Part shown: positions 1 to 44,441 of the stretch, in pieces
Position numbering within the stretch: position 1 is the stretch's first letter
Layout: each line of letters starts with the position of its first letter
Origin: a virus
Length of the DNA stretch: 44,441 nt
Strand: one strand, 5' to 3'
Virus record (IMG/VR): IMGVR_UViG_3300003937_000145
Coordinates: 1-44,441 of that record
Notes under the pieces: model-generated
Told to the model about the DNA's origin: nothing
What the model saw: the letters and a program-made list of their open reading frames with translations, nothing else
Databases searched by the model: none
Position numbers and translations under genes: made by a program

Positions 1-580
1 CTGCATTTTGACCTGCAAATGCACCAGGAACTCCTTTGTCACCTTTATATTTAAATGCATTAAATCTTGCATCATTTGTAAAGAAATCCTCAAATCCTGC
101 TTCACTATCTATTGCTCGTATTTCTGCTGCTGCTTGATCTGCAGCTGCCATAGCTTTTTCATTTTCTTCCATTCTCCAAGATACAAAAGTCCATGTTGCC
201 CAAGCAGCTAATCCTAAAGGCCCTAAAAATCTTATTCCACCCTTTAAAAGACTAAAAGGACTTTTAGGCAATAAACGAGTAGCCCACATTCTTGCTCTTA
301 GTGTTCCAGGTTTAGCAGCAGAAAATGCTGCAGTTGTTGCAGCTTTGATTGCTGTTGCTATTCTTGTTTTTAATTTATTAGGTGTTAATATAGAAGCCCA
401 TAAAGCAGTACTTAATATAGTACCACCATCTATACCAGTTCCAAAAATGCCATCATCTTCATTAAACTGAGATTGGTCAAGATCAACTTCAGCTTCACCT
501 ATCTCATCAGTTGCGCCAACAAATGAAGCTACTAATAAACCAGCAGTAATTAATGGCCATAATCTTGGATTCTTAAGCAT
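1..580 (-). CDS. Partial membrane-associated virion protein, unassigned (C-terminus outside window)
   Basis: An open frame starts at ATG 580-578 and runs off the left edge without a stop, giving about 193 residues. The N-terminus (MLKNPRLWPLITAGLLVASF) is strongly hydrophobic. A second hydrophobic stretch near residue 125 (GPLGLAAWATWTFVSW) is followed by a charged, Ala-rich helical region. The start lies 17 nt after the stop of the upstream gene, in the same transcription unit as gp26, the tube-like protein and gp4. Two hydrophobic segments directly downstream of a gp26/frameshift pair would suit a tape-measure or hub component, but that is inferred from position only. I do not recognise the family. 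The Shine-Dalgarno is weak and overlaps the start (acagga). Confidence 0.75.
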   Translation of the reverse strand, partial: MLKNPRLWPLITAGLLVASFVGATDEIGEAEVDLDQSQFNEDDGIFGTGIDGGTILSTALWASILTPNKLKTRIATAIKAATTAAFSAAKPGTLRARMWATRLLPKSPFSLLKGGIRFLGPLGLAAWATWTFVSWRMEENEKAMAAADQAAAEIRAIDSEAGFEDFFTNDARFNAFKYKGDKGVPGAFAGQNA

Positions 581-597
581 TCCTGTTTGTTTAGCAG

Positions 598-1290
598 TTA
601 ATTTCTAAATTTTATTAAAGCAGCACCAATTCCTGCGGTTAAACTCGTAAAGCCTACAGCTTTAATATTACCCATAGTATTCTCATCAAAGAATCCTTCA
701 TCGCCAAGATCTCCATCCATACCTGGTATTCCACCAGTTCCAAAAACACCAGCACCGCCACCACCAAGTTTTGTACCTTCTATTCTATTTTCTCTTGCTA
801 TTCTTTGTTGAGTGTTAAAGTTTTGTAACTGATCTGCTCTCCATAATCTATTATCATTAATAAGAACCCATAATGAGTCATTTACTATACTATCATGAAC
901 AGCTAGTACTTTTTCACCAACACCAGCTATATCTAAATCACCACCTAATGCGCCTTTCCCTCTAGGATCATGTAATCCTATAATACTTGCATTAATATCT
1001 TTAAGTATATCATTTCGAGTTAAATCTCGTGTTTTACCACCAGTTTTGGTTAATTTAGAATCAGCAAATGTTTTTGCTTGACCAGCGATGAACCTACGAC
1101 GAAAGTCTTCCGAAGAATCTACTACTAATCCTTCAGTCTCTATTTGCTCTTCGCTCTTTAATAATAATGACTCAGCGCGTTTGGCTTCTTCAGCTTCTCT
1201 TAATCTGTCACGTACTGTTTGTGCATTCAGCTTTCGTAACTGACCAACGACCTCTTGGAGTAACATTATATTTTGTTCTTTCTTAGCCAT
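598..1290 (-). CDS. Conserved-looking virion/tail protein with N-terminal coiled coil, function unknown
   Basis: 230 residues. Residues 1-50 are heptad-like and charged (VVGQLRKLNAQTVRDRLREA), as in a coiled coil. Around residues 175-195 there is a Gly-rich linker, and the C-terminus ends in a hydrophobic segment (VGFTSLTAGIGAALIKF). The ATG at 1290 overlaps the stop of the -1-frame ORF downstream of gp26 (ATGGCTAA), so translation is probably coupled to the frameshifted product. In long-tailed phages the gene after the tail-assembly chaperone pair is usually the tape measure. This protein is short for that role, but together with the next gene it might form a split tape-measure or hub module. 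No enzymatic motif was seen. Confidence 0.75.
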   Translation of the reverse strand: MAKKEQNIMLLQEVVGQLRKLNAQTVRDRLREAEEAKRAESLLLKSEEQIETEGLVVDSSEDFRRRFIAGQAKTFADSKLTKTGGKTRDLTRNDILKDINASIIGLHDPRGKGALGGDLDIAGVGEKVLAVHDSIVNDSLWVLINDNRLWRADQLQNFNTQQRIARENRIEGTKLGGGGAGVFGTGGIPGMDGDLGDEGFFDENTMGNIKAVGFTSLTAGIGAALIKFRN

Positions 1291-1474
1291 TCTTCTTTTT
1301 TATCCTTTCGTTTTGTTCTTTAACATGTTCCTGTAAAAGGTTGATATATATCTCCCTTTCCCATGGAATCATGTTATCTAGCTCATCTAATCCAAAATTA
1401 TGCTGATGCATCAAAGCAAAATTTAGTTTATAATAACTTATAACATTACTATGAGAAAGGGTTATTGAAAAAAA
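1283..1474 (-). CDS. -1-frame extension of gp26 (tail-assembly-chaperone-like), no start codon of its own
   Basis: The frame is open from TGA 1477-1475 to TAA 1285-1283. It encodes, after FF, SITLSHSNVISYY, then KLNFALMHQHNFGLDELDN, then MIPWEREIYINLLQEHVK and a Lys-rich end. The conserved-looking part begins before the only ATG available (in FALMHQ), and that ATG has no Shine-Dalgarno. The frame overlaps the end of gp26 in -1 register across seven U residues (1474-1468). I infer that it is reached by -1 frameshifting, giving a 297-residue gp26 fusion as in the G/GT tail assembly genes of other long-tailed phages. Alternatives are independent initiation at the internal ATG (about 42 residues) or a homopolymer sequencing error joining the two frames. 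Confidence 0.65.
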   Translation of the reverse strand, partial: FFSITLSHSNVISYYKLNFALMHQHNFGLDELDNMIPWEREIYINLLQEHVKEQNERIKKKNG

Positions 1475-2175
1475 TCAACTAAACCCTTTAACTCTATACT
1501 ATTACTTTCACCACACTTCTTACAATCAAAATCTAAATTATACGATAAATAAGGAGCTTGAGATAATACATCAACAATCTGATTAAACTGGTCTGAACTT
1601 AAACTTTCAACCATTGCAACTACTTCTTCATGCGGTACATCTGCAACAATAAATGTTTCTTCGCCACTATATACCGTTTCAAGAGAAGCACAAACCATAT
1701 TAATTATAGTTTCTGTCTCAGATTCTTTCACTAAATCTTTATTCCTATCCTTCATCGTAGCCCATTTTAAATCAACACTTATATCATTTGTTAATTTAAC
1801 ATGTGTATCTACTACATCATTTAAATTTTCAACCTTAACTTTTTCTAAATCAATCTTAATGTCATTTCTTTCATCACAAGCTTTACATTTAGGTGTTAAT
1901 TCTATACCTTCACCTACTGACTTACTTCTTAAAGTTACAAACATAAACTCAACATCAAAAGTAGTTAACTTACTTGCATCAATGTCTGATATAATACAGG
2001 CATTAATAATAGCAAGTACACTATTTTCAATTTGTTTCTCATCTTGAGATTCCATTGCTATTAACAATATTTTCTCTTCTTTGACCGTATACGGTCTGTA
2101 TGCAATACTTTCGCCTGATGAAGGCACAATCATATCATACTCTGGTGTTACCATTCTTGGTAGCATATTACTCAT
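1462..2175 (-). CDS. 26: Baseplate hub / assembly protein, T4 gp26-like
   Basis: 237 residues, close in size to T4 gp26 and matching that family by its opening (LPRMVTPEYDMIVPSSGESI, then YRPYTVKEEKILLIAMES). Two CxxC pairs, KCKACDE near residue 100 and CKKCGES near residue 220, could form a zinc site. In T4 gp26 is needed for baseplate hub assembly. I chose ATG 2175, which has GGAG seven nt upstream, rather than the TTG codon just before it. The gene ends in the seven-T slippery run, so a minority of ribosomes may read on in the -1 frame. It lies 20 nt after the tube-like gene in the same operon. Confidence 0.8.
   Translation of the reverse strand: MSNMLPRMVTPEYDMIVPSSGESIAYRPYTVKEEKILLIAMESQDEKQIENSVLAIINACIISDIDASKLTTFDVEFMFVTLRSKSVGEGIELTPKCKACDERNDIKIDLEKVKVENLNDVVDTHVKLTNDISVDLKWATMKDRNKDLVKESETETIINMVCASLETVYSGEETFIVADVPHEEVVAMVESLSSDQFNQIVDVLSQAPYLSYNLDFDCKKCGESNSIELKGLVDFFQ
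1468..1474 (-). other. Putative -1 ribosomal frameshift site, U UUU UUU
   Basis: Read on the minus strand, the end of gp26 is GTT GAT TTT TTT CAA TAA. The heptamer T TTT TTT, in the gp26 frame, fits the X XXY YYZ slippery rule exactly. It sits two codons before the gp26 stop. Slipping one base back enters the open -1 frame down to 1283. Downstream only a weak 5-bp stem (ATAAC with GTTAT) was seen, so a strong stimulatory structure is not evident. Confidence 0.6.
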
Positions 2176-2198
2176 CAATTTACTCCATTATTATTAAA

Positions 2199-2882
2199 TT
2201 ATTGTATCAATCCTCTATTATGTCTAGACCTAGCTATTTTTCTATTTTCTGCTCTATTAGCTGCCGATATTGCTTTATATTGTGCAGCTCTACTTTGGTC
2301 TAGCCTACTTCCTTGAGTAGTCTGATTCATTTTTGGATTAGCTAATACTTTTCTATTAGCTTCTTGAATTGCTTTATATTGTGCAGCTCTTTTTTCATTC
2401 TTATTTTCAAATCCATCTACTCCAACATCTTTCTCATCTGATTTCCAATTATCATATTCCCATGTCACTGTTATTTCCATTATACCTTCAGCACCTTCGC
2501 CTAATTCAACTTGACTTACTTGAATTGGATATGCATTCATTAATTTACAAGAATATCCTACTGTTTTATCTTCATCTCCGATTAAAGCATCAATTTGAAC
2601 TTGTGCACAATAATCATTTTTATACATTGTTTTATAATGATTACCTGAACTATTAACAATCATCTCTTGCCATACATCAAAATACTTCTTCATATAATAA
2701 TCACCTGTCAACATAAATGACATTGTAACTTCATCAGTAGCCATTGAATAAGGCTTCTTTGCAAGGTGATGGTTATGTGTAGCTTCAGTAACTGGATGTG
2801 TAAAATGAACACCATAACGATTACCACGTGCTATACCGCTACGTCTTTGTATTAAGGCTTTCATATCATCTATCGGGTTCAT
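2199..2882 (-). CDS. Tail-tube-fold baseplate protein (gp19/gp54-like)
   Basis: 227 residues. The core has the layout of the phage tail tube fold: RYGVHFTHPVTE at the N-terminus, then a helix (YYMKKYFDVWQEMIV), then strand-rich NDYCAQVQIDAL and SCKLMNAYPIQVSQVEL, ending in MEITVTWEYDNW. T4-like phages use this fold in gp19 (tube), gp54 (tube initiator) and gp48 (cap). The position among baseplate genes and the 227-residue length favour a tube-initiator role over the major tube subunit. The C-terminal 70 residues carry an internal repeat (RAAQYKAIQEANRK / RAAQYKAISAANRA). The start at 2882 is chosen because TAATG overlaps the upstream stop and GAGGAA precedes it; a longer ORF from 2909 is less likely. 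Confidence 0.75.
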   Translation of the reverse strand: MNPIDDMKALIQRRSGIARGNRYGVHFTHPVTEATHNHHLAKKPYSMATDEVTMSFMLTGDYYMKKYFDVWQEMIVNSSGNHYKTMYKNDYCAQVQIDALIGDEDKTVGYSCKLMNAYPIQVSQVELGEGAEGIMEITVTWEYDNWKSDEKDVGVDGFENKNEKRAAQYKAIQEANRKVLANPKMNQTTQGSRLDQSRAAQYKAISAANRAENRKIARSRHNRGLIQ

Positions 2883-3466
2883 TAGTATTTCCTCGCTGAA
2901 TCTGACCAAACTGAGCCAACACTGGCTTTCTTAAAGTTTGCTGTTTGTAAAAATATTGCTATGTTCCATTCCGCTGCATTAACCTTCATAATATTTGAAG
3001 TTACCTTCTCTGACAAATAATGTTTAAAGCACGGCTTAAAATATTTATAGCTCCTTGTTGCCATTAGTAACTTATATGTTATCTTAAATCTTGTAGTCTT
3101 ATTAAACTTCTGATTAGATGCTGTATCGTTTAATTTATCTAAGAAGATTGCACGAACTTTAGGTGGTAAGTAATGTAAGTTAATACCATAGAACCCATCT
3201 TTTGCAGGACCAACAACAATCGTTAATGGAAATGCATCATAATAAGGCAAAGTTTTCTTATGCTTTGGATTATATGTGTACATAACCATATCGCCAGGTG
3301 AGGCACCAGATTGTTTCTTTAATCTATCATCGCCTAATATTTTACCTGCACCGATCTTACCAAGCTTCGAAACATTCGCTGCAAACCAATCGTTTGCTTC
3401 TTTACTGCGAGCCTTTAATCCTTTACGGAATGCTTCGCTTTCTAACTTATCAAATAAACTAGCCAC
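2882..3466 (-). CDS. Conserved T4-like virion protein, function unassigned
   Basis: 194 residues starting at GTG (GTGGCTAGT) with GGAG seven nt upstream, overlapping the preceding 62-residue gene by 8 nt. Features are a basic, helical N-terminus (LESEAFRKGLKARSKE), a central strand-rich segment with MVMYTYNPKHKKTLPYYDAF, then GFYGINLHYLPPKVRA, and a basic C-terminal half. The segment pairing PYYDxFPL with GFYGINLHYLP is one I associate with a conserved protein of T4-like phages found near head/tail completion genes. I cannot assign it firmly; DNA-end protector or head/tail completion roles are possible by neighbourhood (gp4 two genes upstream). No enzymatic motif is visible. Confidence 0.7.
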   Translation of the reverse strand: MASLFDKLESEAFRKGLKARSKEANDWFAANVSKLGKIGAGKILGDDRLKKQSGASPGDMVMYTYNPKHKKTLPYYDAFPLTIVVGPAKDGFYGINLHYLPPKVRAIFLDKLNDTASNQKFNKTTRFKITYKLLMATRSYKYFKPCFKHYLSEKVTSNIMKVNAAEWNIAIFLQTANFKKASVGSVWSDSARKY

Positions 3467-3647
3467 TAAATGTCTCCATTAATTGCGGACCAAATGAAAC
3501 CATTATATATGCAATGACTCCAACACCAAATAAACCTATTAACATCCATTTCATTTTAAAATCATTTACTAACATTTGAAACCCTATTATCTCATTACCC
3601 AATATGCGTATTGAGAGCTCAAGTTTACCTTCATCTTCTTTGTCCAT
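3459..3647 (-). CDS. Small single-pass membrane protein
   Basis: 62 residues: a charged N-terminus (MDKEDEGKLELSIRILGNE), an amphipathic middle, and one clear transmembrane helix (WMLIGLFGVGVIAYIMVSF) near the C-terminus, so it probably sits in the host inner membrane. Its ATG lies exactly 5 nt after a TATAAATA late-promoter box (3660-3653), with no Shine-Dalgarno in between. Its 3' end overlaps the next gene by 8 nt. The function is unknown; small TM proteins of this type are common in late regions. Confidence 0.6.
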   Translation of the reverse strand: MDKEDEGKLELSIRILGNEIIGFQMLVNDFKMKWMLIGLFGVGVIAYIMVSFGPQLMETFSG

Positions 3648-3652
3648 ACTTA

Positions 3653-3660
3653 TATTTATA
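3653..3660 (-). promoter_or_regulatory. Late promoter box TATAAATA upstream of the 62-residue membrane protein
   Basis: An exact TATAAATA on the minus strand, partly inside the end of gene 4, with 5 nt (TAAGT) before the ATG. T4-type late promoters place this box at about -13 to -6, which would put the transcript start on or beside the A of the ATG. Confidence 0.5.
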
Positions 3661-4153
3661 CCCTTTTCTTAAGAGTTTTCCATATTCTTCTACCAGTTTT
3701 AGTTTTACTAGCTTTAAATCCTAATGTCATTGTTTTGATACCCATTGCCTCTAATTCTTTCTCAGTCCATATATGAAACTCATAGCCACGTTCTTCACAA
3801 AACTTTTGTGCATATTTCCATTTAGAAGTATTCTTCATATATGTTAATGCTTCAGTAAGTTTTTTACGTTTAGGTGGTTTAGTTTGTGCTGATGGTTTGA
3901 TCTCAACTAACATTGTACGGCCGCTTGTAGTTCGTATAGTGAGGTCAACAAAGTATCTATGTGCTTTATTATCTGTTGCACATATATAACCTATGACGGT
4001 TTCTTCAGAATTCCACCACTTAACCCATGATGCTTTATCTAAATATCTAAATGCATTACGTTCCCATAACGATCGATAATGTATTGAATTTGGATCACCT
4101 TTATACTTATGTAAGTTTTTTGGTTTCCAAGAACCAGAATATGTCTTTTTCAT
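3656..4153 (-). CDS. 4: Head completion nuclease, T4 gp4-like
   Basis: 165 residues. The N-terminus YSGSWKPKNLHKYKGDP followed by IHYRSLWERNAFRYLD closely matches the T4 gp4 family (head completion protein with a TnsA/PD-(D/E)xK-like nuclease fold). Visible nuclease residues include the E of SLWERN, D in RYFVDLTI and the E-x-K of LVEIKPSAQT. In T4 gp4 acts with gp50/gp65 to finish the head before tail joining. The start at ATG 4153 fits the family N-terminus. A longer ORF to 4174 would need translation upstream of the predicted late transcription start, since TATAAATA (4166-4159) ends 5 nt before this ATG. It is divergent from gp48. Confidence 0.88.
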   Translation of the reverse strand: MKKTYSGSWKPKNLHKYKGDPNSIHYRSLWERNAFRYLDKASWVKWWNSEETVIGYICATDNKAHRYFVDLTIRTTSGRTMLVEIKPSAQTKPPKRKKLTEALTYMKNTSKWKYAQKFCEERGYEFHIWTEKELEAMGIKTMTLGFKASKTKTGRRIWKTLKKRV

Positions 4154-4158
4154 ACAAC

Positions 4159-4166
4159 TATTTATA
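4159..4166 (-). promoter_or_regulatory. Late promoter box TATAAATA for gene 4
   Basis: An exact TATAAATA on the minus strand with 5 nt (GTTGT) before the chosen ATG of gene 4. No Shine-Dalgarno is present. It is one half of a divergent pair with the box at 4175-4182. Confidence 0.6.
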
Positions 4167-4174
4167 CAAACCAT

Positions 4175-4182
4175 TATAAATA
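4175..4182 (+). promoter_or_regulatory. Late promoter box TATAAATA for the gp48 operon
   Basis: An exact TATAAATA on the plus strand, 27 nt before the gp48 ATG, in the only gap between the divergent operons. A normal Shine-Dalgarno (AAAGGA) lies between the predicted start and the ATG, so this transcript would have a conventional short leader. Confidence 0.65.
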
Positions 4183-4209
4183 ACTATATAACGAATTAAA
4201 GGACTAATT

Positions 4210-5517
4210 ATGTCAGACGCATACGAAAGAAAATTAAATGATTCAATGGGATTAGAATTTCCAAATGTTCGTATTAAAAAAGGTGATGTATTTCAATCAC
4301 GTGTTCAAGCTAGCGATTTTTATAGAAAACGTATAACATTTAATCTTAAATATCCTGAGACAGTAGGAGAAGATTTCAATAATGTTACTAATTATAATTC
4401 AAATTCTTCTAGTCATTATGCTAAAAGTCGAATAGCTGATAAAGGTCGTGAAGGACCTGACAATGAACCAGGTATATTGAAAGATTCTATGGAACCATTT
4501 GTATTTTTTGAATTTATGGAAATAACTCCAAAGAAAAAATTAGATAAATTAGGAATGATGGGTGAAGCTGGTAAAAAAGCAAGAACACTAAACTCTCCTA
4601 AGGCTATGGGATTTGCTAAAGCTGCTGGTGGTAATACAGATCCAAGTGATTTAGAATTTCAAGGAACATATTATTCATTATTACAAGATTATATGCCTGA
4701 TGCTGTAACAGGTGATAGTAATCCTCATCAAGGTTCTACTATGCTCGAAGCGGCTGGCGAAGCAGGTAAAGGAGGATGGTTTACTGCAGCATTAAGACAA
4801 TACGCAGGTTCAATAGCATTATATATGCCTACTGATATTCAAATAAATGATCAGATAGTTTATAATGAAGCAACAAGAAAAGTTGCAGGAATACTTGAAG
4901 GCGGGATGGCTGATTTGTCCGGAGAAAGTGCAGGTACAGTAGCAACATCTCAAGCTTCAATGACAGCACTTGGTACTGGAGTAGGTGCATTAAGTGAGAA
5001 ATATATTCCTAAACTATTAGGAAAAGCTTTTCCTAAAGCTACTGAATTTATAGCAGATAAAGGAAAGGTTCTTGGTGGTTTTCTCGGTGCAGCAGGTGCT
5101 AGTATTGTAAGTGATGAATACCAAAGATCTACTGGTAAAGCAACTAATCCTCATGATTATATGGCATATCAATCAACAGGTTTAAGAAGTTTTACATTTA
5201 CATTTACATTTTTGCCTGACAGTAAAGATGAATCAGATCAAGTAACAAAAATTATTAAACAATTTAGAGTAGCAGCACATGCGAAAAGAAATGATTCGCT
5301 TACACTAACTGTTCCAGATCACGTTGTTACATCATTCCATGGAGCTGGTGATATGATACAAATGCCTCCAACTGTTATTGAAGCCGTTAATATTACATAT
5401 AATCCAAATAATACTTCATTTTTTAAGGATGGAAATAATCCAGTTGAAGTTGCAATGAGTATAACACTTAAAGAGATTGTTCCACTTTATAGACACGATA
5501 TTGAAGGAGGTTTCTAA
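4210..5517 (+). CDS. 48: Baseplate tail tube cap, T4 gp48-like
   Basis: 435 residues. The C-terminal third has the conserved gp48/gp54 tube-like segment: GLRSFTFTFTFLPDSKDESD, then IKQFRVAAHAKR, then PPTVIEAVNITYNPN and VEVAMSITLKEIVPLYRHDI. The middle contains LRQYAGSIALYMPTDIQIND and an Ala/Gly-rich insertion. In T4 gp48 caps the baseplate hub and seeds the tail tube with gp54. The ATG has AAAGGA upstream and a late promoter box at 4175. The TAATG at its end overlaps gene 53, so the two are translationally coupled. Confidence 0.88.
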   Translation: MSDAYERKLNDSMGLEFPNVRIKKGDVFQSRVQASDFYRKRITFNLKYPETVGEDFNNVTNYNSNSSSHYAKSRIADKGREGPDNEPGILKDSMEPFVFFEFMEITPKKKLDKLGMMGEAGKKARTLNSPKAMGFAKAAGGNTDPSDLEFQGTYYSLLQDYMPDAVTGDSNPHQGSTMLEAAGEAGKGGWFTAALRQYAGSIALYMPTDIQINDQIVYNEATRKVAGILEGGMADLSGESAGTVATSQASMTALGTGVGALSEKYIPKLLGKAFPKATEFIADKGKVLGGFLGAAGASIVSDEYQRSTGKATNPHDYMAYQSTGLRSFTFTFTFLPDSKDESDQVTKIIKQFRVAAHAKRNDSLTLTVPDHVVTSFHGAGDMIQMPPTVIEAVNITYNPNNTSFFKDGNNPVEVAMSITLKEIVPLYRHDIEGGF

Positions 5518-6221
5518 TGTATTTTGCAAGTATAAACAATGTAGCAATTGATGTAGATGGATCAGGTAATTTAGACGCATTAAAAAATTTAACGGCTAGA
5601 GCTAAAGTTTCTAATGCATTATTAAATAGTTCTGTATACTATGAAACAGTTTCAGTTCAAGATGGTGAAAGGCCAGATATTCTTTCGAAAAGATTATATA
5701 ATGATGAGAGATATCATTGGACATTTTTATTACTTAATCCACAAATAAAAAATATATGGGATGATTGGCCAATGAGCTCAACACAATTATTAGATTACTG
5801 TACAAATAAGTATCAATACTTATGTGCTGATACCGATGATGACTTAAACAATAAATTTACAGTTGGCGAGACAGTGACTGGCTCAGTCTCAGGTGCTAAG
5901 GGAGTTGTAAAAGAAATACATGTTAATTTGGGTTATGTCACAATTGAATTAACATCTGGCACATTTACTATAACTGGTGAAACAATTAATGGTGCAACTT
6001 CAGGATCGGCCGCAGCATGTAATTTTGTTAAGAGTCAAGCTTATGCACCGCATCACCACAGAGATACATCAGGAGTTAGAGTAAGACGTAGTAATGTGAC
6101 AGTTCCTTATACATTGCTCGATTATGAGACAGCAATAACAGATCAGAATCGAAATTTAAAAGTAATTAAATCTCAACATCTAAACACTATAGTACAAGCA
6201 TTTGTATCTGCAATGTCGTAA
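5517..6221 (+). CDS. 53: Baseplate wedge protein, T4 gp53-like, with inserted domain
   Basis: 234 residues. Residues 1-100 carry the gp53/LysM-like wedge pattern: DILSKRLYNDERYHWTFLLL, then NPQIKNIWDDWPMSS, matching T4 gp53 (PxxLAxxxYGxxxxYWVLLL). Between about residues 105 and 175 there is an extra small beta domain (FTVGETVTGSVSGAKGVV ... FTITGETINGATSGSAA) that T4 gp53 lacks. This module type recurs in marine phage structural proteins. Family function: a wedge subunit needed for baseplate ring closure. It overlaps gp48 upstream (TAATG) and gp27 downstream (TAATG). Confidence 0.85.
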   Translation: MYFASINNVAIDVDGSGNLDALKNLTARAKVSNALLNSSVYYETVSVQDGERPDILSKRLYNDERYHWTFLLLNPQIKNIWDDWPMSSTQLLDYCTNKYQYLCADTDDDLNNKFTVGETVTGSVSGAKGVVKEIHVNLGYVTIELTSGTFTITGETINGATSGSAAACNFVKSQAYAPHHHRDTSGVRVRRSNVTVPYTLLDYETAITDQNRNLKVIKSQHLNTIVQAFVSAMS

Positions 6222-7411
6222 TGATAATAAATAATTTTACAGTTAACGCAGCTACGTCTGATATTACGGATTTAGTACAATCAATGACATTCTTTGAGAG
6301 TATCAATGGCTTATTAAAAGGTAATATAGAAGTGTTAGATGGTATTAACTTTTTTGATAGAGTTATTGGTGGAAATAATGAATTAGTTCCAGTTGAAGTA
6401 TCATTTACAGTGTTTGATGAGACATGTACTAATATCTTTATGATTGATGGTATTAATCAAATGAAAATATTTAAATCAGAAAAACAATATGTTATGCATT
6501 TAATTACTCCAGAAGAATTTCATTTAAAAACAAATGATATTAATAAAGTATTTAGTGGATCAAGTCATGATATTGTTTCTAAATTATATAGGTCAGTAAC
6601 TGATGTTTCGTCATTACTTGAAATTAATTCTATAGCTGCAACAAATGGAAAATATATTGTTCCAAATATATCGGCGATGCAAGCTATTCGCAATGTTGTA
6701 AGCACAGCGGTTGATGCAAGACATACTGGATTTTATTTTTATCAAAGATTATGGGATCAAGGTACATGTAGATTAGGTTCGCTAGCTACTATGGATAGTG
6801 ATTTTCACGTTAGTCAAGGCGATGATAGATTTTCTATAAAAGATTCGACAGTAAGTCTTGATGATATGCAAAGCGGGGAAATTGTAGTTCAAGGCTCAGC
6901 CTCTATTTTTGAATTAGAAGAATATAAAATGCATCAAGCTGATAAAATTGCTAGAGGTGAATATGGATTTAAACTACATGAAGTTCAATTAGATGAAACT
7001 GAAATAAAAAAGAATGAAGTATTACCTAATAATTCTTCGGCTGTATCAACTAGACATAGACTATCTGCTAAATTATATGATGTATTAACTGAATCACGTG
7101 GTCCACATGGTGAACCAGTACAATACCAAGAAAAATCTTTATTTTCAGATCTTCATTCACCTAATAATCAAGCTGCTATGAATCAAAAAAGAAGATTATA
7201 TAATAATACAATTAATGTTACTGGAATGACACCTTCTCCATATTTAGGAGCAGGTAAATCTACATTATTAGAATTAGGCGCGAGTGAAATATCATATTCT
7301 ATTTCAGATGGATCATATATTATATCTGATATGAATCATACTTTTACTGTTAATTCTAGTAATCAAGTAGATTATCTTCAAAGTGTTAAAATGTTAAGAG
7401 AGTATGCATAA
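6221..7411 (+). CDS. 27: Baseplate central hub protein, T4 gp27-like
   Basis: 396 residues, about the length of T4 gp27 (391). The opening (NNFTVNAATSDITDLVQSMT, then FFESINGLLKGNIEV) and the later MHLITPEEFHLKTNDINKVF fit the gp27/VgrG-like hub family, which has two tube-like domains. In T4 a gp27 trimer joins the tube to the gp5 spike, and here gene 27 directly precedes gene 5 with a TAATG overlap, supporting the assignment. No catalytic residues are expected. Confidence 0.85.
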   Translation: MIINNFTVNAATSDITDLVQSMTFFESINGLLKGNIEVLDGINFFDRVIGGNNELVPVEVSFTVFDETCTNIFMIDGINQMKIFKSEKQYVMHLITPEEFHLKTNDINKVFSGSSHDIVSKLYRSVTDVSSLLEINSIAATNGKYIVPNISAMQAIRNVVSTAVDARHTGFYFYQRLWDQGTCRLGSLATMDSDFHVSQGDDRFSIKDSTVSLDDMQSGEIVVQGSASIFELEEYKMHQADKIARGEYGFKLHEVQLDETEIKKNEVLPNNSSAVSTRHRLSAKLYDVLTESRGPHGEPVQYQEKSLFSDLHSPNNQAAMNQKRRLYNNTINVTGMTPSPYLGAGKSTLLELGASEISYSISDGSYIISDMNHTFTVNSSNQVDYLQSVKMLREYA

Positions 7412-8505
7412 TGTACCAATTTGGCGAAGTAAAAGATATTAATGACCCAGAAAAACTCGGAAGAGTAAAGGTAAGTGTATATGGTATTCATGATAATATA
7501 CCAACATATTCATTGCCATGGTCAAATGTTCTTATGCCTGCAAGTACACCAGCAACATTAGGACATGGTCATTCGGTCAATTTAAAAGCAGAATTATTAT
7601 GGAAAACAGGAGATCTTCTACCTTGGCCAATAACTACTCCTGCTCCAGAATTCAAAACAATTAATGACGTTGCTGAAGAATATACTTTTAATGCAGGTTC
7701 AAATGTGCCAAGAACTGGTGATGTAAGAGAGAAAGGCAGTTTAGTTTGTGGTATATTTTTAGATTCTGCTGCTCAAGAGTTTTTAGTCATAGGAACTTTA
7801 CCAACAAAATCCCTTGGAGTACATGATAATAATGTAAGAACAAGAGCTGAAGATGATCCATTTGCTGGTGAGTTAGGTGGACAATATGAACCATTAAGTC
7901 CATATAATCCAAAATATCCATATAATCATGTATATGAAACAGAGAGTGGACATGTTAAAGAATATGATGATACACCTGGACATGAACGTATAAAAGAAAG
8001 ACATGCGGGTGGTACTCAATATGAGATAGGACCAGATGGTTCAAAGGTAGAAAGAATTGTAAGAGATAATTATCAGCTAGTAGCAGGTAATGATACGCTT
8101 GAAGTAAAAGGTAATGTTAAAATTATTGTAAGTGGTAATGCTAATATTGCAGTAGCTAAAGATTTAACTACACAAGTAGGTGGAAATATGTCATCAATAG
8201 TTACGGGTAATATGACAGCAGATATTAGTGGAGCAACTAATGTAACTAGCGCAGGTGATATGACATTAAAAGTTCCTACTCTAGTAGAATCTACAACTGT
8301 ATCTGGAGCATGGGCAGATTCAAATAAAAAAATTATTTTAAATGGTAATGTGGATGTTACTCATACATTAAGAACTAATACTGATTCGGCTGTAACGATA
8401 CAATCAGATGCAATTAATTTGAATACTCATATTCATACACAACCTGATACTGGAGCAGATGATACCTCACAAGGTAATACAAATGGTCCTCAAAATCCAG
8501 AATAA
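7411..8505 (+). CDS. 5: Baseplate hub spike, T4 gp5-like, lacking the lysozyme domain
   Basis: 364 residues. The N-terminal OB-fold (YQFGEVKDINDPEKLGRVKV, then SVYGIHD) spans about residues 1-130. About residues 165-215 form a linker rich in P, Y and H (SPYNPKYPYNHVYETESGHV). From about residue 215 there are short V/I-x-G repeats (KGNVKIIVSGNANIAV, TQVGGNMSSIVTGNMTADI) typical of the triple-stranded beta-helix needle. The C-terminus is hydrophilic and contains HIHTQPDTGADDTS. T4 gp5 (575 residues) has a lysozyme between these parts; no E-x8-D-x5-T lysozyme motif is visible here and the length leaves no room for it. It follows gp27. Confidence 0.85.
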   Translation: MYQFGEVKDINDPEKLGRVKVSVYGIHDNIPTYSLPWSNVLMPASTPATLGHGHSVNLKAELLWKTGDLLPWPITTPAPEFKTINDVAEEYTFNAGSNVPRTGDVREKGSLVCGIFLDSAAQEFLVIGTLPTKSLGVHDNNVRTRAEDDPFAGELGGQYEPLSPYNPKYPYNHVYETESGHVKEYDDTPGHERIKERHAGGTQYEIGPDGSKVERIVRDNYQLVAGNDTLEVKGNVKIIVSGNANIAVAKDLTTQVGGNMSSIVTGNMTADISGATNVTSAGDMTLKVPTLVESTTVSGAWADSNKKIILNGNVDVTHTLRTNTDSAVTIQSDAINLNTHIHTQPDTGADDTSQGNTNGPQNPE

Positions 8506-8508
8506 ATG

Positions 8509-8516
8509 TATAAATA
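8509..8516 (+). promoter_or_regulatory. Late promoter box TATAAATA upstream of gene 25
   Basis: An exact TATAAATA in the 17-nt gap between genes 5 and 25, with 6 nt before the gene 25 ATG and no good Shine-Dalgarno. By T4 spacing the transcript would begin 1 nt before the ATG. Confidence 0.55.
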
Positions 8517-8522
8517 AGATAT

Positions 8523-8921
8523 ATGGCACAGATAGCACGACAAGAAACGTATAAAGATTTAGATTTTTCTTTTAAGCAAAATCCTAATACGAATGACGTT
8601 GGAATAAAGAAGAACAATGCTGCAGTGATACAAAGCTGTCTTAATATACTTCGTACAAATCATGGCGAAAGACCATTTGATTATATGTTTGGCGCAAATT
8701 TAAGGGCATATCTCTTTGAGAATATGAATAACGTAACAGCTGCTAATATGTCAACAAGCATTGAAATGGCTTTAATAAATTATGAGCCACGAATACAAGT
8801 ACTTAATGTAAATGTTCAAACAAAACCTGGGGAAAACTCAGTTTTCATAACAGTAACCGGTAGAGTAGTATCAACAAATGAAGTAATTGATATTGCTACC
8901 ACAATAGAGAGATTACGATAA
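8523..8921 (+). CDS. 25: Baseplate wedge protein, T4 gp25-like
   Basis: 132 residues, the usual size of the GPW/gp25 family. The signature is NHGERPFDYMFGANLRAYLF near residues 45-65 (family GERxxxPxFG) followed by a helix and the closing strand-rich VFITVTGRVVSTNEVIDIAT. gp25 nucleates sheath assembly on the baseplate. Its ATG lies just behind a late promoter box. The TAATG at its end overlaps gene 6, the same 25-6 order as in contractile injection systems. Confidence 0.92.
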   Translation: MAQIARQETYKDLDFSFKQNPNTNDVGIKKNNAAVIQSCLNILRTNHGERPFDYMFGANLRAYLFENMNNVTAANMSTSIEMALINYEPRIQVLNVNVQTKPGENSVFITVTGRVVSTNEVIDIATTIERLR

Positions 8922-10804
8922 TGGCAATCGAAAGAAGAATTAATGCAAGTCAATTAGATTTTGATCAGATAAAGACAAATCTAGTTGCATACATGAAAGA
9001 CACAGATACAACGTTTAATGATTATAACTATGATGGCTCTGCGATGTCAACCATTATTGATGTGTTAGCATATGTAACTCATATCAACTCAATGAATGCA
9101 AACTTCGCTTTGAACGAAACATTCCTTGATACGTCACAGCTAAGAACTTCTGTCGTATCTCATGCTAAGCTATTAGGTTATACTCCTAAATCTATTTCAC
9201 CTTCAATTGCTTATATTAATGTAAGAATGAATTACGATACAAGTGCTACACCATTATGGAATCATGATGGTAGTAATACTGCATTGCCATTAACTATGGC
9301 AAGAGGCACCGCATTTAAGACTACTGTTAGTGGTGTTGATTATCCAATGTTTGCTTCTAATACATCTACGATTAACTTTGATTCTGGTTGGAACTTTTCT
9401 AATATAGCCATCGAGCAAGGTACACTTACATCAGTATCATATACATATCAAAATAATGCATTCGAACAATATATATTACCTCAATCAAATGTAAATACAT
9501 CTTCGATCAAAGTTACTGTTACCGATTCAGCTGCAACTGATGCAACTCGAACATATACTTTAAATACTAACATAGTAAATTTAGATGGCACGAGCGAAGC
9601 ATATTTCTTAGAAGAAACTCGTGACGGCTTTTATGAAGTTAAATTTGGTGATAATATTATTGGTAAAAGGCCAGGTAATGGTAATATTGTTAAAATAGAA
9701 TATTCTTATATTGCATCAGGCTTAGATGTAAACGGTGCTACAGTATTTGAATTAACTGGTAATTTGAATGGTAACACAGATGAGACAATCACACTCGTAA
9801 CACAAGCTACCGGTGGTGCACCAAGAGAAACTAAAGAAGCTATTAAGTTTAATGCTCCTCTTGCCCATGTAGCACAAAATCGTGCAGTAACACCTGATGA
9901 CTATAAATCAATTATTCAAAATGAATTTGGTGATGTTGATGCTGTATCGGTATGGGGTGGAGAATCTCATGATGTTCCTGATTATGGTAAAGTATACATT
10001 AGTATTAAACCAAAATCATCAGAGACATTAACTGAGGCACAGAAAGAAACAATTAAAACGAGTATTCTTAAACCTAAAAACGTTGTAAGTATTACTCCAG
10101 TGCTTATTGACCCTGCATACATTTATATTGACTTAGAAATATTCTTTAAATTTAATCCTAACTTAGCTACAGTTACTGCATCAGGTTTAGCAACATCAAT
10201 AAGGAACACACTAGTGACACATAACACAGACGTATTAAAAACATTTGGTGGAGTATTTAGATTATCGAATGTAGCGAAGAAGATTGATGATACAAGTATT
10301 TCTATTATATCTAACGTTACACGAGTGAAGATGACTCAAAAGATTACACCTACACTTGGTACTGCTAAAGCTTATTCACTTAAGTTTAATCAACCATTAA
10401 CTGATTTAGATGGCACAAGTTCTTCAACAGGTTCTTATGTAACTTCAAATACATTCACATTTAATGGTACAGCTCAAGCCAAGCTTAAAGACTATTACGA
10501 CACCGATTCATCGACTCGTATTATTCAAGTGATTGATGCAGGTGGCTTAGTATTAGATACTAATGCTGGCTCAATAAATGAAATTACAGGTGTAGTTACT
10601 CTTACTTCATTTAATGTAACAGCATTGCCTACAGGACAAACTACGATCGATGTGACGGTTAAACCAGCTAGTACCGATGTATCGCCTGCAAGAAATGTGT
10701 TATTAGATATTAATACTTCAACGGCTACTATCTCAGGTGAGGTAGATACAATGGCAACTGGTGGTACAACTGCTGGTATTGATTACGAGACAACGAGCGC
10801 ATAA
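8921..10804 (+). CDS. 6: Baseplate wedge protein, T4 gp6-like
   Basis: 627 residues against about 660 in T4. The N-terminus (INASQLDFDQIKTNLVAYMK, then DYNYDGSAMSTIIDVLAYVT and NANFALNETFLDT) is the typical gp6/gpJ-like opening. The middle carries NRAVTPDDYKSIIQNEFGDV and VWGGESHDVPDYGKVYISIK, also family features. A later segment of about 100 residues (TLGTAKAYSLKFNQPLTDLD onward) is beta-rich. gp6 dimers form the inner ring of the baseplate and drive the sheath-contraction switch. It overlaps genes 25 and 7-like by TAATG. Confidence 0.9.
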   Translation: MAIERRINASQLDFDQIKTNLVAYMKDTDTTFNDYNYDGSAMSTIIDVLAYVTHINSMNANFALNETFLDTSQLRTSVVSHAKLLGYTPKSISPSIAYINVRMNYDTSATPLWNHDGSNTALPLTMARGTAFKTTVSGVDYPMFASNTSTINFDSGWNFSNIAIEQGTLTSVSYTYQNNAFEQYILPQSNVNTSSIKVTVTDSAATDATRTYTLNTNIVNLDGTSEAYFLEETRDGFYEVKFGDNIIGKRPGNGNIVKIEYSYIASGLDVNGATVFELTGNLNGNTDETITLVTQATGGAPRETKEAIKFNAPLAHVAQNRAVTPDDYKSIIQNEFGDVDAVSVWGGESHDVPDYGKVYISIKPKSSETLTEAQKETIKTSILKPKNVVSITPVLIDPAYIYIDLEIFFKFNPNLATVTASGLATSIRNTLVTHNTDVLKTFGGVFRLSNVAKKIDDTSISIISNVTRVKMTQKITPTLGTAKAYSLKFNQPLTDLDGTSSSTGSYVTSNTFTFNGTAQAKLKDYYDTDSSTRIIQVIDAGGLVLDTNAGSINEITGVVTLTSFNVTALPTGQTTIDVTVKPASTDVSPARNVLLDINTSTATISGEVDTMATGGTTAGIDYETTSA

Positions 10805-11979
10805 TGTCAAATACTATTGGAAAATATAATATATCTTCATACATCGATGACTTAGTACCAGATCATGTCGAAACTTCGTATCCTGATTTAGTTAATTTTC
10901 TTAAGACATATGCATTATATTTAGAACGTTCAAATGATTCTGCATTCTATCTTAATGCATTAGATATCCAAAGAGATATCGATTATGTAGAAGATCACTT
11001 ATTAACAGAATTGCAGAACGAAATTGGTGTTGCAGTACCAAGAGATTTCGCTACAGATCCAAGATTATTTTATAAAAGGCTTATAGAGTTCTATATAAGT
11101 AGAGGTACACCCGAATCGATCACTTCATTCTTTCGTGTTATATACGATGACGAAGTAGAAACATATTTTCCGTTTGTAGATATACTTAATCCATCTGATG
11201 GAAATTGGACAGATCAAGCGGCCGCAATTCAAGCCGATAGATCTCAGTTTACAGCAACGAATACATTCACAATTAGTGGTACACCAACAGTAACTCCTGC
11301 AAATAATGATGATGGCAACGCAGCATTCTTTGATGATGATGTTGTATTTGTCAATAACACATATCAAGTTCCAGGTACAGATTATACTGAATCGGTTTAT
11401 TCTGATACTACTACAAAATATAAATTAACATTTACGAGTGCATTATCAAATGGCGATGTTATAAGAACATATCCAAAGGGTTTGTTCACGAATAATGATG
11501 GATTCTTATCAGATAAAAAGTTTATTCAAGACTCTTATTACTATCAGCAGTTCTCATATGTATTAAGAACTGGTGCAAACGTAGCAGATTGGAGTAATGC
11601 ATTTACAAGATTGATCCATCCAGCAGGATTTAAGTTCTTTGGCGAGATTGCAATATTAATTAAAGTACTCGATCAAGGAAATACAGCAGCTCAGTACGGT
11701 TGGTTAGAAACCGCTGGCGAAATTAACTTTAACATCGGTGCATTCCAACATGGACCGGTACAATTTAATAGTCATCTATTAGAGAAATCGTATACTCATT
11801 TTACTAACGGAAGTTCAGAACTTAGTAAGATAGGTATGCAAAACCATTGGGATAATATGAAGTTCCTATATTTAGGACCAAATTCAGATTTTGCTCACTG
11901 GACGTTGGAAGATAGTATAAATAACAATATAAGTACACAATTCGGAATGGGTGGAGCTAGTTCACTCGTTATTTCATAA
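10804..11979 (+). CDS. 7: Short baseplate wedge protein resembling the T4 gp7 C-terminal region
   Basis: 391 residues against 1032 in T4 gp7. FYKRLIEFYISRGTPESITS followed by FFRVIYDDEVETYFPF parallels the gp7 segment in which an SRG/TKG turn is followed by a helix and a YxxEVE strand. FTRLIHPAGFKFFGEIAILI matches the gp7 VIRFVHPVGFGFI region. The N-terminus (DLVPDHVETSYPDLVNFLKT) fits the region just before these motifs. The long N-terminal beta domains of T4 gp7 are absent, as expected for a minimal baseplate. Its place between genes 6 and 8 agrees with T4 order. A TATAAATA at 11916-11923 near its end may help express gene 8. Confidence 0.75.
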   Translation: MSNTIGKYNISSYIDDLVPDHVETSYPDLVNFLKTYALYLERSNDSAFYLNALDIQRDIDYVEDHLLTELQNEIGVAVPRDFATDPRLFYKRLIEFYISRGTPESITSFFRVIYDDEVETYFPFVDILNPSDGNWTDQAAAIQADRSQFTATNTFTISGTPTVTPANNDDGNAAFFDDDVVFVNNTYQVPGTDYTESVYSDTTTKYKLTFTSALSNGDVIRTYPKGLFTNNDGFLSDKKFIQDSYYYQQFSYVLRTGANVADWSNAFTRLIHPAGFKFFGEIAILIKVLDQGNTAAQYGWLETAGEINFNIGAFQHGPVQFNSHLLEKSYTHFTNGSSELSKIGMQNHWDNMKFLYLGPNSDFAHWTLEDSINNNISTQFGMGGASSLVIS

Positions 11980-11994
11980 AACAAAGGAAAAGAC

Positions 11995-13521
11995 ATGGCA
12001 GCAATAATCACAAGCAAATTTAGACTAGATTCAACGAATAAGTTCGTTGAGAGTCTTAGTGATAATCAATTCTATATGGCTCTGGGACGGCCTAACGCAT
12101 GGACAGATGATTCTGTTCCGACAACCCCATATGAAAATGACTATACATCACATACTTTATGGGAAAACATGTTCGCCATGAAACGTATTGATGCTACAGA
12201 CATTGTTCATTGTGCAACAAGGAGATTATGGGTTTCCGGCACAACATATATAGAATATGACGATCAAGATACAAACATAGAAGGCAAAGCATATTTTGTT
12301 ATTTCAGCAAATAACAATGTATATATGTGCTTAAAGGCCGGAGCAGGCGCAAGTACAACTAACCCAGACGATACAGGTGTTCAAACATCGGGTGTTATCA
12401 ATCATAGTGGATCAGATGGTTATATATGGAAATACATGTATACAGTCCCAACAGCTGATGTAACTAAATTCTTAACAACATCATTTATACCAGTAAGACG
12501 TTTAGCAGAAGCTCCAGCTGGTGGTGCAGATAGTGCATTAACAAATCAATGGTCAGTGCAAGGCAATGCAGTTGATGGCGCAATCTATAATATGAAGATC
12601 ACAACTGCGGGAACTGGATATACTTCAGCTCCTACAATAACTATTGCAGGTGATGGCGCAAGTGCTGCAGCTACGGCTACAGTATCTGGTGGAGCTATCA
12701 CAGGTATCACAATGACTAACGTTGGCACAGGATATACTCATGCTACTGTTACAGTAACGGGTGGTTCAGGATCTAATGGCGCAGTAAGGCCGGTGATTGG
12801 TCCACTTGGTGGGTTTGGAGCAGATCCGACAAATGATCTAAGAGCACATTATGTTACAATCAATACAGTATTCACTGGCGATGAGTCAGGCGCAATTCCT
12901 GATTCAAATGACTTTAGACAAATAGCAGTTGTTAAAAACCCTATTGAGAAAGCAAATGAGAGTGCGGTAGTTACAGCTACAGGCTCAATGGTTGTAGGTA
13001 ATTTTTATAAGATCTTAACGATGGGTAATACCACAGATGCTAATTGGGCAACCGTAGGTTCAACAAGCGGTAATCCAGTTGTTGGAGAAATATTTAAAGC
13101 TTTGGCTACAACATTATCAGGTTCAAGTACAGGTACAATCGCTCAAGTTGCAGAAGCAAGTGCATATAATGTATGTAAGAGTGTAACAATTCCTGCTTCA
13201 TTATCAAGTACATATGTAGCTGACTTCGCATTTGAAGGCCACACTGGTGGTACGGTTGGTGCTAAAGGCATATGTGTAGAATACAATAACACAAGCGGTG
13301 TATTACATTATATACAAAATGAATCTACTGGATTTGGTACATTTACTACTTCACATTTGACGAGAGCAACAGGTTCATCAGGTGCAGGTAATCAAATTTC
13401 AGCTGTAGGTACACCTTTAATTAACCATCATCAAGGCGATGTAATGTTTGTAGAGAATAGAACAGCAACAAGCAGAGGGTCTGGACAAGTAGAAACAATA
13501 AGATTAGTAATCGCATTTTAA
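11995..13521 (+). CDS. 8: Baseplate wedge protein, T4 gp8-like, with two inserted modules
   Basis: 508 residues against 334 in T4. The N-terminus (IITSKFRLDSTNKFVESLSD, then FYMALGRPNAW), the segment GYIWKYMYTVP and the C-terminus (GDVMFVENRTATSRGSGQVE, ending RLVIAF) match gp8. Two extra modules interrupt the family core. The first, about residues 195-265, repeats a Gly/Thr pattern (TTAGTGYTSAPTITIAGDG; NVGTGYTHATVTVTGG). The second, about 320-385, contains VGNFYKILTMGNTTDANW, a small beta module seen in many phage surface proteins. A Shine-Dalgarno AAAGGA precedes the ATG. The modules may decorate the baseplate. Confidence 0.87.
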   Translation: MAAIITSKFRLDSTNKFVESLSDNQFYMALGRPNAWTDDSVPTTPYENDYTSHTLWENMFAMKRIDATDIVHCATRRLWVSGTTYIEYDDQDTNIEGKAYFVISANNNVYMCLKAGAGASTTNPDDTGVQTSGVINHSGSDGYIWKYMYTVPTADVTKFLTTSFIPVRRLAEAPAGGADSALTNQWSVQGNAVDGAIYNMKITTAGTGYTSAPTITIAGDGASAAATATVSGGAITGITMTNVGTGYTHATVTVTGGSGSNGAVRPVIGPLGGFGADPTNDLRAHYVTINTVFTGDESGAIPDSNDFRQIAVVKNPIEKANESAVVTATGSMVVGNFYKILTMGNTTDANWATVGSTSGNPVVGEIFKALATTLSGSSTGTIAQVAEASAYNVCKSVTIPASLSSTYVADFAFEGHTGGTVGAKGICVEYNNTSGVLHYIQNESTGFGTFTTSHLTRATGSSGAGNQISAVGTPLINHHQGDVMFVENRTATSRGSGQVETIRLVIAF

Positions 13522-13534
13522 ATAGGATAGAGAC

Positions 13535-16500
13535 ATGGCAATAGCATTTAACGTAGAACCATATTGGGACGACTTTGAGTCGGTTGCATCGGGCAATACA
13601 CTCAGCCCTAAAGAACAATATCAAAGGATATTATTTAGACCCGGTAAGGCAGTACAAGCTCGAGAATTAACTCAGCTGCAATCATCATTACAACATCAGA
13701 TCTCTGCTACAGGAGATCATTTATTTAAGGATGGTTCAGTTGTTGTTCCAGGTGCAGTACACCTACATAATAAAATTGATTATGTAAGATTATCAGCATG
13801 TAACACAAGTGCAGTTGCAGACATTGTTGGTACCGAATATAGTGATGGTACTAATGTTGCTCGTGTTATTCATGCTACATTAGCTAGCGGCGATGACTCT
13901 ATTACGTTATTTGTACAATATATTTCAGGTGCAGTATTTGCTAATAATGCTTCATTAACAGCAACAGGAAGTAAGACAGCCACTGTTGCAAATTCTAATG
14001 ATGCAAATGGTAAAACTCCAGTAGGATTTGGTTCAATCGTTTCGATCGAAGATGGTATCTATTATATTAAGAGACACTTCGTTACGGTTAAAGCAAGCAC
14101 AATTGTTTTAAATAAATATTCTCCTGATGTATCATTTGATATCGGTTTACTCGTAACTGAATCCCTTGTCAGTTCGGGTACCGATTCATCTTTAAACGAT
14201 AATGCTACGGGCACTCCTAATGAGTCTGCTCCAGGTGCACATCGTTATTCTATTACAGCAGTCTTATCTTCTCAAGCAGTAAATGCATCAAGCGGTAACT
14301 TTGTTCTTATTGCTCGATTAGAGTCTGGTGTTATTACTAAGCATGCGCGCTCAGCTGAGTACAATTTATTAGAACAAGAATTAGCACGTAGAACATTTGA
14401 CGAATCAGGTAATTACTATGTAAATCCATTTAAAACTCTTATTAAAACACATCAAGTCTCAAGCCCTGATGCTACGAAATTAACAGCAGTTGTTGAGCCT
14501 TCGAAAGCTTATGTAAGAGGATTTGAGATTGAAACATTATCAAATACAAATGTACATTTTGATAGAGCAAGAACATCTGAAGTAGTTGATGATAAACTTG
14601 TAGAGATGACTCATAATAACTTTATTGAAGTCACAGCGATGACTGGAACTCCTGATATTACCACATTTGGTAGGATATCTATTGAGAATGGCAGTGGTAC
14701 AGAGATTGGTACATGTCGAGCTCGTTCAATCGAACGTGTAAGTGGTAATGGTGCAACATCTGCATCAAGATATAGAATACATATATTCGATTTTACCGGT
14801 ACAATGACAGCAGCTACTCAATTAGATGACAAAGAGGGCACCGCGGCAGGAACGGCCTTCGCCGCAACAATCGCGGATAGTGGCGCTGCGACCGCATATA
14901 ACATCGGCCCTGACAGTTTAGTATATGAGTTACCATATAAAAGAATTAAAACATTAGATGGAGAAGTTGATGAGTCTGCAGCAGATGATTTTGACTTTAC
15001 ATATAATGTCAATCGTATAGTTGGTAGTGCAACAGTATCAGGTTCTGGTACTGCTACATTTACTGCATTATCAAGTGGAGAACAATTTGGTTCTAAAGCA
15101 GCTAACACAAACTGGATTTTGATTAATGATACTAATGATGGAGATGGTGGTGAAGAGGTATTAGTAGGTGATATTACTATTAATAACAGTGCAAACCCAC
15201 CAAGTGTTGTTATTGCTAACTTACCAACATCTGGAGATTTAGGTGGTGGTGGCAGTGATGGTGCTGTAGGAGATACAGTAAGACTTATCGCTCCAATGAT
15301 ACGTACATTAGGTCAAAAGACTAAGACATTATCTGGAAATACAGCTGTAGCATTTAATGCAGGCACAGATTTTACCGGTACTGGTCAAGCTCTTGGACAT
15401 GCAGATGTACATGAATTAGTATCAGTTGTTGAGACTTCTGGTTCTGCTAATGTTACAACCCATTTCGAATTAGATAACGGACAAAGAGATGATTATTATG
15501 ATGTTGGTCGTATTAAGAAGAAGACTACATCTAATTACACAGCAGCAGTAGCACTTACTGTTACATATAAGTATTTCTCACATTCAACGGGAGACTTCTT
15601 CTCAGTTGATTCATATACTGGTCAAATAGATTACTCAGCTATTCCTAAGCTTGGTGATATAGAATTAAGATCAGCTATTGACTTTAGACCAAGAGTTGGT
15701 AATGCTGGAGGTAACTTTACAGGAACCGGTGCTATAACAGCAGTTGCTCCAGTAAGATTCTCTCAGTTCTCAACTAATATACAATATTACTTACCAAGAA
15801 TAGATAAGATATATCTTGATTCTAAGGGTGTATTTGGCGTTGCGCCGGGTGTACCGGCCGTTTTCCCGGTCGAGCCTGAAATTCCTACGGATTCTATGCA
15901 TTTATATACGTTAAGCATTCCTGCATATACATTAACTCCTGACGAAGTTACAGTTAAATTTATTGACCAACGTAGATATACTATGCGTGATATAGGTCGT
16001 ATCGATAAGAGAATAAGTCAAATAGAATACTATTCAGTACTATCATTCTTAGAAGCTGAAGCACAGAATAAACAAATATTAGATGGAAGTAATAATCCAA
16101 GATTTAAATCAGGTTATTTAGTAGATGCATTCTCAAATACAAGAATGTCAAACTCTGGTTCGTCAGAGTATAGAGCTTCAATTGATATACCTAATAGAAT
16201 ACTGAGACCTCCATTTGCGGCTGGTAATGCTCCATTAGAATATGTTCCTGGTTCATCTGCTACTCAAAAGACAGGTGATTTACTTACATTACCATATACT
16301 ACAAATACAACTGCTAGTAATGTGATATCACAGACACAATATTCTGGTCAAATCAACGTTAATCCATATGATGTATTTAACTGGACTGGTTCAATGACAC
16401 TTACACCATCATCTGATGAGTGGAGAGATATTGATCGTAGACCTGAAGTTGTCATTAATAACGATGGTGAATTTGATTCAATGATGAATGCTTTAGAGCC

Positions 16501-18598
16501 TCAATTAGGTACAGTATGGGGTGATTGGTCAACTAACTGGAGTGGCAATAGATCATGGCAAGGTGCTGGTGGTGATACACAAAACTTAGTTGAGACTGGA
16601 ACCGCTACAAGAACCGGTATTCAACAAACAATCGAAGTACAAACATCAAGATTTAGTGTTGGCGATCGTATTGTAGAGGTTAACTTTATACCATTTATGA
16701 GAACAAGATTGGTTGCCTTCTCTGCTACGCGCATGAAGCCAGCGACTCAAGTCTATGCATTCTTTGATGGCACAGCTGTAGCATCTTATGTTAAGAGTGG
16801 AAGCTATTCATATACGCCTTTAGTTGGTGTTAATACTGTTACTGCTCACCCAGGCACAGCATCTACTCTAACAACTGATGCGAACGGTGCAGTGAGTGGT
16901 ACATTCTTAATACCTAATAACTCTGCTCTCAATTTCCCAACAGGACAAAAAGAATTTAAATTAACTCAATCATCTACTAACGATGATGAAGTAACTACTA
17001 CATCAGCTACAGCAAATTATACTGCGGCCGGTTTATTAGAGACAAGAGAGAATGTTATTATTTCAACAAGAACTCCTGTAATCGCAAGAAATTCTGTGAC
17101 AGATACAACTAGTGATAGTCGAATTGTAGGAACTAGACAAATACAAAGGAATTGGGAAGATCCATTAGCACAATCAATATTACTTGACCAAGCTGCATTT
17201 ATTACTTCAGTAGATCTTTATTTTACTGCGAAAGATGCTGCTATACCGGTACAACTAAGCATACGCGAAATGGTAAACGGATTCCCAACTCAAAACGTTC
17301 TTCCATTTGCTAACGTAGTACTTAATCCTGGTTCAGTGAATACATCTGGTGCAACTACATTTACATTCCCATCACCAGTATATCTACAAGATAGCGTTGA
17401 ATATGCTATTGTTATTATAGCTAACTCTAATAAGTACACAGTACGTTATGCTGAGATTGGTAAAGAAGATCAAAACGGTAATAGAATATCACAACAACCA
17501 TACAATGGTGTATTATTCAAGTCGCAGAACGCTTCAACGTGGACAGCTGATCAGAATAAAGACTTAACGTTTGTATTGAAGAGAGCTGTATTTGATACTA
17601 CAACTCGTGTAGCTACATTAAGAAACTCTGCATTGCCTTCAAGACAATTGGTTGTAGATCCATTAACTACTGTAGTAAACACTGCAGCACAAGATAACAT
17701 TATTACTGTAGCTCATCGTGACCATAGTCATTCGGCTGGTGATTCAGTTACTCTTGCAGGGTTCGTTGCAACGAATGGTTATACAGCTGCTGAGTTAAAC
17801 AAAGCACATACAATTACTGCGATCGCAAGAGATAGTTATACAATTACGGTTGCTGCAGCTAATCACGCAGCAGCGATTACTGCCGGTAATGGTGGTGGTT
17901 CAGCGTGTCAAGCAACAGAAGGTTTAGAATGGAATACAGTTCGTCCAATGATTGCTCAAGTTGTATTACCTAATACCACATCATCTTATACAATTAAAGA
18001 TACAGCTGTTGGTAATGGTACATCGATTGGAACTACTGCGGCCGCTATTGTGCCTAATGAAGACTATACTCCATTATCACCTAAGGTTATTAAGCCTGGA
18101 GCAACACACACTGTTGAAGTTCAGAGTACATTTACATCTACTTCAAACTATTTATCTCCAGTGATTGATTTAGAAAGATCTTCGCTTATAACGATTGGTA
18201 ATAGGATTGATAACAGCGCTACAGTTGCAGAGACACATGCAACTAATGGATCTAACTTAGCGAAATATGTAACGAAGACGGTTCAATTAAATGATAGTTC
18301 TGATTCTTTAAGGATCTTATTAGATATTAATCGACCTAACGGATCATTTGTTGACGTATACTATAAGCTTGGTAATACAGCCGGAATATTTGATACCGGT
18401 GCATGGGTAGCAGCAACACCAACGGGCAATAATGGTGCAGTTGCATTCTCAGATGGAACTAAATATAACGAAACAGAATATACTGTTACGGCAGCAAATA
18501 CATTTACTATATTTGCTATTAAGATCGTAATGAGATCTGGAAGTACTAGTACTGTACCAATGTGTCAAGATCTTAGAGCTATAGCATTGAGAGTGTAA
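13535..18598 (+). CDS. Very large virion structural protein (DUF4815-type, marine T4-like)
   Basis: 1687 residues, the largest gene in the window. The opening (EQYQRILFRPGKAVQARELT followed by QLQSSLQHQI) is the hallmark of a DUF4815-type structural protein found after gp8 in cyanophage-like genomes. It probably forms a baseplate appendage or fibre-attachment structure equivalent in position to T4 gp9/gp10. The rest is beta-rich; about residues 735-900 carry conserved-looking LRSAIDFRPRVG and TPDEVTVKFIDQRRYTMRDI. Codon use shifts in GC-rich patches at about 14836-14916 and 15834-15872. Shine-Dalgarno AGGA precedes the ATG, and the end overlaps the next gene by TAATG. Confidence 0.8.
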   Translation: MAIAFNVEPYWDDFESVASGNTLSPKEQYQRILFRPGKAVQARELTQLQSSLQHQISATGDHLFKDGSVVVPGAVHLHNKIDYVRLSACNTSAVADIVGTEYSDGTNVARVIHATLASGDDSITLFVQYISGAVFANNASLTATGSKTATVANSNDANGKTPVGFGSIVSIEDGIYYIKRHFVTVKASTIVLNKYSPDVSFDIGLLVTESLVSSGTDSSLNDNATGTPNESAPGAHRYSITAVLSSQAVNASSGNFVLIARLESGVITKHARSAEYNLLEQELARRTFDESGNYYVNPFKTLIKTHQVSSPDATKLTAVVEPSKAYVRGFEIETLSNTNVHFDRARTSEVVDDKLVEMTHNNFIEVTAMTGTPDITTFGRISIENGSGTEIGTCRARSIERVSGNGATSASRYRIHIFDFTGTMTAATQLDDKEGTAAGTAFAATIADSGAATAYNIGPDSLVYELPYKRIKTLDGEVDESAADDFDFTYNVNRIVGSATVSGSGTATFTALSSGEQFGSKAANTNWILINDTNDGDGGEEVLVGDITINNSANPPSVVIANLPTSGDLGGGGSDGAVGDTVRLIAPMIRTLGQKTKTLSGNTAVAFNAGTDFTGTGQALGHADVHELVSVVETSGSANVTTHFELDNGQRDDYYDVGRIKKKTTSNYTAAVALTVTYKYFSHSTGDFFSVDSYTGQIDYSAIPKLGDIELRSAIDFRPRVGNAGGNFTGTGAITAVAPVRFSQFSTNIQYYLPRIDKIYLDSKGVFGVAPGVPAVFPVEPEIPTDSMHLYTLSIPAYTLTPDEVTVKFIDQRRYTMRDIGRIDKRISQIEYYSVLSFLEAEAQNKQILDGSNNPRFKSGYLVDAFSNTRMSNSGSSEYRASIDIPNRILRPPFAAGNAPLEYVPGSSATQKTGDLLTLPYTTNTTASNVISQTQYSGQINVNPYDVFNWTGSMTLTPSSDEWRDIDRRPEVVINNDGEFDSMMNALEPQLGTVWGDWSTNWSGNRSWQGAGGDTQNLVETGTATRTGIQQTIEVQTSRFSVGDRIVEVNFIPFMRTRLVAFSATRMKPATQVYAFFDGTAVASYVKSGSYSYTPLVGVNTVTAHPGTASTLTTDANGAVSGTFLIPNNSALNFPTGQKEFKLTQSSTNDDEVTTTSATANYTAAGLLETRENVIISTRTPVIARNSVTDTTSDSRIVGTRQIQRNWEDPLAQSILLDQAAFITSVDLYFTAKDAAIPVQLSIREMVNGFPTQNVLPFANVVLNPGSVNTSGATTFTFPSPVYLQDSVEYAIVIIANSNKYTVRYAEIGKEDQNGNRISQQPYNGVLFKSQNASTWTADQNKDLTFVLKRAVFDTTTRVATLRNSALPSRQLVVDPLTTVVNTAAQDNIITVAHRDHSHSAGDSVTLAGFVATNGYTAAELNKAHTITAIARDSYTITVAAANHAAAITAGNGGGSACQATEGLEWNTVRPMIAQVVLPNTTSSYTIKDTAVGNGTSIGTTAAAIVPNEDYTPLSPKVIKPGATHTVEVQSTFTSTSNYLSPVIDLERSSLITIGNRIDNSATVAETHATNGSNLAKYVTKTVQLNDSSDSLRILLDINRPNGSFVDVYYKLGNTAGIFDTGAWVAATPTGNNGAVAFSDGTKYNETEYTVTAANTFTIFAIKIVMRSGSTSTVPMCQDLRAIALRV

Positions 18599-18792
18599 TG
18601 AAGATACCTGTTTATGGACATCCTGGCATGGTAAGAGATACAAACTCAGGTGCTATTATAAATATGAATAGTGATGGTGTAATGCATTCAGCTAATAGAG
18701 CAAGAATGAAAGTAGATGCAAACAGATTAGATAAAGTAGAACAGGATGTATCGGAAATTAAAGATATGTTAAAACAATTAATAGAGAGATAA
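18598..18792 (+). CDS. Small coiled-coil protein between structural genes
   Basis: 64 residues. The N-terminus MKIPVYGHPGMVRDTNSGAI is followed by MNSDGVMHSANRARMKVDAN, and a C-terminal heptad helix (LDKVEQDVSEIKDMLKQLIE) probably oligomerises. The ATG is coupled to the preceding stop by TAATG, and the next gene starts 1 nt after its stop. I infer a small linker or chaperone for the adjoining fibre proteins, with no direct evidence. Confidence 0.7.
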   Translation: MKIPVYGHPGMVRDTNSGAIINMNSDGVMHSANRARMKVDANRLDKVEQDVSEIKDMLKQLIER

Positions 18793-18793
18793 T

Positions 18794-20113
18794 ATGGCAA
18801 CAGTAAACGTAACAACAGCAAATACATTTGAACAATGGAGAACTAAGACCAATGAGATAGGTACTGCGATTGGTGATATAAGCGAAGTCACAAATAGTGA
18901 TATTGGTGCCTCAACTATTGTTGCTGCTATAAAAGCACACCAAGGGATTGTCGCGGGTAGTATAACACTAACAGGTGGTGTTCAAATGACTGGTAACCTC
19001 GATTGGGCAGACAATGCTGCGATACGAATGGGTACTGGTGATGATTTAACAATAAAACATGATGGCACAAATTCTAGTTTAACAAATATAACGGGCCAAT
19101 TCAGACTTGGTGGTAATGATTTAAGATTACAAACACAGAATCATAGTGAAGATTATATTCTTTGTGTTGACGGTGGTGCAGTTACTCTACATTATAATGA
19201 TAATGCGAAGATTGCCACGACTAATACCGGTGTAGATGTCACAGGCGTAATCACAGCAGATGGTTTAACAATGTTAGACTCTCATGTTATTACACTTGGT
19301 ACTGGTAGTGACTTACTTATATCACACGATGGCACAAACAGTAAGATTGATAGTAACACAGGTGCATTAAAGATTCTAAGTGATGATATACAGATTAAGA
19401 ATGCTGCAGATGATGAGACATTACTTGCGGCGACAAATGGTAGTGCTGTAATTCTTTATCATAATAATGCTTCTAAGTTTGCAACGAGTTCAACAGGTGC
19501 TACAGTCACAGGCGGATTAGTTACAGGAACACTAACAGCTTCTGGAGTTATATCAGCAGCGGCCGGTGTATATGCTCCTGCTAGTGATACATTAGAATTA
19601 GGTGTTGACTCTACTGCAACGATAACAATAAATGACTCTGATAAGGTTGGTATTGGTAAAGCTCCTCACGGAACATATATAGTTGACGTAGATGGTGCAT
19701 TAAATGCTACTACATTATTATACGGCGGATCTGATATTTATGCAGGTGCGGCATTCCTTGAAGGTGTAGCAGATGCAGTTGGAGCAATGGTTAGTTCAAA
19801 TACTGAATCAGGCCTTTCAGTAACATACGACGATAGTGATAATACACTCGACTTTGATGTTAATGACCCAACAATCACGCTAACAGGTGACGTAACCGGT
19901 TCTGGCACAATGACGAACTTAGGTTCAGTAACTATCACAACTGCTGTTGCAGCGAGTGGTGTTAGTACAAATGATTTAGATGCTCTTGCAGTAACAGAAG
20001 CTAAGCTAGCTAATGACGCAGTATCAAGAGCGAAGCTAAAAGACGAAGTAACATTATTAATAATTAACGCTGCAGGAAGTACTGTGAAAACAATGTACGG
20101 TGCAGGTTCATAA
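18794..20113 (+). CDS. Tail fibre / adhesin-type structural protein
   Basis: 439 residues. The N-terminus (NTFEQWRTKTNEIGTAIGDI) is a likely attachment helix. The body contains short Gly/Asp repeats typical of trimeric fibres (IRMGTGDDLTIKHDGTNSSL; ITLGTGSDLLISHDGTNSKI; and twice a LLxxTNGSAVILYHNN-like strand). The C-terminal tip (LLIINAAGSTVKTMYGAGS) is nearly identical to that of the 927-residue fibre gene ending at 27622. It is probably a receptor-binding or fibre-shaft component anchored to the baseplate. A CATAAATA box and a short gap follow. Confidence 0.75.
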   Translation: MATVNVTTANTFEQWRTKTNEIGTAIGDISEVTNSDIGASTIVAAIKAHQGIVAGSITLTGGVQMTGNLDWADNAAIRMGTGDDLTIKHDGTNSSLTNITGQFRLGGNDLRLQTQNHSEDYILCVDGGAVTLHYNDNAKIATTNTGVDVTGVITADGLTMLDSHVITLGTGSDLLISHDGTNSKIDSNTGALKILSDDIQIKNAADDETLLAATNGSAVILYHNNASKFATSSTGATVTGGLVTGTLTASGVISAAAGVYAPASDTLELGVDSTATITINDSDKVGIGKAPHGTYIVDVDGALNATTLLYGGSDIYAGAAFLEGVADAVGAMVSSNTESGLSVTYDDSDNTLDFDVNDPTITLTGDVTGSGTMTNLGSVTITTAVAASGVSTNDLDALAVTEAKLANDAVSRAKLKDEVTLLIINAAGSTVKTMYGAGS

Positions 20114-20116
20114 TAA

Positions 20117-20124
20117 CATAAATA
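20117..20124 (+). promoter_or_regulatory. Late-promoter-like box CATAAATA
   Basis: CATAAATA, one mismatch from the TATAAATA consensus, in the 20-nt gap before the gene at 20134. A possible AGG Shine-Dalgarno overlaps its 3' side. Weak candidate. Confidence 0.3.
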
Positions 20125-20133
20125 GGTACAAGT

Positions 20134-20469
20134 ATGGCAGTATATTCAGATTTAAGTATAGACCAAGGAACAGATTTTACAGCTGAAGTGCAGATAGATG
20201 ATACAGATGGCACAACAGCAAATCTAACTGGCTATACGGTAGCAGGACAGATAAGAAAGACATATTCGTCTAGTACAAAAGTTGATTTTACATGTACGGT
20301 GTCTGATGCAGCTGCTGGAAAAATTACGATAGCATTAAGTAACACACAGACCAATGCGATGAAAGCTGGTCGATATGTATACGATGTTGAGATAACAAAA
20401 ACAAGTAACGCGTATAAAACACGAGTTATAGAGGGACAAGTGACAGTAACACCAGGAGTAACACAATAA
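20134..20469 (+). CDS. Small beta-sandwich fibre/baseplate accessory protein
   Basis: 111 residues. SIDQGTDFTAEVQIDDTDGT, then ANLTGYTVAGQIRKTYSS, AAGKITIALSNTQTNAM and KAGRYVYDVEI describe a small beta-sandwich domain of the kind found at the N-terminus of BppU-like baseplate proteins and as free-standing phage proteins. It is probably a virion decoration or a fibre-attachment subunit. The start ATG has AGG about 8 nt upstream. The stop overlaps the next ATG (TAATG). Confidence 0.7.
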   Translation: MAVYSDLSIDQGTDFTAEVQIDDTDGTTANLTGYTVAGQIRKTYSSSTKVDFTCTVSDAAAGKITIALSNTQTNAMKAGRYVYDVEITKTSNAYKTRVIEGQVTVTPGVTQ

Positions 20470-20717
20470 TGGCATTACAAGGTAAGATAACAACAACACC
20501 TAGTTTACAAGCCAAGAGCTCGCAGCAGAGGACTATCGAAGCTCAAAAAGTATTACTTACAACTGGCCAGAGTTTAGCGCAGCTAACAGATGTTGATATA
20601 TCTGCACGAACTGATGGATCATTGATGCAATATAATGCAACAGCGGCTAAGTTTGAGGTTAAATCACTCATAGAAGATACCGGTAGCTTGTTAAAAATTA
20701 ACGGTGGATCATTTTAA
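20469..20717 (+). CDS. Small fibre-associated protein, unknown
   Basis: 82 residues. It contains QKVLLTTGQSLAQLTDVDIS followed by ARTDGSLMQYNATAAKFEVK. This LxDVDxSxxxDGxLLxY/WxxxxxxF pattern is a phage fibre module, also seen in the 889- and 927-residue proteins as ADGSLLLYDTGNSVW. It probably works with the fibre genes around it, as an adaptor or a reduced fibre. It is coupled to the upstream gene by TAATG. Confidence 0.65.
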   Translation: MALQGKITTTPSLQAKSSQQRTIEAQKVLLTTGQSLAQLTDVDISARTDGSLMQYNATAAKFEVKSLIEDTGSLLKINGGSF

Positions 20718-20730
20718 AAGGGAATAGGAT

Positions 20731-21813
20731 ATGGCAGGCACAGTAATTATAACCAAATATAGTTTAGGAACAGGATCTCCTGCGACCGATGCACTAGCCG
20801 TCGGTGAACAAGCCTATTCATTTAATTCAGATAAATTATTTATTGGTGAAACATCGGGTTCAGATGTAGTAGCTAGAGTTATTGGTGGTCAAGTCTATAC
20901 AGACATGATGGACCACACAGCTGGTACGTTAACAGCGTCATCAGCAATCTTAGTAGATGCAAATTCAAAAATTGACCAATTACATGTTGATAATTTAACG
21001 TTAAATGGCAATGTTATTTCATCAACTAACACGAATGGTAACATCACTCTTACGCCAAATGGCAGTGGTTATGTTGTATTAGATGGATTAAACTATCCAA
21101 GAGCTGACGGTTCAAATGGTCAATTCTTAAAAACGGACGGTTCAGGTAATCTAACGTTTGGTACAGTAATTAGTTCACTAAGTATTGGTGCTGATTCAGG
21201 TTCAAATGATTCAGTAAACACTGGTGAAACTATTAACTTTGCTGGTGGTACAGGTGTAGATACAGCTGTAACAGATAACACAATCACAATTAATATTGGT
21301 CAGAGTGTTGCAACAAATGCTAATGTTCAGTTCGCTAATATTACAGCAACGGGCAACTTTACTGTTAATGGTACAACAACTACAGTCAATAGCACAGTAA
21401 CTACATTAGAAGATCCAATCTTAACATTAGGTACTTCGGCTTCATCAGGTGCTGATGATAACAAAGACCGAGGTGTTGAATTTAGATATAACGATGGATC
21501 AGCGCGAGTTGGTTTCATGGGTTGGGACGACTCAGCTGCTGGATTTACAATGTTGCAAAGCGCAACAAACACATCAGAAGTATTTTCTGGTACACCTGCC
21601 GCATTACATCTTGGCTCACTAACATTAGTGACTGATCTTGCTGTGGCACAAGGTGGTACAGGAGTAAGTTCACATACTGGAAATGGTTATTGGGTATCAA
21701 ATGCTGGTGGTACGGCACTAAGTTATATTACTGGTACACAATATCAGCACTTAGGCTTCACTTCAGGTGGAGTACCTCAAGCTTCAGGCACTATTGATGG
21801 CGGAACGTTCTAA
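20731..21813 (+). CDS. Tail fibre protein with Mtd_N-like head domain
   Basis: 360 residues. The N-terminal 55 residues (IITKYSLGTGSPATDALAVG, then EQAYSFNSDKLFIGET) resemble the small GELA/LxIGD attachment domain of tail fibres (Mtd N-terminal type). The middle has NGTTTTVNSTVTTLEDPILT, then DDNKDRGVEFRYNDGSARVG and FMGWDDSAAGFTML, a module repeated in diverged form in the two larger fibre genes. The C-terminus (GNGYWVSNAGGTALSYITGT) is Gly-rich. Likely a fibre shaft or short fibre. AGGA lies close upstream of the ATG. Confidence 0.75.
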   Translation: MAGTVIITKYSLGTGSPATDALAVGEQAYSFNSDKLFIGETSGSDVVARVIGGQVYTDMMDHTAGTLTASSAILVDANSKIDQLHVDNLTLNGNVISSTNTNGNITLTPNGSGYVVLDGLNYPRADGSNGQFLKTDGSGNLTFGTVISSLSIGADSGSNDSVNTGETINFAGGTGVDTAVTDNTITINIGQSVATNANVQFANITATGNFTVNGTTTTVNSTVTTLEDPILTLGTSASSGADDNKDRGVEFRYNDGSARVGFMGWDDSAAGFTMLQSATNTSEVFSGTPAALHLGSLTLVTDLAVAQGGTGVSSHTGNGYWVSNAGGTALSYITGTQYQHLGFTSGGVPQASGTIDGGTF

Positions 21814-21839
21814 TTAATTTGAATTGAGTTTAATTATAT

Positions 21840-21847
21840 TATAAATA
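21840..21847 (+). promoter_or_regulatory. Late promoter box TATAAATA before the large fibre genes
   Basis: An exact TATAAATA in the 82-nt gap at 21814-21895. The predicted start (about 21853) is followed at once by a perfect 18-bp palindrome and then by the ATG at 21896. Confidence 0.55.
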
Positions 21848-21854
21848 ACATTAT

Positions 21855-21872
21855 GGTGATTATATAATCACC
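21855..21872 (+). repeat. Perfect 18-bp palindrome at the 5' end of the fibre transcript
   Basis: GGTGATTATATAATCACC is its own reverse complement. In RNA it folds as a 7-bp stem with a 4-nt loop. It lies right after the predicted late transcription start, so it could be a 5' stabilising hairpin. It could also help end the upstream transcript, although no U-run follows (TTAAAC). Confidence 0.6.
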
Positions 21873-21895
21873 TTAAACAATTAGATGGCATATAT

Positions 21896-22153
21896 ATGGC
21901 AGGAACAGTAGTAAAAATCAAGCAATCGACGGTTGCGGGAAAGAAACCCGTAGCTAACGATCTCCAACAAGGCGAATTAGCTCTTAACGTTTCAGACCAA
22001 ATTTTATATTCCAAGGATGCTAGTGGAGAAATATTCTCTATTGGTTCAGAAAAAGTAATAGATATGGGTAACTGGAATAGTGATATACTTTTAGATGGTG
22101 AAACTGCGGGTATTTCAGTCCTTAAAACATATGACGGAGGAGCCTCACTGTGA
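21896..22153 (+). CDS. Short stand-alone fibre head domain
   Basis: 85 residues. KIKQSTVAGKKPVANDLQQG, then ELALNVSDQILYSKDASGEI, is a free-standing copy of the GELAxNxxDxxLYxKD attachment domain found at fibre N-termini. The last codons overlap the next gene's GTG (GTGA), so it may form a complex with, or have been split from, the 889-residue fibre. The start MAGTVVKIK resembles the start of the 360-residue fibre (MAGTVIITK), suggesting duplication. No Shine-Dalgarno stands out. Confidence 0.65.
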   Translation: MAGTVVKIKQSTVAGKKPVANDLQQGELALNVSDQILYSKDASGEIFSIGSEKVIDMGNWNSDILLDGETAGISVLKTYDGGASL

Positions 22154-24819
22154 GTACAATCTTTAAATTAAGAAGAGATACGGCCGCTAACTGGTCGAGC
22201 AATAACCCGACACTCGCTGATGGTGAATTAGGATTAGATAAAACAAATACCTATCTAAAAGTTGGTGATGGTTCCACAGCATGGAATGCATTAGGCCAAT
22301 TTACACAAAGTGGTGAAACTATTGCAGATACTGTTGGTGCAATGGTCGCATCAAATACTGAGACCTTTATTACGGTAACCTACGATGATTCAGATAATAC
22401 ACTTGACTTTGTAGTTCCAGTATTAGACGAGGATAACCTCGCATCGAATTCAGCAACACAATTAGCTACACAGCAATCAATTAAAGCTTATGTGGATGCA
22501 CAAGTAACAGCTCAAGATTTAGATTTAACTGCCGATGATTCAGGTTCACTCTCTATTGATTTAGATAGCACCGTATTGGGTATCGGTGGTTCTACAGGTA
22601 TTAATACATCTATATCTGGAAACAATATACACATCGCAATTGACAATACAGTTGCCACCCTAACAGGTTCACAAACATTAGCAAGTAAAACATTAACAAG
22701 TCCTGTCATTAATACAGGCGTAAGTGGTTCGGCTATATTAGATGAAGACAATATGGCAACTAATTCAGCTACTCAGTTAGCAACTCAACAAAGTATTAAG
22801 GCTTATGTTGATGCTCAAGTAGATACAGCTGATACTCTTGCCGAATTAAATGATACTACTATTACTTCAGCCGCAGATGGTTCATTACTATTATATGATA
22901 CAGGCAATTCAGTTTGGATTGACAATGTCATGTCAGGTGACGCTACTCTAGCTGATACCGGTGCAATAACACTTGCTACAGTTAATTCTAACGTAGGTCA
23001 ATTTGGTTCTTCAACAGCAATTCCAATTGTCACAGCAAATGCTAAAGGTTTAGTTACGGCTGTAAGCACTGCTTCTATCACGACATCGTTAACGGTTGGA
23101 GCTGATTCAGGAAGTAATGATGCAGTAGCTCTAGCGAGTGATGTATTAGATTTCTCAGGTGGTACAGGTATTGATACAACAGTATCTAATAACGATATCT
23201 CAATTGCTATTGATGGTACTGTCACGACATTAATTGGTTCACAGACATTAACGAATAAAACATTAACAAGTCCAGTATTAAATACGGCTGTTAGTGGTTC
23301 TGCTGTATTAGATGAAGATAATATGGCATCTAACTCAGCTACTCAAATAGCTACTCAACAATCTATTAAAGCATATGTCGACGCTGTTGATTTAGATGTT
23401 GCTGGTGATTCTGGCACAGGTGTAATTGAATTTGCTTCTGAAACACTCACAGTTGCAGGTACAGCAAATGAAGTTGAAACAGCCATGTCAGGTAATACTC
23501 TTACGATTGGATTACCTACTAACGTCACAATCGCAGGTAACTTAACCGTTGCAGGTACACAAACAACAGTTTCATCGACTACGATCAATGTTGCAGACCC
23601 ACTATTAAAGTTAGCTAATACTAATAGCGCAGCCGATGCTGTTGATATTGGTTTTTATGGTTTATATGACACGAGTGGTTCACAAGATCTATACTCTGGT
23701 CTATTTAGAGATGCATCAGATTCTGGTAAATGGAAATTATTTAAAGATTCACAGGCAGAACCAACAACTACGGTTAATGTAGGTGCTACAGGCCATGCGA
23801 CTGGTACATTGGTTGCTAACTTAGAAGGTAATGTAACGGGTAATGTAACAGGTAATACATCTGGTACAGCCGCTACAGTTACAGGTGCAGCTCAAACAGC
23901 TATTACTTCAGTAGGTACACTCACAGCATTACAAGTTGATAACATTAATATTAACGGAAATACTATTTCAACCACTGGTGGTACTGATTTAAATATTGGT
24001 CCTGTGGCTGGACAACAAGTTGTATTAGATGGCACAATTGTTGTTGACGCTGGTGTTGTTACAGGTGCTACAAGTATTACATCAACAGCATTTGTTGGTG
24101 CCTTAACCGGTGATGCTTCAGGTAGTGCGGGTACTGTAACAAGTATTGCAGCTCATATTAAAGATGAAGATAATATGGCATCTGATTCAGCTACACATGT
24201 TCCATCACAGCAATCTACTAAAGCATATGTCGATGCTCAAGTAGCAGGTAAAGATAATACTGATGAGATAACTGAAGGTTCATCGAATCTATATTTTACA
24301 AACGAAAGAGTTGATGATCGTGTAAATGCATTAATTATTGGTGGTACAAACGTAACTGCAACATATAATGATGCTGCAAACACATTAACAATATCTGCTA
24401 ACGAAGGTGCAAGTGGATATAACCTATCGTCCAACGATACAGATGACCTTAGTGAAGGTTCAACGAATAAATATGCATCAGCAACAAATGTAGAAGCTGC
24501 TGGCGCTGTAATGGAATCAGGTAATACTGCTTCCGCAAAGATACCTTCTGGAACAACTGCACAAAGAGATGGATCTCCAAGTGCTGGTTTCTTCAGATGG
24601 AATACTACTTTATCTCAAGCAGAGATATATACAGGTAGTGAATGGGGATTAGTTGGTGGCGGTAACGTTACAAAATCACCATCATGGGAACACGAGTCGG
24701 TTGTTTCAACAGATTATGTCATGGAAGACGGAAACAATATGATTTCAGCAGGCCCGATTATGATTAATTCAGGGAGTTCGGTTACAGTCGGAAGCGACAG
24801 TGTCTGGGCAATAATTTAA
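22150..24819 (+). CDS. Large modular tail fibre protein
   Basis: 889 residues from GTG (GTGA overlap with the previous stop). The N-terminal domain (IFKLRRDTAANWSSNNPTLA, then DGELGLDKTNTYLKVGDGST) is the Mtd_N/hyaluronidase-type fibre head. The body has four copies of a DEDNMASNSATQLATQQSIK-like segment (followed by AYVDAQ), one ADGSLLLYDTGNSVWIDNVM segment, and a TTVSSTTINVADPLLKLANT module with SGKWKLFKDSQAEPTTTVN. The C-terminus differs from the other fibres (SPSWEHESVVSTDYVMEDGN), so this may be a separate receptor-binding tip. Probably a trimeric long-fibre subunit. Confidence 0.78.
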   Translation: MSTIFKLRRDTAANWSSNNPTLADGELGLDKTNTYLKVGDGSTAWNALGQFTQSGETIADTVGAMVASNTETFITVTYDDSDNTLDFVVPVLDEDNLASNSATQLATQQSIKAYVDAQVTAQDLDLTADDSGSLSIDLDSTVLGIGGSTGINTSISGNNIHIAIDNTVATLTGSQTLASKTLTSPVINTGVSGSAILDEDNMATNSATQLATQQSIKAYVDAQVDTADTLAELNDTTITSAADGSLLLYDTGNSVWIDNVMSGDATLADTGAITLATVNSNVGQFGSSTAIPIVTANAKGLVTAVSTASITTSLTVGADSGSNDAVALASDVLDFSGGTGIDTTVSNNDISIAIDGTVTTLIGSQTLTNKTLTSPVLNTAVSGSAVLDEDNMASNSATQIATQQSIKAYVDAVDLDVAGDSGTGVIEFASETLTVAGTANEVETAMSGNTLTIGLPTNVTIAGNLTVAGTQTTVSSTTINVADPLLKLANTNSAADAVDIGFYGLYDTSGSQDLYSGLFRDASDSGKWKLFKDSQAEPTTTVNVGATGHATGTLVANLEGNVTGNVTGNTSGTAATVTGAAQTAITSVGTLTALQVDNININGNTISTTGGTDLNIGPVAGQQVVLDGTIVVDAGVVTGATSITSTAFVGALTGDASGSAGTVTSIAAHIKDEDNMASDSATHVPSQQSTKAYVDAQVAGKDNTDEITEGSSNLYFTNERVDDRVNALIIGGTNVTATYNDAANTLTISANEGASGYNLSSNDTDDLSEGSTNKYASATNVEAAGAVMESGNTASAKIPSGTTAQRDGSPSAGFFRWNTTLSQAEIYTGSEWGLVGGGNVTKSPSWEHESVVSTDYVMEDGNNMISAGPIMINSGSSVTVGSDSVWAII

Positions 24820-24838
24820 AAATAGGAGAGACAAAAAA

Positions 24839-27622
24839 ATGTCAAAATTAAAACTACAGGGTGATTCAGGCGGAACTGGTATATTTACTATTGCTTCTCC
24901 TAATAGCTCTACAAATAGAACAATAACGTTACCTGATGCAGCGGGTACGTTATTAGATACATCATTAGCTTCTTCAGCAACGGTCGGATTTGTTGTTGAT
25001 GAAGATAACATGTCATCTGATAGTGCCACTAAAGTACCTACACAGCAATCCGTCAAAGCTTATGTAGATGCCCAAATTGGTGCTGAGAATACACTTGCAG
25101 AAGATAACGATGTAAACATTACATCTGCGGCCGATGGCTCAATGATATTGTATGATACTGGAACATCGATGTGGATCGACAATGTTATGAGTGGCGATGC
25201 TACTATGACAGATGGTGGTGTAATATCACTAGCTGCTAACACAGTTGATTCATCAGAACTAGTAAATGGTTCGATTGATACAGCTCACATTGCAGATGCT
25301 CAAGTAACATTAGCGAAGATCGCTGATTCAGCTGCTAACACAGTTTTAGTAAGAGATGCAAACAGTTCGGGTGTTGTTTCAGCTAAAGCAGTTGCAGATA
25401 CTCAAGTATTAATTGGTGATGGCACAGGATTTACTGCTGCTGCACTAAGTGGTGATGTAACAATGACTAACGCAGGTGTTGTAAGTCTTGCAGCTAACAC
25501 GGTTGATTCATCAGAACTAGTTAATGGTTCTATTGATACAGCTCATATCGCTGATGACCAAATTACAACAGCTAAGATTCTTGATGCAAATGTCACAAGA
25601 GCAAAACTTGCTGCAGACGTAATTGATAGTACTAAGCTAGCGGATGACTCTGTTAATTCAGAGCATTTAGTTGATGGCTCAATTGATACTGCTCACATTG
25701 CTAACGACCAAATTACAGCTGCCTTAATGGCAGACAATAGTATTGATTCAGATATGTATGTTGATGGTTCAATTGATACTGCGCATATTGCTGATTTAAA
25801 TGTTACTACTGCTAAGATCGCGGCTGATGCAATTACAGGAGCTAAGATAGCGGACGATGCCATTGATTCAGAGCATTATGCAGCGGGTTCGATTGACACC
25901 GCGCATATCGCGGCAGATCAGATTACATCAGCGTTAATTGCAGATGACCAAATTGATAGTGAGCACATTGTTGCAGACTCTATTGATGCGGAACATCTAG
26001 CAGCAAACTCTGTTAATACTGATGCTTATATTGATGGTTCAATTGTAACTGCTCATATCGCAGCTGACTCAATCACTGCAGCTTTGATTGCAGATGATGT
26101 AATTAACTCAGAGCATATCGTTGCAGATTCAATTGATGCTGAGCATTTAGCACCTAATAGTGTTAACACAGATGCTTATATCGATGGTTCAATCCAAACA
26201 GCTCATATCACTGCAGACAATATTACATCTGCTTTGATTGCTGATGACCAAATCGATAGTGAGCATATAGTTGATGGCTCAGTAGATAATGTTCACTTAG
26301 CAAATTCAAGTGTTACAGTAAGTGATGGTTCAAACACATCACCTGTTGCTCTTGGTGGTACATTAACTTTTGCTGGTACAACTAATGAGATTGAAGTTGC
26401 TGAGAGTGCAGGTACAATCACAGTTGGTTTACCAAATAATGTAACGATTGCGGGTAACTTAACAGTAAGTGGTACTCAAACAACAGTTTCTTCAACAACA
26501 ATCGAAGTTGCTGATCCATTAGTTGCATTAGCAACAACTAATAATGCTGCGGATGCAGTTGATATTGGTTGGTATGGTTTGTATGATACATCAGGTTCAC
26601 AAGACTTATATGGTGGAATGTTCAGAGATGCTTCTGATTCAGGTAAGTGGAAACTATTTAAAGACAATCAAGCAGAGCCTACAACAACGGTTAACACGGC
26701 TGGTACTGGTTACGCAGTTGGTACTTTAGTTGCCACAATTGAAGGTAATGTTACAGGAGCGGTTACAGGTAATGCTAGTACTGCTACAGCGTTAGCAACT
26801 GGTAGAACAATAGGAATGACAGGAGATGTTGTATGGACATCACCTAGTTTCGATGGTTCAGGAAATGTGACAGCAGCAGGAACAATTCAAACTGCAGCTG
26901 TAGAACATGCGATGCTTGCTAATGATGCCGTTGATGGTGATAATTTAGCAGATAATGCTTGTGATTCAGAACACTATACAGATGGATCTATTGACACTGC
27001 TCACATTGCCAATGATGCAATCACAGCAGCTTTAATGGCAGATAATTCTATTGATTCTGATATGTACGTTGATGGTTCAATCGATACCGCGCATATAGCC
27101 AATGATCAAATTACTGCGGCTCTTATGGCAGATAATTCTATTGATTCAGATATGTATGTCGATGGTTCTATTGACACAGCACATATTGCTAATGACCAAA
27201 TCACAGCAGCGCTGATGGCAGACAACAGCATTGATTCAGATATGTACGTTGATGGTTCTATTGACACTGCTCATATTGCTGATTTACAAGTGACAAGCGC
27301 GAAGATAGCAGCAGATGCAATTACTGGTGCTAAGATCGCTGATGATGCAATTGATTCTGAACACTATGCAGCTGGTTCAATTGATACGGCACATATAGCA
27401 AATGATCAGATTACAGCGGCTTTGATGGCCGACAATAGTATTGATTCTGATATGTATGTCGACGGTTCTATTGATACGGCTCACTATGCTGATGATTCAA
27501 TTACTGAAGCGAAGATGGCAGATGATGCTATTGGTTCAGCTCAGTTAAAGACATTATCAACATTATTGATTATTAACGCGGCTGGTTCAACTGTGAAAAC
27601 AGTATATGGTGCAGGAGCATAA
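24839..27622 (+). CDS. Large repetitive tail fibre protein
   Basis: 927 residues. The N-terminus (MSKLKLQGDSGGTGIFTIAS, then PNSSTNRTITLPDAAGTLLD) is a common phage fibre opening. Most of the shaft is built from SIDTAHI/DDQI-type repeats of about 15 or 30 residues (25240-26290 and 26985-27530). A TTVSSTTIEVADPLVALATT module is shared with the 889-residue fibre. The tip (LLIINAAGSTVKTVYGAGA) matches the 439-residue protein. The repeats predict an elongated trimeric shaft. AGGAG precedes the ATG by 10 nt. The three 30-residue repeats at 27041-27290 keep their amino acids while changing codons. Confidence 0.78.
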   Translation: MSKLKLQGDSGGTGIFTIASPNSSTNRTITLPDAAGTLLDTSLASSATVGFVVDEDNMSSDSATKVPTQQSVKAYVDAQIGAENTLAEDNDVNITSAADGSMILYDTGTSMWIDNVMSGDATMTDGGVISLAANTVDSSELVNGSIDTAHIADAQVTLAKIADSAANTVLVRDANSSGVVSAKAVADTQVLIGDGTGFTAAALSGDVTMTNAGVVSLAANTVDSSELVNGSIDTAHIADDQITTAKILDANVTRAKLAADVIDSTKLADDSVNSEHLVDGSIDTAHIANDQITAALMADNSIDSDMYVDGSIDTAHIADLNVTTAKIAADAITGAKIADDAIDSEHYAAGSIDTAHIAADQITSALIADDQIDSEHIVADSIDAEHLAANSVNTDAYIDGSIVTAHIAADSITAALIADDVINSEHIVADSIDAEHLAPNSVNTDAYIDGSIQTAHITADNITSALIADDQIDSEHIVDGSVDNVHLANSSVTVSDGSNTSPVALGGTLTFAGTTNEIEVAESAGTITVGLPNNVTIAGNLTVSGTQTTVSSTTIEVADPLVALATTNNAADAVDIGWYGLYDTSGSQDLYGGMFRDASDSGKWKLFKDNQAEPTTTVNTAGTGYAVGTLVATIEGNVTGAVTGNASTATALATGRTIGMTGDVVWTSPSFDGSGNVTAAGTIQTAAVEHAMLANDAVDGDNLADNACDSEHYTDGSIDTAHIANDAITAALMADNSIDSDMYVDGSIDTAHIANDQITAALMADNSIDSDMYVDGSIDTAHIANDQITAALMADNSIDSDMYVDGSIDTAHIADLQVTSAKIAADAITGAKIADDAIDSEHYAAGSIDTAHIANDQITAALMADNSIDSDMYVDGSIDTAHYADDSITEAKMADDAIGSAQLKTLSTLLIINAAGSTVKTVYGAGA
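27041..27290 (+). repeat. Tandem 90-bp coding repeat in the fibre shaft
   Basis: Units begin at 27041, 27131 and 27221 (the third partial). Each starts with D-N-S-I-D-S-D-M-Y-V-D-G-S-I-D-T-A-H-I. Units 1 and 2 encode the same 30 residues but differ at the third base of 16 codons by my count. Related shorter units extend from about 25240 to 27530. Confidence 0.8.
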
Positions 27623-27633
27623 ATATTAACAAC

Positions 27634-27674
27634 GTCTATTTATACTTTTCTATTTAAGATGAGTATAAATAGAC
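27634..27674 (+). repeat. 13-bp inverted repeat containing opposed TATAAATA boxes
   Basis: The left arm at 27634-27646 (GTCTATTTATACT) and the right arm at 27662-27674 (AGTATAAATAGAC) are perfect reverse complements around a 15-nt spacer. It fills much of the 77-nt gap 27623-27699. As RNA it is a 13-bp hairpin, without a downstream U-run. As DNA it carries one late promoter box on each strand. Confidence 0.65.
27664..27671 (+). promoter_or_regulatory. Late promoter box TATAAATA within the inverted repeat
   Basis: An exact TATAAATA on the plus strand, 28 nt before the ATG at 27700. A start near 27677 would leave the AAAGGA at 27681-27686 in the leader. A mirror copy on the minus strand lies at 27637-27644 and would read antisense into the fibre gene. 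Confidence 0.45.
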
Positions 27675-27686
27675 TTAACTAAAGGA

Positions 27687-27694
27687 TATAAATA
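27687..27694 (+). promoter_or_regulatory. Second late promoter box TATAAATA, 5 nt before the ATG
   Basis: An exact TATAAATA on the plus strand with 5 nt (ATACT) before the ATG at 27700. If used, transcription would begin at the ATG itself, leaving out the AAAGGA at 27681-27686. Confidence 0.45.
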
Positions 27695-27699
27695 ATACT

Positions 27700-28614
27700 A
27701 TGGCAGCAAGAACACCAGTAAAAATAGATTCAAACAACTTGAAGGAGATGTCAGCTGACGATAAGACTGCGATTATTAACCGAGCAAAATGGTTATACTT
27801 AGCAGATCAATCGGTTACATTATCCCAAGTTGGTAGCAGTGGTACGCTCAGTGCCATGAGTGATACAAGAACCCAAGCAGGTGCTGCAACATCTCATGCG
27901 AGTAGCTTTAGATCTGCAGGAGATACTCCTGATGTAAGTACTGTAACTGTTTCATATGATAAGATATCTGAAGCAACTGCAGGTTCATTAACATTTAATG
28001 ATAATGGCTCTACAACAAGATTCCCGGTATATGTAGATTCAAGCAATAATTTAAAAGCTATGACTCCACAAGAGATGTTTGATACTTATGCAGATACTCT
28101 TGTTGATGCAATTATAGCAGCACTACCTTATCAGATTAGCACATCTACTTCAGCTCCATCTGGATATACTAATGTTTCAACAACAGCGGTATTTACAGAT
28201 ACACGTGCAAACGCTGGAGCATATACTGCGGGTGGTATTACTGAAACACAAGACCAACCAACTACAATTACTAACTATTATCTTCATCGAGCAAATGGTA
28301 CAGAGACTGATTACAGCGCAAACCCATGTTTCATTAATGGTGATAACAATATTGAAGAATATACTGAAGCAGAGTTTGATGCTATTATAAAAGAGATGAT
28401 ACGTTATGTGGCAGTAGAATTAACTAATCATAAAATACGATACGCAATTGATGGATCAGGCACTAACTTAGGTTCTGGTATGGTCAATACTAAATTAAAC
28501 AGTTCGACATACGCACAACGTGAAGTTGGTGGCGATGACTATCGAACACAAGAGTTCCCGTCAGGTTCGGCGGCGACAATTTCAACATACTATTTAAAAG
28601 CGAGGAAAGCATAA
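27700..28614 (+). CDS. Virion structural protein, marine T4-like type, function unknown
   Basis: 304 residues. The N-terminus VKIDSNNLKEMSADDKTAII is followed by a beta-rich body in which two segments share a pattern (TLSAMSDTRTQAGAATSHAS; AVFTDTRANAGAYTAGGITE), suggesting two related domains. A helical region PQEMFDTYADTLVDAIIAAL lies between them. It is probably a fibre-tip, collar or appendage protein because it follows the fibre genes and sits behind its own late promoters. No enzymatic motif was seen. The stop overlaps the next ATG (TAATG). Confidence 0.7.
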   Translation: MAARTPVKIDSNNLKEMSADDKTAIINRAKWLYLADQSVTLSQVGSSGTLSAMSDTRTQAGAATSHASSFRSAGDTPDVSTVTVSYDKISEATAGSLTFNDNGSTTRFPVYVDSSNNLKAMTPQEMFDTYADTLVDAIIAALPYQISTSTSAPSGYTNVSTTAVFTDTRANAGAYTAGGITETQDQPTTITNYYLHRANGTETDYSANPCFINGDNNIEEYTEAEFDAIIKEMIRYVAVELTNHKIRYAIDGSGTNLGSGMVNTKLNSSTYAQREVGGDDYRTQEFPSGSAATISTYYLKARKA

Positions 28615-29306
28615 TGAGTTTAATCACTAAAGATACATTTGTATCAGCAACCTTCATTGACCAGGACAGGAAGAACCTTGAAGTTTTACTGAACATGGAT
28701 CATACGGGTGAAATGGAACTAACACCTCATGTTATTGAGGCTTCAGAAGAGCAAAAAGATTTTAAAGATCTTATGAAAATTACTACTATGGATGCGATTC
28801 ATGAAGAAACTTGGAATATCAAGAAAGCAGAGAGTGAAGCTTTCGTTGCAATGGCAAAACAAGTTATGGCAGATTCAGGTATGCTAGAGCAAGAAAGTAA
28901 TTTGTCAAAGACAAAGATATTCCCTACTCTTGTTGAAGCTATCTTTACTAACATGGAAAATGAAGATCATTTATTTGCATTAAAGCTAGCACTATTTGAA
29001 TTACAAGAAATACGTGAGTCAGATAATGTTGAAGCTAAGACTGCATTAAGAAAGGCCCAACATAAGATTGAAATCTTACAGCATGCATTTGCTATTACAG
29101 GTGTAAGATCTATGGACACTGATGTTGTAGCAGAACTTGATCCTAAAGAAAATGAAAAAGCACTAGATAAAGTAGAGGCGATAATTAAGAAAGAATCTAA
29201 AATGTCACCGAAAAACAGAGCAGCAACTGCTAAGAAACCTGAAGTACAGAAAGCAAAAGTGGCAGCTGCAAAGAAAATAGCAGCAGCTAAAGGAACAGAA
29301 GCTTAA
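28614..29306 (+). CDS. Helical protein with Lys/Ala-rich C-terminal tail, unknown
   Basis: 230 residues, almost wholly alpha-helical by composition. Residues 1-30 (SLITKDTFVSATFIDQDRKN) are followed by acidic helices (EASEEQKDFKDLMKITTMDA). The last 45 residues are basic and Ala-rich (KNRAATAKKPEVQKAKVAAA), like histone H1 or other nucleic-acid-binding tails. It is the last plus-strand gene; its TAA shares bases with the TAA of the convergent operon. The role is unknown; the tail could bind DNA or a polyanion. Confidence 0.7.
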   Translation: MSLITKDTFVSATFIDQDRKNLEVLLNMDHTGEMELTPHVIEASEEQKDFKDLMKITTMDAIHEETWNIKKAESEAFVAMAKQVMADSGMLEQESNLSKTKIFPTLVEAIFTNMENEDHLFALKLALFELQEIRESDNVEAKTALRKAQHKIEILQHAFAITGVRSMDTDVVAELDPKENEKALDKVEAIIKKESKMSPKNRAATAKKPEVQKAKVAAAKKIAAAKGTEA

Positions 29307-29869
29307 CGTTTAAGAAACCAGGGTGACCACCAACCGGACCACCCTTCTTCCATAATGTGATGCATCTGTCCTAAGGTGCATATACGGAAGTTAGGATCAG
29401 CATATTTCATATTAAATTTTGGACATACGGGATTAAACATTTCGTATTCTATTTCTTTATAATACCATTCATCACTGCCTTTATTGTATTGCTTCATATA
29501 AGCATCAGCATAAGGCCAAAACTTCTCCCATATATATGATACATCACCAGTCCAAGAAACTATTGAAGAGTTTAATGGTGTATGTGCTGGTTCTCTCCAC
29601 CATTTATCATCTAATAGTGTAAAATTCTTTTTAAATAGATTAGGCAATCTTCCATATATAATCATATCTAAATCAAAATAGAGGTTCTCTCCATCCCTAA
29701 ACTTATCATACATCTGAAATTTATTATACCAATTACCATATAGATCTCTTTCAACAACTTCAAATTCATCATACTCTATACCTGACCAGCTGTCGATCAT
29801 ATGCTTTAAGTTATCAACATGCCATTGATTAAACTTATCACCGAATCTACAACATATTATTCTCTTCAT
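29303..29869 (-). CDS. Glycosyltransferase-like protein (GT-A, DxD)
   Basis: 188 residues. The N-terminus MKRIICCRFGDKFNQWHVDN begins a Rossmann-like strand/helix. NLYFDLDMIIYGRLPNLF contains the DxD motif (DLD) used by GT-A enzymes to bind metal and sugar nucleotide. The end contains GWSGWWSPWFLKR. At 188 residues it is short for the family (about 250-300). The ATG at 29869 overlaps the upstream stop (ATGA); the earlier TTG is not preferred. It is the last gene of the long minus-strand operon and probably transfers a sugar to a phage- or host-made glycan. Confidence 0.75.
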   Translation of the reverse strand: MKRIICCRFGDKFNQWHVDNLKHMIDSWSGIEYDEFEVVERDLYGNWYNKFQMYDKFRDGENLYFDLDMIIYGRLPNLFKKNFTLLDDKWWREPAHTPLNSSIVSWTGDVSYIWEKFWPYADAYMKQYNKGSDEWYYKEIEYEMFNPVCPKFNMKYADPNFRICTLGQMHHIMEEGWSGWWSPWFLKR

Positions 29870-30627
29870 TTCCAATGATCCTTAATCCAGCCGCAGCGAT
29901 TGTCATGTATAGTATTCTCTAAACCAGTAAAGTGCATTACTTTAATATTAGGATTTACCTTATCCATAAACATAAAATCACCAAACTCTTCAAAATATAA
30001 TTTATTATTTACTGTATTTTCGGCCATATCCATATCGCATTTGCCTATCCACTCTTCAGGTGTAGGAATTATCTTTATCTTATTTTCCCATGCTCTCCAA
30101 TTAACATAGTTCTGTTCACCGTAATATGGAAAGTGAACAACTCTTTCATTGTAGTAATGCATTTGCCAATATTCAGGATTCTCAATAAAGTCATCCCATA
30201 CATATGATAAACTACCAGATTTAAACTTGTAAAATCCACCATTTGTTTGTAATGCATTTGTTGCCATCTGTATGGTTTGTCTATTCCACCATATACCATA
30301 CGTAACTAATTCATTCTCTTGTACATAATGTCCTATAAGGTCGTCAACATTGCCTGTAATAACCTGATCAATATCCATAATTATTATATCATCACCTGGA
30401 GATTGATATCCAAAATACGGAGAGAAGAATTTTAGTTTATGCCAATGTTTCTTTACATCGCCATGAGGATTATATGGTAATACTATATCAGCTTCGACAT
30501 TAGGATCGTCACTAAGACATACTGATTGAAATGGTATACTGCAGTTTCTTCTTATGCTATCATATAATTTACTTACATAGTCTGCATTATATTTGTCGCT
30601 ATAGTATACGGTACATATTTTAACCAT
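29866..30627 (-). CDS. Glycosyltransferase (GT-A fold, DxD)
   Basis: 253 residues from ATG 30627, which has GGAGAA upstream and overlaps the previous gene by 8 nt. VKICTVYYSDKYNADYVSKL is the first GT-A strand/helix. DDIIIMDIDQVITGNVDDLI carries the DxD (DID). HFTGLENTIHDNRCGWIKDH at the end fits the C-terminal H used by GT-A enzymes near the metal. Probably adds one residue of the glycan assembled by this operon. Acceptor and donor are unknown. Confidence 0.8.
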   Translation of the reverse strand: MVKICTVYYSDKYNADYVSKLYDSIRRNCSIPFQSVCLSDDPNVEADIVLPYNPHGDVKKHWHKLKFFSPYFGYQSPGDDIIIMDIDQVITGNVDDLIGHYVQENELVTYGIWWNRQTIQMATNALQTNGGFYKFKSGSLSYVWDDFIENPEYWQMHYYNERVVHFPYYGEQNYVNWRAWENKIKIIPTPEEWIGKCDMDMAENTVNNKLYFEEFGDFMFMDKVNPNIKVMHFTGLENTIHDNRCGWIKDHWK

Positions 30628-31486
30628 CGTATCTTCTCCACACACAATCAAAATCTTTACAGATTGCATGGACTATCTTTGCAAAAGGTGGTATGAACTG
30701 TTGCATATCAAAGAAGTAATGCCATCTTGGGTCAAGCCATTGTACAGGAACTTTATTAACTTTTAATTTATATGCGAAAATAGTTTCATTATCATATCTA
30801 AACATATCGACAATATTTTTAGGGTATAGACCGATTTCTCTATAATCATCACTTCTTAATGATGTCATCATTTCTAATATGTGTTTAAATCCACCGAAAT
30901 AATCTAACTGCTTTATATGTTTTGCACTTGCACCAATAATACCGGTATTGATTACATCATTATCAGGATAATAACCACCATCTAATAACATCGCTTGACA
31001 ATTATAATATTTTGCTGATGGACTACGTATACTTTGGCTAGCTTCTACGTTATGAACAATCTTATCGTTATTATCTAAGACACATATTCCTTTATTTAAA
31101 TCCCATTCTTCGAAGAAATTTTCTGAATGATTCATAGGTATAGCATCAAAGTCTAAGTATAGAATTTCATCATAGCTCTTTGCTAACTCATATAATACAT
31201 GTAATTTATAGAAATTTATTATCTCATATCCAGTAACCTCTGGGTAATCGCGTTGAAAATCTTTTTCAAACTGTTTATATCTATTATCGTATTCGTACAT
31301 CTTAAATGGTACACCTATACGCTCAGCATAAACTCGTTTACATTCTTTTAATCTATCATAATGTTCTTTAAAAGCATCAACGGTTATCTCTGCTTTTTCT
31401 ACTGTATCAAATTTACTTTTTGAGGTGGTGCCATAATGTTCAGGTGCTGGTATATCAACATATATACTATAGATTATTCTTTTCAT
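30620..31486 (-). CDS. Glycosyltransferase (GT-A fold, DxD)
   Basis: 288 residues. The N-terminus (MKRIIYSIYVDIP) is followed by IINFYKLHVLYELAKSYDEI and LYLDFDAIPM, where DFD is the DxD motif. The pattern is like the two following genes, so the three are probably diverged members of one type. The later part has VINTGIIGASAKHIKQL, as in family members with a conserved NTG turn. The ATG overlaps the methyltransferase stop (ATGA). Likely cytoplasmic; acceptor unknown. Confidence 0.8.
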   Translation of the reverse strand: MKRIIYSIYVDIPAPEHYGTTSKSKFDTVEKAEITVDAFKEHYDRLKECKRVYAERIGVPFKMYEYDNRYKQFEKDFQRDYPEVTGYEIINFYKLHVLYELAKSYDEILYLDFDAIPMNHSENFFEEWDLNKGICVLDNNDKIVHNVEASQSIRSPSAKYYNCQAMLLDGGYYPDNDVINTGIIGASAKHIKQLDYFGGFKHILEMMTSLRSDDYREIGLYPKNIVDMFRYDNETIFAYKLKVNKVPVQWLDPRWHYFFDMQQFIPPFAKIVHAICKDFDCVWRRYDG

Positions 31487-32343
31487 AGCTTTCCAATTAA
31501 TAGATACCTGATACCTCTCTCGTCTTCTAATTCACTCTCTGTCAATACTTCTGCTCCGGCTGGTAGTTGTACTTTAAATTTTTCTATGCTATCTACGCAG
31601 TTAATATGGCCTGGGATATCATACATGTTATTAGATGTAAAGGCAAAATGAGCAGAAGGTTTAACTCTTTCCCACCAACCTATATCATATACCGGCCACT
31701 TGTTCTCATCTTTACCTTTCCACTCTCTTCTATAATCACCATTCCATTCTTTAAACCAATCATGGTCTTTTCTTGGACCCTTTGGACCCCACCATTTCAT
31801 AGGTAACATATGTTCACATGAGGTATTGATAAAGATATCTGCAGTATCAAACATATCTCTATAATCTTCGAAAATGTCGCCGGTTATCCAAGTGATATTA
31901 TCATATTGGTCGAAGAATCTATTTTGACCAATTGAAATCGCATGGTCATCTACATCAATTGCAGTAATACTTTTAACTTTGTCGTGTAATAGCGGTATAA
32001 GAATACTTCCATACCAGCATCCGAATATAACAACTTCAGTTTCTTTATTTAAAAGATTTAGATTATCTAAGCCATTCACTAAATTTGTTTTAGCTAAGAC
32101 TTGATTATCACTAAATGAATCTAAAATATCCTCTTCGTGATCTGGCTCATGCTTAATTGCAGTGAATACACTATCGAGCAAGCTTCTATCTTGATCGTCA
32201 TCTAATAATAAATTAAGAAATAAAAGATTGTCCTCTTGTTCTATAGCAGTTATAACGTCAAGTACGTGATTAACTCCTTTAGCTTTAGGATTTTTTAAGT
32301 TTAATATATTTGTTACATGAGATAATTTATCTCTACTAAGCAT
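31483..32343 (-). CDS. SAM-dependent methyltransferase (class I)
   Basis: 286 residues. The motif I region is EVVIFGCWYGSILIPLLHD, motif II is SITAIDVDDHAISIGQNRF, and a later segment is DIFINTSCEHMLPMKWWG. This is the Rossmann-like order of class I methyltransferases, with C-W-Y-G replacing the usual G-x-G of motif I. About 110 residues of helical N-terminal domain precede it. The start ATG 32343 overlaps the carbamoyltransferase stop (TAATG). Next to glycosyltransferases and a carbamoyltransferase, a role in sugar or small-molecule methylation is plausible; the substrate is unknown. Confidence 0.78.
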   Translation of the reverse strand: MLSRDKLSHVTNILNLKNPKAKGVNHVLDVITAIEQEDNLLFLNLLLDDDQDRSLLDSVFTAIKHEPDHEEDILDSFSDNQVLAKTNLVNGLDNLNLLNKETEVVIFGCWYGSILIPLLHDKVKSITAIDVDDHAISIGQNRFFDQYDNITWITGDIFEDYRDMFDTADIFINTSCEHMLPMKWWGPKGPRKDHDWFKEWNGDYRREWKGKDENKWPVYDIGWWERVKPSAHFAFTSNNMYDIPGHINCVDSIEKFKVQLPAGAEVLTESELEDERGIRYLLIGKL

Positions 32344-33971
32344 TATCCCCAACCATCACTTGTTACTTTTTTAATTAACATCCAATCTCCAATGACTAAT
32401 ATATCTATAGCTGTCTCACGAAAGGTACGTATCGCATGCCACGGTTCTTCTACGATAGGCTCTTGAGAATTAAAACTAGTATTGAGTAACATAGGTATAC
32501 CGGTTATTTTATAAAACTCATTAATGATATCGTAGTACTTCTCATTTTGTTCTCTATTCACTGTCTGTATTCTTGCTGTTCCATCAACGTGTGTTACACC
32601 TGGAATTTTATCAGATATTACTGGCATAATTCTTGACATATATGGTGATGGCTGATTCGTAGCAAAGTATTCTTTATAATGTTCTTCCATTACAGCAGGA
32701 GCAAATGGTCTAAAGTCTTCTCGCATTTTAATTGAACTATTAATAATTTCTTTTATATCGGGATTACGTGGATCTGCTAAGATACTTCTATTACCTAATG
32801 CTCTATTGCCACTCTCAGATTTGCCTTGAAACCAACCTACTGTTTTACCATCAGCAATTTGTTGAGCAACTTCAGTCATATTAAGAGGTTCCCAAAATAA
32901 TGCTTCATATCCCCATTGAAACCCTTTGCCTGATGACCATCTTTCATACATATTCTGATCATTTATTCTTTCATCTTCAGTGGGTTCCCAATCATAGGCT
33001 TTACCAGAATAAGTATCTACTACATGTTTGTTACCATTTAAAACATAGTCAGCATGTTGATATGCACCAAGAGCTTGACCCTCATCACCAACTGCTGGAG
33101 GTACATGTACATTTTTCCATCTTTTAGTAAATGCCTCATTCATATATCCATTATAAGATACACCACCAGCAACACATAGATTATGAGAAGATTGAAGCGG
33201 ATGAACAAATTCTCTTATTTTGTCCATTGTAAATTTCTGAAGAGTAAATGCTAGATCTTCTTTTCTATATCTATTTAAATCAATATATTCTTCGAATTTC
33301 TCCTGTTTCTTTTCTGTTATAGGACCAGCAAGTATTGTTTCAAATATTTCATAGAAGTAATCATTGTTTCTGCCATAAGCAGATAGTCCCATAAGCTTAC
33401 CTGCACCTAACGTACCAAACCCTGTTAAATTTGACATGTGATTCCATAACCAACCAATAGGCAATATATTTGACAGATCAGTCATTGTTCCATGTTTATC
33501 AAAGAAACAACAACGATAACGATTGCCAATACCATCGATGGCTAAACAATCAGCCTCTTCAAAACCTGAATTAATAAAGGCATATGCAGCATGCGATTGA
33601 TGATGGTCTATAAAGTATATGTCATCTTTATAATAATGATCCCACAATTTCTTAGGTTGCCAATCAAATATCTCATCATGTCCTTTTAATACCGTTTCAA
33701 GTAATTCATCTTTTGACATTCTTACACCACCGTAAGTATATGTGAATGCTAGAACACCATCATCAGGTTTCTTAAAATACTCTTTAGTGAAGTCATCATT
33801 TAATCTATAATCACCAGGATTTAATATATCTGATTGATGAGCATAAGCTTCTGCACGATAAGGTAGGTTATGCTTAAATCGTGTTTGCCTTTCTCTTTGA
33901 TTATGCCATACTCCATCATATGTGTTGTGATCGTGTAGGTTTAATGCTACTGCCATTATTTTTTTATTCAT
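32343..33971 (-). CDS. Carbamoyltransferase, NodU/TobZ/CmcH family
   Basis: 542 residues. The N-terminal ASKHA (Kae1-like) half has the metal-binding FIDHHQSHAAYAF (His pair), CLAIDGIGNRYRCCFFD and NLCVAGGVSYNGYMNEAF. The C-terminal half has the family block GWFQGKSESGNRALGNRSIL, then ADPRNPDIKEIINSSIKMRE and DFRPFAPAVM, ending in LLNTSFNSQEPIVEEP. Enzymes of this family transfer carbamoyl from carbamoyl phosphate via carbamoyl-AMP to a hydroxyl of a sugar or antibiotic. In this operon a sugar acceptor is likely. The start ATG 33971 overlaps the radical SAM stop by 8 nt. Confidence 0.92.
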   Translation of the reverse strand: MNKKIMAVALNLHDHNTYDGVWHNQRERQTRFKHNLPYRAEAYAHQSDILNPGDYRLNDDFTKEYFKKPDDGVLAFTYTYGGVRMSKDELLETVLKGHDEIFDWQPKKLWDHYYKDDIYFIDHHQSHAAYAFINSGFEEADCLAIDGIGNRYRCCFFDKHGTMTDLSNILPIGWLWNHMSNLTGFGTLGAGKLMGLSAYGRNNDYFYEIFETILAGPITEKKQEKFEEYIDLNRYRKEDLAFTLQKFTMDKIREFVHPLQSSHNLCVAGGVSYNGYMNEAFTKRWKNVHVPPAVGDEGQALGAYQHADYVLNGNKHVVDTYSGKAYDWEPTEDERINDQNMYERWSSGKGFQWGYEALFWEPLNMTEVAQQIADGKTVGWFQGKSESGNRALGNRSILADPRNPDIKEIINSSIKMREDFRPFAPAVMEEHYKEYFATNQPSPYMSRIMPVISDKIPGVTHVDGTARIQTVNREQNEKYYDIINEFYKITGIPMLLNTSFNSQEPIVEEPWHAIRTFRETAIDILVIGDWMLIKKVTSDGWG

Positions 33972-34800
33972 TTAGTATACTCGCATATTTTTTAATATTA
34001 AAATGTCCCTTTGGTTGGACATATTCTGTACAGGTCTTACAATAATTTTCATATTTAAATAATCTGAAGTTCATCATCTTATCTATATTCTCTTGAGTTA
34101 TCTCAAATTCTTTAGAGGTGATAGCATTGTTTGCAAACTTCTTACTACAATGCACTAAGTTTTGATTCTCAAAGTTAATAACAGGTACCATAGGAAATGC
34201 TGCACACATCTTCCTATCTATCTCAGCTGCTTGGGCGTTTAATTGTATATTAGCAAAATCAGGTGATCTGCCATTAAACTCTTTCCATAAGGTATTTTTA
34301 TGATCTAATTTTTTCATTGCCTCAGGATATAGATGTTTATACTTCTCAAAGTTAGGTGTCTTAATAACTAGATTATAATTATGAAAATCATTTTCATCAT
34401 GGAACTCATATGACTTAGGTCCTAATAAAGATATCTCATGCTCATAAAAATCTAATATGAAATGCTCAACATATATTATAGTAGGATCTGTCAATACTTG
34501 TGGGTATCTTCTCCTTACGGTGGAGTTAGATAGTACTTCGCATACATGATTAGGATTACTTTGAATTGCTTTGATTACATCAGGTAAATTCTTAATTAAA
34601 CCAGGTTCACCACCAAGTATGTTACATCTAGTCTTGTAGTTTCTTAAATAATATAATGTTCTCTCTAAGAACTCCATATCAACGGTTAGATTCCTTTGTT
34701 CTAAAGTATAGCTCGTACAATAATGACAATCCTTATTGCATGACATCGATAAAAAGAAATCTATTGCTAGATAATTATTTTGTACATCAGTTAATTTCAT
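33964..34800 (-). CDS. Radical SAM enzyme
   Basis: 278 residues. FLSMSCNKDCHYCTSYTLEQ gives C21-x3-C25-x2-C28, the 4Fe-4S/SAM motif. CNILGGEPGLIKNL gives the GGEP SAM-binding motif. A C-terminal Cys group (MCAAFP, VHCSKKFA, ENYCKTCTEY) suggests an auxiliary cluster or zinc site. Substrate unknown; its neighbours (DegT aminotransferase, carbamoyltransferase) suggest a sugar or amino-acid-derived intermediate. ATGA coupling at both ends. Confidence 0.88.
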   Translation of the reverse strand: MKLTDVQNNYLAIDFFLSMSCNKDCHYCTSYTLEQRNLTVDMEFLERTLYYLRNYKTRCNILGGEPGLIKNLPDVIKAIQSNPNHVCEVLSNSTVRRRYPQVLTDPTIIYVEHFILDFYEHEISLLGPKSYEFHDENDFHNYNLVIKTPNFEKYKHLYPEAMKKLDHKNTLWKEFNGRSPDFANIQLNAQAAEIDRKMCAAFPMVPVINFENQNLVHCSKKFANNAITSKEFEITQENIDKMMNFRLFKYENYCKTCTEYVQPKGHFNIKKYASILNE

Positions 34801-35132
34801 TTCGAAAATCCACCATCTTTAGCATCTTTTAATATCCATTCCATATATGCAATCTCATGAAAAAATTTATTAAAAGCTATTAACAATTTTCTTTTTGGCT
34901 CTTCCTTAAATGGAGTATCTGACCATTTAGAATATTCTGGCATGAGATATATTTTTTCTACTATGTAGGAATATATAGCTTCGACATCTTCAACTAAACT
35001 TTCATCAATGACTACACTACCTAATAGTTTTTCCATACTATGATATAAAGGCATTAAGCCACCATCCTTTATTTCATGGAGATTAGCTTTGTCATCGATT
35101 AAAAAAATTCGATTGTTGATTATTTCTATCAT
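34797..35132 (-). CDS. Small protein of unknown function between radical SAM and aminotransferase genes
   Basis: 111 residues. The N-terminal strands (MIEIINNRIFLIDDKANLHE) contain a short hydrophobic beta hairpin. The rest is helical (VEDVEAIYSYIVEKIYLMPE; KLLIAFNKFFHEIAYMEWIL). Size and position allow a carrier, a recognition or partner protein, or a modified precursor peptide for the radical SAM enzyme immediately downstream, but no leader/core layout is evident. ATGA overlaps on both sides indicate coupled translation. Confidence 0.65.
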   Translation of the reverse strand: MIEIINNRIFLIDDKANLHEIKDGGLMPLYHSMEKLLGSVVIDESLVEDVEAIYSYIVEKIYLMPEYSKWSDTPFKEEPKRKLLIAFNKFFHEIAYMEWILKDAKDGGFSK

Positions 35133-36199
35133 GCCATAAATAAAACTTTTTGAATTTTTTCTACAACATTATTTATTTCTTCATCCGTTATCCATGGATT
35201 TATAGGTAATGTTAGTATTGTATCACATATTTGTTTCGCATTTGAATAATCACCTACTACATGATTAATGTTTTTATACATTGGATGTTCACATATAGGT
35301 GTAGGATAATGTACTCCTGATCCTTGTATCATATTTTTTGCAGCATCTCTTAATTCTTTATTCTCAAATCTAATAACATATTTGTGGTAACTATGGTATT
35401 CTGCAGAATTTTGTACTTGTATAATAACAAATGGTAATGGTGCAAGTGCTACATCATATTTCTCAGCAATAATACGTCTTCTCCAATTCCAATCATCCAT
35501 CTTCCCTAATCTAAAATTAATAAACTCAGCATTCATACCAAGCATTTTAGAATTATAACCTAATACTTCATGCTCACCATGCTTTCTTAATTTTCTAAAT
35601 AACACCGCTTGTTCTTTATCGTCTGTGAGTACTGCACCACCTCCAGCAATACCAGCAACTTGTTTGTTTGCATTAAAACTTAATGTGCTAATATCTCCTA
35701 TTGATCCGCCTGGATGACCATTAAATTTAGAACCTAAAGCTTGACATGCATCTTCAATGAATACAATACCGTGATCTCTACAAAAATCTTTTAGATCATC
35801 TGTTGGAGACATACTTCCAAATAAATGTGGATAAACAATTGCTTTAGTTTTATCACTCACCATATCAAGAACACTATCAAGTGATATATGATATGTCTCT
35901 AAATCTACATCACAAAATACTGGTGTGGCACCAGCTAATGATACACACGATGCTGATGATATCCAAGAGAAGCTAGTCACTAACACTTCATCATCAGGTT
36001 TAAGATTTAAACTTAATAAGGCAAAAGTTAAAGCATCTGTGCCACTACTACAAGCAACTGCAAACTTTCTACCTGTTATTTTCTTTAAGCTCTTCTCAAG
36101 AAATTCTATATTTCTCTCTTGTTCTTTTTGCATTGCGCTATCGAAGAGTTCTAAATACTCCTCTTTATTTTCTAAATAATCTCTATCCCAGCCTGTCAT
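35129..36199 (-). CDS. DegT/DnrJ/EryC1/StrS-family PLP aminotransferase
   Basis: 356 residues, slightly short for the family (about 370-400). ACSSGTDALTFALLSLNLKP is the cofactor phosphate-binding region, VYPHLFGSMSPTDDLKDFCR and IVFIEDACQALGSKFNGHPG hold the PLP-ring Asp and the D-A-C-Q motif, and STLSFNANKQVAGIAGGGAV has the Schiff-base Lys (K179). Family enzymes aminate nucleotide-linked keto sugars. This is the clearest evidence that an amino sugar is made here. GGAG precedes ATG 36199, which lies inside the end of the upstream gene. Confidence 0.92.
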   Translation of the reverse strand: MTGWDRDYLENKEEYLELFDSAMQKEQERNIEFLEKSLKKITGRKFAVACSSGTDALTFALLSLNLKPDDEVLVTSFSWISSASCVSLAGATPVFCDVDLETYHISLDSVLDMVSDKTKAIVYPHLFGSMSPTDDLKDFCRDHGIVFIEDACQALGSKFNGHPGGSIGDISTLSFNANKQVAGIAGGGAVLTDDKEQAVLFRKLRKHGEHEVLGYNSKMLGMNAEFINFRLGKMDDWNWRRRIIAEKYDVALAPLPFVIIQVQNSAEYHSYHKYVIRFENKELRDAAKNMIQGSGVHYPTPICEHPMYKNINHVVGDYSNAKQICDTILTLPINPWITDEEINNVVEKIQKVLFMA

Positions 36200-36803
36200 G
36201 TATTTCTCCCATTTCTTGTGGACTATAACAAATATTTACCTTATGTATCATATCATTATCTTTAAGATATTGATATAAAATTGCGGTAGCTTTTTGATTC
36301 TTATCTGTTGGATTAAGACCATCTAATTGATAATCAGCACACATTGATAAACAAAGTGTTATTGTAAATCCTCTATCGAACCATTCTTTTATTGAAACAT
36401 TTGCGTTTCTTAATAAACATCCTGCAGTATTTGTTCCAGTTATTATAATATGTGAATTGTGTGGCGTAATATTAAATCCTATATGTGGATTACCAGCTAC
36501 ATCTTCTTCCTCGCCTTGTGCAACTTTCAATAAGATTGCATCTAGATTGTGGCTATCAAAGAAGCTGACCCATCTATGACTAAAGTTTGTTTGAGAAATA
36601 TCCTTAATAGCCATCATTTTTTTATCTTCTTTTGGTGTGTCTATATTTATTGAATCATTCCATAAGAACACCACGTCAGAAGCTTTGCCATAAACATGAT
36701 CTATTAAGAATTGTAATTGTGCGTAACGATTGTTATTTGAACATTCGTCCATTAGTTCAGGATAACCACGAAAGTGGTTTAGTACGATCACTTTTTTCAT
36801 CAT
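36183..36803 (-). CDS. Isochorismatase-like cysteine hydrolase family protein, diverged
   Basis: 206 residues. HIIITGTNTAGCLLRNANVS followed by FDRGFTITLCLSMCAD is the isochorismatase-family strand, with catalytic Cys at 129. ILLKVAQGEEE supplies the expected Lys (93). The N-terminal Asp of the usual triad (VxDxQ) is replaced in VIVLNHFRGY, so activity may be changed or lost. The end contains CYSPQEMGEIHDRLG. It might hydrolyse an amide, or be a non-enzymatic relative. ATG 36803 (ATGATG) follows a 13-nt gap, one of the few breaks in the operon, with an AATAAATA-like box just upstream. Confidence 0.6.
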   Translation of the reverse strand: MMKKVIVLNHFRGYPELMDECSNNNRYAQLQFLIDHVYGKASDVVFLWNDSINIDTPKEDKKMMAIKDISQTNFSHRWVSFFDSHNLDAILLKVAQGEEEDVAGNPHIGFNITPHNSHIIITGTNTAGCLLRNANVSIKEWFDRGFTITLCLSMCADYQLDGLNPTDKNQKATAILYQYLKDNDMIHKVNICYSPQEMGEIHDRLG

Positions 36804-36816
36804 ATAATTCTATTTA

Positions 36817-37494
36817 TTAGTCTATAAAAGCAAAGATATCATCAAATGGAGGGCACGTATCTTTAGCAAGACTTTCTGGTTTCATATTTTGCCATTTATA
36901 TAATTCTGCCTTTCCTATAGTTTGTATTAGATATGGTGTATATTTAATAAATGGATAATGCTTTGAATGCCACTTTTCTACTTGTTTAGGAAAACAAATA
37001 GCATATGAAGTATCCCACCCTGCATCGCACACTGCTCCTGTAATTGTTTTAGCAATCATTCCTACTTCTATACCCCAACTTTCTCTACCATCTGGGATAA
37101 AATCTTCTCTACCCATTTCCCACTGAGTTCCTGTTGCTTCACATTGTTCTGCTGCAAAGGCATTAGGTGGAGCGACTCGTGGTGTAAATATCAATGTCCA
37201 CGGTGCTGTTGCAATATGATATAGATTAGGATTTGCATGGTATTTGTCACCAACATCTCCATCAAAATCTACTTTATTTTGCTCACACATCTGATATAGA
37301 TGATTGCTTCTTTCTACATTTGGTCCTAACACATAACATTTATATGGAAAGGCATTTTGTTTTGATGTCGCAAGCGGATAACCTATTTTTAGTATGTCAT
37401 CTATAGCCGCTCTAGTAGGAACTAATTCTCCATGACCAGTGTGGTAATGTACGACATGAGCTCTTTTATTTAGAGACTCTGTTATATTACTCAT
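36817..37494 (-). CDS. Nitroreductase-like flavoprotein, diverged
   Basis: 225 residues. PTRAAIDDILKIGYPLATSK, then NAFPYKCYVLG, fits the nitroreductase N-terminal FMN-binding helix and strand. SWGIEVGMIAKTITGAVCDA fits the central helix, and PFIKYTPYLIQTIGKAELY fits the closing strand (usually P-x-x-x-I-x-x-G). The typical first R-R-S-x-R motif is not clear. It could be a dehydrogenase or cofactor-independent relative. A second, clearer family member lies at 42308-43084. ATGA-coupled to the upstream SGNH gene. Confidence 0.6.
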   Translation of the reverse strand: MSNITESLNKRAHVVHYHTGHGELVPTRAAIDDILKIGYPLATSKQNAFPYKCYVLGPNVERSNHLYQMCEQNKVDFDGDVGDKYHANPNLYHIATAPWTLIFTPRVAPPNAFAAEQCEATGTQWEMGREDFIPDGRESWGIEVGMIAKTITGAVCDAGWDTSYAICFPKQVEKWHSKHYPFIKYTPYLIQTIGKAELYKWQNMKPESLAKDTCPPFDDIFAFID

Positions 37495-38312
37495 TTAATT
37501 TCTCCTTGTTTTATATGTTCATAAAATAAAGTTGCTAACACTTCATTGCCAACTTTAGTGGGGTGTCCATCGTCTAATGATATAATGTTTGGATTATCTG
37601 GATCTAGATCAAAATATTTCCTATCCATAGAATATCCACCAAGTTGTTTTATAGTTGGCCAACCTATATAGTATTTATGATTAATTAACGGATCATAGTA
37701 CATTATTATCTTTAATAATGTTTCTATATTATTATCTTTCTCTTGGTTGGAATAACTACCAGCAGGAAGAATAGCCATAACATCTTTATAATTTTCAATA
37801 TCATGATAGGTTTTAATTATACCATTTGATGCTTTTATATAATCTCCATATAAATTTACCATTTGTGTTTGTAGATATGGCAAATTATGGTATTCACACA
37901 TATATTGAAAACTTAAATAGGTTCTTAAACTTCTTCGTACCCAACTAAATACATCACCGAGAGCTTTACGTTCTAATAGCCATCCTCTTCTTGAAGCAGC
38001 TCTATTTCCCCGTGATACATCAGTATGTTGCCATACATCTTTTTCTTGAAAATCTTTTCTAAATCCCTGAGACCATGCAGCAATAACTAAACCTATTTGA
38101 CTTTTATCTTTTATATTTTCAATTGTATCTTGTAGCGATGAGTAAATATATTCATTACCTTGACCAGATGACCCTAAACAAATAAGTTTCATATCTAATT
38201 TCTTAGCTAATATCTCAGGCCATTTTGGCCAAGACGTATCCATATCAGGGTGATTTGTAGATCTAAATTTTAAATTAGTAAAACTATCGCCACTAACTAT
38301 TAAATATTTCAT
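37491..38312 (-). CDS. SGNH/GDSL-type hydrolase (copy 2)
   Basis: 273 residues. LIVSGDSFTNLKFRSTNHPD holds block I (GDSF, nucleophile Ser). KLICLGSSGQGNEYIYSSLQ is block II, and ISLDDGHPTKVGNEVLATLF is block V (D-x-x-H). Block III (usually G-x-N-D) is replaced by VIAAWSQGFRKDF. It is clearly paralogous to the next gene (38309), sharing all these motifs plus FSWVRRSLRTYLS. Likely esterase or O-acyl transferase on the operon's glycan. ATGA coupling at both ends. Confidence 0.8.
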   Translation of the reverse strand: MKYLIVSGDSFTNLKFRSTNHPDMDTSWPKWPEILAKKLDMKLICLGSSGQGNEYIYSSLQDTIENIKDKSQIGLVIAAWSQGFRKDFQEKDVWQHTDVSRGNRAASRRGWLLERKALGDVFSWVRRSLRTYLSFQYMCEYHNLPYLQTQMVNLYGDYIKASNGIIKTYHDIENYKDVMAILPAGSYSNQEKDNNIETLLKIIMYYDPLINHKYYIGWPTIKQLGGYSMDRKYFDLDPDNPNIISLDDGHPTKVGNEVLATLFYEHIKQGEIK

Positions 38313-39118
38313 TTATTTTTTATAAATTCATGAATAGCTTCTGCTAATCTTATATGACCAGCAGCATTCGGATGACCATCATATTGTGATATAACATAAG
38401 GACTTCCTACTACACCACACACCTCAATACTAAGAGGAAATCCTCCAATATTTCTTGAAATTGGCCAACCTAAAAAGTTACGTGCATCTATAATTCCATC
38501 ATATTCAATTATAATATCAAGTATTTTTTTCAGATCTTCTTTAGGATCACCTGGATATGCTAGTGTATCATCTTCAAATGTTTTGCCGCCAAACATTATT
38601 TCTTGATCAGTGGGAGGCAATCCTCTTAACCAATCTACATATAACGGTATCATTTGTGTTTGTACATATGGGATATTATATCTTCCACAAAGATAATCTA
38701 AACTTCTATAAATCCTTAGACTTCTTCTTACCCAGCTAAATACATCACCATGCGGATCTACTCGCTCAGCTAGCCAACCTTTTGGAATTGCTTCTGGTGT
38801 TTGTTGATTGCGGCCGCCTATTACATTCCATTTTCCTTTTATACCTTCTTGAAAATCTTTTCTAAAACATTGTGACCAACCAGCAACTACCATACCTATT
38901 TGACTTTTATCTTCTAGAGTTTCAATATAATCTAATAATACCGAGTATATGTATTCGTTGCCTTGTCCAGATCTTCCTAAGTTAATAAGTCGCATATCTA
39001 ATTTTTCTGCTAATAATTCTGGCCACATCGGAAAAGACACATCCATATCAGGATGAGCAGCTGATCTAAATCTTCTATCGGTGAAACTATCACCACTAAC
39101 TATTAATAATTTTTTCAT
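38309..39118 (-). CDS. SGNH/GDSL-type hydrolase (copy 1)
   Basis: 269 residues, with the same block order as the 37491 gene: SGDSFTDRRFRSAAHPDMDV, MRLINLGRSGQGNEYIYSVL, a Trp block VVAGWSQCFRKDF in place of G-x-N-D, and ISQYDGHPNAAGHIRLAEAI with D-x-x-H. The two copies differ mainly in a loop around residues 90-115. No signal peptide, so a cytoplasmic esterase/acyltransferase acting on an activated intermediate is more likely than a secreted hydrolase. ATGA-coupled to both neighbours. Confidence 0.8.
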   Translation of the reverse strand: MKKLLIVSGDSFTDRRFRSAAHPDMDVSFPMWPELLAEKLDMRLINLGRSGQGNEYIYSVLLDYIETLEDKSQIGMVVAGWSQCFRKDFQEGIKGKWNVIGGRNQQTPEAIPKGWLAERVDPHGDVFSWVRRSLRIYRSLDYLCGRYNIPYVQTQMIPLYVDWLRGLPPTDQEIMFGGKTFEDDTLAYPGDPKEDLKKILDIIIEYDGIIDARNFLGWPISRNIGGFPLSIEVCGVVGSPYVISQYDGHPNAAGHIRLAEAIHEFIKNK

Positions 39119-40416
39119 ACGAATCCTTTAGGGTCTTTACCACTCCCGCCTTCATGAGTATTTGGATTTTTTCTACAGAATGTTTGACACATTTTTACAG
39201 CTTTATCAGGATGATTCCATAATCCTGCCCAGTGATCTTGCCAAGGGTCACTCATAAAAACATTTTTAATATCTTCTACACTATGAAGATTATCAATATG
39301 AAACTCTTCTCTAAAAAATCCTCGCTCTTCTAGCTCTGGCACCCACTGATCCATTTCACAACATGGAACAAAATATCCCATACTATTAAACATAATATCT
39401 TTTGTTATATCTAAATTTAAACAATCTGGATCTATAAAATGTGCTTCTTCTTTAGGCCTTTTTCCAATAATATCTGTCTTTAATGTAGGAGGTAAAATTG
39501 ATGGACCATCATAGTTGCAGTAATTATTCCAAAAATCTTCTGCACTTTCAAATTTATATTCACTAGATAAAGGTCTAATCTCATCAATAAAAGTTTCTAC
39601 ATCTATATCCATCGCTTTCACGGCATCCATAGCATCTGTTGTTCGTCTAGATTGTATTGCATGTTTACCATCAGGTTTATATTTTATTAAGTCACCTGAC
39701 CATCGTGTAGAATGATAATAATCAAAATACATACCATATTGTGCAGCTAATAAATTGCCTTCTTTAATATCTTCTTGATTATATTTAAATACAATCCATT
39801 GCCATTCAATATTAGCTCCATATTCTCTGCCATACTTCATCATCTCCCATACTTGTTCTCCATTTTGATTGATTCTATATTTATGAGAATCTTTTGGTAA
39901 ACCATCTAATGCAAATGTCCACCACCATTCTTCTCCACGACAAAGTTGAAAAACTTCAGTCCACCATTTCTTTGATTTACCACTACCATTTGTACGAATA
40001 TTTGCTTTCATACCTTTGCCTTTCATATATCTTAATGTTTTTACAAAGTCGGGATGGTAAATAGGATCTGATAAATTTCCACAAAACTCAATAAACTTAA
40101 ATACTTCAAATATAATTTTATATTTTTCAAATGGAATATTATATCTACGATCCCAAGCTTGTGTCTTATACTTATCAGAATGTATCATTTTACGATCATG
40201 TAATCCTTGCTCTCGCATAAAACATCCACCGCATTTAAGTCTACATATAATTCCTGGTTCAAAATTAATTTTTGATGTAGGAGTATTATTATTGCTTATC
40301 CACTCCCATGTAACCTTACCATTCTCATCAAATTGTTTAGGTTGAGGTTTGTCAGGATCGATATAAAAATGCCTAGCTTTTTGAGCATGAGGATCTTCCT
40401 TATGATTGGTACTCAT
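39115..40416 (-). CDS. Radical SAM enzyme with C-terminal SPASM-like Cys domain
   Basis: 433 residues. PGIICRLKCGGCFMREQGLH gives C58-x3-C62-x2-C65. FIEFCGNLSDPIYHPDFVKT takes the place of the GGEP region (CGNxSDP). WWTFALDGLPKDSHKYRINQ and IEWQWIVFKYNQEDI are later core strands. The C-terminus (FNSMGYFVPCCEMDQW; VKMCQTFCRKNP) binds an auxiliary cluster. A close relative without the first part lies at 41252-41815. Substrate unknown. ATGA overlaps at both ends. Confidence 0.87.
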   Translation of the reverse strand: MSTNHKEDPHAQKARHFYIDPDKPQPKQFDENGKVTWEWISNNNTPTSKINFEPGIICRLKCGGCFMREQGLHDRKMIHSDKYKTQAWDRRYNIPFEKYKIIFEVFKFIEFCGNLSDPIYHPDFVKTLRYMKGKGMKANIRTNGSGKSKKWWTEVFQLCRGEEWWWTFALDGLPKDSHKYRINQNGEQVWEMMKYGREYGANIEWQWIVFKYNQEDIKEGNLLAAQYGMYFDYYHSTRWSGDLIKYKPDGKHAIQSRRTTDAMDAVKAMDIDVETFIDEIRPLSSEYKFESAEDFWNNYCNYDGPSILPPTLKTDIIGKRPKEEAHFIDPDCLNLDITKDIMFNSMGYFVPCCEMDQWVPELEERGFFREEFHIDNLHSVEDIKNVFMSDPWQDHWAGLWNHPDKAVKMCQTFCRKNPNTHEGGSGKDPKGFV

Positions 40417-41252
40417 GCAGTTTTCTTGGGATTATATCCAGGAGGTGGAGCACCCACATCAGGCAAATGTTTCATTGGATATAAGTCTTCACCAAATGCC
40501 CATCTTCTTTCATGACACCAAAAACATCTTGCGCATACTCTTGTAAATCCTTGGGTCCACCAAGATGTACCAGTACATGAACGCGTATGCGGATAAATTT
40601 CATTAAGTAAAAATGGGTGAGCATGATATATAGCGGCGACAAACTTTTTATCAACATTAATAAATGGTTGACATACTTGTCTACGCATTGTTGGCCATTC
40701 TTCTCCTTCATGACTACGGCGAGGTTCACATAAATGATCGAATTTATGTTTTTTCATTTCTTCCATTGATGGATTACTTGACATACCATCGAATCTTAGA
40801 ATATGATCGTATTCTAACATAAGATCTCTAGTGATTCTATCTATTAATAACATCTTAACCATTCCAACAACGGTCATATCTTTATATCTGTCATAATATT
40901 TTATACAATATTCAGCATCAGCAAAATATTTAGGGTCTTTGTCATCAAATTCAAATACTCTTATGTCTTTTAAATTTGCATTAGGAAAATGTTTCTGCAT
41001 TTTTTCAACAAACATAATAGCTGAGTCAGCATCTAATGGTGCATTTAAATCTCTACATGTATATGGAATCCATTCAATCTCAGGAAAATATTTACAACAC
41101 AAATAAAGTGCTGAGGCAGAATCACATCCGCCTGATAGCGATACTAAAACTTGTTCAGGTAAACCATTCTCACCAAGTTTAACATCGTATAAATTTTTTG
41201 CTTGTTCAGGACTAAAAAAGTCAATTGTTATACCATTATATGTTATTTCCAT
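40413..41252 (-). CDS. PP-loop ATP pyrophosphatase with QueC-like C-terminal Cys cluster
   Basis: 279 residues from ATG 41252 (TAATG overlap; AAGGA upstream), preferred over the ORF start at 41276. VLVSLSGGCDSASALYLCCK is the PP-loop (S-G-G-x-D-S, residues 40-45) that adenylates a carboxylate or carbonyl. The C-terminal TRSCTGTSWWTQGF and RVCARCFWCHERRWAFGEDL supply four Cys plus E-R-R, as in the QueC zinc site. Overall length and middle differ from QueC, and no FolE/QueD/QueE set is present. It may form a nitrile, amide or thio group on the pathway intermediate. Flanked by radical SAM genes. Confidence 0.8.
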   Translation of the reverse strand: MEITYNGITIDFFSPEQAKNLYDVKLGENGLPEQVLVSLSGGCDSASALYLCCKYFPEIEWIPYTCRDLNAPLDADSAIMFVEKMQKHFPNANLKDIRVFEFDDKDPKYFADAEYCIKYYDRYKDMTVVGMVKMLLIDRITRDLMLEYDHILRFDGMSSNPSMEEMKKHKFDHLCEPRRSHEGEEWPTMRRQVCQPFINVDKKFVAAIYHAHPFLLNEIYPHTRSCTGTSWWTQGFTRVCARCFWCHERRWAFGEDLYPMKHLPDVGAPPPGYNPKKTA

Positions 41253-41815
41253 TATGTATTCCTTGTATTCCTCCATGTCTCTAATTCTTTAGTGACATTA
41301 AAGTATTCTTCGTTTTTAATTTTCTTTACTGTATTTTTCTTACTAGGTGCTGGAAAATTGTTATAGATGTCTTTCATACTATCACGAATATTCCTTGAAT
41401 CTGGGTCGAAGCCTCTATTTGTTTTAACTAATAATAGAGTAAAGCCTTCGTCTTCTGCCATTTGTTTTGCTATCTCTATCTCATGTTCGTTATAACCAAA
41501 CACAATATATTGCCAAACAATAGCAACACCCATTGATTTACCTAATCGCATTGTTTCCCATACGTTGTCAAAATTAGAACCAATACGATATAGTTCACTC
41601 TTCTTATCGATACCATCAACACCAAAGTACCATGCATTCTCATTCATACCATAAGTGAATGCTTCTTCCCACCATTCTTGAGTATGAGTTTTTTTAATAG
41701 ACTCACCACATGTAGCAATACGTACACCTCTGCCAGTACCATCTAACATTTTTAAGAATGTTAAAAAGTGTGGGTTATAGATTGGGTCTGATATTTGTCC
41801 ACAGAATAGATACAT
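41252..41815 (-). CDS. Radical SAM core fragment lacking the Cys motif
   Basis: 187 residues from ATG 41815. MYLFCGQISDPIYNPHFLTF, then DGTGRGVRIATCGESI and WYFGVDGIDKKSELYRIGSN, align with residues about 112-215 of the intact 433-residue radical SAM protein (FCGNLSDPIYHP, NIRTNGSGKS, WWTFALDGLPKDSHKYRI). The first ~110 residues with C-x3-C-x2-C are missing. The ATG has no Shine-Dalgarno. A 5' remnant in another frame precedes it (41761-41913). It is probably the inactive 3' part of a radical SAM gene, unless translation is rescued by frameshifting, which would still not restore the Cys motif. Confidence 0.65.
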   Translation of the reverse strand: MYLFCGQISDPIYNPHFLTFLKMLDGTGRGVRIATCGESIKKTHTQEWWEEAFTYGMNENAWYFGVDGIDKKSELYRIGSNFDNVWETMRLGKSMGVAIVWQYIVFGYNEHEIEIAKQMAEDEGFTLLLVKTNRGFDPDSRNIRDSMKDIYNNFPAPSKKNTVKKIKNEEYFNVTKELETWRNTRNT

Positions 41816-41913
41816 CTATGTGATGAATCAATATTAGGTGATCCCCATATTTCATTTGTTGCATACCAATCGGCGATGCGATCATCAGGTTGTAGTTGTG
41901 TAAATCTTGCCAT
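41761..41913 (-). pseudogene. 5' remnant of the broken radical SAM gene
   Basis: ATG 41913 overlaps the upstream stop as TAATG, the normal junction of this operon. The frame reads MARFTQLQPDDRIADWYATN, then EIWGSPNIDSSH and an apparently out-of-frame tail, stopping at 41763-41761. It overlaps the core fragment's frame at 41815 with a net shift (98 nt between starts). The simplest reading is an internal deletion that removed about 50-60 codons, including the iron-sulfur motif, and shifted the frame. Confidence 0.55.
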
Positions 41914-42311
41914 TATATTGTTTCCGTCAAATATAAATTATTATCTTTCCTTAAATTACCACACTTATATTTACAATGCTTCATTGCATGTTTTTGGTCA
42001 TGCAGTAATGTCCAAAAGAAATGATTCCATTCTTCTGATTTAAATATTGCTTCAACTGATTCAGCTTTATTTAATCGAAGATGGTTGTCTTTTAACCCAA
42101 AGTATTCAACACCAAAGTCATTCTTTGGATCATCTAGCCAACAGCATGGTAACATAAATCCATCAGATGTATAGGCAGCAGGTTTATGATAAGCCTTCGG
42201 TTCAAAGGTTAAACAACGTGGTTTAATCTCTAATTTAAATTCACCGATATCAAGTTCTTGTGCTTCTTGATCCTCTTTCTGCTTATTCATTGCTGCCTCT
42301 GACGAACTCAC
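41913..42311 (-). CDS. Stand-alone SPASM-like Cys domain (radical SAM accessory)
   Basis: 132 residues, starting at GTG 42311 in a GTGA overlap; an ATG at residue 8 with AGAGG upstream is an alternative. IKPRCLTFEPKAYHKPAAYT, then SDGFMLPCCWLDDPKND and KHAMKHCKYKCGNLRKDN, line up with the C-terminal domain of the 433-residue radical SAM protein (GYFVPCCEMDQW, KMCQTFCRKN). No radical SAM core is present. It may bind an auxiliary 4Fe-4S cluster or zinc and partner the core encoded downstream, or be a remnant of a split gene. Confidence 0.7.
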   Translation of the reverse strand: MSSSEAAMNKQKEDQEAQELDIGEFKLEIKPRCLTFEPKAYHKPAAYTSDGFMLPCCWLDDPKNDFGVEYFGLKDNHLRLNKAESVEAIFKSEEWNHFFWTLLHDQKHAMKHCKYKCGNLRKDNNLYLTETI

Positions 42312-43084
42312 TGCTTCACTCCATTTATATATAAATCTGTTCCATCGCCTGTACCATCAAATGAAGGGAATTTAAATAGTTCATCGAGTGGTCCTCTATC
42401 ACTAGCATCAAAACCTAATTCAGAGTTTTTAGTTTCATGATGCCATGTTCTATCAACTCCCTCATTGGGATATCCTATACCAATAATTAGTTTAGGGTTC
42501 ATAATATCTTTTGAACCTGGCGTTGATTGACCATTAGATAATATATTAGCTATATTATCACATTCGAGTGCTGAGCATATGCCAGTTTTATATCCTAACA
42601 TAGCTGCAGACAATGTTAAATTACCAACAGCGATTCCAATTGAAAAATCAATTTGCTCTTCATATACTGTTAAAGCATTATATTCTCCGCCTTCTTTAGC
42701 CATATAATGAGTACCACCTTTTGCTGTACCTCTATCTTCAGTAAAAACAAACATAGCATTTGCTAAGACTTGAGAATTCTTTACAGAATATTTTTCATCG
42801 TTTTGCCAAGGTTGACCATCTCTCATTTCAAACATATCATCGGGTGGTTCAGTAGCATCAGTTGGTGCTACAAGGAATTTCTTTGTCTGATCATAAATTT
42901 GTCTAATTTTAGTCTTATCAGTAAATACATGTAAAGCATAATGGGTTTCCATTGCTTTCTTTGGACTTTGCTGCGCAGCATAAATTAGTGTGTCTAAATC
43001 TGCTTGTGGAATTGTCTTAGACAAATCCCAGTTTCTTTGTGCGACTCGTGCAATATCGACAGCCGCTGTTATTGTTGCATTCAT
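42308..43084 (-). CDS. Nitroreductase-family flavoprotein
   Basis: 258 residues. AVDIARVAQRNWDLSKTIPQ, then DTLIYAAQQSPKKAMETHYA, is the usual N-terminal helix with the S-P-K/x-x FMN contact (family A-P-S-x-x-N-x-Q-P). FSIGIAVGNLTLSAAMLGYK, then TGICSALECDNI, is the dimer/FMN helix. NPKLIIGIGYPNEGVDRTWH is the closing strand. Family members reduce nitro groups, quinones or enones, or oxidise azolines in peptide natural products, with FMN. The substrate here is unknown. ATGA- and GTGA-coupled between a radical SAM gene and the SPASM-like gene. Confidence 0.82.
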   Translation of the reverse strand: MNATITAAVDIARVAQRNWDLSKTIPQADLDTLIYAAQQSPKKAMETHYALHVFTDKTKIRQIYDQTKKFLVAPTDATEPPDDMFEMRDGQPWQNDEKYSVKNSQVLANAMFVFTEDRGTAKGGTHYMAKEGGEYNALTVYEEQIDFSIGIAVGNLTLSAAMLGYKTGICSALECDNIANILSNGQSTPGSKDIMNPKLIIGIGYPNEGVDRTWHHETKNSELGFDASDRGPLDELFKFPSFDGTGDGTDLYINGVKQ

Positions 43085-44441
43085 AACTCTATCTCCTGTA
43101 TATCGGGTATGTAATATTCTTCTAGTTCTGGAAATACTTTAAATAAATCCATTTCCCATTTTGTTCCTTTATAATGTTTATCATTCATAAGTAGATATTT
43201 AAATGTGTCTTGTATATCTATGTAATCATCATCTCCTTCAACTCTATTGCCATAATATGTATCATGAGGAGATTCTCTTAATACCTGTTGTATATCTGGG
43301 AAGCCTTCATACAACGGTATAAGTTTTTCTTTAAGTGGTTTTGGTAATACATTAGCACATAATTTACCAGGACCTCTAATATTTGACCAATTTATTTGAT
43401 GAAATAAAGCTTTATTCTCACCAAACCATTTTATTAATTCATGGAAACGAAGTACAGATAGGAATGATATAGCACCATTAATGTTTACCCATACATTCTC
43501 GTATTGCTTAACATGTTTTATATTTTCAACAATTTCGTCCCAATTAGATCTACGTCTTATATAATTATTTGCTTCACCTATTGAATCTAATGATACTGTA
43601 AATTCAAATAATCCAAAGTGAGGAATAAATTTAGAAATTTTTAATTTTTCAAATTCTAATATAGACATATTTGTTTGGTACTTAACCATTATATTTTCAG
43701 CTTCACCTGATTCAACTATCTTTTCTAATAATCCATAAAACTTTTTCATTACTAATGGTTCACCACCAATTAATTTTAAATTATATATGTACGGAGCAAT
43801 TTCTGCAATCTGATCTGTAATATCATCAATTGTATTTATAGATAAAGCTGGAATCCTTTCCATCGAAGCTTCAGAAAAAATATTTTGGTCTTTTAAATCT
43901 TCGTGATGCATTGTTTGAAGTCGTATACTAGAATCATATGGAATACACATATAACAATCTAAGTTACATTGATTACCATAAGCTTTTACTTGTACTTCAA
44001 ATATTCTTTCTTTAAAAAATGCATCTGAATGAGTCGCCCAACCTGTTTCATCATGACTCCAACTTTCTATTTTTTTAAAACGTTCAACGGTATTACGCAT
44101 GCGAGGCCAAAGTCTTTTATCATTTGTTTGGAGTTTTAAAGAAGCTTGACGTCTTGATCTTCCATAGTGTTCTTCTTGATATCTACAATTTCTACATATT
44201 TTATTTACAAGCTTTAAAGGATCATCAGGTGTAAGCATCTCTTCACGCATATGATTCAATGTTTCATCTTTATTAAAATAATCTTTGCAGCTTACATCTT
44301 TAATATTTGGACCATACGGTTCACCAGTATCTGGATCTGACTCTTGAGCCCAAGAACAAGGAAGGAATTGACCATTAGTGGATGTGTATATCATTTGGAA
44401 TGGTGCACCGCAAAACCAAATCTCTTGATTTTTAATTTGAT
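43081..44441 (-). CDS. Radical SAM protein with N-terminal SPASM-like/twitch segment (partial, start outside window)
   Basis: The frame stays open upstream of ATG 44394 to the right edge (QIKNQEIWFCGAPFQ before MIYTS), and the phrase FCGAPFQMIYTSTNGQFLPC is a typical Cys-domain opening, so the real start lies beyond 44441. The internal order is: Cys-domain (PCSWA; KICRNCRYQE), then the radical SAM motif YGNQCNLDCYMCIPYDSSIR (C-x3-C-x2-C), then LKLIGGEPLVMKKFYGLLEK (GGEP), then FEFTVSLDSIGEANNYIRRR. Radical SAM proteins of this two-part type are known from phages and bacteria, substrates unknown. It is the first visible gene of the operon and ATGA-coupled to the nitroreductase. Confidence 0.85.
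   Translation of the reverse strand, partial: QIKNQEIWFCGAPFQMIYTSTNGQFLPCSWAQESDPDTGEPYGPNIKDVSCKDYFNKDETLNHMREEMLTPDDPLKLVNKICRNCRYQEEHYGRSRRQASLKLQTNDKRLWPRMRNTVERFKKIESWSHDETGWATHSDAFFKERIFEVQVKAYGNQCNLDCYMCIPYDSSIRLQTMHHEDLKDQNIFSEASMERIPALSINTIDDITDQIAEIAPYIYNLKLIGGEPLVMKKFYGLLEKIVESGEAENIMVKYQTNMSILEFEKLKISKFIPHFGLFEFTVSLDSIGEANNYIRRRSNWDEIVENIKHVKQYENVWVNINGAISFLSVLRFHELIKWFGENKALFHQINWSNIRGPGKLCANVLPKPLKEKLIPLYEGFPDIQQVLRESPHDTYYGNRVEGDDDYIDIQDTFKYLLMNDKHYKGTKWEMDLFKVFPELEEYYIPDIQEIEL

Follow-up and report, generated by a model that had tools for sequence, protein, structure and literature searches.

A probable -1 frameshift at the 3' end of gp26 in a marine T4-like virus and its relatives

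The gp26 locus and its slip site

The window, that is, the whole stretch of DNA analysed here, is a 44.4 kb fragment from a marine T4-like virus. A gp26 homologue of 237 aa, the short form (G or TAC-N), is encoded on the minus strand at 1462-2175 and matched PF12322 T4_baseplate (2e-53) and phrog_150 (8e-56) as a whole protein. Directly upstream lies the tail tube protein gene (2199-2879, minus strand; phrog_45 3e-22, phrog_3629 3e-15), and further upstream are the genes for the DNA end protector gp2 and the head closure protein gp4. On the downstream side, the start of a tape-measure-like gene is located on the same strand at 598-1290; its intact orthologue in locus L008 (4883-6643) encodes 586 aa. 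The order tail tube, gp26/51, large tape-measure-like protein is found in the window and in its relatives, the tape-measure label coming from weak matches in relatives only. Their equivalents of the downstream gene (500-740 aa) gave weak tape-measure profile matches in phiM12 (1.8e-5), Ochrobactrum phage OC (3.8e-8) and Vibrio phage QD01 (1.1e-4), and the profile search returned no tape-measure match for the downstream protein of the window's clade.

Several other features of the window were recorded. Compared with the closely matching contig L001, 91 nt are absent near position 601 (minus strand) between two TAGAAA repeats. The loss splits the tape-measure-like gene, a single ORF in L008, into ORFs 598-1290 and 2-580, and probably represents either a deletion variant or an assembly collapse. 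The ORF at 24839-27622 contains many repeats of the type SIDTAHIAxDQITxALxADxxID and probably encodes a repetitive tail fibre protein. Between 29303 and 44394 (minus strand) a cluster of ORFs was assigned by eye to carbamoyltransferase, radical-SAM-like, aminotransferase and glycosyltransferase-like proteins, an unusual cargo for a T4-like phage; two neighbouring ORFs of this cluster, 37491-38312 and 38309-39118, are similar to each other.

A preliminary description of the sequence had proposed a programmed -1 frameshift at the end of gp26, and its reading of the junction was confirmed. The gene ends GTT GAT TTT TTT CAA TAA, with the in-frame slippery heptamer T_TTT_TTT at 1474-1468 (minus strand), one codon (CAA) ahead of the TAA stop at 1464-1462. 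The -1 frame is open from 1474 to 1283 for 63 codons including the two phenylalanines of the heptamer, 61 of them past this FF, and since a TGA directly precedes the heptamer in that frame, the -1 ORF starts at the slip site. It has no usable early start: the first candidates, TTG at 1414 and ATG at 1411 (codons 21-22), lack a Shine-Dalgarno (SD) sequence, unlike gp26 and the downstream gene, which both carry purine-rich leaders. The ATG of the downstream gene (1290) overlaps the stop of the -1 ORF (1285-1283). In-frame T_TTT_TTN is rare, occurring twice in the 14,132 codons of the window ORFs; in a control with representative loci, it fell within the last 10 codons of 4 out of 342 ORFs, as against 42 of the 42 homologous clusters outside the Ackermannviridae. 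Heptamers of this type do arise by chance, but chance does not account for the one at gp26. A homopolymer miscall was rejected, because contigs L001, L002 and L009 are identical across the junction and a run of seven or more T is kept in 22 loci of the window's clade.

The -1 ORF (1283-1474, minus strand) could be identified by profile search, in which its residues 2-62 matched phrog_634 (1.3e-25), the T4 gp51 family annotated as 'baseplate hub assembly catalyst'. It also matched the last columns of phrog_150 (231-282), which take over where the gp26 match (3-233) leaves off, and aligned with the C-terminus of Strabovirus gp51 in hhalign (1e-7). The earlier view of this ORF as a T-type extension is thus supported, with the correction that the family already has a name, gp51. 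A search of NCBIfam yielded no useful model.

Conservation of the slip site and the -1 frame

The preliminary description had called for an alignment of related phages, and these proved to share the heptamer, the absent start codon and the coding -1 frame across Kyanoviridae, Pootjesviridae, Emdodecavirus and several Straboviridae. All 72 loci of the first round whose 3' end was complete contain an in-frame T_TTT_TTT or T_TTT_TTC before the gp26 stop, together with a homologous open -1 frame. In an extended set of 180 loci, T_TTT_TTN was present in frame 0-8 codons ahead of the stop in 160, as TTTTTTC (117), TTTTTTT (40), TTTTTTG (2) or TTTTTTA (1). Clustering at 70% amino-acid identity gave 45 clusters, and each of the 42 outside the Ackermannviridae has T_TTT_TTN. 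All 42 accordingly show the layout typical of G/GT systems, in which the first of two overlapping ORFs ends in a conserved frameshift site. From codon usage, the joint probability of NNT followed by TTT in these clusters is about 10^-20, a value to be read as a guide and not as an exact P because the clusters share ancestry.

The heptamer is carried by P-SSM2, ACG-2014d, DSL-LC02, OC, C48C1 and Melnitz-2 (Kyanoviridae), RHph_Y68 and P10VF (Pootjesviridae), phiM12 (Emdodecavirus), XG4, and Aeh1, CC2, 65, S13, QD01 and VmeM-32 (Straboviridae). A +1 frameshift was rejected for the named phages: their +1 frame soon runs into a stop and shows no homology. The 20 loci without the heptamer are the Ackermannviridae (phiD3, Kuja) and close relatives (L099-L116, L083, L084). 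They keep a homologous, often start-less gp51-like -1 ORF, and the end of their gp26, GAR ATT TTC ATY TAA, is itself conserved; in Kuja it reads AAC CTT TTT CAA TAA. Slippage of a single tRNA on TTC or TTT in this family is possible, though unsupported.

The -1 proteins share a consensus from the heptamer on, FFxIxLSHDSLxxYYxxNFALMxHHxYSLTELxxMxPWER, and their homology includes the first residues (FFxIxLSHDSLxxYY). The start codons ATG, GTG and TTG are absent from the first 10 codons of the -1 frame in about 30 of the 42 clusters. Over codons 3-19, which precede the first start in most loci, pN/pS was 0.34 for the window's clade, and two further groups gave 0.36 and 0.28; the other two frames contain 3-8 stops. 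These ratios indicate purifying selection on the -1 frame ahead of any start codon. In the window's clade pS was also lower in codons 3-19 than in codons 20-48 (0.34 vs 0.60), a hint of constraint at the RNA level next to the slip site. An in-frame X_XXY_YYZ heptamer, a homologous open -1 frame and selection at the protein level across the junction, the hallmarks of a programmed -1 frameshift, were all present.

Proposed mechanism and alternatives

A stimulatory element was sought on both sides of the heptamer. Upstream, an SD-like AAGGG at 1484-1488 (minus strand) lies 9 nt from the heptamer in the window. Across clusters, the 21 nt that precede the slip codons paired with the anti-SD sequence at an average of -6.1 kcal/mol, as opposed to -5.0 kcal/mol in synonymous shuffles (z -5.5); the signal was modest when only the window's cluster was considered. 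When positions along the gene were scanned, the enrichment appeared only just upstream of the heptamer (z -4.7), the other sampled positions having z values of at least -1.8 that were mostly positive. The SD-like core (GAGGG, GGAGG, GAAGG or AAGGG) mostly ends 8-10 nt ahead of the heptamer. On this shuffle test across clusters, the SD-like sequence is the probable stimulatory element of the site, with AAGGG in the window as a probable internal Shine-Dalgarno stimulator. In the bacterial -1 cassette of the dnaX type, an SD-like element is placed about 10 nt upstream of the heptamer. The present site resembles that cassette in spacing and differs from it in that no conserved 3' hairpin was seen and the heptamer consists of T instead of A.

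The search for a conserved 3' stimulatory structure, conducted on the alignment of the window's clade, was negative. Folding and consensus folding of that clade gave a candidate hairpin at 1456-1489 (minus strand) with the stem AAAGGGTT/AACCCTTT, the heptamer in its loop and weak covariation. It was rejected as a 3' stimulator, given that the stem encloses the heptamer instead of following it.

Taken together, these sequence comparisons make it very likely that gp26 is a tail assembly chaperone of the lambda G/GT kind whose long form is produced by a -1 slip. Most ribosomes would terminate at the TAA at 1464-1462 and release the short form. A smaller share would slip back by one base while tRNA-Phe occupies both the P and the A site on T_TTT_TTT; the purine-rich SD-like stretch some 9 nt ahead of the heptamer and the nearby stop codon probably favour this step. 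Reading 61 further codons, these ribosomes would make a small amount of a gp26-gp51 fusion, the long form. We infer that this fusion joins the tape measure protein, which would bind the gp26 part shared by both forms, to a tail tube or hub protein, which would bind the gp51 extension. The slip as such, how often it happens and what the two parts bind are inferred alike.

It might instead be supposed that the small ORF is an independent gene 51 with its own start, expressed by coupling or re-initiation. A separate gp51 is annotated in P-SSM2, phiM12, Y68, C48C1 and others, and in about 12 of the 42 clusters a start does occur within the first 7 codons, in some overlapping the gp26 stop. In the window and about 30 clusters, however, the first start is only reached 10-34 codons into the frame, in the window without an SD sequence, and the codons ahead of it encode conserved protein. 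An independent gene would also leave the invariant heptamer and the upstream SD-like signal unexplained, and in T4 gp51, which holds this domain in another arrangement, it is joined to a gp26 domain. We therefore regard an independent gene as very improbable.

The fusion could also arise by slippage of the RNA polymerase, not the ribosome, on the T7 run present in the window's clade, as poly-T runs can slip in AT-rich genomes. Such runs are not the rule: in most clusters only six T stand before a C, G or A (117 of the 180 loci have TTTTTTC), which fits tandem tRNA slippage, and a T6 run is short for bacterial transcriptional slippage. The SD-like signal at a spacing of 8-10 nt is moreover a feature of translation, and a transcriptional origin appears very improbable. 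As for a sequencing error or the fission of a pseudogene, the 91-nt deletion in the next gene of the window contig might raise such a suspicion. Against it stand the purifying selection on the -1 frame and the recurrence of the junction in contigs of independent origin as well as in dozens of genomes from isolates; the conservation refutes this reading, whose probability is close to negligible. The frameshift site at gp26 is thus judged to be real and, on comparative grounds, very probably functional, a well-supported further example of a known idea and not a new type of system.

Tail assembly chaperones and the gp51 of T4

T4 needs gp51 for assembly, although the protein does not occur in the particle, and gp51 is listed together with gp26 among the hub assembly chaperones (PMC3004832). 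In the record of Acinetobacter phage Berthold, both carry the label tape measure protein assembly chaperone. For the window gp26, the AlphaFold model (pLDDT 90) had a single plausible match in a fold search of the PDB, the HK97 tail assembly chaperone gp13 (2OB9; probability 0.85, E 0.38, not significant), so that the likeness of the modelled fold to HK97 gp13 is suggestive. The same search with a T4-type gp51 found nothing sensible, nor did a sequence-based search for solved structures give a sensible match.

Placing gp26 in the tail chaperone family, as proposed in the preliminary description, is supported by these data but is not new. The tail assembly chaperones of T4-like phages, gp26/gp51 with short and long forms, were assigned by Vladimirov, Gautam and Davidson (2022, Virology 566:9-15), as cited in PMC12846349 and PMC10274946. 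The former, a paper on phage Adele, credits that work with poly-T slippery sites in T4-like TAC-N genes, and the latter, the PRFect paper, with a short gene and a separate long fusion gene in some T4-like phages. As represented by these citations, the core idea is therefore already known; the separate long gene fits T4, while the window and most relatives have one gene and a -1 slip. In phage Adele itself (Vandenendeviridae/Andersonviridae, hence other phage families), the TAC locus has a GTTTTT-containing -1 site, a mis-annotated downstream ORF and the same argument from the open frame (PMC12846349). Lambda gpG/gpGT (Xu, Hendrix and Duda 2004; PMC5009743) is alike in its position next to a tail protein and ahead of the tape measure, for which the window has a putative counterpart, and in the -1 slip shortly before the first ORF ends and the minor long form, both of which are predicted here. 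It is unlike the window in that the slip site here is T_TTT_TTN and the only fold match is the weak one to HK97 gp13; no sequence similarity was found between lambda gpG/gpGT and gp26. The G-T frameshift has been reviewed as widely conserved 'except T4' (PMC5009743).

The frameshift proposed for gp26 of T4-like phages does not extend to T4 itself. Genes 26 and 51 of T4 are divergently transcribed, and T4 gp26 ends GAG TTC TTT GAG TTA CTA TAA without a heptamer. T4 gp51 matched PF12322 (3.9e-52) and phrog_150 (2.6e-84), and its C-terminus matched phrog_634 (1.2e-23). In profile comparison with gp51 by hhalign, the gp26 part scored 5e-13 and the extension 1e-7. By these profile matches, gp51 of T4 is identified as a full-length gp26 paralogue with the same C-terminal extension, the composite architecture predicted for the gp26-gp51 fusion. 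T4 thus has a separate gene for each of the two forms, short and long, whereas its relatives would make both from one gene with a frameshift.

The gp51 of cyanophages has been described as reaching only about 20% of the T4 gp51 length, and Aeh1 as lacking gp51 (Sullivan et al. 2010, PMC3037559). In Aeh1 (NC_005260, locus L199) and in L200, L202 and L204 gp51 is unannotated, yet present in the -1 frame after gp26, and both observations are explained if the extension is read by frameshifting. It is fairly probable that the cassette (SD-like sequence, 8-10 nt spacing, T_TTT_TTN and a nearby stop) is ancestral to T4-like phages. It would have been lost at the duplication into gp26 (short) and gp51 (long) in Tevenvirinae and Twarogvirinae, and have decayed or changed its mechanism in Ackermannviridae. 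The direction, frameshift first and duplication later, is suggested by distribution. Were the cassette ancestral, frameshift products that went unrecognised would account for the 'missing' gp51 of Aeh1 and for the truncated gp51 of cyanophages.

Part of this significance already lies in Vladimirov et al. (2022), as far as the citing papers convey it. The present analysis may add the environmental breadth, the SD-like stimulator, the selection acting on the -1 frame ahead of its starts, the cases of Aeh1, CC2 and S13, and the Ackermannviridae exception. In many T4-like genomes the annotation of gp51, either missing or cut at an artificial start, would be corrected. T4 has long been the named exception to the tail-chaperone frameshift, and most sampled T4-like lineages are now indicated to have the site. 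The data indicate that the separate catalyst gp51 of T4 is the long form made permanent by gene duplication; its catalytic action would then have a testable reason, in that gp51 would be the minor long chaperone.
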